The notes beneath the pieces are model-generated. The model was given only the letters and a program-made list of their open reading frames with translations, made no database searches and had not been told where the DNA came from. Of a stretch of 39,826 nt of DNA, positions 1-39,826 are shown in pieces. The translations under genes were made by a program, and so were the position numbers. The DNA comes from Verrucomicrobiia bacterium (GTDB taxonomy: Bacteria > Verrucomicrobiota > Verrucomicrobiia > Limisphaerales > UBA1100), in contig JAAZZB010000004.1 in assembly GCA_014239365.1 (NCBI GenBank), forward strand, positions 1 to 39,826, written 5' to 3'. How positions within the stretch are numbered: the first letter of the stretch is position 1; every line of letters starts with the position of its first letter.

Positions 1-158
1 AGCCCCGGGTGAAACCCGGGGGGTTAAGGAGAAAAACACGCAACCCCGAAGGGGTTGAACGCACGCTCCAGTTTAACCCCTTTGGGGTTGCTTTCTTTTT
101 GGGCGCGAATTCCCCGGGTTTCACCCGGGGCTATTTTTGTTGATTCCATTCAGGAATC
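1..158. repeat. Composite palindromic intergenic repeat, copy 1
   Basis: Nested inverted-repeat element. The outer arms (1-21 and 112-132) are perfect inverted copies, and each arm is itself a palindrome with core CCCCGGGTGAAACCCGGGG. The inner arms (41-60 and 71-90) match in inverted orientation at 18 of 20 bases and are palindromes around CCCC-GAA-GGGG. A smaller hairpin (GATTCC/GGAATC) lies at 142-158. A second copy with the same arrangement lies at 17620-17825. The left flank is cut by the window edge. The short open frame across it (55-270 plus) is repeat translation and not a gene. Confidence 0.8.
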
Positions 159-202
159 TTTTTTGAAGAATCCGTTTATCGAAAGTACGATGCAGAAACC
201 GC

Positions 203-1003
203 TTAGTTCCGCGATGGATCCACTTCGTCCGCAGTTTCCGATTCCGGCAACGGCGGTGGTTCGAGGCTGAAGACGCTGTTCAGAATCGCCTCTTTTGTTT
301 TCCAAAGCATCGTCATGGTAAACGTGACGACGAGGGTGGCGATCCACAGGATGGCGGCTTTCATCATCGCGGCGAGGCCCAAGTAGCTGCCGATGCTTTC
401 GGCAAAGGCCGGCGCGGATTGACGCAGGAGGTCGAACACCCAGTCCGCCTTTTGATGCATCCACAAGCCAATGACGAGCGTCAGAAACAGGCCGAAATTC
501 AAATACACAAACAGCCGCACGTCGGCGCGCAAAATGGGATCGGGCAACATCGCGGCGAGCCGCGCAAGTACGTGGTTAAGGTTCAGCACGTACATCATAC
601 TGGCGGTGAAAAAAATGCACGCGGAATAAACGATGTGTTTTTGTGCTTCGCCCATTTGCGTCCACGTCATTGTGTCGGACGTCATTTGCTGCTGCCAATG
701 GAGGAATGGCACGAGACCGAGCATTAGCAGCGCCAGCACTTGCGCGAAGTGCACGGTGCTCTGCCACACGCGTTCCTGTTTTTGGAAGTGCCCGATGCTA
801 TGCGTGCCGTACCACAGCAAAGCCATCGCCGCCAACGCGGGGCCGATGCCCCACGATTCCCACCACGACACCATCGTTTCCTGCACGCACACGAGCAGCG
901 CGAAGGGCAGCGCCCAAAAGAGCACCTCCAACCCGCGCACCAGTTTGCGCAAGGTGGGCATGAGATCGGGGTGCAACGGTTCGTGCGATTCAGGTACAGC
1001 CAT
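203..1003 (-). CDS. Hypothetical six-helix inner-membrane protein
   Basis: This 266-residue protein is not recognised as a named family. Six hydrophobic stretches are visible, roughly residues 25-48, 54-72, 82-103, 125-150, 163-184 and 208-235. Charged linkers separate them, and the C-terminal tail is acidic and proline-rich (EPPPLPESETADEVD). There is no signal peptide and no obvious catalytic motif. The ATG lies 2 nt after the stop codon of the arginine decarboxylase gene, so the two are almost certainly co-transcribed and probably translationally coupled. A role linked to polyamine or arginine metabolism, or simple co-expression, is possible but not shown by the sequence. The gene ends about 45 nt from the composite repeat at the left edge. 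Existence as a gene is well supported; function is unknown. Confidence 0.75.
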   Translation of the reverse strand: MAVPESHEPLHPDLMPTLRKLVRGLEVLFWALPFALLVCVQETMVSWWESWGIGPALAAMALLWYGTHSIGHFQKQERVWQSTVHFAQVLALLMLGLVPFLHWQQQMTSDTMTWTQMGEAQKHIVYSACIFFTASMMYVLNLNHVLARLAAMLPDPILRADVRLFVYLNFGLFLTLVIGLWMHQKADWVFDLLRQSAPAFAESIGSYLGLAAMMKAAILWIATLVVTFTMTMLWKTKEAILNSVFSLEPPPLPESETADEVDPSRN

Positions 1004-1005
1004 AA

Positions 1006-2967
1006 TTAAAATGAAAGATAAGTGTACTCGTCCAGGCCGCGCTCGTATTCCTCGAGCAACCGCATCCCTTCGCTGGGCTTGAGGCGGTTGTCGCGGATGG
1101 CGGCGTCGAATTGTTTTTTCATTTGGCGCTGCAAATCGCGCCGGTGGTATTGCACGCTATCGAGACTTTCGCTGAGGGATTGGCCGCGGATAATTTCTTC
1201 GATGTAATAACCGCTCGGCTCGTCGGGGTCGAGAAACACGTGGATTTCATTCACGCGCCCGAAGAGATTGTGCAGATCGCCCATCACATCCTGATACGCG
1301 CCCATCAAAAAGAATCCCAAAAAATACGACTCATTGCCTTTGCCATTTTTGCCATTTTTTTTGCGCAGTGGATGCAGCGGCAGCGTGTCGCGCACGTCCT
1401 CGAGGTCGATGAACTTCCGCACTGCGCCGTCCGAGTCGCAGGTAATATCCACCAACGTAGCCTCGCGGGTGGGGCGTTCGGTGTGGCGGCTCAGCGGCAC
1501 GATGGGAAAAAGCTGATCCACCGCCCAATGATCGAGCAGCGATTGGAACACGGAAAAGTTGCACACATATTGGTCGCCCATTCGGTCTTCCAACTCGGCG
1601 ATTTCCTCGGGCACGTGTTCCGCGTTGCGAAAATGGGCCATCACTTTTTGGCAAATTTCCCAATAGAGCGTTTCGACTTTTGCTTTTTCCTCAAGGCCGA
1701 GCACGCCGAGGGTGAACATATTGGTGGCGTCGTCCTTGCAATTAACGGCGTCGTGATACGCTGCGAGCTTGCCGCCACGCGCGAAGCCGCGCCGGATGCG
1801 TAGCAACTGCTGCACGAGCGGATGCTCCTCTTTGCCGTATTTCAAATGCGGCTTACGCGTCTTCGGCGTTTTGTTGTTTGCGCCAAATACTTCTACTAAC
1901 AACACGCTGTGATGCGCCACCACGGCGCGGCCACTTTCGCTGATGAGATTCGGATGCGGCACGTCCTCGGCATTGCACACTTCGGCGACGGTTTGCACCA
2001 CGTCGTTGGTGTATTCTTGCAGCGAGTAGTTTGCGGAACTTTCAAACGCGGCGCGCGACCCATCGTAATCCACCGCCAACCCACCACCGACGTCGAGGTA
2101 TTCCAGCGGGAAACCCAACTGCCGCACCTTCGCATAAAACCGCGCGCCTTCCTGAACGGCTTTGCGCACGGTGAGAATATCCGGCACTTGCGAGCCGATG
2201 TGAAAATGCAGCAACCGAAAACAATCCTCCCAACCCTCGGCGCGCAACAACTCGATGGCGGCCATTAGCTCGGCGGTGTTGAGGCCGAACTTCGCATCCT
2301 CGCCGCCGCTGTCCGCCCACTTGCCGGTGCTGCGACTGAGCAAGCGCATCCGAATGCCGAGCTGCGGTCGCACGCCTTCGCGTTTGGCTACCGAAATTAT
2401 CCGGCGCAATTCGTCGGGCTTCTCCACCACCAAAACCACTTGCCGCCCAAGCCGCGTGCCCATCAGCGCCGTGCGGATGAACGCGTCGTCTTTGTAGCCA
2501 TTGCAAATCAGCAAACTGCCCGGCTCATCCTGCAATGCGAGCGCCGCGTGCAATTCCGGTTTGCTGCCCACCTCCAACCCAAACCCGTGCGTCCGACCGG
2601 CATCGAGAATTTCCTCCACCACTTCGCGCAGCGAATTCACCTTCACCGGAAACACCCCGCGATAGCGCCCCGTGAAGTCGTGCGCCTCAATCGATTTGCC
2701 AAACGCCGCGCAAATCGCCTCCACTCGATGCCGCAAAATATCCTGAAACCGCACCAACAACGGCGCCTTCAACCCCCGCTCGCGGGCCGTCGCCAGCACT
2801 TCCATCAGCTCCACCTCCGCGCCGGCCGCCTGTTGCGGACGCGCCACCACGCGGCCGCCGGCGTTGATGCCAAAATACTCCGCGCCCCAGCGATCGATAT
2901 TGTACACGGCACGCGCGTCTTCAATCGTCCACTGGCCGTTCGTATTTTCTTCGGCGGCATCCGTCAT
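1006..2967 (-). CDS. speA: Biosynthetic arginine decarboxylase
   Basis: The gene encodes a PLP-dependent enzyme of 653 residues, the usual length of the SpeA family, that converts L-arginine to agmatine and CO2 as the first step of the agmatine route to putrescine and spermidine. The N-terminus (WTIEDARAVYNIDRWGAEYF) is the typical SpeA opening. The PLP-binding lysine is K109 in RGVFPVKVN. A glycine-rich phosphate-binding segment (LDVGGGLAVDYDG) and HFHIGSQ follow. The C-terminal half carries the fold-III active-site motif TCDSDG. It is expected to be cytoplasmic and to need Mg2+ and PLP. It heads a two-gene unit with the membrane protein at 203-1003 and is divergent from the Nif3-family gene across a 79-nt gap, where a plausible promoter for speA is visible. 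Confidence 0.96.
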   Translation of the reverse strand: MTDAAEENTNGQWTIEDARAVYNIDRWGAEYFGINAGGRVVARPQQAAGAEVELMEVLATARERGLKAPLLVRFQDILRHRVEAICAAFGKSIEAHDFTGRYRGVFPVKVNSLREVVEEILDAGRTHGFGLEVGSKPELHAALALQDEPGSLLICNGYKDDAFIRTALMGTRLGRQVVLVVEKPDELRRIISVAKREGVRPQLGIRMRLLSRSTGKWADSGGEDAKFGLNTAELMAAIELLRAEGWEDCFRLLHFHIGSQVPDILTVRKAVQEGARFYAKVRQLGFPLEYLDVGGGLAVDYDGSRAAFESSANYSLQEYTNDVVQTVAEVCNAEDVPHPNLISESGRAVVAHHSVLLVEVFGANNKTPKTRKPHLKYGKEEHPLVQQLLRIRRGFARGGKLAAYHDAVNCKDDATNMFTLGVLGLEEKAKVETLYWEICQKVMAHFRNAEHVPEEIAELEDRMGDQYVCNFSVFQSLLDHWAVDQLFPIVPLSRHTERPTREATLVDITCDSDGAVRKFIDLEDVRDTLPLHPLRKKNGKNGKGNESYFLGFFLMGAYQDVMGDLHNLFGRVNEIHVFLDPDEPSGYYIEEIIRGQSLSESLDSVQYHRRDLQRQMKKQFDAAIRDNRLKPSEGMRLLEEYERGLDEYTYLSF

Positions 2968-2989
2968 CGGCGGGGCATCATAGGGATGA

Positions 2990-3018
2990 AAAATAGTTTT
3001 TCAATACGGGCATTGCAA
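2990..3018 (-). promoter_or_regulatory. Candidate sigma70-type promoter for speA
   Basis: On the minus strand, TTGCAA (3013-3018) and TATTTT (2990-2995) are separated by exactly 17 nt, each matching four of six consensus positions. Initiation would fall near 2983, giving a leader of about 16 nt before the speA ATG. No Shine-Dalgarno sequence is visible. This is pattern matching only. Confidence 0.35.
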
Positions 3019-3046
3019 AATTTTCCGCGAGGGCCTTTTATGCCGG

Positions 3047-3820
3047 ATGCCATCCGTTCAGAAAAAAGCAAATCTCAAAACCATCGTGGCTCACTGCGAC
3101 AAGACGCTGCGCCTCGATGCCATCGGCGATTACGACGGCGCGCACAATGGTTTGCAGGTGGAAAACAACGGGCGCATCACCCGCATCGCCGCCGCCGTGG
3201 ACGCTTCGCTCGCCACTGTGCGGATGGCCGCCGCAGCGAAGGCGGATTTGTTGGTCGTCCATCACGGCCTTTTTTGGAGCCCGCAACTGCCGTGGACCGG
3301 CCCCAAGCGCGCGCTCATCGGTGCGTTGGTGGAAAACAATCTCGCCGTGTACAGCGCCCATTTGCCGCTGGACGCCCATCCGCGCCTCGGCAATAACGCC
3401 GGTCTTTGCAAAGCGCTGAAGTTCACCAAGCCTAAACCGTTTTTTGAAGAACACGGCGCGCCCATCGGCCTGCGCGTGAGCACAAATTTGTGCCGTGATA
3501 TTTTGGCTTCGCGATTAAAAACCATCCTCGGCGCGCCGCCCACGCTCTTGCGCGGTGGGCCGAGTGTTTGCAAAAAGATTGGCATCGTCACCGGCGGCGC
3601 GGGCGGCAGCATCGCGCGCGCGGCGGCGGCAGGGGTGGACACCTTCATCACCGGCGAAGGCCCGCATTGGACCGGCGCGCTGGCGGAGGAATTGGGGATC
3701 AACGTTTTTTACGGCGGCCACTACGCGACCGAGACGTTTGGTGTGAAGGCGCTGGCGGCTCATCTGTCGAAGCAGTTTCGTCTGCCGTGGGAGTTTCTGG
3801 ATCATCCGACGGGACTGTGA
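3047..3820 (+). CDS. Nif3-like dinuclear metal-centre protein
   Basis: A 257-residue member of the Nif3/YbgI (DUF34) family, toroidal hexamers with a two-metal site whose physiological substrate is unsettled; annotations as GTP cyclohydrolase I type 2 are uncertain. Family metal ligands are visible: H72-H73 in LLVVHHGLFW, H105 in YSAHLPLDAH, and H225/E229 in GGHYATE near the C-terminus. The opening has the usual DNGLQ-like segment, here AHNGLQVE. The single-domain length is the short form without a PII-like insertion. The ATG at 3047 begins directly before the conserved region; an ATG at 3040 is in another frame. The last 122 nt, including the HxxTE motif, overlap the convergent YfhO-like gene on the other strand. 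Confidence 0.9.
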   Translation: MPSVQKKANLKTIVAHCDKTLRLDAIGDYDGAHNGLQVENNGRITRIAAAVDASLATVRMAAAAKADLLVVHHGLFWSPQLPWTGPKRALIGALVENNLAVYSAHLPLDAHPRLGNNAGLCKALKFTKPKPFFEEHGAPIGLRVSTNLCRDILASRLKTILGAPPTLLRGGPSVCKKIGIVTGGAGGSIARAAAAGVDTFITGEGPHWTGALAEELGINVFYGGHYATETFGVKALAAHLSKQFRLPWEFLDHPTGL

Positions 3821-6791
3821 TTTCCAAATCCTCCTCTGCGTCTTCATCGTCATCTTCACGCGGCTTGCCCGGCATAAAAATCAACAACGCGCCGAGCACG
3901 CCCGCCAATCCAAGCCCCGCGAGGCTGATGCGAATACTGCCCGCCTCCGATGCGAACTTAAATTCCACCGTGTGTTTCCCCGGCGACAAATGCACGCCGC
4001 GCATTAAATAATTCGCCCGCAACAACGCCGCCGGTTTTCCATCCACCGTCACTTGCCACGCCGGATGATGTTTGTCGTTTAGCATTAACACCGTGGAGGT
4101 TTCCGCATCCGTCGAAATCACCACTCGTTTGGGATCATAAAATTCATAACGCGCGGGCACGACTTTTGCATTCGCATCGGTGCTATCCGGCGCGGGAATT
4201 TCCTCCGCCACCAACACCTCCCGATGCGGATCCCATTCCGGATCCGGCAACAACGCCAGCGCCGCCTCATCCGCCACCCCACTCCGCCAATGCGAGTACA
4301 CCCCCGCCCGCGGTAAGGCGTCTTCAAACTCCACCAACGCCAGCAACCCACGCGGCGTGGCTTTGGCGGTGTAGTTTGGCACGCCATTGGTGATGCCCGG
4401 CCGCGCGACTAAATTAAACGCTTCGCGCAACCGAAATGCATTGGTGTGCGTGCCAAACATTTTGGGTAATTCCGGAAGGATACTCACGCGCCCGCCCAAC
4501 AGCCAACGCGTGCTGGTGAGCTCCATCGAGCGCCGTGGATTCGCGCCCACCGCCGCGCGGTACGCGGCATTCTCCGGTGCCACGCGCGGTTCTTGAATGA
4601 GATCCACCGTATGAATTCGGTGCCACGGAAAGAGCCCCTGTTTCCAGTCGGTTTGATACACCTGAAAAAATAACTGCAAGTACTGCGTCTGCGCGCTCAA
4701 GTCTCCGATGGCGATTTCCAATTGGTTTTTCTTGATGGGATCCGCCGTGCCTTGGTGCTCCAAAATTAATCGCTGTTGCTGCTGCGCCAGCGTGCGCAAT
4801 TCAGAAACCATCACGCCTTGCGCAAACTGTACGCGCTGTTCGTAAGGCCGTTGGCTGAGAATGCGCACGATGTCGTTCGAGGCGTATTGAGTAAGGTGAT
4901 TAAAATGCACGACAAACGGCGCACTGCCCCTCCCGAGGTCGGCACACAAAAGCGCGCCACACGCCACCCAAACCCAACCCGCGCGCGCGCCGCCCATCAT
5001 CAGCGCCATCCAGCACACCCCCAACAACAACACGACCAAAGCCACCCCGCCAGCGGTGACGCTTTGGCTCGCCATTTCTCTGGCCACCCCTTCCTCAAAC
5101 CCAAGGGAGTCGATGAGATGCATCCGAAGGTCCGGCAAGGACACGACGTAAATTGTCCAAGCCAATAACGCGACCCCCAAAACCCCCAACAACCCCTTCC
5201 CCCAAGTGCGATCCCAACCGCGCAAGGCGGCCAATCGTTTGGACAACGAAATGCTCGAAGGCGAATTTGAAAGGTATGCCCGCCTCATCCCTTCCAGCCC
5301 ATAAACAAACAGCACCGCCAACGCCACACTCAGCGGGTGCATAAATTTAATGGGATTACGGATGGTATCAAAAAACGGAAGTTTATAAATCAGTTGATAA
5401 AACGGCGCGTGATGTCCCCAAGCCAACAGCAAACATCCGAGCGCGCCCGCGGTCCAAAGCCAAACCCAACGCCGCTCGGCGGGGCTGTACACGCCATTCT
5501 TGCGGAGGCTTTGCAGCAATGCCCACGCCGCAACCAACAACACCAACAGCCCCGCGTACAAGCCGGGATACGCGTGCCGCTTGAATGGCGCGCGCTGTGC
5601 GCCGACCGCCTTCGCGTAGGAATCCAATGCATTCGCGTGACTGCGGGGATTTTCCGCCAAAGCACGAGTGTAGGCCGGCTCCTGTCCCACGCCGCCCCAG
5701 TAGCGGTGGGAATTGGAAACCGGCAGATTGAGCCAGCCGTGCGGACTATCGCGATACCCAAACAAGCCCGAAATGGCCAGCCGCAACGATTCGCCCGGCG
5801 GCACGCTCCATTGAGTGGCTGAGTCAAACTGTTGCTGCCGGATTTGTTCGAGCTGAGTGAGGCGTTGCTTTTCCACTTCAGCCAACAATTTTTGTTTTTG
5901 GAACGCATCAAGATCGGTTGCGGCCTGGATCTGTGCGCGCGCTTGTTGCACGGCATCATCCAAACGCATTAACGGCGTCGCCTTCATTGCCGCCGCGGTG
6001 CCGCCTGCGGTTTGAAAAAGATTCACCAACGTATGGCCCGCCATCAACGCGGCTGCCACGGCGATAACGCCAACTTTGGCAAACCCAAGCAAACTCTCAG
6101 GAACAAGGCGAACAGCTTTTTGCCCATCGCGATTGAGCACCGCCACAAACACCACCGCCGCCACGCACAGGCTGAAGATGCCGCCGACATCAAAGCTCTC
6201 CATCACGCCCTGCCCGAGCGCAAAGCCGCCCAGCGCCGTCCACGCCCAAACGCGCCAGCCGGTTTGCCGCAAGCCGTGGAACACCGCCGCCAAACACAAA
6301 CACGCGCCCGCCGCGCCGAGGGGCACGCTGGGCAAACCCCAAGTGGCGTGCGTCAGCAAATCGCCATTGAGCGCCAACGCCAACGCGCCGAGCACGCAGA
6401 CCGGTTGCGAAAATCGCAGCGCGCGGAAAAGCAGCCAACCGCTAAACCCAAGCAACAGCAGCGCCATCGGGGCGTAAGTTTTGGCAAAGAGCACCGGGCC
6501 GCTGTCGCCGCCCAACGCGAGGCACACATCAAAATAAGCTTTGGTGAAGTTGGGCATCGCCGAAGGCACCTCGCCGCCCAGCCAGTTTTGATCCTGCCAA
6601 AAACTCCAGCCGGATTGTTCATCGAAGGCGTGCGACTGAATTCCCGCGAGCGGGGAATCATTGGCGAAAATGACCTGCCCGCGCTCGAGGCTGCCGCGAA
6701 AGAGAAAGCCCAGCACCAACGCCAGACACGCGAGCACAATCAGCGCGTCGAGCCACTTGGGAGAACGGGATTCGCTTGAAGATTCGGACAT
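3699..6791 (-). CDS. YfhO-family multi-pass membrane protein
   Basis: About 1030 residues. The N-terminal two-thirds holds many transmembrane helices interrupted by large non-membrane segments. The C-terminal part contains the beta-rich signature of bacterial YfhO-like proteins: a run on Trp-Gln-Val-Thr-Val-Asp-Gly-Lys-Pro, then YLMRGVHLSPGKHTVEFKF and a last helix. YfhO relatives act in glycosylation of envelope polymers (the Listeria and Bacillus members modify teichoic acids), so a glycan-transfer role in the inner membrane fits the upstream sugar genes. The start at 6791 lies 8 nt after the preceding glycosyltransferase stop; a longer in-frame extension to 6866 would invade that gene. The tail after the last helix is acidic, then Arg/Lys-rich (SRSRSGRRKKR), and is encoded antisense to the end of the Nif3-family gene. 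Last gene of the glycan operon. Confidence 0.85.
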   Translation of the reverse strand: MSESSSESRSPKWLDALIVLACLALVLGFLFRGSLERGQVIFANDSPLAGIQSHAFDEQSGWSFWQDQNWLGGEVPSAMPNFTKAYFDVCLALGGDSGPVLFAKTYAPMALLLLGFSGWLLFRALRFSQPVCVLGALALALNGDLLTHATWGLPSVPLGAAGACLCLAAVFHGLRQTGWRVWAWTALGGFALGQGVMESFDVGGIFSLCVAAVVFVAVLNRDGQKAVRLVPESLLGFAKVGVIAVAAALMAGHTLVNLFQTAGGTAAAMKATPLMRLDDAVQQARAQIQAATDLDAFQKQKLLAEVEKQRLTQLEQIRQQQFDSATQWSVPPGESLRLAISGLFGYRDSPHGWLNLPVSNSHRYWGGVGQEPAYTRALAENPRSHANALDSYAKAVGAQRAPFKRHAYPGLYAGLLVLLVAAWALLQSLRKNGVYSPAERRWVWLWTAGALGCLLLAWGHHAPFYQLIYKLPFFDTIRNPIKFMHPLSVALAVLFVYGLEGMRRAYLSNSPSSISLSKRLAALRGWDRTWGKGLLGVLGVALLAWTIYVVSLPDLRMHLIDSLGFEEGVAREMASQSVTAGGVALVVLLLGVCWMALMMGGARAGWVWVACGALLCADLGRGSAPFVVHFNHLTQYASNDIVRILSQRPYEQRVQFAQGVMVSELRTLAQQQQRLILEHQGTADPIKKNQLEIAIGDLSAQTQYLQLFFQVYQTDWKQGLFPWHRIHTVDLIQEPRVAPENAAYRAAVGANPRRSMELTSTRWLLGGRVSILPELPKMFGTHTNAFRLREAFNLVARPGITNGVPNYTAKATPRGLLALVEFEDALPRAGVYSHWRSGVADEAALALLPDPEWDPHREVLVAEEIPAPDSTDANAKVVPARYEFYDPKRVVISTDAETSTVLMLNDKHHPAWQVTVDGKPAALLRANYLMRGVHLSPGKHTVEFKFASEAGSIRISLAGLGLAGVLGALLIFMPGKPREDDDEDAEEDLEITVPSDDPETPTADETASTDEPPAPSHQTSRSRSGRRKKR

Positions 6792-6799
6792 CAAAAATC

Positions 6800-7759
6800 T
6801 CAGCGGCGACCTTGCCCCGAAACACCGCGCAAGGCAACGGCCAAGTTGCCCAGCATCCCCGCCCACGGGCCGGTGAGTGCGCGGGTGGCTTGGTCAATTT
6901 CACGGCGGTAATGCGGCGTCTCATCCATCGATTGCGCGCGCTTCACGCGGCTGCGCGCAGCGAGCAGACAACGCTGGCGAAAACTCCACAGCCACGCACC
7001 GAAGCCCGTTTTTTCCAACAACGCCGAGGCCGCCACCATCGCCTGCCATTCATCGGCAATCACTGCGCCCGGCTCGCGGCGGTTGCGCGAAGTGGTGGTG
7101 TGCTCGTGCCGCCGATATTCGCAAAGGGCCGAAGGCACTTCGATCACCGCCTCGCAGGTTGCCGCCAGTTCCGCATAAAAAACGGCATCGGCGCATTGAA
7201 TGAAGTGCGTAAGAAATTCAACCGGCAACAATTCGCGATTCGTTTTCATCAAAACCGCCGGCAAACAAATCGTCCGCAAATCCGCCTGCGACGCGATGAA
7301 TTCTTTTTGCGGAATATCGATGGGCGCGCCGCCGGGCACAATCGGAAACGGACACATCAAATCCCCGCCCTCCACCAACGCGCCCTCTTCACCAATCACT
7401 TCGTACGCCGCATAAACCAGCGCGCGACCATCCACATTTTCCAACGGCTCAAGCATCCGCTCATAAAACTCCGGCTTGATCAGATCATCCGCCGTGAGCA
7501 AATGCAGCACGTCCGCCTCCTCCGCGTATCGCAACGCGTCATTAAAATTTTCCGTGGACGTTACGTGTTTTTCGCAAAGCCGCCATTCGAAGCCTTCTTT
7601 TTCAAACGCCTTGGCGATGCGATGCGTGCCATCGGTGGAACAATTATCTTGGATGATCACACGATCGGGCCGACGCGTTTGGCTCGCCACCGATTCCAGC
7701 GTGGCTTCAAGAAAACGCTCGCCGTTGTAAACGGGAATGACTGTAACGAGTCGGCTCAT
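6800..7759 (-). CDS. Family 2 glycosyltransferase
   Basis: A 319-residue GT-A fold enzyme expected to transfer a sugar from a nucleotide donor at the cytoplasmic face. The N-terminus MSRLVTVIPVYNGERFL is the classic GT2 opening. The nucleotide-binding acidic motif appears as QDNCSTDG (residues 37-44), and the metal-binding DxD equivalent as LLTADDL with D91/D92. An acceptor-side segment (FIQCADAVFYAEL) and a basic C-terminal region (RQRCLLAARSRVKRA) follow, without transmembrane helices. The ATG at 7759 forms an ATGA overlap with the stop of the aminotransferase gene, which decides the start over a 30-codon longer frame. The gene lies between the DegT aminotransferase and the YfhO-like gene, so it probably adds a sugar made by this cluster to the glycan. 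Confidence 0.9.
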   Translation of the reverse strand: MSRLVTVIPVYNGERFLEATLESVASQTRRPDRVIIQDNCSTDGTHRIAKAFEKEGFEWRLCEKHVTSTENFNDALRYAEEADVLHLLTADDLIKPEFYERMLEPLENVDGRALVYAAYEVIGEEGALVEGGDLMCPFPIVPGGAPIDIPQKEFIASQADLRTICLPAVLMKTNRELLPVEFLTHFIQCADAVFYAELAATCEAVIEVPSALCEYRRHEHTTTSRNRREPGAVIADEWQAMVAASALLEKTGFGAWLWSFRQRCLLAARSRVKRAQSMDETPHYRREIDQATRALTGPWAGMLGNLAVALRGVSGQGRR

Positions 7760-8886
7760 TTTACACCGAGGATGCCGCGCAACGTTTCCGCCACGCGTTG
7801 CACTTGCTCTTGCGTGAGGTTCAGTGCCGACGGCAGGTTGATGCCCCACGGACTGAGACGATAACTCACCGCATTCCGCTTGCGCGCCACTGCCGCTTCC
7901 GCGTGCCCCTCGTATGCCGGCAAACTACTGAGCGGATGAAACATCGGCCGGCTGTCGATGCCTTCCACTTCGAGCGCCGCCATCAGTTTTTCCTTCGGCC
8001 ACTCCAGCATCGGATCAAGCACGGCGGTGACCATCCAAAATGTGTTCTTTGTATTGGCCGGTTCGTGATTCAAAGTGATGCCTTCCACGCCCGCCAATGC
8101 TTCGCGATACCATTCAAAAATTTCCCGCTTGCGGGAAACTAATTCCTCCGCGCGCTCCACCTGCGCCAAACCAATCGCCGCGGCCACCGGCGGCATTTTG
8201 TATTTGAACGCGACTTCCGTGTTGTTGAAATGCACGTCACCCGGCTCGCGGCCGTGGTCGCGCAATTGCATCACGCGCGCGTGCAATGCGTCGTCATCAG
8301 TCACAAGCATTCCGCCCTCGCCGGTGGTGAACGTTTTGGAACCGTGAAAACTAAACGCCGCCACATCGCCCAACGCACCCGCCTTGCGTCCGTCAAATTC
8401 GCTGCCGATGGCCTCGGCGGCATCTTCGATTATTTTTAAGCCGTGTTCATCCGCAATCGCCCGCAGCGCGGCATAATCCGAAATGCCGCCGTACAAATCC
8501 ACCGTCAAAATCGCCTTCGTGTTTTCGGTAATGCACGCACGCACGCTCTCGGCGCAAACGCACCATGTGTTTTCATCCACATCAGCAAACACCGCCGTGG
8601 CGCCGACATATGAAATCGGCGCGGCGCTGGCAATCCACGTGAGGTCCGGCACAATCACTTCATCGCCCGGCCCAACGCCAGCTGCCGCCAACGCGAGGTG
8701 CAACCCCGAAGTGCACGAGGGCAAACTCACCGCGTGCTTCACTCCAATGTAGTTGGCAAAAGCGGCCTCAAAGCGGCGCGGATATTCGCCCGCGCGATCA
8801 TACCAACCATTCGTCGCTGCGTCGGTGGCGTAATCGATCTCCCGCTGCGTGATGCTCGGACCGGCGATGGGGATGCGATCGCTCAT
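7756..8886 (-). CDS. DegT/DnrJ/EryC1-family sugar aminotransferase
   Basis: A 376-residue PLP enzyme of the family that transaminates keto groups of nucleotide sugars, usually at C3 or C4 with glutamate as donor. The Schiff-base lysine is K184 in SFHGSKTFTTGEGGM, the cofactor-nitrogen-binding acid is D155 in IIEDAAEA, and the phosphate-binding segment is SCTSGLHLAL (57-66). Other family marks are PDLTWIASAAPISYVGA and NTKNTFWM. The start at 8886 shares one base with the upstream stop (TAATG) and avoids a five-codon extension. With GNAT and WbqC genes two or three positions upstream, the product is probably an N-acylated amino sugar branch of the glycan. The exact sugar cannot be told from sequence; the CDP-sugar made by rfbFG is one candidate substrate. 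Confidence 0.92.
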   Translation of the reverse strand: MSDRIPIAGPSITQREIDYATDAATNGWYDRAGEYPRRFEAAFANYIGVKHAVSLPSCTSGLHLALAAAGVGPGDEVIVPDLTWIASAAPISYVGATAVFADVDENTWCVCAESVRACITENTKAILTVDLYGGISDYAALRAIADEHGLKIIEDAAEAIGSEFDGRKAGALGDVAAFSFHGSKTFTTGEGGMLVTDDDALHARVMQLRDHGREPGDVHFNNTEVAFKYKMPPVAAAIGLAQVERAEELVSRKREIFEWYREALAGVEGITLNHEPANTKNTFWMVTAVLDPMLEWPKEKLMAALEVEGIDSRPMFHPLSSLPAYEGHAEAAVARKRNAVSYRLSPWGINLPSALNLTQEQVQRVAETLRGILGVK

Positions 8887-9623
8887 TATTCGGCAACGCA
8901 TTTCAAATAACCGCCCGGCGCCACACTGATTTGCAGCTTCGCATCGAGGGCAGTGTCGACCTCGAATCGGTCAGTGGTTTTCAAAAAAGCATCCACCGCC
9001 GTGCGCGGATTATCGCCTTTGTCCCACGGGCGATCTGGAAACGACCCCACCGGCATGTCTTCAATGAGCGTGTCGCACACGACAAGATAACAACCCCTCG
9101 TGACCAGCGACGCATACAATTCCAACTCGCGCAGAACGTGCGCGTGTGTGTGGTTTGAATCCAAAACAACCATCACGCGCTCAGCTCCAGCGGCGACCGC
9201 GGCAGCTTGGGCGGCGATGGCATCATCGATGGCGGATCCTTGAATCATCTCGATGCGCTCGAACATCGGATGCGCTTCGATCTCGGCGCGATTGTGTTCG
9301 CGAATGTCGATGTCGATGCCGAGCACGCGACCATCGTTGCCGAGCAGTTGCAGCATCGACGCGTGGAAAATCAGCGAGCCGCCGTGGGCAATGCCGGTTT
9401 CGATAATGAGATCCGGTTTCGTGTCCCAAATAATTTCCTGCAACGCCGCAAGATCCTGTGGAAATTGAATCACCGGTCGACCGAGCCACGTGAAATTATA
9501 CGTGTAATGATGCGGCGCAATCGCGGCCACCCAATCGCGCGTCGCCTGCTGCACGGATGCATCCGCACGCAGTCCGTCGATGTTATCCTGCACCTCGGCA
9601 AAAAATTTGGCCACCTCACTCAT
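8886..9623 (-). CDS. CmcI-type cephalosporin-hydroxylase/methyltransferase-like protein
   Basis: A 245-residue protein resembling the CmcI/rhamnosyl O-methyltransferase family, which has a SAM-type Rossmann fold and usually methylates sugar hydroxyls despite the hydroxylase name. The cofactor loop is DLIIETGIAHGGSLIF (about 71-86), followed by the acidic strand end GRVLGIDIDIREHNR and the family motif VVLDSNHTHAHVLREL, where D155 and H158 are the likely metal or catalytic residues. WDKGDNPRTAVDAFL near residue 210 is also typical. The ATG at 9623 overlaps the WbqC stop as ATGA, which excludes a 21-codon extension. In this operon it most likely O-methylates a sugar residue before or after transfer; hydroxylation is not excluded. 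Confidence 0.85.
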   Translation of the reverse strand: MSEVAKFFAEVQDNIDGLRADASVQQATRDWVAAIAPHHYTYNFTWLGRPVIQFPQDLAALQEIIWDTKPDLIIETGIAHGGSLIFHASMLQLLGNDGRVLGIDIDIREHNRAEIEAHPMFERIEMIQGSAIDDAIAAQAAAVAAGAERVMVVLDSNHTHAHVLRELELYASLVTRGCYLVVCDTLIEDMPVGSFPDRPWDKGDNPRTAVDAFLKTTDRFEVDTALDAKLQISVAPGGYLKCVAE

Positions 9624-10330
9624 CGCACGAAATCCTTCCAGTAAACCGTGCCCGAAGCAATCACTTCCCGCCCCGCGCTGCCGCAATTGGCCGCCAAATC
9701 CAACGCGCTGACAAAGGGCGTGAACGTCCCGTGCAACTGCGGATACGCGCGTTTTTCATAATCCAAATACTCCACCCGAATGCCCGCAGCCTCGAAAGCA
9801 GCGTGATCCAAATAGTCCCGCGCGCCGTGGCCGGTGACATAACGCTCCGCGCCCACCGCCTCGCAAATCGCCAACACCCGCGCCGTGCCCGTGCCTTCGA
9901 CGCCCATTGCCGACGCCCATTGGATTTCCTTCGGCGTGATTTCAAAAAAACCCGCCAACGCCTCCATACTTTCCGCGCTCAATTCCGCCAGCGATTTGCA
10001 TTCATTTCCAAAAACCGATTCCACCAAGCTCAACATTTCCTCCGCGTGCGGCGCGGCGGCGTATGCTTGTTTCAAAGTCGCAAGCTGTTTGCGTCGCCAA
10101 TCGTGTTCGGGCATTCGCGTTTCATTGAGCGACTGCCCAAGTTTGGTTTCTGCCAACGGCACCGTGAGCCACGGCGTGCCCTCGGCGGTTTTTATTTGCA
10201 CGCGATTAAAAAATCCGCCCTTCGAAAACTGCGCATCATCCAAGTGCACAAACACATCGGCCAGCTGCATCTGCTCCAACATCCCCACCCACGGGAAATA
10301 CATCGGCTGCGAAATGACGATCGTTTTCAT
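9620..10330 (-). CDS. WbqC-like protein
   Basis: A 236-residue cytoplasmic protein of the WbqC family, found in O-antigen and capsule clusters beside sugar aminotransferases. The N-terminus MKTIVISQPMYFPWVGMLEQ is the family signature, followed by ADVFVHLDDAQFSKGGFFNR and the WLTVPL stretch. The central Cys/Gly-rich GTGTARVLAICEAVGAERYVTGHGARDYLD segment continues to the C-terminus. Biochemical function is not firmly established; proposals concern modification of amino sugars, which would suit the DegT aminotransferase and GNAT neighbours. The ATG at 10330 overlaps the GNAT stop as ATGA, so this start is preferred over an ATG-less upstream extension to 10366. No membrane segment or signal peptide. 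Confidence 0.88.
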   Translation of the reverse strand: MKTIVISQPMYFPWVGMLEQMQLADVFVHLDDAQFSKGGFFNRVQIKTAEGTPWLTVPLAETKLGQSLNETRMPEHDWRRKQLATLKQAYAAAPHAEEMLSLVESVFGNECKSLAELSAESMEALAGFFEITPKEIQWASAMGVEGTGTARVLAICEAVGAERYVTGHGARDYLDHAAFEAAGIRVEYLDYEKRAYPQLHGTFTPFVSALDLAANCGSAGREVIASGTVYWKDFVR

Positions 10331-10845
10331 CGTAGCGCTTTCTCCATAAAAACAACGTCTCGCCAATGCGCGCCATCAAAGTGATGCCGCCGTTTGATTT
10401 CCAAAATTTTGAATTTCAATTTCCGATACAACGCAATCGCCCGATGATTAACCCGCAACACGCGCAACGTCAGTTTTTTACAACGCAACTTTTTCTTCGC
10501 GTGCAATTCCAAAAGCCCCATCGCCTTTGCCGCCACACCTTTGCCCCGAACCGATCGCGCCAAACAAATTCCCAAATCCGCCGTGCCCGCTTTGCGGTCA
10601 ACCCGCGTCAACTGCACAAACCCGCACGGGCCGCCGCAGTCGACCACGAGGAACACGCCGCACGCATCACGCGTACGTCGCCGAATCCACGCCCGCACTT
10701 GCGCGGGCGAATACTGCTGCGGCTTAATCATTAGTTGCCGTTGAATGGCGGTGTCATTTCGCAGCGTCGAGAGAACCGAGAAATCCATTTTCACTGGCGC
10801 ACGCAGTGTCACGGAATCGCCTTTACTATTCGCAGTAAATTTCAT
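10327..10845 (-). CDS. GNAT-family N-acetyltransferase
   Basis: A 172-residue acetyltransferase of the RimJ/RimL-like GNAT type. Motif A for acetyl-CoA pyrophosphate is RSVRGKGVA (residues 97-105), preceded by the beta-bulge strand ADLGICLA. The C-terminal part ends with the usual NHRAIALYRKLKFK segment and a strand ending DVVFMEKAL. It probably N-acetylates the amino group installed by the DegT aminotransferase on a nucleotide sugar, as in other deoxyamino-sugar pathways. Its position beside WbqC and two genes from the aminotransferase supports this. It is separated from the preceding methyltransferase gene by 115 nt holding an inverted repeat, the largest gap in the operon, so it may begin a second transcription unit. 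The product is markedly basic. Confidence 0.87.
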   Translation of the reverse strand: MKFTANSKGDSVTLRAPVKMDFSVLSTLRNDTAIQRQLMIKPQQYSPAQVRAWIRRRTRDACGVFLVVDCGGPCGFVQLTRVDRKAGTADLGICLARSVRGKGVAAKAMGLLELHAKKKLRCKKLTLRVLRVNHRAIALYRKLKFKILEIKRRHHFDGAHWRDVVFMEKALR

Positions 10846-10878
10846 TCGGAAAAATCCTCAACACACAGAACGTCCCAC

Positions 10879-10944
10879 TGTGCTGCCGGCATCTTGCCGG
10901 CAGAAGTTGCGTTTCCGACCAGCCGGCAAGATGCCGGCAGCACA
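10879..10944. repeat. Perfect 23-bp inverted repeat (intergenic hairpin)
   Basis: Arms 10879-10901 and 10922-10944 are perfect reverse complements separated by a 20-nt loop. Each arm contains the internal palindrome GCCGGCATCTTGCCGGC. It fills the only sizeable gap in the glycan operon. No T-run follows on either strand, so it is a REP-like dispersed element or an attenuator/processing hairpin rather than a classical terminator. Confidence 0.8.
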
Positions 10945-10960
10945 TTAACGCGCCATTTGC

Positions 10961-12094
10961 TCACGGGAAAAACACCTCCAATTTTCGTGGCCATTCCATC
11001 GCCGCTAATTCCTCGCGGGCCACACGAGGGTTCAATCCGACGTACAGTCGCCGTACCGTTTTAGACAATACCTCGGGGGCAAGAATGGGTTTCTCTAACA
11101 AAATCTGCTTTTGCCGATGCGGGTTTTGGTCTAGAAAACATTTCACCGCTTCGGGTCGTTCGAGGCAGGCGTGGATGTATGTGCCATAAAATCCGGCGCC
11201 GTAAATCGCCGCTTCGCCGTTGCTCGCATTTTCAAATGCTCGAACGCGGTTGCCAAATTCCTGCCAGTATTCGGCCATCTCGATGACAGCATCAGCGACC
11301 GAGTTTGTGGTTGGCTCAATTCCATCCGCATCACATTTTTCTGCGACCACCACCCACGCGCTGTTGTGCGCCGCGCTGTCAATTTCGCGCACGGCAAATC
11401 CAGCATCAGCGAGCAAACGATGCAGCGAGTTTTCGGAAAAATGATTCACATGGTCGGCCACCACGAGGTCGGCAGTGTTCGTAAACACATTGGGCACGAG
11501 AAAATAAAATGTGCCCCCGTCACGCAACAGCCGATGCGCTTCGGCGACAAACGCCTTCGGCGCAGCGACGTGTTCCAGCGCAAAAAATGAAATCACTGCA
11601 TCAAATCGTCCGGCCCATTCGGCGGGCACCTTGTTCACCGCTTGGTTTTCAGCGGGCACGAAGGCATTCCAAAAGTCGCGGTACTGTTCGCCCACATCGA
11701 AGACGTGCGGGGCAATATCATCACGGCGGGCGTGGAGGGCTTTGAGCGTGGCGGCCTTGCCGCAGCCGTAGTCGAGCACTTGCGCGTTGGGCGGGAGGTC
11801 GAGTTTTTCCAGCAATGTGGTGACTTGATGTTTGGTGCGGAAAATTTTCTGCCCTTCGTGGACGGCGTACAGTTGATCCTCCTCCTCGCTGGCGGTGAGG
11901 ATGTGATAATCTTCGGCGTAAAATTTTTCCAGCGCGGGCAGCGGCGCGGTTTGGGTGTGATCGCAACTCGCGCAATGCCAAACGCGCGTGGGCCCCTCAA
12001 GCACTTGACACAGCGAAGTAATGGAAACCGGCCTCGCGGATTCGTAAACCGGCGCGCCCAGTGGCTCGTTGCAAATGTTGCAGGCGTCCATCAT
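10961..12094 (-). CDS. Zinc-finger class I SAM methyltransferase with C-terminal Rossmann-like domain
   Basis: About 377 residues in three parts. The N-terminus has four cysteines, C5/C8 and C41/C44 (CNIC and CASC), placed as a zinc-binding module. The central methyltransferase has the SAM loop VLDYGCGKAATL (107-118) and a post-motif FFALEHV. The C-terminal part contains AAIYGAGFYGTYI, like the C-terminal domain of sugar C-methyltransferases. The architecture parallels the 404-residue C-methyltransferase three genes upstream, but the sequences clearly differ, so the cluster has two such enzymes. The substrate is probably a nucleotide deoxysugar, with C- or O-methylation undecided. The start at 12094 forms an ATGA overlap with the PhyH stop; the following ATG at 12091 is an alternative. 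Confidence 0.85.
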   Translation of the reverse strand: MMDACNICNEPLGAPVYESARPVSITSLCQVLEGPTRVWHCASCDHTQTAPLPALEKFYAEDYHILTASEEEDQLYAVHEGQKIFRTKHQVTTLLEKLDLPPNAQVLDYGCGKAATLKALHARRDDIAPHVFDVGEQYRDFWNAFVPAENQAVNKVPAEWAGRFDAVISFFALEHVAAPKAFVAEAHRLLRDGGTFYFLVPNVFTNTADLVVADHVNHFSENSLHRLLADAGFAVREIDSAAHNSAWVVVAEKCDADGIEPTTNSVADAVIEMAEYWQEFGNRVRAFENASNGEAAIYGAGFYGTYIHACLERPEAVKCFLDQNPHRQKQILLEKPILAPEVLSKTVRRLYVGLNPRVAREELAAMEWPRKLEVFFP

Positions 12095-12930
12095 TCCACC
12101 ACCCATTCCGGATGCACCGCGCGGAGGTCATTGCCAGCAGCGTACGCGCCGGGCCATCCGAGCTTTTTACCGGTCGGCTCTGCAAAGTTGAACCACCGCA
12201 TTTGCATCGACCACCGCGAGCGGGCGGCACGGTTTTCGCCGGAGCGATGGAGCGTGAGGAAATCGACGAGCACCAAATCGCCCGGCTCCGTGAGTGGCGC
12301 GGATTTCTCGTACTTGGCAACGCGCACTGCTTCATCGGCCAAGGTCAATCCGTATGCACCGGTTTTGTCGGGGTTATCCGAATCACGTTCGCGCACCGGC
12401 GCAAGGCCGTCTTTGTGCGAGCCGATGCAAAACTCCACGGGGCCGAGTTCATCGGTCATCGCCAGCAACGGACTCCAAAAAACCAGCCCATCCAAACTAC
12501 GCAACTGCGCGGGATAATCCTGATGCCATCCGGCGCGGAATTTTTCCTCGGCTGGATTATCAATGCGAATGCCATAACCGCCCGCCGCGATGGCCGGGGC
12601 GTTCGTGCCTCGCACATGCCGCACGACGGCCTCGTGCTTGGCGCTGGCCACGATGCGAATGAACGCGGGGATTTGTTTGACCGCATCATACACCACGCCG
12701 CCGAGGGCGCGATCGTGCGCAATGAGGGCTTGATAGCCCGCGTCAAATGTCTCGGGCGCAAAGTCGGTTTGCTCGATGGCAAGCGAGTGTTGTTCAATGA
12801 GCAAAGCAATTATCGAATGGATGCCGCGTTGCACGGCTTCCACTTCCGCCGGTTCATAAAACGCGGGTAGCACGACAAAACCATCGCGTGCGAAGGCTGC
12901 GAGTTGTTCGGTTGTCAGTAGCGCGCTCAT
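12091..12930 (-). CDS. PhyH-family Fe(II)/2-oxoglutarate dioxygenase
   Basis: A 279-residue double-stranded beta-helix oxygenase of the phytanoyl-CoA dioxygenase family. The iron ligands appear as H136 and D138 in GWHQDYPAQ and H228 in FLTLHRSGENR, with R234 or R239 suited to bind 2-oxoglutarate. The N-terminus (LTTEQLAAFARDGFVVLP) is the usual PhyH opening. Such enzymes hydroxylate or oxidise small molecules, and several sit in glycan clusters. Here it may hydroxylate a sugar or an acyl substituent; the substrate is unknown. The start at 12930 gives an ATGA overlap with the epimerase stop and removes an implausible 20-residue Arg-rich extension. It lies between the 3,5-epimerase and the second methyltransferase genes. 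Confidence 0.9.
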   Translation of the reverse strand: MSALLTTEQLAAFARDGFVVLPAFYEPAEVEAVQRGIHSIIALLIEQHSLAIEQTDFAPETFDAGYQALIAHDRALGGVVYDAVKQIPAFIRIVASAKHEAVVRHVRGTNAPAIAAGGYGIRIDNPAEEKFRAGWHQDYPAQLRSLDGLVFWSPLLAMTDELGPVEFCIGSHKDGLAPVRERDSDNPDKTGAYGLTLADEAVRVAKYEKSAPLTEPGDLVLVDFLTLHRSGENRAARSRWSMQMRWFNFAEPTGKKLGWPGAYAAGNDLRAVHPEWVVE

Positions 12931-13457
12931 TCGGTGAAATCTGGAAAAGACAAGTCGCGCTCGCACACGATGGCTTCGGCGATGGGCCATTGGATTTGGA
13001 ACGCGGCGTCATCCCAGCGCACACCGCTGGCGGACTCCGGCGCGTAGGGCGCGCTCATTTGATAAAATAATGTGGTTTCGTCGGTAAGCGTTTGGAATCC
13101 GTGCGCGACGCCCTCGGGCAAAAAAACGGCTAGGCAATTCTCGGCGCTGAGTTCGGTGGCGATGGATTGCTTGAACGTCGGCGACTCCGGGCGGAGATCC
13201 AAGGCGACATCGTGTACCGCACCGGCGACGCAGCGCACGAGCTTGGCTTCGGCGTCCGGGGCGGTTTGGAAATGCATTCCGCGTACGGTTCCGCGTTGGG
13301 TGTTGTGCGAGAGATTGGTTTGAGCGAGGTCGGTCGGCAATCCGTGCACGGCAAATTCCTCGCGGCACCACGCACGCGCAAACCATCCGCGCTCGTCCGC
13401 GTGCTTTTCCAATTCGATAACGAATACGCCAGCGATTTTTGTTTCGTTAAATTTCAT
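12927..13457 (-). CDS. RmlC-like NDP-4-keto-6-deoxyhexose 3,5-epimerase
   Basis: A 176-residue cupin of the dTDP-4-dehydrorhamnose 3,5-epimerase family, which inverts C3 and/or C5 of 4-keto-6-deoxy nucleotide sugars. Catalytic residues match RmlC: H62 in VRGMHFQ and Y132 in LFYQMS, with the substrate-binding RGW near residue 23-25 and PEGVAHGFQ at 115-122. The family is normally annotated for dTDP-rhamnose, but no rmlA, rmlB or rmlD is present. The neighbours are rfbF and rfbG, so the substrate here is more likely the CDP-4-keto sugar, possibly after C-methylation by the adjacent upstream enzyme. The ATG follows the C-methyltransferase TAA with no spacer, implying tight translational coupling. 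Confidence 0.9.
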   Translation of the reverse strand: MKFNETKIAGVFVIELEKHADERGWFARAWCREEFAVHGLPTDLAQTNLSHNTQRGTVRGMHFQTAPDAEAKLVRCVAGAVHDVALDLRPESPTFKQSIATELSAENCLAVFLPEGVAHGFQTLTDETTLFYQMSAPYAPESASGVRWDDAAFQIQWPIAEAIVCERDLSFPDFTE

Positions 13458-14672
13458 TTAGACTAAATGGACTTCGGGAATGGGAATCAGGAATTTCCCG
13501 CCCGCGGCGCGGTACGATTGCTGCTGCGCGAGGATTTCATCGGCGAAATTCCACGCCAACAATAAAGTGACGTCCGGCGCGCGTTGGGCCAGTTCCTCGG
13601 CGGGCACTATCGGCACGTGTACGCCGGGCATTAGCTTGCCCTGCTTGTGTGGGCTGCGATCGGCGACGAAGGCAAGGTCATTGGCCGTGATGCCACAAAA
13701 ATTCAAAAACGTGCTGCCCTTCGCCGCCGCGCCGTAAGCGGCGAGGGATTTGCCTTCGGCTTTGAGAGCGGCGATTTGGGCGCGTAATCGCTCGCGAATG
13801 GCTGAGGCTTGGGCGGCAAAATTTTGATAATAACCGAGACTACCCACGCCCAATTCGTTTTCCTCTGCGCGTAATGCCGTGACGGTTTCATCTGCGGCGT
13901 GCGAATTGTGTCGCACAAAAATCCGCAGCGAATCGCCGTGCATCGGCGTGCGTTCGACGCGGGTAATGCGGAGGCCGTAGCGGGCGATGAGCGGTTCAAG
14001 GGCGGTGAGGGTGAAATAGAAAACGTGCTCGTGATAGATTGTGTCGAATTCGGTTTGGGCAATCATCTCGGCCGCGTGCGGGAATTCGAGAATGGCGCGG
14101 CCTTCGGGTGCAAGCAGTGTTGCAAGGCCGGCGACGAAGTCATTGGGATCCGGCGCGTGGGCGAAGACGTTGTTGGCGAGAATGAGATCGGGTTTGTTTT
14201 CGGCAGCTAATTCTTGTGCGAGTTTTTCTGTGAAAAAATCCGTGCGCGTTTGGATGCCTTTTGCGCGCGCGACGGTGGCGATGTTTTCGGCGGGCTCGAT
14301 GCCGAGGTGTTCAATATTGACCTCGGCGAAATGGCGCAGGAGATAGCCATCGTTGCTGGCGATTTCGATGACGTAGTTTGGCGCAAATTCTTCGCGATAG
14401 CGCGCGGCGCATTCGGCGGCGTGTTTGACCCACGCATCGGAGTAGGACGAAAAATAAATGTAATCGCTAAACAACTCGACGGGCGGCACGAGATCGGTGA
14501 TTTGCAGCAGCCAACATTCGGTGCACGCGGCGAGGCGCAGCGGGAAGCGCGGCTCGGGTTGGGCGAGGTCTTCGGGGGCGAGAAGATTATTGGCGAGCGG
14601 TTGTTCACCGAGATCGAGAATCAATTCGCCGGAGCGCGCGGCGCACGAGCGACATTGAAAATTCTCCAGCAT
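13458..14672 (-). CDS. TylCIII/NovU-type sugar C-methyltransferase
   Basis: A 404-residue three-domain enzyme of the family that adds a methyl group to a carbon next to the keto group of 4-keto-6-deoxy nucleotide sugars. The N-terminal zinc module uses C7/C10 (CRSC) and C50/C53 (CTEC). The SAM loop is VIEIASNDGYLL (101-112), a hallmark of this family, followed by YHEHVFYFT and GDSLRIFVRH. The C-terminal Rossmann-like domain has AAYGAAAKGSTFLN. It sits directly downstream of rfbF-rfbG and directly upstream of the epimerase, so the predicted reaction is C-methylation of a CDP-4-keto-6-deoxyhexose, giving a branched sugar of the virenose/mycarose class. The start at 14672 lies 2 nt after the rfbG stop; the much longer in-frame extension is antisense-like Arg-rich sequence and is rejected. 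Confidence 0.92.
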   Translation of the reverse strand: MLENFQCRSCAARSGELILDLGEQPLANNLLAPEDLAQPEPRFPLRLAACTECWLLQITDLVPPVELFSDYIYFSSYSDAWVKHAAECAARYREEFAPNYVIEIASNDGYLLRHFAEVNIEHLGIEPAENIATVARAKGIQTRTDFFTEKLAQELAAENKPDLILANNVFAHAPDPNDFVAGLATLLAPEGRAILEFPHAAEMIAQTEFDTIYHEHVFYFTLTALEPLIARYGLRITRVERTPMHGDSLRIFVRHNSHAADETVTALRAEENELGVGSLGYYQNFAAQASAIRERLRAQIAALKAEGKSLAAYGAAAKGSTFLNFCGITANDLAFVADRSPHKQGKLMPGVHVPIVPAEELAQRAPDVTLLLAWNFADEILAQQQSYRAAGGKFLIPIPEVHLV

Positions 14673-14674
14673 TT

Positions 14675-15745
14675 TTATTGGGCCCACGCGGCGGATGCAG
14701 CAGTGGCATCGGCGGTGAATGCCTCGAGCTGAGCGAGGCTGAGGCCGTGGAGATCTTCGGCGTTTACGATGTGCCGTTGGTGATACCAACGCGCGGTGCG
14801 TTGGACGGTGGTGGCGAAATCCCAAACGGGTTGCCAGCCAAGTTGCTCGCGGGCTTTGTCGATGGCGAGCGAAAGCGTGGCGGCTTCGTGCGGGGCGGTT
14901 GGATCGGAGGCATCGGTCCATTCGCCGGGCCAATGTTGGAGGAAATTTTCCACGAGTTCGCGCACGGGGCGTTGGGCTTCGGGCGTGGGGCCGAAGTTGA
15001 AGGCGTCGGTGAAAGCATCCTCCTCGGCCAAGCGCGCGCCGAACCAAAGGTAGCCGGACAAACAATCGAGCACGTGCTGCCACGGACGCGTGGCGGCGGG
15101 ACTGCGCACGGCGATGGGTTCACCGGCTGCGAGCGAGCGAACGCAATCGGGCACGATTCGGTCGACACCGTAATCGCCGCCGCCAATGACGTTGCCGGCG
15201 CGGGCGGTGGCGATGCGGCCGTTAAATGCGCGTTGCCAACTGCGGGTCATGATTTCGGTGGCGGCTTTGCTGGCGGAATAAATATCGTGCCCGCCGAGTG
15301 GATCGGCCTCGGTGAAGGCGCGGGAGCTGCCGTCATTTTCATAACACTTGTCGCTGGTGACGACGACGATGGGGCAATCGTTTTTGTTTTGCCGCAATGC
15401 TTCGAGGACGTGGGCGGTGCCGAGGATGTTGGTGGTGGCGGTTTCGAGCGGGGCGTCGTACGAGCGTCGCACGAGCGGTTGGGCGGCGAGATGGAAAACG
15501 ATGTCGGGCTGCGCGTTGGCGGCGGCTTGTTTGACTAAATCGAAATCGCTGATGTCGCCGATGGTTTCGCTGGCGAACGTTTTGGGCGCGAGGGTTTCGT
15601 GGAGATTGGGCGCGGCGTGCGGTGCGAGTGCAAAGCCGTGGACGTTCGCGCCGAGGTCGCGCAACCACAGGCTGAGCCACGCGCCTTTGAAACCGGTGTG
15701 GCCGGTGACCCACGCGGTTTTGCCGCTATAAAATTTGCCGAACAT
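14675..15745 (-). CDS. rfbG: CDP-glucose 4,6-dehydratase
   Basis: A 356-residue extended short-chain dehydrogenase converting CDP-D-glucose to CDP-4-keto-6-deoxy-D-glucose with bound NAD. The Rossmann motif is TGHTGFKGAW (14-23), which is characteristic of RfbG. The catalytic set is T130 in VVTSDK and Y156/K160 in DIYSASKAATE, with VFHLAAQPLVRRSY typical of the substrate site. ARAGNVIGGGDYGVDRIVPD and RPWQHVLDCLSGYL are further RfbG signatures. The ATG at 15745 is 2 nt downstream of the rfbF stop. A TTG-initiated extension to 15847 would overlap rfbF by about 100 nt and is not preferred. In most CDP-sugar clusters the next gene is rfbH; here it is the C-methyltransferase. Confidence 0.95.
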   Translation of the reverse strand: MFGKFYSGKTAWVTGHTGFKGAWLSLWLRDLGANVHGFALAPHAAPNLHETLAPKTFASETIGDISDFDLVKQAAANAQPDIVFHLAAQPLVRRSYDAPLETATTNILGTAHVLEALRQNKNDCPIVVVTSDKCYENDGSSRAFTEADPLGGHDIYSASKAATEIMTRSWQRAFNGRIATARAGNVIGGGDYGVDRIVPDCVRSLAAGEPIAVRSPAATRPWQHVLDCLSGYLWFGARLAEEDAFTDAFNFGPTPEAQRPVRELVENFLQHWPGEWTDASDPTAPHEAATLSLAIDKAREQLGWQPVWDFATTVQRTARWYHQRHIVNAEDLHGLSLAQLEAFTADATAASAAWAQ

Positions 15746-15747
15746 TC

Positions 15748-16521
15748 CTACCAGATTTTCCACGGCGCAGCGCCGTCGGCCCACAGTGCCTCGAGCTGTT
15801 GCTGCTCGCGATGGGTGTCCATGCACTGCCAAAAGCCGGTGTGACAATGGGCCTTGAGCTGGCCTTCGCTGGCGAGGCGCTCCAATGGCTCACGCTCGAG
15901 GATGCAGTCGTCGCCGGTCAAATAATCTCCGATGCGTTTGTTGAGCACGCAATAGCCGCCGTTGACATAGCGCGGCTCGCGGTCGGGTTTTTCGCTGAAG
16001 GTGGTGATGGTGCCTTCGTTGATGGAGAGCTCGCCAAAACGGCCGGCCGGTTGCACGGCAGTGGCGGTGGCAATCGCGCCGTGGTTTTCGTGAAACTCAA
16101 TGGAGGCGTTGAGGTCGCTATCGGTCAGGCCATCGCCGTAGGTGAACAGAAAATTTTCATCGCGCACGTGCGGCAAGGCGCGCGCGAGGCGGCCGCCGGT
16201 TTCGGTGGCGGGGCCGGTGTCGAGGAGGGTCACCGTCCAGTCTTCCTCGTCGTGATGGGTGTGGTATTTCAACTCCGGCTCGCGGCCGAGCTTGAGCGTC
16301 ACGTCGCTGGTGTGCCACAGGTAGTTGCGGAAATAATCTTTGATGACCTCGCCTTTATAACCGAGGCACAAAATGAAATCGCGATGCCCGTGGTGGGCGT
16401 AGGTTTTCATAATGTGCCAGAGAATCGGCTGACCGCCGACGGGCACCATCGGCTTGGGACGATACTCCGTCTCCTCGCGCAATCGCGTGCCCTGGCCGCC
16501 GCATAGGATAACCACCTGCAT
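15748..16521 (-). CDS. rfbF: Glucose-1-phosphate cytidylyltransferase
   Basis: A 257-residue nucleotidyltransferase making CDP-D-glucose from CTP and alpha-D-glucose 1-phosphate, the entry step of CDP-deoxysugar synthesis. The nucleotide-binding signature is LCGGQGTRLREET (6-18), followed by RPKPMVPVGGQPILWHIMK. The metal and sugar-phosphate motif is FTYGDGLTDSDL, and the C-terminal HTGFWQCMDTHRE is typical of RfbF rather than of the uridylyl or thymidylyl enzymes. Length equals the family norm. This is the first gene of the minus-strand glycan operon. It is divergent from the methyltransferase gene at 16605 across an 83-nt gap, so the operon promoter should lie in 16522-16604, though no clear -35/-10 pair was found. 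No Shine-Dalgarno sequence precedes the ATG. Confidence 0.96.
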   Translation of the reverse strand: MQVVILCGGQGTRLREETEYRPKPMVPVGGQPILWHIMKTYAHHGHRDFILCLGYKGEVIKDYFRNYLWHTSDVTLKLGREPELKYHTHHDEEDWTVTLLDTGPATETGGRLARALPHVRDENFLFTYGDGLTDSDLNASIEFHENHGAIATATAVQPAGRFGELSINEGTITTFSEKPDREPRYVNGGYCVLNKRIGDYLTGDDCILEREPLERLASEGQLKAHCHTGFWQCMDTHREQQQLEALWADGAAPWKIW

Positions 16522-16604
16522 CGCGGGAGGTTAAACGGGATTGGCCCCGCTGCCAACAACCTTCGCTTTGCGCGAGCGGCTGCGATTGCTAGGTTGCCGC
16601 GGAC

Positions 16605-17615
16605 GTGCGTGATTTTTTGTTTAACTTATTCCCACCGGGCGGGCGACTGCGGCGCGGCGTGGAGGCGCTGTTGCCGGTGGCGGATGTGTTGCTGCTGCCG
16701 TTCACGCTGGCGGGGGCGCTGTTGCTGGGGGCCATTCGGATGGCCGGCGTGGAGCGGTTTCGCGTGGCGCGGTGGGTGTTTCGCAAAACGCGGGTGTTCC
16801 CCGTGCGCGATCATTATTACGAGCCGCTTGTTAATCCCGCCCACCTCACGCGGTCGCTGGAAGAACCGCGCGCGCTGCCGGGCATTGAGTGGGACGACGC
16901 CGAAATGCTCGCGCAACTCGATGACTTTGAATTCAACGACGAGTTGCTCGCCATTCCGATGGAGGGCACCGATGGCTTTTTTTACAACAACCCCGGTTAC
17001 GGACGCGGCGATGCGGAGATGCTTTATAATTTCCTGCGCCACCTAAAGCCGCGGCGGTTCATCGAAATCGGCTGCGGCATGAGCACGCGCCTCGCCCAAC
17101 TCGCCTTTGCCCAAAACGAAAAAGACGGCGCGCCCCCCTGCGAACACACCTGCATCGAGCCCTACGAAAATCCGTGGCTCGAGCAGCTCGGCGTCACCGT
17201 CCTGCGCCAACGCGTGGAGGAGGTGAGCCCCGAAGTCTTTGCCGGCCTCGCGCCGCGCGATGTGGTGTTCATCGATTCCTCGCACATCATCCGCCCGCAA
17301 GGCGATGTGCTCACCGAATACCTGCAAATCCTCCCGCGCCTCCCCAAAGGCGTGTGGGTGCACGTGCACGACATCGCTACTCCGATGGATTACCCCACCC
17401 CGCTCATCGTCGAGCAGGTAAAACTCTGGAACGAACAATACCTCCTCGAAGCATTTTTAACCCACAACCCCAATTGGAAAATTCGTTGGATGATGAATCA
17501 CCTCCTGCACACCCACCCCGAGGCCGTTCATCAAAAATGCCCCATCACCGCCGAGGCGATGCAAAAAGACGAAGGCCCAAGCGGCGCGTGTTTTTGGATG
17601 GAGAAGGTGGAATGA
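16605..17615 (+). CDS. Class I SAM methyltransferase-like protein with N-terminal membrane helix
   Basis: A 336-residue protein with a GTG start. A hydrophobic stretch at about 22-46 (LLPVADVLLLPFTLAGALLL) would anchor it in the membrane. The catalytic domain has the SAM loop RFIEIGCGMSTRLAQLAF (151-168), an acidic strand end CIEPYENPWL, and VFIDSSHIIRPQGDV followed by VHVHDIATPMDYP. The last parts resemble the Methyltransf_24 group and the glycan-cluster proteins with VHVHDIF motifs. The gene is transcribed away from rfbF and could share its promoter region, so a role in modifying the same surface glycan is plausible but unproved. The stop is followed 5 nt later by a CATCCC/GGGATG hairpin, the first element of the composite repeat, which could help end the transcript. 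Confidence 0.85.
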   Translation: MRDFLFNLFPPGGRLRRGVEALLPVADVLLLPFTLAGALLLGAIRMAGVERFRVARWVFRKTRVFPVRDHYYEPLVNPAHLTRSLEEPRALPGIEWDDAEMLAQLDDFEFNDELLAIPMEGTDGFFYNNPGYGRGDAEMLYNFLRHLKPRRFIEIGCGMSTRLAQLAFAQNEKDGAPPCEHTCIEPYENPWLEQLGVTVLRQRVEEVSPEVFAGLAPRDVVFIDSSHIIRPQGDVLTEYLQILPRLPKGVWVHVHDIATPMDYPTPLIVEQVKLWNEQYLLEAFLTHNPNWKIRWMMNHLLHTHPEAVHQKCPITAEAMQKDEGPSGACFWMEKVE

Positions 17616-17619
17616 AAAT

Positions 17620-17825
17620 CATCCCGAAGGGATGGAACAACAATAGCCCCGGGTGAAACCCGGGGGAATTTCGTTGAACAAAAACCAACCCCGGAGGGGT
17701 TGAAGAATCGTTTGCCCGCCCCTCTTTCAACCCCTTCGGGGTTGAATTCATTTGTGCGCGTTAACCCCGGGTTTCACCCGAGGCTAATGTTGTTGATTCC
17801 CTTTGGGAATAATCCCATTCGGAAT
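17620..17825. repeat. Composite palindromic intergenic repeat, copy 2
   Basis: Nested hairpins between two convergent genes. Arms CATCCC/GGGATG at 17620-17634. Outer arms 17645-17665 and 17765-17785 are inverted copies with one mismatch, each a palindrome around CCCCGGGT/ACCCGGGG. Inner palindromes lie at 17686-17704 and 17726-17746 (CAACCCC...GGGGTTG). A last hairpin ATTCCC/GGGAAT is at 17796-17810. The order and spacing match the copy at 1-158, and the 21-nt left outer arm is identical in both. The stretch 17616-17845 holds no gene. Confidence 0.85.
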
Positions 17826-17845
17826 CGCGTTTGGACGATGGTGGA

Positions 17846-19024
17846 TTAAATTTCCGTCAATCGGCGGAATTGGTGCACGAATGTTTCGGGTAAGAATTTT
17901 TCACGGAGACTCTTCTCTGTTTCACGTTCGGCATCGGTTAACGAGCGGCGTTGGGCCAGCGCGGCTTCCAAAGCATTGGTGAGGTTTTCGGTGGCGGTTG
18001 CATCGTCGGTGCGGATGGTGGCGGAGTGGGCCAGCGGATAATCGCTAACCACTTCAGGGATGGCGCCGGATTGACTGGCGACGATGACGCGTTCGAGGAG
18101 GCGGGCTTCAAGGGCGGTGCGGCAGAGGCTTTCTTCCACGCGGGAGGGGCAGACGACGAGGTCGTGTTGGGAAATTAATTTTGGCACATCGACGTGGGCA
18201 ACGTGTTGGAGCAGATGGATTTCGTCGCCCGTGGCGCGTTCCACTTCGGGGCGCAGCGGGCCATCCATTCCGAGGATGGAGAGGGTGGCGTCGGGTTGGA
18301 GTTTGCGCCACGCGGCGAGGAGTAGGTCGATGCCTTTCTCGGCGGAAAGACGGCCATAAAATAAAACCTTCGCAGGGCCATCGGCAGCGATGGGGCGCGA
18401 TGGCGGTTGCAAAAAATAATCCTCCACGGGCTGATACAGCGTGGTGAATTTTTCGTCATCATTCCCATCACCCGCGAAGGCGCGGCAGCGATCGGTGATG
18501 AAATCGGAAACCCCGGCGACGCGCACGCTGGCGGCGAGGGCTTTTTTCCACGGAGCATCGCGGCCGCGCAGCCACATATTAATCAACGGCGCAAGCGTGG
18601 CGCGGGTGGCGGTGGCGTCCATTCGTTTGGGGACGACTTCCTGGCACCACGTGAAGAGCGGTTTGTCGGCGGCTTCGGCGAGGGCGTGCGCGAGAACGAT
18701 GGCGTTCATATCCGGGCAGAAAATCGCATCGTAATTTTCCGGTCGCACCCCGGCGTTTTGGGCGGCGCGGAAGAGCGAGCTATCGAGCATTCGGTTTGGC
18801 AAAAACAAAACGGTGCGTTTCAACGTCTGCGCGTTTTGCGAACACCAACGCGGCGGCGTGATGCGGTGCATACCCGGCTCACCCCGATCCGGCCCACCGG
18901 CGAGGCACAGCACTTCCACTTCCCACCCCGCGCACCGCCGCAACAAAGCCGCCGCCTCACGCGCGACCATCTCGGCCCCGCCGTGATCGTGCTCGTAAAA
19001 AAATGAAACCAGCAGGAGACGCAT
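17846..19024 (-). CDS. Family 4 glycosyltransferase
   Basis: A 392-residue GT-B fold enzyme. The N-terminal acceptor domain opens MRLLLVSFFYEHDHGGAEMV with the usual GGAE loop. The C-terminal donor domain has VLFYGRLSAEKGIDLLLAAW, and VVCPSRVEESLCRTALEARL, where the E of the EES segment corresponds to the nucleotide-sugar-contacting glutamate region of GT4 enzymes, then GAIPEVV. No signal peptide or transmembrane helix. The start at 19024 shares one base with the upstream methyltransferase stop (TAATG), and a 34-codon extension is rejected. It is the last gene of a three-gene unit (GT4, methyltransferase, GT4) and probably adds a sugar to the same surface glycan. Confidence 0.9.
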   Translation of the reverse strand: MRLLLVSFFYEHDHGGAEMVAREAAALLRRCAGWEVEVLCLAGGPDRGEPGMHRITPPRWCSQNAQTLKRTVLFLPNRMLDSSLFRAAQNAGVRPENYDAIFCPDMNAIVLAHALAEAADKPLFTWCQEVVPKRMDATATRATLAPLINMWLRGRDAPWKKALAASVRVAGVSDFITDRCRAFAGDGNDDEKFTTLYQPVEDYFLQPPSRPIAADGPAKVLFYGRLSAEKGIDLLLAAWRKLQPDATLSILGMDGPLRPEVERATGDEIHLLQHVAHVDVPKLISQHDLVVCPSRVEESLCRTALEARLLERVIVASQSGAIPEVVSDYPLAHSATIRTDDATATENLTNALEAALAQRRSLTDAERETEKSLREKFLPETFVHQFRRLTEI

Positions 19025-19743
19025 TAGTTTGTTGGTGGAAACTCCGCCACCCACAGGCCGTTGGCGTAGGGGAACGGATCGCCGTATTTTGTGCCGGCGG
19101 CTGCGGCTTGTGAGGCTTCGCGCCATTCGCGACGGCGATGGCGCAGGAGGAAATGCGCTTGGTCGGCGGCGAGTTTGTTGTTGGCGATGAGTTCGTCCAA
19201 GGCGGGATTGTACCCGAGCGGCACGGTGATGACGAGGCGTCCATCGGGCGCGAGCAACGCGCGGCAGGCGGCGATGGCGGCTTGGATTTTTTCCTGGGAA
19301 TCGCCGCCATCATCATCGAAGCCGATGTGTTCAAAGGTGGAAACGGAAAGAATGAGCGCGAATCGTTTGTCAGTTTTCCACTCGGTGATGTCGGCATTGA
19401 TGACATTTGGGGCGGCTTCGTATTTGTCGATGACGGTGTGTGCGTGCGGCCCGTAATGGCCGAGGACGTTGCCGATTTCCAGAATAGTGCCGTCTGTTTG
19501 GGCGAGGTGCCAGCGGGCGATTGGGATTTCGGCGCAGCGTTCGTTGCTCCACGTGACGTTGTAGTTTTCGTAAACGCATTGGAGGCGTTCGCCGCGATAA
19601 TCAAATTCCCGCGGGCGGAGGAAGGGCCGCACGATCGGCGAGGCAAGCTTGCGCAGGGGGAGCAGAAAAATTTCACGCCAGCCAAAGCGCTTGGCGAACC
19701 ATCGCACTTTGCCGGTGAGGCCGCTGTATAGATGGGCGCTCAT
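19024..19743 (-). CDS. Class I SAM methyltransferase-like protein
   Basis: A 239-residue protein with a degenerate but recognisable SAM-methyltransferase core. Strand one and its loop appear as GTILEIGNVLGHYGP (about 85-99), the second acidic strand end as VINADITEW, and the post-motif as LILSVSTFEHIGFDDDG. LLAPDGRLVITVPLGYNPALD resembles methyltransferases of glycan clusters. The N-terminal 60 residues are basic and hydrophobic (KLASPIVRPFLRPREF) and may contact membrane or lipid-linked substrate. ATGA overlap with the upstream GT4 and TAATG with the downstream GT4 place it firmly in one operon. A likely role is methylation of a sugar on the growing glycan, possibly capping; no substrate can be assigned. 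Confidence 0.82.
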   Translation of the reverse strand: MSAHLYSGLTGKVRWFAKRFGWREIFLLPLRKLASPIVRPFLRPREFDYRGERLQCVYENYNVTWSNERCAEIPIARWHLAQTDGTILEIGNVLGHYGPHAHTVIDKYEAAPNVINADITEWKTDKRFALILSVSTFEHIGFDDDGGDSQEKIQAAIAACRALLAPDGRLVITVPLGYNPALDELIANNKLAADQAHFLLRHRRREWREASQAAAAGTKYGDPFPYANGLWVAEFPPTN

Positions 19744-20894
19744 TCGTCGTCGTCATCAATATCGGATTCGTCGTCGTCATCGTCCCAATCCATTTCATCA
19801 CCGTTTGCCCAGGCTTCGAGTTGGTCGCAGGCGGCGGGGAGCACTTGATCCCAATGAAATTCCTTGGCGCGGTTGCGGGCGGCGATGCGCCAATCCTGAT
19901 ACGCGCCGTCGTGGCATTGCACGTCGGCGATCATCGCGGCGAGTGCGGTGGGAGATTCTTCGTCGGTCACGAGGCCGGTTTGGCGGTGCAAGGTGGATTC
20001 CACCAAACCGGGCGTGGGATACACAATGGCCGGCGTGCCGAGAGCGTTGGCTTCGATGACGTTGAGCCCCCAACCTTCGCGCAGGGAGGTGTGCAGCAAA
20101 AAATGGGCGTCGCGCAGGGCGGCATCTTTTTCGGCCTCGGGCAGTGGGCCGCAAAATTCAACGTGTTCTTCCACTTTCAACTCAGCGACCAACCGGCGCA
20201 GCGCGGGTTCTTCCTGACCTTGGCCGACGATTTTTAATTTCGCTTCCACTTCGTGTTCGCCAAGCAAACTCCACAGCGCGGCGATGGCGTGATCCACTTG
20301 TTTGTTGGGCGCGAGGCGCGAGACGGTGATGAGCTGTAGCGGTTCATCGAGTTCTTTTTCCGGCAACGTCTCGAGTGCGCGGGTGTCCACGCCGTAAGGA
20401 ATTTGCGTCACGGAATCGATGCCTTGTTCGTGCAGAAGATCGCGCGTGTAAGTGCTCGCAGTCCAAAACGGCACGTCGCGATATTGGCGCAGCGTGAGGC
20501 CTTCCTGCCAACTGCCGATGCGGCTGAGTGGCCACGGGTAAAACGCTTTCCAAATCGGGCCGAGCACTTCGTGAATGTAGGCGACGCATTTGTCGGTGCA
20601 CCAAATGGGCGCGTACCACGGGATGCCGTGGTGCTGATCGATGACGAGATCGAAGGGCTTTTGCGTGGCGTGCCATTTGCGCGCGGCCATCCACGCGGTG
20701 AATTTTCCGCCGCCGCGAATGACGTCGATGCCGTCAACAACCTCCGCCGGATCGCCTCCGTCAAATTCATTAGCAAACCACGTGACCTCGTGGCCGCGCT
20801 GCACCAAGCCGCGCAGATAAGCGTGGGTCACGCGCTCGGCGCCGCCGGCGAGTGGGTTGCGCGGGTCGCGCCAGTTGAGCATTAAAAATCGCAC
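19740..20894 (-). CDS. Family 4 glycosyltransferase with acidic C-terminal tail
   Basis: A 384-residue GT-B enzyme with a GTG start at 20894, chosen because RFLMLNWRDPRNPLAGGAE is the typical opening of this GT4 subgroup; the ATG at 20882 would cut the first strand. Donor-domain motifs are LQLITVSRLAPNKQVDHAI, GQGQEEPALRRLV, and HTSLREGWGLNVIEANALG with the E of REGWG and the second E in VIEANA forming the EX7E motif. PGLVEST follows. The last 20 residues are nearly all Asp/Glu, an unusual addition encoded by repeated GAT/GAC/GAA codons. First gene of the three-gene unit. It is divergent from tRNA-Leu, and the promoter should lie within 20895-20980. Confidence 0.92.
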   Translation of the reverse strand: MRFLMLNWRDPRNPLAGGAERVTHAYLRGLVQRGHEVTWFANEFDGGDPAEVVDGIDVIRGGGKFTAWMAARKWHATQKPFDLVIDQHHGIPWYAPIWCTDKCVAYIHEVLGPIWKAFYPWPLSRIGSWQEGLTLRQYRDVPFWTASTYTRDLLHEQGIDSVTQIPYGVDTRALETLPEKELDEPLQLITVSRLAPNKQVDHAIAALWSLLGEHEVEAKLKIVGQGQEEPALRRLVAELKVEEHVEFCGPLPEAEKDAALRDAHFLLHTSLREGWGLNVIEANALGTPAIVYPTPGLVESTLHRQTGLVTDEESPTALAAMIADVQCHDGAYQDWRIAARNRAKEFHWDQVLPAACDQLEAWANGDEMDWDDDDDESDIDDDDE

Positions 20895-20943
20895 GCGGCG
20901 CAGTCTTCACCGTGACGGGCGGGCGCGGCAATGAAAAAGCCCT

Positions 20944-20972
20944 TTGACCCGCGCGCCGGTTTGCCGAAAGAT
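20944..20972 (+). promoter_or_regulatory. Candidate promoter for tRNA-Leu
   Basis: TTGACC (20944-20949) matches five of six -35 positions and is followed after 17 nt by AAAGAT (20967-20972), a weak -10. The tRNA begins 8 nt downstream, which fits a stable-RNA promoter. The -10 match is only three of six, so confidence is limited. Confidence 0.35.
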
Positions 20973-20980
20973 GGGCCCGC

Positions 20981-21065
20981 GCGCGAGTGGCGGAATTGGT
21001 AGACGCGCCGGATTTAGGTTCCGGTCTCGCAAGGGGTGGAGGTTCGAGTCCTCTCTCGCGTACCA
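20981..21065 (+). tRNA. tRNA-Leu (anticodon UAG)
   Basis: An 85-nt class II tRNA with encoded CCA (21063-21065). Acceptor strands GCGCGAG and CTCGCGT pair over seven positions with a G-U at position 1. The D arm carries GGCGGAATTGGTAGAC, the anticodon stem is CCGGA/TCCGG with loop TTTAGGT, giving anticodon UAG for CUN leucine codons. A variable arm (GTCTCGCAAGGGGT region) precedes the T arm GGAGG-TTCGAGT-CCTCT. All four helices and the variable arm needed for leucine identity are present, and no intron is seen. Confidence 0.97.
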
Positions 21066-21102
21066 TTTTTTGGGGGAACCATTTTTTAACCGCAGTTTTT
21101 TT

Positions 21103-21166
21103 AACCGCAGATTACGCAGATGAATGCAGATTTTTTTATCTGTGAAATTCTGCGTAATCTGTGGTT
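21103..21166. repeat. Inverted repeat between convergent tRNA-Leu and the selenoprotein gene
   Basis: Arms 21103-21120 and 21149-21166 are 18-nt inverted copies with a single G-T wobble; the left arm reads AACCGCAGATTACGCAGA. The spacer contains another short inverted pair (GCAGAT/ATCTG) and a seven-T run. The preceding 30 nt carry repeated TTTTTTAACCGCAG units. It sits just past the 3' ends of both converging genes and could act as a bidirectional terminator, or be a dispersed repeat. Confidence 0.7.
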
Positions 21167-21183
21167 GATAACAAGGCTCCGCG

Positions 21184-21969
21184 TTAATCCTTTGTGGCGA
21201 GGAGTTTTTTCAAAGCCGCTTCCATTTCGGAAACACTGAACCCACGCGGGCCGCGGCCGCCTTGAAAGGCGATGCGGGCATCGGGGCCGATGATGTACAG
21301 GCGGTCGGGAAACGCACTAAAAGCATTCATCACGGTGTTGTCGATATCATCCACCAACAGCGGGATGGTGAGCTTCAATCCGGCCGAACAAGCTGCGGCC
21401 ACTTCTTTGCGTGCGAGAAATGTTTTGGGTTGTTCAATCTGCACGTGGCGCGCGGGGCGGTTGGAATCACTAGCGTGCGCTTCGCGAATGTACACCCAAA
21501 CAAAGTCGGCTTGTTTGCCAAAAGTTTCGTATGCTTTTTGGAGACGCCCGGCCTCCCGCGAAAATGGGCCTCACGTGTATGAGCCGAACACCACCACGGT
21601 GTGGCGTTTGATTTTTGAAAATTCCAGCACGCGATCGCCGACCATAAACTTTGCGGAAACTTTTGGCGCAGCAGTCCCAACCTGCGCGTCCACTTGCGTA
21701 CCCCCTCGGCCCACCGGTCGCACGCCGTGACCTGTGTAGCGCATCCATTCCGCGGGCGTCACTTGGCCATCGGCCTGGGTGTCGGCTTTTTTGAAATCAG
21801 CAACCTGTAACAACGCAGCCCATTCCTTGGCGGAAATTTTCCGATCCGAATTTGCATCGAGTGCCCGAAATAATTCCTTTGCCGGACTGCCACCTTGTTG
21901 GTTCGGCTGTGCCGTCAGCAACGGCGACAAGCCCGCACTCAATACCAGTAAAATCACGATTGCACGCAT
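21184..21969 (-). CDS. Secreted EF-hand/iodothyronine-deiodinase-like selenoprotein (in-frame TGA at 21571-21573)
   Basis: Reading through TGA as selenocysteine gives 261 residues. Residues 1-20 are a signal peptide (MRAIVILLVLSAGLSPLLTA). Two EF-hand loops follow: D38-E49 (DANSDRKISAKE) and D63-E74 (DTQADGQVTPAE). From about residue 100 comes a thioredoxin-fold domain matching iodothyronine deiodinases: VVVFGSYT-Sec133-GPF at the active site, then VYIREAHASD (159-168; Glu163 and His165 match the conserved deiodinase Glu/His), and RLYIIGPDARIAFQGGRGP, GFSVSEMEAALKKLL at the end. The frame is unbroken except for the single TGA, at the exact position of catalytic Sec in animal deiodinases (GSCT-Sec-PPF). 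TGA is used as an ordinary stop by many genes here, so code reassignment is unlikely. The natural substrate is unknown; a thiol/selenol redox or reductive-dehalogenation role is inference. It is divergent from the CHAT gene. Annotation pipelines would split it at 21571. Confidence 0.87.
21540..21556 (-). promoter_or_regulatory. Putative bacterial SECIS hairpin
   Basis: On the minus-strand mRNA, bases +15 to +31 after the UGA form GGAGGC-CGGGC-GUCUCC: six pairs (one G-U) with a 5-nt loop. The loop starts 21 nt past the UGA and has G at its second position. Bacterial SECIS elements are short hairpins within the coding sequence, with the loop about 16-37 nt from the UGA and a G in the first two loop positions, so size, place and loop fit. 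It was folded by eye only. Confidence 0.6.
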
Positions 21970-22020
21970 CACCTCATTGGACGCCTCACCGTCCGATTTG
22001 GATACAACCCTTTTGCGCCA

Positions 22021-22050
22021 TTGACAGCCCGCCGCCGAAAACCGCATATT
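22021..22050 (+). promoter_or_regulatory. Candidate promoter for the TPR-CHAT gene
   Basis: A perfect TTGACA (22021-22026) is followed after 18 nt by CATATT (22045-22050), four of six -10 positions. Initiation would fall at or just beside the ATG at 22056, so a leaderless or near-leaderless mRNA is implied if this promoter is real. Confidence 0.3.
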
Positions 22051-22055
22051 TGGGC

Positions 22056-25025
22056 ATGGGACGCAGCCGAACAACCTTCGTGTGCCTTTGGCTCGGGCTG
22101 TTGTGTTTTCCCTTCCCTTCCTCCGCCGCCACGCCTTTGGAACAGGCGCGCAAACTTTACGAAACGGGCGATCAACAGCTCGAGGATTACGAACTCAAAA
22201 AGGCACTCGCCTCTTACCAAAAAGCGCTGGCGCTTTATCAAAAAAACAAAGGCACGCCCGCCGACCAATCCCAAGCACTCATCCAAATCGCCGTGGTGCA
22301 CCGGGAAATGCAGGCTTATCCCAAAGCCCAAGCCGCGCTGAAGCGGGCCGAAGGATTGCTGGTTGCCAAGCCGAATCGCATTTTGGAAATCGATTTGCAT
22401 ATTGAAATCGAATGGGAACGCGGGCTCATCGAATACGAATCCGGCCGGTACGCAGCGGCGATGAAATTTTTCCAGAAAGCTGCTGAACTGGCCAAGCATC
22501 CCGGGGCGGATATGATGAACCGCATTCTGCTCATCACCGATGCCGCGATGGTGGAGCTTGAGGCCGGGCATTATCCACGCGCCAAGACGTGGCTCGATGA
22601 GGCCGGCGCGTTGCTCAAAAAGCATCCCGAACACACCGCCGAAGTGGAGAGCGAAATCGCCAACAACCTCGGCTTTTACTTTATGGACATCGGCCAATAC
22701 AAACTTGCCGAGGAAGCTTTTCTCAAGGCGCTCGATGGCTACCGCGAATACTATGGCCAACGCCATCCGCGCACCACCATTCCGCGCGCGAACCTTGCGG
22801 TGCTCTACGAGACGCTCGGCAATTTCAAAAAAGCCGAAACTCAGTTTAAGTTTAATCTCGAAATCAACACCCGCCGCATCGGGGCCGACCATTATCTCAC
22901 CGCCATCGATATGGCCAACCTCGCCCGCGTCCTGCAAGCCTCCGGAAAATTGGCTGAGGCCAAGCGCCTCTTTGTGCGATGCCTTGAGATCGACCGCAAA
23001 CAACTCGGCCCCAACCACCCCTACGTCATCGTGGACCTCAACAATCTCGCCCAGCTTTATCAGGAACTCGACGAACCCGCCGAAGCCGAAAAACTCCTGC
23101 TCGCCGCCGTGAAACTCATCGAGCAACGCAATGCCCCACCCGACGCCACCCACCTCGCCACACTCGACAACCTCGCCGCCAATCACGTCCTCAAGGATGA
23201 ATTGACAAAGGCCCGCGATTTATACGAGCAATCGCTCGCCCTCCACGCCCGCCTTCACACCGGCCACACCCTCGAGGCCACGCAGGTGATGCGCGAGCTG
23301 GCACTGTTGGAGCACGACCTCGGCAACCCCGCCCAAGCCCGCGAATGGGCCCGCAGCAAATGGGCCATCGAACGCCAGCTCACCGAGGAAGTGTTTTCGT
23401 TTTCTTCAGAAAAAGAGCACTTTGATTTTCTGGAGAAAACCGACCCACTGCACCCGCTCATCAACCTCGGCACCGGCGCGGATATTGCCGAGCTGGTGCT
23501 GCACCAAAAAGGCCGTGTGCTCGATTCCCTCGCCACCGCCCAGCGACAGGCGCGGTTGTCAGCGCAGCCGGATTTGAAGAAAACGATTGAGCAAATCGAG
23601 GCCGCCACCGCCCAGATCATTCGCCTGCAAATCCAGCGGGCGCTCGCCAAGGATGCCAAAACGCTGAAGCCGCTGGGGGTGCAGATTTTCAAACAGAAAC
23701 AAATCCTCAACGGATTGCAAAAGACGCTGGCCCGTCACACGCGGCAGGCGCGGACCGAATATCGCGTGGCAGATTTGCTGAAGGCTCTGCCGCCCGGAAC
23801 CACTTTGGTGGAATTTGTGCAGCACCAAACTTATCAGGGCCGCGATGCATTTGGCGAACAATGGCGCAGCCAATACAGCGCGCTGGTATTCACCGCCGGG
23901 CGTGCGCCGCGCTGGGTGCCGCTTCGGCGCGCGGCGGCGATTAATAAACTGGTTGAAACATATAATCCCGCCACGCCCAGCTCCAATGCCGATTATGAAA
24001 AAGTGCTGCGCCAACTTCACCGGCGCCTGCTTCAGCCGCTGCTCAATGGATTGCCGCCCACCACCGACACCCTCATCTTCGCCGCCGACGGCCAGTTGAA
24101 TTTTATTAACTTCGCCACCGTGATGACGCCGGACGGCAAGTTCCTCTGCGAAGATTATCAAGTGCTGCACATTGCCACCGGGCGTGACCTGCTGCAGCCC
24201 GTCCGCAAACCCGCCACCGACGCATTGGTGGCCTTTGCCAATCCGCAATTCAAGCCCGGCCAACCCGCCGCCAGCGGAACCACCCGCGCCGGCGACCTCC
24301 AATCGCTCGCCCTGCCGCCCTTGCCCGGCACGTTGCGCGAATCGGAATTCCTCCGCCAATCCGCCACCGACTGGAAGCTCAAGCCCCGCATCTTCACCGG
24401 CGCAGCCGCCACCGAAGCCCAACTGCACGCGGTACGTCAGCCGCACATTTTGCACCTCGCAACACACGGGTTTTTTGTGAGCGCCGCCAAAGTGAAAAAT
24501 ATAAACCCTTCCAAGGGAATTTCTAAAACCGGCGGACGCACGCGCTCCGGCGGCATCCTCCCAAAATCTCTCCTCAATAGCGGACTCGCCTTGGCCGGAG
24601 CCGACCGCACATTGACCGAATGGAAAGCCGGGCGCATTCCCAATACCACCACCGACGGCATCATCACCGCCGCCGAAATCAGCCTTTTGCAATTGGAGGA
24701 CAACTGGCTCACGGTGCTTTCCGCGTGCGAAACCGGAATGGGCCGAGTGCAATCCGGCGAAGGCGTGATGGGGCTGCGCCGGGCGTTTGTGCAGGCGGGT
24801 ACGCAAAATTTACTCTTCACCCTCTGGCCCATCTCGGACGCAGTGACGGCAAAAATAATGGAAGACTTTTATCAACGCGCCCTGCGCACGCGACACGCGC
24901 CCGGTTCATTGTGCGATACCCAGCGCGATTGGCTGGTGAAGCTGCGCGAATCCGAAGGCACCAAAGCCGCCGTGCAATTGGCGGGGCCCTTCGTGCTTAC
25001 TTTTCAGGGGCCGCCGGTGCCTTAG
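22056..25025 (+). CDS. Secreted TPR-CHAT domain protein (putative caspase-like protease)
   Basis: A 989-residue protein. Residues 1-25 form a signal peptide (RTTFVCLWLGLLCFPFPSSA). Tetratricopeptide repeats cover roughly 26-460, including Kinesin-light-chain-type units such as PLEQARKLYETGDQQL, DYELKKALASYQKALALYQ and HPYVIVDLNNLAQLYQEL. A coiled, charged linker follows to about 600. The C-terminal CHAT domain carries the catalytic pair H804 in LHLATHGFF and C891 in VLSACETGMG, both intact. CHAT proteins are caspase/separase-like peptidases often controlled by TPR partners or repeats. A signal peptide points to the periplasm or outside. The start at 22056 is chosen because the signal peptide begins there; a longer frame overlaps the divergent selenoprotein gene. 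The last 29 nt overlap the convergent gene at 24997. Target unknown. Confidence 0.92.
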   Translation: MGRSRTTFVCLWLGLLCFPFPSSAATPLEQARKLYETGDQQLEDYELKKALASYQKALALYQKNKGTPADQSQALIQIAVVHREMQAYPKAQAALKRAEGLLVAKPNRILEIDLHIEIEWERGLIEYESGRYAAAMKFFQKAAELAKHPGADMMNRILLITDAAMVELEAGHYPRAKTWLDEAGALLKKHPEHTAEVESEIANNLGFYFMDIGQYKLAEEAFLKALDGYREYYGQRHPRTTIPRANLAVLYETLGNFKKAETQFKFNLEINTRRIGADHYLTAIDMANLARVLQASGKLAEAKRLFVRCLEIDRKQLGPNHPYVIVDLNNLAQLYQELDEPAEAEKLLLAAVKLIEQRNAPPDATHLATLDNLAANHVLKDELTKARDLYEQSLALHARLHTGHTLEATQVMRELALLEHDLGNPAQAREWARSKWAIERQLTEEVFSFSSEKEHFDFLEKTDPLHPLINLGTGADIAELVLHQKGRVLDSLATAQRQARLSAQPDLKKTIEQIEAATAQIIRLQIQRALAKDAKTLKPLGVQIFKQKQILNGLQKTLARHTRQARTEYRVADLLKALPPGTTLVEFVQHQTYQGRDAFGEQWRSQYSALVFTAGRAPRWVPLRRAAAINKLVETYNPATPSSNADYEKVLRQLHRRLLQPLLNGLPPTTDTLIFAADGQLNFINFATVMTPDGKFLCEDYQVLHIATGRDLLQPVRKPATDALVAFANPQFKPGQPAASGTTRAGDLQSLALPPLPGTLRESEFLRQSATDWKLKPRIFTGAAATEAQLHAVRQPHILHLATHGFFVSAAKVKNINPSKGISKTGGRTRSGGILPKSLLNSGLALAGADRTLTEWKAGRIPNTTTDGIITAAEISLLQLEDNWLTVLSACETGMGRVQSGEGVMGLRRAFVQAGTQNLLFTLWPISDAVTAKIMEDFYQRALRTRHAPGSLCDTQRDWLVKLRESEGTKAAVQLAGPFVLTFQGPPVP

Positions 25026-26202
25026 CGGGTTCGGCCGGTTTGGTTTTCAAGCAGCGTTGCAACGTCATCAACGCCATCGCGGTGCCGTATTGTTGGTGGT
25101 AATCGTAAAAAGGGAAGTCCCACCAACTGCCGTCTTTTTCCTGCAGTTTCATAATGATGGTGGCCATGTGATCCTGCAGGCGCGGGCGCTCGGCAGAGGG
25201 CACGTGATCGAGGCACAGCGCGCCGTAGTAGTGGCCGTAATAATAAAAATAACCGGCCACCTGAAACCACGCCTCATGCGGGCGCGGGCGTTTGCGGCCG
25301 ATGCCGAGCCATTCGTTGCGGGCGTAAAGGCGGTCGAGCCAATCGACCAGCACTTTGTCGGTGATGCGTTTGTCGCCCCACAACCGCAGCGCGATGTTGC
25401 CTGCCTGCGAACGGCCGAGGCTGCCGCCGGGGCGATTGATGCCGCGGCGCGGTGTGTTTTTCAAATACTCGCCATAAAGAAAACTGCCATCGGGCAAGTG
25501 CTGCCGCTTAAGCGCGGCCAGCGCGCGGGTCACTAATTTTTTAGGCGGCTCAATGCCGGCCAACTTTGCCTCGTGGAAGGCAACGAGCACCGTGGCGTTC
25601 ACAAACGAAATGGAACTGCTCGCCGGTTTCTTGGTGCCCAGCCGCATATCGTAATAACCCCAACCGCCATCGACGGATTCGTAGGCATCGAGTCGGCCAA
25701 ACTGTTGCGCGATGAGCGCGTCGATTTTTTTGATCTTCGCCGGTTCAGCCTTCGCCCGCGCGCGCATCCGCACCAAAGCCTGCAAGCCATAGCCGTGCGC
25801 CCACACGTTGTACATCGCCGTGGCATCGGCGCGGCGCAGCTTGGGCAGGTGCTCCAGCAAATACGCTTCAGAATCCTTCAACGCCGCGCGGACTTGCGGA
25901 GTGTCGCCACCCGCTTCAATGATGGCGGAAATGCACAGCGACGTGACCGCCAAGCGAAACGCATAATGGCTCTGAAACCCGGGCGCATAAATATTGAGCC
26001 CCTTGGTATTGCGCGGACTGCCCCACGAGCCGTCTTTGTTTTGTTTGTTCAACAGGAAATAAACGCCCTTCTCGATTTGTTTTTCCAAGTCCGCTCGAGG
26101 CACCGCCGGCACATCAGCCAGCTTGGGCACCGGCACGGGGTTGGCGGCCGAAAGGGTCACTGCCAAATTACAAAATAAGCTGCAGAGGATTATTTTTTTC
26201 AT
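24997..26202 (-). CDS. Secreted squalene-cyclase/prenyltransferase-repeat protein
   Basis: A 401-residue protein with signal peptide MKKIILCSLFCNLAVTLSA and alpha/alpha-toroid repeats of the prenyltransferase/squalene-oxidase type. The QW-like units are visible as KGVYFLLNKQNKDGSWG (about 46-62), ESVDGGWGYYD, ALKRQHLPDGSFLYGEY and TIIMKLQEKDGSWWDFPFYD. The DXDD cyclase motif is not seen, and the protein is exported and about 250 residues shorter than hopene cyclases, so terpene cyclisation is unlikely. A structural or binding role is more probable, as with related proteins common in Planctomycetes and Verrucomicrobia. Six nt separate it from the upstream FG-GAP gene, making it the last member of that unit. 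The 3' end overlaps the CHAT gene by 29 nt. Confidence 0.85.
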   Translation of the reverse strand: MKKIILCSLFCNLAVTLSAANPVPVPKLADVPAVPRADLEKQIEKGVYFLLNKQNKDGSWGSPRNTKGLNIYAPGFQSHYAFRLAVTSLCISAIIEAGGDTPQVRAALKDSEAYLLEHLPKLRRADATAMYNVWAHGYGLQALVRMRARAKAEPAKIKKIDALIAQQFGRLDAYESVDGGWGYYDMRLGTKKPASSSISFVNATVLVAFHEAKLAGIEPPKKLVTRALAALKRQHLPDGSFLYGEYLKNTPRRGINRPGGSLGRSQAGNIALRLWGDKRITDKVLVDWLDRLYARNEWLGIGRKRPRPHEAWFQVAGYFYYYGHYYGALCLDHVPSAERPRLQDHMATIIMKLQEKDGSWWDFPFYDYHQQYGTAMALMTLQRCLKTKPAEPAKAPAAPEK

Positions 26203-26208
26203 AGGAAA

Positions 26209-28818
26209 TTATTTTGCCGGAGTGGAGTGGTACTGATTGAGTTTGGGGGTTTCGATGAGCGTTTGTTTGCCGTCGGGCCAGCGCACTTCGATGGAGTCCA
26301 CCGCTGCCGCCGTACCCAGCCCGAAGTGGACGATGGCCGGATGCTGCGACCAAAGTGAATCGCCCGACACCACCGGCTGAATCCATTTGCGGCCGTCGGC
26401 TTTCACGGTCACTACCGCGCCCAAGGGCGACACGCCGGGGGCGCCGCTCAGCCGCGCGCCAATCCAATTGCCTTTCGTGGGCCATTGATTGCGGATGAGG
26501 TGCAGCACTTCGCGGGCGGCGTGGGTTTCCGGATTGCGCCGCAGCTCGGCCACAAGCAAATCCGGCCGACCATCGGCATCGAAATCCGCGCCGACCACCA
26601 TCCGCGCATCGAACTCATACGAGACTCCCAACAGAAAGGCCACATTGATAAACTGCCCTTTGCCGGTGTTCAGATAAAACACATTGTGCTCAAAGCCATT
26701 CCACGATTCGCCGACTTCCTCCCGGTTGAGGTCGGAGAAAAATCTATTCATCACCGAACTGTCCGCGGAGTTATTGGTGAAAATGTCGTGTCGCCAAAAA
26801 ACCGTACAATGATCTTTGGAGGACTTGCGGCTGAGATGGCCATTGGCGATATAAATATCGCGGTCGCCATCGAGATCGAAGTCCGCACCCGTAACGCCCC
26901 AGCACCAACCCGCGCGCGCCACGGCATCGTTGTCCGGCGATTGTTTGAATCCGTCGGCACTGCCGAAATACAGCCGGTTGCCGTAGCCCATTTTCATCCG
27001 ATGCGTCTGGTGCGCCGCGTGCTCGGCACGGCCCGCGCCCATTGCCTCAAGCCGTCGTGCGGTGGTGGAGCCCATTCCGGTCATATATAAATCCAGCGTT
27101 CCATCGCCGTTAAAATCTCCCAGCGCGTGGCTCATTCCAAAACTGAATCGGGTGTCGCCCAGTTGCGCGGTGATGTCGGTGAACTGGCCTCGGCCATTGT
27201 TGCGATACAAATCCAACCCGGCGAAATCGCTGACGTTGAGCAAATCGAGGTCGCCATCCTCATCGAGATCCACGAGGGATCCGCTGTATGTGCGGCGGCG
27301 GCCCTTGGCGGCGAGGCCCGCAGCAGCAGTGCCCTCGGTGAAATTTCCTTTGCCGTCATTCAACAGGAGATACGAGGGAAACCCGTCGTTGGCATCATAG
27401 TAAGGCGTTGGAAATTGGCCGCGCATATACGGGAATTTGTACTGCATCACCCACGCATCGAGATCGCCGTCGCCATCCACATCGCCGGCGGTGACGGCGG
27501 AGTGGCCGTGGAGTTCCGGCAAATCCACGCGCACAGGCCGGGGCGCCGTGCTGAAACGGCCATTGGCATCGGCCACGTACAGCACGGGTTGGCCCTGTTT
27601 GGGCAGGCCCAGCAAATCCACGCGGCCGTCTCCATTGAAGTCCGCCGCGACGCCTGCGGAGAGCACGGAGGGATATTGGCTAAACAAAGCGGTGCGCTCA
27701 AATTTCCAGCCGCCGCGATTCCAATGCAATTCGTTTGCACCGGGTAACAGAATTTCCGGAAGGCCATCGCCGTTGAGATCTTTTACAATGACAGGCACGC
27801 TCGCGCCTTTGCGGTCGGCTTGTGTGAGGATTTCCTGCTGCGCGGCAAAGGGCGCGGTGCCTTCGCGCTCGAGCACGTGCGCGGATTTCACCTTCAATGT
27901 GGTCGGCTGAAATTCACCGTCCTCATTTGCCCATTGCACTTCCAGCTCGCCGCGCACGATGGCGCGTTGGTTTTTGCGTTGCGCGTGAATGAGGAATCGG
28001 AACAACGACTGCGCGTCACTCCCGTCCTGACCTTGCCCTGTTGAAAATTTTTCCTGATGCCATTCAGTCTCCACAATTTTCCAGCCTTGAGCTTCTTTCG
28101 CTTTTAACCACGCGCCCCAAGCCTCCGCCGTGAGTGCCCCGGCACCCGCGCTGAGCGTGTGATTTCGGATTCCCCAATCCAGCGCACGCGTTTGATGAGG
28201 CCCGGTCGGCAGGAAAATTTTTGAAAACTTCAATCCGCTTAAGGGCGCGTATTTGTCTTTGGCCGCGCGCAAGTCATCCCATAATTTCACAAACACCTCT
28301 TCGGCCTTTTGCGCGGCGGCTTCCTCGCGCCACACCGTTTGGTCGAGCTCCGCCCGCTTGGCGGCCACGGCGGCCACTTGCGCGCGCAATGCGGCGGGCA
28401 CCTCTTCGTGCATAAATTTGCCGTCGGCAAATACGCGATGGATGATGTGCAAGCCTTCGGCATCCCACTCATCCCAATTGCCGTGGCGGCGGCCCATCTG
28501 ATAATGGGTTTCCATTTTCACCTGGCCGTTGGAATGCCACGTGCGCAAACGACCGTTCAAAATGCCGTGCGTGTGGGGGAATTCAATGCGCGGTTTGCCA
28601 TCGGGAAAGGTCGCCTTCATCAACCCGGTGAACGGCTTCATCTCATTTTGAAAATACATCCGGCCATCCTTCCCGCGCAACAAATTCGCAGGCTCGGCCA
28701 CACGCAGGCCTCGGGGCGGGGCCGGTGCTTTTTCCTCCGGCTCCCCTTTGCAGCCCAACCAGCCCGACCCTCCGGCGAGGCTGAAGATCATGATTAGAAT
28801 GAGATGTTTCATAAACAT
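26209..28818 (-). CDS. Exported MORN/FG-GAP/ASPIC-UnbV protein, paralogue 1
   Basis: An 869-residue exported protein. The hydrophobic N-terminus (HLILIMIFSLAGGSGWLGC) could be a lipoprotein signal, with Cys23, although Trp at -3 is a poor lipobox. Two or three MORN/YwqK-type repeats follow (LRTWHSNGQVKMETHYQMG, HGNWDEWDAEGLHIIHRVF). Then come at least seven FG-GAP/VCBS units with calcium-loop motifs: DLNGDGLPEIL, DFNGDGRVDLL, DVDGDGDLDAW, DLDEDGDLDLL, DFNGDGTLDLY, DFDLDGDRDIY and DFDADGRPDLL, suggesting a beta-propeller. The C-terminus is an ASPIC/UnbV module (GARLSGAPGVSPLGAVVTV, DSIEVRWPDG). Close paralogue of the gene at 30305, with the HlyD-like gene between. ATGs at 28818 and 28812 are both possible; GGA lies 9-11 nt upstream of the second. 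Likely surface ligand binding or adhesion; function unproved. Confidence 0.9.
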   Translation of the reverse strand: MFMKHLILIMIFSLAGGSGWLGCKGEPEEKAPAPPRGLRVAEPANLLRGKDGRMYFQNEMKPFTGLMKATFPDGKPRIEFPHTHGILNGRLRTWHSNGQVKMETHYQMGRRHGNWDEWDAEGLHIIHRVFADGKFMHEEVPAALRAQVAAVAAKRAELDQTVWREEAAAQKAEEVFVKLWDDLRAAKDKYAPLSGLKFSKIFLPTGPHQTRALDWGIRNHTLSAGAGALTAEAWGAWLKAKEAQGWKIVETEWHQEKFSTGQGQDGSDAQSLFRFLIHAQRKNQRAIVRGELEVQWANEDGEFQPTTLKVKSAHVLEREGTAPFAAQQEILTQADRKGASVPVIVKDLNGDGLPEILLPGANELHWNRGGWKFERTALFSQYPSVLSAGVAADFNGDGRVDLLGLPKQGQPVLYVADANGRFSTAPRPVRVDLPELHGHSAVTAGDVDGDGDLDAWVMQYKFPYMRGQFPTPYYDANDGFPSYLLLNDGKGNFTEGTAAAGLAAKGRRRTYSGSLVDLDEDGDLDLLNVSDFAGLDLYRNNGRGQFTDITAQLGDTRFSFGMSHALGDFNGDGTLDLYMTGMGSTTARRLEAMGAGRAEHAAHQTHRMKMGYGNRLYFGSADGFKQSPDNDAVARAGWCWGVTGADFDLDGDRDIYIANGHLSRKSSKDHCTVFWRHDIFTNNSADSSVMNRFFSDLNREEVGESWNGFEHNVFYLNTGKGQFINVAFLLGVSYEFDARMVVGADFDADGRPDLLVAELRRNPETHAAREVLHLIRNQWPTKGNWIGARLSGAPGVSPLGAVVTVKADGRKWIQPVVSGDSLWSQHPAIVHFGLGTAAAVDSIEVRWPDGKQTLIETPKLNQYHSTPAK

Positions 28819-28852
28819 TCCATTGCCGCCAGCGCGGCGAGGGTCTGTTGAT

Positions 28853-30295
28853 CTAATTAAGCTTCACTTGGTCGCCGGCCTTGAGGCCGCTGGTGATTTC
28901 GGTTTTGCCGCCAGCGGTGCGGCCGATTGTCACCGGCTTGTTTTCTGTGGAATCGCCGGCCACCACGTTCACAAATGGTTTTTGATCCGCCCCGTAATGC
29001 AAAGCCGTGGAGGGCACGGTAAGGGCGTCGGCTTTGGAATAGGTTTTCAGCTTCACCGCGCAGCCCATTCCGGGGGCGAGATAGTCGTGGGCCGCGCCGA
29101 GTGCGGCGGCGAGGGTGATGTTGAATTTGCCGGGCGCGCTGGGCACGCGACTGATGGCGGTGACGGTGACGGGGATGCGCTGCTCGGGCGCGGCCGTGGG
29201 CGTGGCCCATCCGGAAGTGCCGAGGTTGAGTTGGCGCACATCTTTTTCGGCCACGCTGCCGCTGATGATGAGCGGGCGGGGCGCCACCAAGGTCATAAAA
29301 ATTTCGTTGGGCATCACTTTGCCGCCGGGGCGCAGTTTGGCGTTGAGATGTTTGCGGCCGGTCCAAAGGCCCCGGACAAATTCGCCGTAATAGACCACGC
29401 CGTTGGAGGGCGATTTGACGTCGAGCAACTTGCGATCGGCCTCGAGCTTGGCGTGGGCTTTGGTGGCTTTATCGAAGTCCACTTGCTTTTTCTGGATGGA
29501 AAGTTCGCGGCGTTGGGCGGAGGTTTCGAAGGTGGCCTTGAGGCGTTCCTGCGAAAGTTGGGAGCGCACCTGGGCGGTGGCGCGGTCTTCCGCTTCGCGG
29601 GGCAAACCAAATTTGAGCGAGGCCAATCGGGTAATCTCTGCACGCTCCAGCGTGAAGCGCGCGCGGTTTACGGTATTGAGCGCGCGTTGGATAATGATCT
29701 CCTCCGTCTCCTCGGTGAGGTCATCGGCCTCGTACATTTTCTTGAGCTGCTTGAGTTCCTCTTCCGCATAAGCGAGCGAGTTGGAATAGCTCGCGTAACT
29801 TTGGTGCGTGGACTTCACGTTGAATTCTTTGATGTGATCCTGAAAATGTTTGAGGTCTTCCCCCAATCGTTTGAAGGCGAGCTTCGCGGCAACGCGATCG
29901 AGCTTGGCGCTCTCGGAAGCAAACTGATGTTCCGCATTCGCCAGCGCGAGATCCAACCGCGCGGATTCCAGAGCGCGCTGGCTGTCGGTGATGCGGCGGT
30001 CGAGCTTTTCAGTTTCAAACTCAATCAACACCGCGCCCGCGCCCACTTCCGCGCCGTGGGCGGCCACGCTTTTCACCGTGAGATCGGCCCACACTTTGGG
30101 GCGCAACTTGATGGCCGTCGATTGCGCCGGGCCGAACGCGCCGGGCACCGTCACCTCCACCTTGAACGCACCGGCTTTGACGGTGTGCACGCCCTTGGCC
30201 GGGGCATTGGTGGAATCGGCGGCGGCCAAAACGCCGGGAATGCCAGCCATTATAAACAGGAAACAAATCGAATACTTCAAAAGGGTTGATTTCAT
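28853..30295 (-). CDS. HlyD/RND-type periplasmic adaptor-like protein
   Basis: A 480-residue protein with a cleavable signal (MKSTLLKYSICFLFIMAGIPGVLAA) instead of a membrane anchor. The barrel-sandwich part surrounds a long alpha-helical hairpin at about 95-300, rich in heptad-like charged helices (KLDRRITDSQRALESARLDL, YAEEELKQLKKMYEADDLTE). The second lipoyl-like half has VKSPSNGVVYYGEFVRGLW, followed by beta-barrel and membrane-proximal segments (LTVPSTALHYGADQKPFV, TEITSGLKAGDQVKLN). Adaptors of this type bridge inner-membrane pumps to outer-membrane channels, but no ABC, RND or TolC gene is adjacent. It lies 34 nt upstream of FG-GAP paralogue 1 and 9 nt downstream of paralogue 2, so it may serve those proteins or a pump elsewhere. 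Confidence 0.85.
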   Translation of the reverse strand: MKSTLLKYSICFLFIMAGIPGVLAAADSTNAPAKGVHTVKAGAFKVEVTVPGAFGPAQSTAIKLRPKVWADLTVKSVAAHGAEVGAGAVLIEFETEKLDRRITDSQRALESARLDLALANAEHQFASESAKLDRVAAKLAFKRLGEDLKHFQDHIKEFNVKSTHQSYASYSNSLAYAEEELKQLKKMYEADDLTEETEEIIIQRALNTVNRARFTLERAEITRLASLKFGLPREAEDRATAQVRSQLSQERLKATFETSAQRRELSIQKKQVDFDKATKAHAKLEADRKLLDVKSPSNGVVYYGEFVRGLWTGRKHLNAKLRPGGKVMPNEIFMTLVAPRPLIISGSVAEKDVRQLNLGTSGWATPTAAPEQRIPVTVTAISRVPSAPGKFNITLAAALGAAHDYLAPGMGCAVKLKTYSKADALTVPSTALHYGADQKPFVNVVAGDSTENKPVTIGRTAGGKTEITSGLKAGDQVKLN

Positions 30296-30304
30296 GCGGC
30301 GTGT

Positions 30305-32914
30305 CTACCGCCGTTCGCCGGGAGAATCAAGCTTCGCCTGCGCGGCGGATAAAAAATGATATTTCCCCGCTGGCGGTTTGCTCAGACGCGTCACCCGCCC
30401 GTCCGGCCAGCGCACTTCCAGCGAGTCCACCGTTGGCACATCGCCCAGCCCAAAATGTGCGGTAAACGGATGCTGCGCCTGCCACGAATCGCCCGTCACT
30501 ACCCAGTGTCGCCATATTTTTTTGCCCGTGCGCGCGGTCACCACCGCGCCCACCGGTGACCGACCCGGCGCGCCCCGCAAGTGAGCGCCAATCCAGCCGC
30601 CTTCGGGCGCGAGGCGATTGGCCAACAACCGAACGTGCGGCAAATCTAATCCGGTTTTGAAATCCCAGCGGCGTTCGGTCACCAATAAATCCGGACGCCC
30701 ATCCGCGTCGAAATCCGCCGCCACCACACTGCGGCCATCGCGTTGGCTGCCCGCGCCCAATAAAAAACCCGCCTCGCGCCAGCCGCCTTGGCCGTCGTTC
30801 AACAACAATGCGTTGGGCTGAAAACCGTGCCACGACAGACTCGCGCGCACCGGCCCCATCACCCCCTTGAAATGCGCCGCCAACGCGACGTTGGGTTGAT
30901 TGTTGCTCGTGTAAATATCGTGCCGCCAATAAATGCTGTCGTAGTCTTCGGCGGTGAGACGACTGGAAAAACCGGTGGCCAGAAAAACATCGCGGTCGCC
31001 ATCCAAATCAAAATCCGCGCCGCTCACCCCGTGCGCCCATCCGGTGCGTTCGAGCAATCCGGATTTCGATTGCGCAAAAACCAATCCCTTTGCGCTGCCG
31101 AGAAACAACCGGTTACCACCCGCCATCATCCTCCGCCGCGCCAAAAATTCCGGCAATGATTTGTGGCCGAGCTTCATGTGAGACAATCGCCGCGCGGCAG
31201 CGGAATCCACCCCCGCCATCAACACATCCGGCTGGCCGTCGCCATTGAAATCGCCCACTGCGTGGCTCTGCCCAAAACCAAAATGCGCATCGCCGAGCGT
31301 GCCGTTGAGGTCAGTAAATTTTCCTTGGCCGTCATTGGCGTAATGGTCGAGCCCGCCGAAGTCCGCCACGTTCAGCAAATCCAAATCGCCATCGCCATCG
31401 AGGTCCACCCACGAAGCGCTGCGCGTGCGGCGTAGTTTGCGCAAGCGCGGTGCGGTTGCTTCAGTGAATTTTCCCGCACCCTCATTTAACATCAAGCGCG
31501 ATGGATGCCCGTCGTTGGCATCAAAATAAGGAAGCGGAAACTGGCCGTCCACGTAGGGCGGTTTGTGATGGGTAATCCACACATCAAGGTCGCCGTCGCC
31601 ATCCACATCGCCCGCGGCGATCGCGCTTGCGCCGCGCCAATCTTCATCGCTGGCAGAGACTCGTGTGGCGTTGGAAAACACATCGCTTCCCTTTTTCGGC
31701 CCGCGCCACAACCACGGCGTGCCGCGCGGTGGCACCCCCAGCAAATCCACCACGCCATCCCCCGTGAAATCCCCCAGCACGGCAGCCGTCACAGGCCCGC
31801 CATACTTTTCAAACAGGCGTTTGCCTTCAAATTTCCAGCCGCCACGATTCCAGTTGATTGCATTCTCCGCCGGAAAAATTATTTCCGGCAGTCCATCGTG
31901 GTTGAGATCATAAACCAGCACCGGCCCCGCACCGCTTGGCGTCGACTGCTCCACAAACCCCGGCTCGCCTGTGCGCGCTTCACGTTTCAAATTTCGCACA
32001 ACCAATTTTCCGGGAAGGAAATTCCCCTGCGCGTTTTGTGATTCCGTCCAGCCCACCTCCAGCACGCCCCGCAGCACCACGCGCTGTTTTCCATTTTGGG
32101 CACGCACGGTGAATGCATATTCCGAGGTGGCATTTTTATCGTGAAACGAAAACTGTTCCTGCCGCCAATGAGTGCCCTGAAGTTTCCAGCCCTCGGCCTT
32201 CCGGGCTTGGAGCCAGATTTTCCAATCGGCTGGATTCAATAGTTTGCCCGGCGCGGTTTCCAGCGTGCCGAATTTGAAATCTTCCAACACCGCAAATTGA
32301 TCCTTCGCCGCGCGCAGCGCGTCCCACGCGGCCACCATCGTTTCGTGAAAGCGTTGCGCGTCCAGTTCGGGTTGCCACACGAGCCGATCAAACCGCGTGC
32401 GAAATTGCGTGATGAGATCCACGCGCTGCATCAACTCCACCGGCATTTGCTCGCTCACCAACAGCCCGCGCTGATACTTCCGCTGCACCGCGTGCAGGCC
32501 GGTGGCGTCCCATTCATTCCAATCGCCGTGCGGCCGGTCGTCGGCAAAGTTGGCGCGCTGTTTCACCTTGCCGTTGTCGTGCCATTCCACAAACTCGCCG
32601 TGCAATTTGCCCGATTTGTAAAACAACTTGCGGCGCGGTTTGCCGTTGGAATGCCATTCCTGCCACGACCCATCCGGACGCCCCGCGCGAAAAACAAACG
32701 CGCCGCGCTGCACGCCATTAGTGTGGGTGGCCTCCGTTCGGCCAGTAAAAGGATGCACTTCGCCGTCGCGATAAAACAAACCGTCGGCCTGTTTTTGCAC
32801 TTCAGTAGCGGGCACCACAGCCGGGGCATTCGGCGCCGATGGCTTGGGCGGCGGATCTTTTTTTCCGCAACCCACTGCCAACAGCATAGCGGCAATGCCA
32901 GCGAAGGCCCGCAT
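30305..32914 (-). CDS. MORN/FG-GAP/ASPIC-UnbV lipoprotein, paralogue 2
   Basis: An 869-residue lipoprotein with a clean lipobox: MRAFAGIAAMLLAVGC with lipidated Cys16. MORN/YwqK-like repeats follow (GSWQEWHSNGKPRRKLFYKSG, GEFVEWHDNGKVKQRANF, GDWNEWDATGLHAV). Seven or so FG-GAP units carry DLNHDGLPEII, DFTGDGVVDLL, DVDGDGDLDVW, DLDGDGDLDLL, DFNGDGQPDVL, DFDLDGDRDVF and DFDADGRPDLL. The C-terminal ASPIC/UnbV module has GAHLRGAPGRSPVGAVVTA and DSLEVRWPDGR. Same layout and length as the gene at 26209, showing an old tandem duplication. The start at 32914 is 2 nt after the sugar-isomerase stop; a 92-codon extension would run antisense-like through that gene. Expected at the outer membrane or cell surface, perhaps binding calcium. 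Confidence 0.9.
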   Translation of the reverse strand: MRAFAGIAAMLLAVGCGKKDPPPKPSAPNAPAVVPATEVQKQADGLFYRDGEVHPFTGRTEATHTNGVQRGAFVFRAGRPDGSWQEWHSNGKPRRKLFYKSGKLHGEFVEWHDNGKVKQRANFADDRPHGDWNEWDATGLHAVQRKYQRGLLVSEQMPVELMQRVDLITQFRTRFDRLVWQPELDAQRFHETMVAAWDALRAAKDQFAVLEDFKFGTLETAPGKLLNPADWKIWLQARKAEGWKLQGTHWRQEQFSFHDKNATSEYAFTVRAQNGKQRVVLRGVLEVGWTESQNAQGNFLPGKLVVRNLKREARTGEPGFVEQSTPSGAGPVLVYDLNHDGLPEIIFPAENAINWNRGGWKFEGKRLFEKYGGPVTAAVLGDFTGDGVVDLLGVPPRGTPWLWRGPKKGSDVFSNATRVSASDEDWRGASAIAAGDVDGDGDLDVWITHHKPPYVDGQFPLPYFDANDGHPSRLMLNEGAGKFTEATAPRLRKLRRTRSASWVDLDGDGDLDLLNVADFGGLDHYANDGQGKFTDLNGTLGDAHFGFGQSHAVGDFNGDGQPDVLMAGVDSAAARRLSHMKLGHKSLPEFLARRRMMAGGNRLFLGSAKGLVFAQSKSGLLERTGWAHGVSGADFDLDGDRDVFLATGFSSRLTAEDYDSIYWRHDIYTSNNQPNVALAAHFKGVMGPVRASLSWHGFQPNALLLNDGQGGWREAGFLLGAGSQRDGRSVVAADFDADGRPDLLVTERRWDFKTGLDLPHVRLLANRLAPEGGWIGAHLRGAPGRSPVGAVVTARTGKKIWRHWVVTGDSWQAQHPFTAHFGLGDVPTVDSLEVRWPDGRVTRLSKPPAGKYHFLSAAQAKLDSPGERR

Positions 32915-32916
32915 CG

Positions 32917-33864
32917 TTAGGCTCCGAATGCTTTGCGCATCATGGCCACGCTTTTGGGCACGGCGGTTTGCGGGTTTTCTTTGCCCTCGAATTCGATGGA
33001 CACGTAGCCGCGATAGTTTTCTTTGGCCAAAATTTTGGCGATGCGTTGGTAATCCAAATCCAGCGTGTACCATTCGCCCCCGCCGTAATAGGTTTTCGCC
33101 TGAACGAAGGTGGTGCGGCTGGCGATCATCTCCAGTTTCTTGTACGGATTTTCCAGAAAATTTCCGGTATCCATCAGCACGCCGAGCCACGGCGAATTGT
33201 CAAACGCCTTGGCAATGCGCAGTAAACCTTCGGGCGTACGCGCGAGGCCCCAGTGATTTTCCAGCGCCATATGCACGCCGAGCTTTTCGGCGACGGGGAT
33301 GAGTTGCTGGATGGAATCGATGCACCACTTGAAAGCTTCCTCTTCCGTGTGCCCTTTCGGCACCGGCTCGATGCCGCGATTAGCCATCAGTTCATCAAAC
33401 GAAATCGTGCGCCAACGGCCGGTGTTCAGCCGGATGCACGGGATGCCCATCTCGTGCGCCAGCTCCATACAATGAATGGTGTGCTCGATATTCTTTTTGC
33501 GATCCGCCGGTTTGGGTTTCACAAAGCCTTGGTGAATGGACAAGCCCACCAAGCCCACGCCATTGAGAAACGCGTGCCGCTTGAGCTTGCGCAAGTACGC
33601 CGGTTTTTCCTCGGCCATTTGCATATGCAAAACGTCCACACCCTCCACGCCCAAATCCGCCGCGTGATCGATGACCTTTTCGATGGGATATTTCTTAGCC
33701 GTAAAATGCCAATACGAATAAGTGGCCAACGCCAACTTGGTGCGAGCTTTGGCCGGTTTATCTTTGGCAGCAGCAGAAACCGGCAACGGCAAAGCGCCGG
33801 CCGCCAACGCAGCGGAAGCGCCAATGAAAGCGCGCCGGGATGTGGGGTCAGTAGAATTTTTCAT
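32917..33864 (-). CDS. Tat-exported sugar phosphate isomerase/epimerase-like TIM-barrel protein
   Basis: A 315-residue protein of the xylose-isomerase-like/AP-endonuclease-2 TIM-barrel superfamily. The N-terminus has a twin-arginine motif TSRRAFIGAS followed by a hydrophobic Ala/Leu stretch ending PVSAAA, so it is exported folded. Barrel strands and likely metal ligands appear as LALATYSYW, VEGVDVLHMQ, GIPCIRLNTG, VHMALENHWG (Glu and His), GVLMDTGNF (Asp), FVQAKTYYG and YVSIEFEGKE (Glu). Such exported isomerases are abundant in Verrucomicrobia and Planctomycetes and often act in sugar or inositol catabolism; the substrate here is unknown. The ATG at 33864 is chosen because the Tat motif then lies at residues 9-13. 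First gene of a closely packed group running to 24997. Confidence 0.9.
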   Translation of the reverse strand: MKNSTDPTSRRAFIGASAALAAGALPLPVSAAAKDKPAKARTKLALATYSYWHFTAKKYPIEKVIDHAADLGVEGVDVLHMQMAEEKPAYLRKLKRHAFLNGVGLVGLSIHQGFVKPKPADRKKNIEHTIHCMELAHEMGIPCIRLNTGRWRTISFDELMANRGIEPVPKGHTEEEAFKWCIDSIQQLIPVAEKLGVHMALENHWGLARTPEGLLRIAKAFDNSPWLGVLMDTGNFLENPYKKLEMIASRTTFVQAKTYYGGGEWYTLDLDYQRIAKILAKENYRGYVSIEFEGKENPQTAVPKSVAMMRKAFGA

Positions 33865-33904
33865 AATGTGGGTGGCCAAAGTGTCGCGCCAACGCCAATG
33901 GAAA

Positions 33905-34975
33905 TCAACCCCGTATCACTGGCGGCGGGTTTATGGTTTCGTGGGCGAGGCGGGTGCCTTGTTGGTTGGCGGCGTGGAGTTGGGCGATGAGGTGGTCTTG
34001 CTCGGTATCGATCGTGGGAGGTTGGCCGGGGATCGGCGGAGGGGCGTGGCGGGCGCGTTGGCGGTGGAAGGCGAGCTGGAAGAGGTGCGCTTGTTTGCGG
34101 CGCGCGGCGCGAAAGCCGCCGGGCAAGCCGATGAGGTTAAACAAATTCCAACCGGGCAAGAGCATCCATCCGCTGGTGGCTGCGGCGTATTCGGCAGGTG
34201 TGATGAGCACGCCGGTGATGCCTTGCAGGCCTTCGATGATGCGTTGCCGGTCGCGCCAGCCGAGCCAAATCAGCAGCCCCAAAAGCGCCAGCACCACTGC
34301 CGCGTTGAGCAGCAGCGTGACCACCACGCCCAAGCCTTCCATGATCAGGTATGAGCCGAACAGATTGCGGCCAAAGTGCAGCAGCATGCCCAGTGCCAGC
34401 CCCGCCAGCGGCATCGCCCAGCGCCATCGGCTTTGCATTGTGGCAAACAGGCCGAAGCCAAGGCCGGTCATCGCCGTGAAGGTGGCGTGCCCCAGCCCAA
34501 GCATTATGGTGCGAAGAAAAAATGTTCCCACAAACCCCGCGCCGCCCGCGGCATTGCCGCCTTGGATGATGTAAGCGATATCTTCGGAGAGGGTGAATCC
34601 CAGCCCGATGATGCCGCCAAACACCGCGCCGCGTAATGGGCCGAGCGATTCGCGGTCGCGCCTTTTTACAAACAGATAAATGGCTAATAGCCCAAGCGCT
34701 TTGGCGGGTTCTTCGACTAAAGGCGCGACGAATGTGGCGGAGGCGTTGAAGACTTGTTCGTCATCAAAATCGCGATCCATCGCGAAACTGATGGCGCCTT
34801 GCCCGAGCAGATCGCCCACCACTGAAAGCCCCACCGCGCCCACCGCACCCCACGCAAGGCACAAGCCCAGCATCCACCACGGCGCGGGATGATAGCGGTC
34901 CATCGACCGAATGAGCACGAAGTAAACCGCCACCAACGGCACCACAAGCACGATGGCGGGCACAATCCAAATCAT
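33905..34975 (-). CDS. PrsW-family intramembrane metalloprotease
   Basis: A 356-residue polytopic membrane protein of the PrsW/CPBP-like family, whose best-known member cleaves the anti-sigma factor RsiW in Bacillus. All expected motifs are present: E88-E89 in PLVEEPAKAL, E131 in GLGFTLSEDIAYI, H163 in LGHATFTAMTGLGFG and H200 in MLLHFGRNL. About eight hydrophobic segments lie between residues 3 and 245. A cytoplasmic, basic-then-proline-rich tail of about 100 residues follows (FRAARRKQAHLFQLAFHRQR). Zinc-dependent site-1 or site-2-like cleavage of a membrane substrate is expected, though no sigma/anti-sigma pair is in the window. The gap to the sugar isomerase is 40 nt on the same strand, so co-transcription is possible. 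Confidence 0.92.
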   Translation of the reverse strand: MIWIVPAIVLVVPLVAVYFVLIRSMDRYHPAPWWMLGLCLAWGAVGAVGLSVVGDLLGQGAISFAMDRDFDDEQVFNASATFVAPLVEEPAKALGLLAIYLFVKRRDRESLGPLRGAVFGGIIGLGFTLSEDIAYIIQGGNAAGGAGFVGTFFLRTIMLGLGHATFTAMTGLGFGLFATMQSRWRWAMPLAGLALGMLLHFGRNLFGSYLIMEGLGVVVTLLLNAAVVLALLGLLIWLGWRDRQRIIEGLQGITGVLITPAEYAAATSGWMLLPGWNLFNLIGLPGGFRAARRKQAHLFQLAFHRQRARHAPPPIPGQPPTIDTEQDHLIAQLHAANQQGTRLAHETINPPPVIRG

Positions 34976-34990
34976 GAGAGCCAGTGAAAC

Positions 34991-35020
34991 TTAAAGCATC
35001 TTAAAGCGTCTTAAAGCATC
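34991..35020. repeat. Three tandem 10-nt repeats at a gene end
   Basis: TTAAAGCATC occurs three times in a row (one unit has G for A). On the minus strand the first-read unit supplies the TAA stop of the 68-residue gene, and the next two repeat the stop in the same 10-nt register shifted in frame. Probably slippage-generated. No known signal. Confidence 0.7.
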
Positions 35021-35217
35021 TCGCGCCGGGCCGCGCGCACGCCGGCGAGGAGGCGTTCCATATCTTCCATCGTCCAACCTTCGTAGTGTTGGCCGTAGGA
35101 TTCCCACGCGGTTTTGTCGCCGTCCACCAAGGCGGCGAGGTCGGCCTCGCGTTTGGCGAGGGGGTGCGTTTGGTCCGGCGCGGTCCAGCGCGCCAGCCGT
35201 TCTTGCACGGCGTCCAT
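35011..35217 (-). CDS. Small hypothetical protein (68 aa)
   Basis: A 68-residue soluble, charged, largely helical protein with the notable segment YGQHYEGWTMEDMERLLAG near the middle. No family is recognised. It begins 9 nt after the stop of the small lipoprotein gene and ends 35 nt before the PrsW-family start, all on the minus strand, so it looks like an operon member. Support for being real comes from that spacing and from its balanced, non-low-complexity composition. The stop codon lies inside a run of three 10-nt tandem repeats. Confidence 0.6.
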   Translation of the reverse strand: MDAVQERLARWTAPDQTHPLAKREADLAALVDGDKTAWESYGQHYEGWTMEDMERLLAGVRAARREML

Positions 35218-35226
35218 AGGCGGCGG

Positions 35227-35403
35227 TTATTGCACGGGGGCGTTGGGTTCGCCGGATGAAATCTCCGCGCTCCCAGGAGCTGGCGGCACGTCACCGTGGT
35301 TTTGCACGTCGGTGGGCGGCGCTTCAATTTGAGCAACGCAACCGGCTAATCCGACTAAGAGACAGGCACACGCCATGCCTAAAATTAAAAGATGCTTGGT
35401 CAT
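35227..35403 (-). CDS. Small lipoprotein (58 aa)
   Basis: A 58-residue protein with a clear type II signal: MTKHLLILGMACACLLVGLAGC, lipobox LAGC, lipidation on Cys22. The mature part is only about 36 residues, proline- and acid-rich (QIEAPPTDVQNHGDVPPAPG), and probably unstructured. The ATG at 35403 is preferred to a 20-codon upstream extension because it starts directly at the signal peptide. It leads a minus-strand gene group and is divergent from the dioxygenase gene (87-nt gap). Function unknown; such peptides often accompany envelope proteins. Confidence 0.65.
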   Translation of the reverse strand: MTKHLLILGMACACLLVGLAGCVAQIEAPPTDVQNHGDVPPAPGSAEISSGEPNAPVQ

Positions 35404-35490
35404 CGGAAACGGAGTATAATGTCTCAAGACGCCGTTGGCAACAAAAGGGTTAAGGTAACCCAACCGCGCCGCGCCGCGTCATTTAACATT

Positions 35491-36249
35491 ATGAAACACG
35501 ACTCCACCCCACGCAATCGCCGCGATTTTCTGGCTCTCGGGGGCCTCAGTGGCTTGGCCACCCTTGCCCTGCCCTCCTTTGCAGAGGCCACGCCATCCAC
35601 CGAAGACAGCCACGGCTACATCAATTTCCTCAAAGGCAAAGGCGAGGACATCGTGCCCGAAGGCAAATGGAAGGCCACGCACGCGGACATCCTCGGCCCG
35701 TTTTGGGCTGGCGGCGCGCCGTATCGCGGTAAGGTGACCGCACCGCTCGCGCCCGGTGAATTGCTCGTGATGCGCGGCCGCGTGTGGAGCCATCGCACCC
35801 GCGAACCGCTCGCCAATGTGGTGCTCGATGTTTGGCAAGCCGATCACAAAGGCGTGTACGATTTCCAAACCGCACCGCGCACCGACAAGCGCCCCACGCT
35901 CGCCGATGCGCGCGGCTTCAGCGGTGGCACCCAACCCGCCCGCAACAATTTTAAGAACCGCATCCGGCTCATCACCGACGAGCAAGGTTTTTACGAATAC
36001 GAAACCATCAAGCCCGCCGCGTACGGAATTGGTCGCGCGACGCGGCCTTCGCACATTCATTATATGGCGCAAGCCAAAGGCCACGCGCGGGTGATCACTC
36101 AATGTTATTTCAAGGGCGACAAACATATCGCGGCCGACCCGTGGGCCAGCAAGTCGCCGCTCATCGTCGACCTCAAAAAAGTAAAAGGCGAATACGGCGC
36201 GTACTTGCAAGGCCAGTTCGACCTCGTGCTGGGCACCGCCGCAGCTTAG
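35491..36249 (+). CDS. Tat-exported intradiol ring-cleavage dioxygenase
   Basis: A 252-residue protein of the protocatechuate 3,4-/catechol 1,2-dioxygenase fold. The N-terminus has a twin-arginine signal (RNRRDFLALGGLSGLATLAL, cut near AEA). The catalytic domain shows ILGPFWAGGAPYRG, GRVWSHRTREPLANVVLDVWQAD, and the Fe(III) ligands Y123 (GVYDFQ), Y178 (KPAAYGIG), H188 and H190 (RPSHIHYMA). All four ligands are present, so ring cleavage of a catechol-type aromatic outside the cytoplasm is plausible. It stands alone without beta-ketoadipate genes, and the exported location suggests action on environmental aromatics or phenolic polymer fragments. Start chosen at the ATG before the Tat motif; in-frame upstream codons lack export features. 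Confidence 0.9.
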   Translation: MKHDSTPRNRRDFLALGGLSGLATLALPSFAEATPSTEDSHGYINFLKGKGEDIVPEGKWKATHADILGPFWAGGAPYRGKVTAPLAPGELLVMRGRVWSHRTREPLANVVLDVWQADHKGVYDFQTAPRTDKRPTLADARGFSGGTQPARNNFKNRIRLITDEQGFYEYETIKPAAYGIGRATRPSHIHYMAQAKGHARVITQCYFKGDKHIAADPWASKSPLIVDLKKVKGEYGAYLQGQFDLVLGTAAA

Positions 36250-36256
36250 CGCAGCA

Positions 36257-36285
36257 TTGCTTTTTCTGGCTGTTTTTTATATAAC
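36257..36285 (+). promoter_or_regulatory. Candidate sigma70-type promoter for the ClC gene
   Basis: TTGCTT (36257-36262) and TATAAC (36280-36285) are 17 nt apart, with four and five consensus matches. They lie just after the dioxygenase stop and 17 nt before the ClC ATG, giving a leader of about 10 nt. The surrounding T-rich stretch contrasts with the GC-rich genes. Confidence 0.4.
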
Positions 36286-36302
36286 CCCAGCGCGCCAAAA
36301 GC

Positions 36303-38402
36303 ATGCTGGAGGCTTTTAAAAAACTGTTCGACCGCAAACAGAAACCGCCTTATCAGGCCGGCACCAATCTGCTGCTGTTACTCGTCCTTTCCGTCGTCAT
36401 CGGCTCGGGCGTTTCCTTTGCCACGCTGGGCTTTATGGAGGCCTTCGATCGCGTGGTGAATTGGGTGTACTTCGACTGGAACGATTCCCCAAGCGGCCGC
36501 TACACGCACAAGGTTGATGCCCACAACAAACTCTCGCTCGATTTTCGCGGCAACAACGCGCACGGCCTCGATAGCCTCAAGCAAACCCAATGGCCCACCG
36601 CCGGCGATTGCATCATCATCACCACCCGCAACGGCGTGCGCCAAGCGCCCGTCACCGGTCAGTGGAATTTTGAAAACGATCAAGTGCAAGTGGAGGTTGA
36701 AGGCAAACCCATCGAGCTGAAATTCGATGGCAAAAATCTCATCCCCATCGCCGCCGACGCCAATGCCACCCAGCTCGCCGCGCATTTGCCCGGCCCCGAG
36801 CCAAACCACTCAATCCACTTTAGCTACAAACAAGGCTCCTTCACCGACGTCCCCAAATGGCACATCCTCGTTGCCCTCATCGGCGGCGGGCTCTTCATCG
36901 GGCTGCTCTATATCGCCTTCAAACTCCCGCGCGGCCACGGGCCCGCCGACGCCATCATTGCCCGCATCAACAACGATGGCATCATGCCCATCCGCGAAGG
37001 TATCTCCACCGCCATCGTTTGCATTAGCTCCATCGGCCTCGGCGCATCGGTCGGCCGCTATGGGCCCGCCGTGCATTTGGGCGCCACGCTCGGCTCCGGC
37101 TTCGGCCAAATCTTCAAGCTCGGCCGCACCAACACCGTCACCTTTCTTGGCTGCGGAATAGCCAGCGCCATTGCCACTTCATTTAACACCCCCATCGCCG
37201 CCGTCATTTTTACCCACGAAGCCATCATCGGCCATTACTCGCTGCGCGCCTTTGCCCCCATCACCATCGCCGCGGTGGCCGGCAACGCGGTGGCCATTCA
37301 CAACGGCCGCTTCTTTGATGGCTTCCAAAACCTCACCGCCCCCGCCGAGCTGACGCTCAGCCAATATCCACTCTTCGCCATCGTCGGCCTCATCGCTGCA
37401 TTCTTTGCGCTTGTTTATATGCGCGGCATCGTGGCGATGGGCAAGGCGGTCAAGAAAACCAAAGTCCCCCTTTGGCTACGGCCCGCCCTGGCCGGACTCG
37501 CCATCGGCCTCGTCGCCATTTGGCTGCCCAACCTCCTCGGGCTCGTGGAAGAAACCACCACCCAAGTCATCCAAGATCAAGGCCGCGAATATATTCTGCA
37601 GTTGCTGTGCTTTTTAATTATTTTCAAAATCGCCGCCACCGCGCTGTGCCTCGGCTGCGGCATGCACGGCGGCGTGTTCGGCCCCGCGCTGTGCATCGGC
37701 GCAATGGTCGGCGCCGCCATCGCCATGGCTACCGATCCAAGCTATTACCAAATCTTTGCCCTCGCCGGAATGGGCGCGTGCATTAGCTCAGTGGTCGGCG
37801 CGCCCATCGCAACCATTCTGATTGTCTTCGAGCTAAACCAAAACTACTCCGTCGCCACCGCCGTGATGGTCGCCGTCGTCATCAGCAACCTCGTCACCAA
37901 CAAATTTTTCGCGCGCTCATTTTTCCTTCACCAAGTGCAAGCCGCCGGCATCGACATCAATGCCGGACGCGAAGTGCTCATCCTCCAACGCCGCCGCATT
38001 CGCGAAGTGATGGAAAGCGAATTCCACACCATCGCCCCCGAAGCCGATTTGCCCGCCATCGAAAAAGCCCTGCGCGCCAACCCCGAAGCCGATCTTTACG
38101 TCACCAATGCCAGCCAAAAACTCCTCGGCGCCATCACCCTCGCCAGCGCGTGGGACGCCCTAAAATCCCGCAGCACCCAAACCGCCGGCGACCTCGCCCA
38201 AATGCCCGAGCACATCCTCACCGAAGAAACCGACCTCAACACCGGCTTTGAGATCATCGAAGAATTCGTCGGCGTCAGCATTCCCGTCGTCGAAAACACC
38301 GAAAATATGCGGCTTTCCGGCATCATCCACGAAGCCAACGTCATCCAAGCCTACAACGAAGCCGTCAAAACCGCCCGCGGCGAAGAACAAGGCCTCGAAT
38401 AA
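36303..38402 (+). CDS. ClC-family chloride channel/transporter with CBS pair
   Basis: A 699-residue membrane protein. The first helix (about 22-50) is followed by an unusual polar, beta-rich segment of about 130 residues (56-185, e.g. DCIIITTRNGVRQAPVTGQW), absent from typical ClCs and probably non-cytoplasmic. The core resumes at WHILVALIGGGLFIGLLYIA. Selectivity-loop equivalents are GHGPADAI (usually GSGIP), GASVGRYGPAVHLG and GGVFGPALCIGAMVG. The gating glutamate of GREGP is replaced by Y253. Residues about 560-690 form two CBS domains (RIREVMESEFHTIAPEADLP, DLAQMPEHILTEETDLNTG), typical nucleotide sensors. Loss of the external glutamate generally turns ClC exchangers into uncoupled chloride pathways, so passive anion conduction is predicted. 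Confidence 0.92.
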   Translation: MLEAFKKLFDRKQKPPYQAGTNLLLLLVLSVVIGSGVSFATLGFMEAFDRVVNWVYFDWNDSPSGRYTHKVDAHNKLSLDFRGNNAHGLDSLKQTQWPTAGDCIIITTRNGVRQAPVTGQWNFENDQVQVEVEGKPIELKFDGKNLIPIAADANATQLAAHLPGPEPNHSIHFSYKQGSFTDVPKWHILVALIGGGLFIGLLYIAFKLPRGHGPADAIIARINNDGIMPIREGISTAIVCISSIGLGASVGRYGPAVHLGATLGSGFGQIFKLGRTNTVTFLGCGIASAIATSFNTPIAAVIFTHEAIIGHYSLRAFAPITIAAVAGNAVAIHNGRFFDGFQNLTAPAELTLSQYPLFAIVGLIAAFFALVYMRGIVAMGKAVKKTKVPLWLRPALAGLAIGLVAIWLPNLLGLVEETTTQVIQDQGREYILQLLCFLIIFKIAATALCLGCGMHGGVFGPALCIGAMVGAAIAMATDPSYYQIFALAGMGACISSVVGAPIATILIVFELNQNYSVATAVMVAVVISNLVTNKFFARSFFLHQVQAAGIDINAGREVLILQRRRIREVMESEFHTIAPEADLPAIEKALRANPEADLYVTNASQKLLGAITLASAWDALKSRSTQTAGDLAQMPEHILTEETDLNTGFEIIEEFVGVSIPVVENTENMRLSGIIHEANVIQAYNEAVKTARGEEQGLE

Positions 38403-38440
38403 ACAGCCAAAAAAAAGTGAAAAAAACCCACCAAATCGGT

Positions 38441-38468
38441 TGACAAACCCCGTCTAAGTAGTACGTTT
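38441..38468 (+). promoter_or_regulatory. Candidate promoter for the GGM-repeat protein
   Basis: A perfect TTGACA (38441-38446) with TACGTT (38463-38468) after 16 nt. The -10 is weak (three of six). The remaining 98 nt to the ATG are AT-rich and carry no Shine-Dalgarno sequence or long open frame. Confidence 0.35.
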
Positions 38469-38566
38469 ACGTAGCATTCGGCCACGGCCAATGCCAAAAC
38501 TTTATTAAGAAAAACTTGAATTAAAGTGACCAAACCCAGACGCTAACCGTCCAACAGAATGGTATT

Positions 38567-39826
38567 ATGAAGACCCGTCAAACAACCTGCCCACGCGCCA
38601 TCACCACGGCACTCCTTTTTACATTCATCGCAACCGCCCCCGCACTCCTCGCCCAATTCTCCCTCGGCGGCTTAGGCTCCGCCATGGGCATCGCCGGCGG
38701 ACTCCAAAACATGGGTATGAGCGGAATGGGCAGCGCAATGAACAGCGCCCAAGGCATCGCCGGAATGGGCGGTATGTCTGGCGGTATGGGAGGCATGAAT
38801 GGTATGGGTGGAATGAGCGGCGGTATGAATGGTATGGGTGGAATGGGTGGAGGTATGAATAGCGGATTTGGTGGCGGAATGAACGGTATGGGAAGTATGG
38901 GCGGCGGCATGGGAAATATGATGGGCGGCATGAATGGTATGGGAAGTATGAGCGGTGGAATGGGTGGAATGGGCGGCGGATTTGGTGGAGGTATGGGCGG
39001 CGGCATGGGAAATATGATGGGCGGAATGGGCGGCGGCGGAATGATGAGCGGCGGCATGGGCGGCGGCATGGGCGGCATGGGCGGCGGCATGGGCGGTATG
39101 GGCGGCGGCATGGGCGGTATGGGCGGCGGCATGGGAGGTATGGGCGGCGGCATGGGCGGTATGGGTGGCGGCATGGGAGGTATGGGCGGCGGCATGGGAG
39201 GCATGGGCGGCGGCATGGGAGGCATGGGCGGCGGCATGGGCGGTATGGGTGGCGGCGTGAACAACATGGTCATGCACGGATACACCGGAGTGAATTACAA
39301 CGGATGGCTTCCCAACATTAATGCTCGCACCAGCTCGGTTCCCACCATGCCCGTAACCAGCCCAATGATTTTCATCGGCATCGCTATGCAATGGGCGAGC
39401 CAATCTTACCTTCCCACCAGCGGCACAGGCGGCCAAACCGGACAAGGCGGCGGAAACACCCAAGGCAGCTGGGGCAACTCACGAACACGCTACGCCGTCA
39501 CCGCCGATCAATTGCTCTACACCGCACAAATGGCAGCACAAGAATTCACCTACAGCCGCCGCGGAATGCCCGGCCAAGGCTGGATTCAAGTCTCCCCCCC
39601 AATAAGCGTCGTAATGAACCGCGTCCAAATGATGGGCGGCGGTGGCGGTATGGGCGGAGGCATGGGCGGCATGGGCGGAGGCATGGGCGGTATGGGTATG
39701 GGAGGAATGTCTGGTATGGGAGGAATGTCTGGTATGGGCGGCGGCATGGGCGGCATGGGTATGGGAGGAATGTCTGGCATGGGCGGTATGGGCGGCGGTA
39801 TGGGCGGCGGTATGGGCGGCGGTATG
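38567..39826 (+). CDS. Secreted Gly/Met-rich GGM-repeat protein (partial, open at right edge)
   Basis: 420 codons from the ATG to the window edge with no stop, so the C-terminus is missing. Residues 1-29 are a signal peptide (ITTALLFTFIATAPALLA). Residues about 40-230 are built from Gly-Gly-Met-type units (GGM, GGMGGM, GNMMGG, GMNGMG), with Met at roughly every third to fourth position. A non-repetitive domain of about 125 residues follows (231-355; WLPNINARTSSVPTMP, RYAVTADQLLYTAQMAAQEF, GMPGQGWIQVSPP), then a second GGM block to the edge. No family is recognised. Met-rich exported proteins can bind Cu(I)/Ag(I), and Gly-rich repeats can form fibres or matrix; both are inference. The reverse strand is also open with Pro/Met-rich frames, which are shadows of the repeats. 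Codon choice alternates GGC/GGT/GGA, so the peptide pattern is partly preserved beyond pure DNA duplication. Confidence 0.85.
   Translation, partial: MKTRQTTCPRAITTALLFTFIATAPALLAQFSLGGLGSAMGIAGGLQNMGMSGMGSAMNSAQGIAGMGGMSGGMGGMNGMGGMSGGMNGMGGMGGGMNSGFGGGMNGMGSMGGGMGNMMGGMNGMGSMSGGMGGMGGGFGGGMGGGMGNMMGGMGGGGMMSGGMGGGMGGMGGGMGGMGGGMGGMGGGMGGMGGGMGGMGGGMGGMGGGMGGMGGGMGGMGGGMGGMGGGVNNMVMHGYTGVNYNGWLPNINARTSSVPTMPVTSPMIFIGIAMQWASQSYLPTSGTGGQTGQGGGNTQGSWGNSRTRYAVTADQLLYTAQMAAQEFTYSRRGMPGQGWIQVSPPISVVMNRVQMMGGGGGMGGGMGGMGGGMGGMGMGGMSGMGGMSGMGGGMGGMGMGGMSGMGGMGGGMGGGMGGGM
39046..39256 (+). repeat. Tandem DNA repeats encoding GGM units
   Basis: About a dozen near-identical units of GGCGGCATGGGCGGTATG-type sequence in direct tandem inside the Gly/Met-rich gene. 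Variation is confined to third positions (GGC, GGT, GGA). A related block begins at 39635 and runs to the window edge. Such tracts are prone to slippage and copy-number change in steps of 3n, which would keep the frame. Confidence 0.85.

Follow-up and report, generated by a model that had tools for sequence, protein, structure and literature searches.

The question raised by this locus is whether a deiodinase-like reading frame interrupted by a TGA is a selenoprotein gene and what its product may do. The frame lies in a window (the whole stretch of DNA analysed, 39,826 nucleotides) from a Verrucomicrobiia bacterium, whose genome is 3.3 Mb in size, is assembled in 89 contigs, and is 93.6% complete.

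Gene and protein architecture

Translation with TGA read as U gives a single protein (Table 1), and the two contiguous minus-strand frames which the sequence-only reading had described as split solely by a TGA are indeed one gene with one internal TGA codon. The motifs FGSYT-U-GPF, VYIREAHASD, and QGGRGP follow in the order given there, and the start Met is common to same-genus relatives. In Pfam, the window protein scores 90.8 bits with T4_deiodinase (PF00837, cut-off 27), three EF-hand families also exceed their cut-offs, and the peroxiredoxin profile AhpC-TSA (PF00578) stays below its own (21 bits vs 26). A genome-wide search with PF00837 gave a match at G000:C80:21202-21687 (84.3 bits) spanning one TGA, while none of 14 control genomes gave a match. 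With its hydrophobic leader, a predicted export signal, the protein is likely located outside the inner membrane.

Table 1. Features of the deiodinase-like gene in the window
Feature	Positions	Strand	Basis or remark
Deiodinase-like gene	21184..21969	(-)	261 aa through TGA, TAA stop
Hydrophobic leader, residues 1-20, predicted export signal	21910..21969	(-)	by eye
First EF-hand loop, D38-E49	21823..21858	(-)	EF-hand_1, _5, and _6 above cut-off; best stretch within 31-55
Second EF-hand loop, D63-E74	21748..21783	(-)	direct reading; EF-hand_5 gives two stretches
T4_deiodinase domain (PF00837)	21202..21687	(-)	profile match
In-frame TGA, predicted Sec codon, U133	21571..21573	(-)	TGA conserved in relatives
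SECIS-like hairpin GAGGC-CGGGC-GUCUC, nt 19-33 from U of UGA	21541..21555	(-)	alignment
Helix 184-197, between strands 155-160 and 204-206	21379..21420	(-)	AlphaFold2 model
TGT, C194, the protein's one Cys codon; candidate for the resolving thiol	21388..21390	(-)	sequence

Divergent from the deiodinase gene is a gene for a CHAT-domain protein with TPR repeats (22056-25025, plus strand), situated between it and a cyclase-like gene which in some relatives adjoins the deiodinase gene. The open reading frame at 23186-21969 (minus strand), ending on the deiodinase start, is taken as spurious since it is antisense to the CHAT/TPR gene. No shared functional partner gene was found in the neighbourhoods of 16 loci, with clusters present in at least three loci considered. 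A tRNA-Leu gene (tag; 20981-21065, plus strand) separates the deiodinase gene from a glycosyltransferase cluster.

Decoding of the internal TGA

The source genome carries the genes expected for decoding UGA as Sec. Contig C40 carries a cluster of tRNA-Sec with the anticodon tca (67.4 bits), selD (427.8 bits), selA (TIGR00474, 472.9 bits), and selB (328.6 bits), each above cut-off, so that selA, selB, selC, and selD, which the sequence-only reading had proposed to look for, are all present. A SelW-like gene with CAAU is located directly upstream of tRNA-Sec, the gene for FdhA (721.8 bits) contains a TGA (NCSRAUHAPTVAG), and so do two of the nine AhpC-TSA matches of the genome (PGUTKEAC and GGUTAQC). 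In all four genes the TGA stands at an expected Sec position, which in FdhA and the two AhpC-TSA matches is the usual Sec site of such proteins. Among the few families searched, five genes, the window gene included, are predicted Sec users. Within the sel cluster, a transglutaminase-like frame (L018, 7916-8854) was noticed by eye, with selA on one side and selB on the other.

TGA also serves as a stop: of 24 open reading frames of the window chosen by eye as probable genes, eight terminate with it. The sequence-only reading had denied TGA a sense meaning on the grounds of ATGA overlaps between neighbouring genes; of these one, at 19743-19740, was checked and stands, and the claim is further carried by the eight terminal TGA codons. 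That the source organism has reassigned TGA to an amino acid such as Trp is in our view hardly conceivable. It could be read from the W found at the Sec site of P0002, P0003, and P0116, presumably called with a TGA=W table, but besides the terminal TGA codons it is contradicted by the tRNA-Sec with the anticodon tca and by the homologues free of TGA, which have Cys at the site in 66 of 76 cases in a search seeded with the CxC protein L070 (one has W, the rest are without a clean motif) and in 120/120 of the EF-hand-type relatives listed (the best 120 of 2438).

The TGA recurs among relatives. PF00837 matches at E 0.001 occur in 23 of 117 genomes (own included) and exceed the cut-off in 18, of which 17 have a copy with one internal TGA; in the eighteenth, G044, the gene is of the Cys form (GSCTCPPF), and selB is not found above cut-off. 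selB exceeds its cut-off in 45 of the 117 genomes, comprising 16 of the 17 TGA genomes vs 29 of the other 100, and the sole TGA genome without it, G019, is 50% complete. Within the family of the window, f1, selB accompanies the TGA gene in 14/15 genomes vs 2/5 without such a gene, both comparisons ignoring kinship among genomes. Phylum-wide, 5 of 387 genomes exceed the PF00837 cut-off, the window included, with a TGA copy in four of the five, and order-wide 20 of 320 do so. The three loci given by the named-genome scan correspond to G001-G003 and were counted once. L070 and L077 have Cys in place of the predicted Sec. A plasmid search gave one match, in Mycolicibacterium (32% over 44%). As the TGA is also present in relatives assembled separately, a lone sequencing error, i.e., TGC or TGT in place of TGA, which the sequence-only reading had named as fatal to its case, is excluded.

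Several loci deserve separate mention. G009 carries three TGA-containing deiodinase genes (G009:C109:2742-3909, L059, L023, and L044; G009:C130, L060), of which two form a tandem and lack EF-hands. In L057 (G005) the EF-hand part upstream of the Sec codon at 8494 appears out of frame relative to relatives while the catalytic part is intact, owing to either an assembly error or a real frameshift. The deiodinase match of L073 and L076 (G356:C2:322086-322557) is split over two frames with a 14-base overlap, the first of which contains a TGA at the Sec site. P0033, P0035, P0039, and P0042 are named alkylhydroperoxidase or contain PF02627 in addition to a deiodinase match; in P0033 the Sec codon may have been missed, as this protein begins just past the expected Sec position.

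The part of the gene beyond the TGA is under purifying constraint, and the decay of the downstream half in homologues which the sequence-only reading had named as a possible refutation is not seen. Over the 124-128 codons past the TGA, dN/dS is 0.06-0.13 for nine of 11 EF-hand-branch relatives and 0.19 for L069, while for L067 dS is too high to compute; as many dS values exceed 1.5, only four same-genus ratios (0.06-0.09) are firm. In all 11 relatives dN past the TGA is lower than in the preceding 45 codons and the identity is higher than in the preceding 45 residues (114/128 vs 35/45 with L056). Were the TGA a true stop in a pseudogene or truncated gene, the EF-hand half alone would be made, and gene callers do stop there, all nine aligned truncated homologues ending at GSYT. 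Such a truncation is very improbable in view of the low dN/dS past the TGA, the retention of the TGA at the same codon across families, the full Sec machinery and other TGA genes of the genome, and the co-occurrence of selB with the TGA gene. The earlier claim of a genuine selenoprotein rather than a pseudogene is upheld by the sel genes, the conserved TGA, and the constraint beyond it, and the window gene is almost certainly a selenoprotein gene, with Sec predicted at position 133.

A candidate signal for Sec insertion is found in the alignment. Of the 21 Sec loci, 13 are in alignment A1 and six in A2, with L054 (identical there to L053) and L072, which has neither hairpin, left out. In the 13 sequences, nt 19-33 can form a hairpin GAGGC-CG[G/U]GC-GCCUC with 98.5% of 65 cells paired, as compared to 37-62% for slid versions, and its combined pairing and covariation score is reached by 7 of 500 shuffles. 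Pair 19-33 is G-C in nine, G-U in two, and C-G in two sequences; a double-sided change is seen in this one pair only, and 125 of 500 shuffles do as well. Without recourse to folding, codons +6 to +10, lying beneath the hairpin, also stand out: among 174 overlapping windows of five codons, their synonymous variation is the lowest (0.129 vs a median of 0.53) in a set of 13 rows, from which L058, L061, L066, and L070 had been dropped out of 17 and in which L053 and L054 are nearly alike. Folding of single sequences of the region gave no excess of stability over shuffles (z 0.00 to -0.53), and since the window region folded alone gave no signal, the SECIS assignment relies on the alignment. RNAalifold prefers to pair nt 2-6 with nt 29-33, a competing fold which uses part of the UGA and is broken in the two sequences with C-G at pair 19-33. 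L072 has no hairpin of the nt 19-33 kind, and the automatically chosen best hairpin differs in L069 and L044. For the six relatives lacking EF-hands a different hairpin is possible, at nt 14-31, with the loop GGU in five and GUC in one and 92.9% of 42 cells paired; covariation gives no signal for it (249 of 500 shuffles do as well). In form, the predicted hairpin of the window gene agrees with a bacterial SECIS, being situated just 3' of the UGA and having a G in a small apical loop, CGGGC.

Active site and second thiol

By sequence, mouse Dio3 (8e-18) and Dio2 (1.1e-13) are the only PDB matches at E 0.001; they are also the best solved structures by fold, outscoring the listed peroxiredoxins, and the window protein can be assigned to the Dio fold. 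For the comparison of residues, 22 Sec rows were used, comprising 20 loci and two proteins whose TGA had been called as W, with L054 (a near copy) and L066 (N letters) left out. The 67 Cys rows comprise 65 of the 76 matches from the search seeded with L070, plus L070 and L077; only matches with C or W at the site passed the filter, and one identical pair (L070 and P0048) is included. Weak or partial PF00837 matches (e.g., L039, L042, L045, and L074) are outside the thiol count.

The counterparts of Dio3 S167, T169, Y197, E200, and H202 are kept in 22/22 Sec rows and at least 65/67 Cys rows, and that of R275 in the window protein and 14/22 Sec rows. The window protein differs from Dio2 and Dio3 (9h48 and 4tr3) in having a leader and EF-hands in front, and in lacking equivalents of Dio3 C168, W207, H219, F258, and E259, replaced by Y, N, P, P, and D, respectively. 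The H219 column is occupied by P181, and the full proton relay of Dio3 is thus not present. Dio3 numbering follows PMC11592359 and PMC9141512 or counting along the PDB chain. In human DIO1 the H174Q variant is dead but H174A is active (PMC9141512), so that proton transfer is not necessarily blocked when this position holds an amino acid other than His. The proximal Cys two residues before Sec, present in DIO1 and DIO3 and replaced by Ala in Dio2, is absent from the window protein, which has Y131 there.

The only Cys of the window protein, C194, lies close to the C-terminal end of the model helix (Table 1). A Cys within three columns of it is found in 22/22 Sec rows (in the same column in 17, the next in four, and within three columns in one), none of which has Cys at -2. 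Among the CxC-type Cys rows, Cys at -2 is found in 65/67; P0117 has the helix Cys instead, and P0121 has neither. A very large Cys family of the EF-hand plus deiodinase build (P0117, P0124-P0242; 2438 matches) was found starting from P0117, a Cys protein with EF-hands. In the best 120 of the 2438 matches, which are closely alike, the helix Cys occurs in 120/120, the -2 position is never Cys (F in 119, V in one), and 117/120 have exactly two Cys in the domain. Several listed matches are annotated as deiodinase family protein, and the two scanned score 516 and 529 with NF038285; the members named by organism are planctomycetes. A simple rule by which Sec forms have the helix Cys and Cys forms have CxC is thus rejected, since a large Cys group has the helix Cys. 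In nearly all rows the putative second thiol would be placed in one of two locations, helix 3 or the -2 position. In the tree, 64 CxC rows form one clade (99/98), the Sec rows with P0117 and P0121 another which is not firm (93/86), and L077 stands beside it with weak support; as the thiol pattern follows the clades, it goes back to few events.

U133 and C194 probably form a redox pair, an estimate raised slightly because the helix Cys is present in 120/120 of the listed EF-hand-type relatives. Alternatively, though with a distinctly smaller chance, C194 is structural and an outside thiol directly reduces the oxidised Sec. The position of C194 near the C-terminal end of the helix and the shifting of the Cys column among the Sec rows are consistent with this, as is the distal Cys of human DIO1, also numbered 194 but at a different position, to which PMC9141512 ascribes no role in turnover. 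It is opposed by the retention of the helix Cys in 22/22 Sec rows and 120/120 listed Cys relatives, by C194 being the only Cys of the window protein, and by the absence from all these rows of the proximal Cys which DIO1 needs for reduction by glutathione (PMC9141512). A precedent for the pairing of U133 with C194 is provided by Tpx peroxiredoxins, whose resolving Cys likewise belongs to helix 3 within a thioredoxin-like fold (PMC5302317); unlike them, the window protein has the deiodinase motif and insertion and no peroxiredoxin motif.

Relation to known proteins and possible function

The window gene is not of a new kind. A 2005 study of the Sargasso Sea (PMC1088965) and a 2008 study of GOS (PMC2398784) described deiodinase-like proteins with Sec or Cys and a bacterial SECIS, which bears out the earlier remark on marine metagenomes. 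These PF00837 proteins share with the window gene the domain, the in-frame UGA at the catalytic site, the SECIS downstream, and the existence of Cys homologues, while the window gene is in addition tied to a genome with its own sel genes. The fusion with EF-hands was reported from GOS in 2021 (PMC9402790), whose authors point to further conserved Cys with no evident function; its architecture is the same as that of the window protein, which has one EF-hand pair vs two in same-genus relatives. Reviews of 2022 (PMC9312934) and 2026 (PMC13188914) list the family, with UxxC where the window protein has UGPF. The available portions of the literature since 2005 give bacterial deiodinase-like selenoproteins no proven function, and the 2026 review calls their functions largely open. 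What is added here are the two places of the thiol, helix 3 or CxC. In a limited literature search no paper on the family in Verrucomicrobiota or on two thiol places was noticed, which is weak evidence.

The NCBIfam family NF038285 (deiodinase_rel), with named members in Aquisphaera, Paludisphaera, and Planctomyces, resembles the window protein in the EF-hands combined with a deiodinase domain, the helix Cys, and no Cys at -2, but has Cys at the Sec site in all of the listed members (the best 120 of 2438), where the window protein has predicted Sec. The window protein stays below its cut-off (165.3 bits vs 250), as does a fuller relative, P0002 (185.5).

On balance, this intact deiodinase-family gene, with its TGA predicted to be decoded as Sec by the organism's own tRNA-Sec, SelA, SelB, and SelD, is fairly likely to code for an exported redox enzyme. 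In the proposed mechanism, the selenolate of U133 would attack an electrophile and take a halogen (or oxygen) onto selenium, with the proton handled by a Dio-type network of S130, T132, Y160, E163, and H165. C194 of helix 3 would then close an Se-S bond with U133, to be reduced by an outside thiol, and the EF-hand segment would serve to bind calcium in the periplasm and to stabilise or regulate the enzyme there. A small halogenated aromatic compound rather than a peroxide is tentatively suggested as the substrate; thyroid hormone itself is very unlikely.

The protein might instead be a Sec-dependent peroxide or disulfide reductase, periplasmic and using the same Sec-Cys pair with no dehalogenation, whose likeness to deiodinases reflects ancestry only. 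This is a serious possibility, if somewhat short of an even chance, against which stand the higher scores of Dio2 and Dio3 over the listed peroxiredoxins and the Dio proton-relay residues kept in 22/22 Sec rows. The peroxiredoxin motif PxxxTxxC is also absent ahead of the Sec. Most likely is a redox enzyme with a Sec-Cys pair, located outside the inner membrane, with dehalogenation and peroxide reduction nearly even. In a bolder and rather improbable reading, the family branch has a helix-3 thiol instead of CxU, and its Sec form would be an exported calcium-regulated dehalogenase of natural iodinated or brominated phenols, a bacterial form of the chemistry later used by animals on thyroid hormone.

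The window protein provides a compact test object: it has one Sec, one Cys, and a full sel set in its genome, about twenty Sec relatives have been aligned with it, and a large Cys family shares its build. Should the Sec-C194 pair prove to remove halogens, bacteria would offer a test of how thyroid-hormone chemistry arose; should it reduce peroxides, the fold would resemble a peroxidase later put to use for deiodination by animals.
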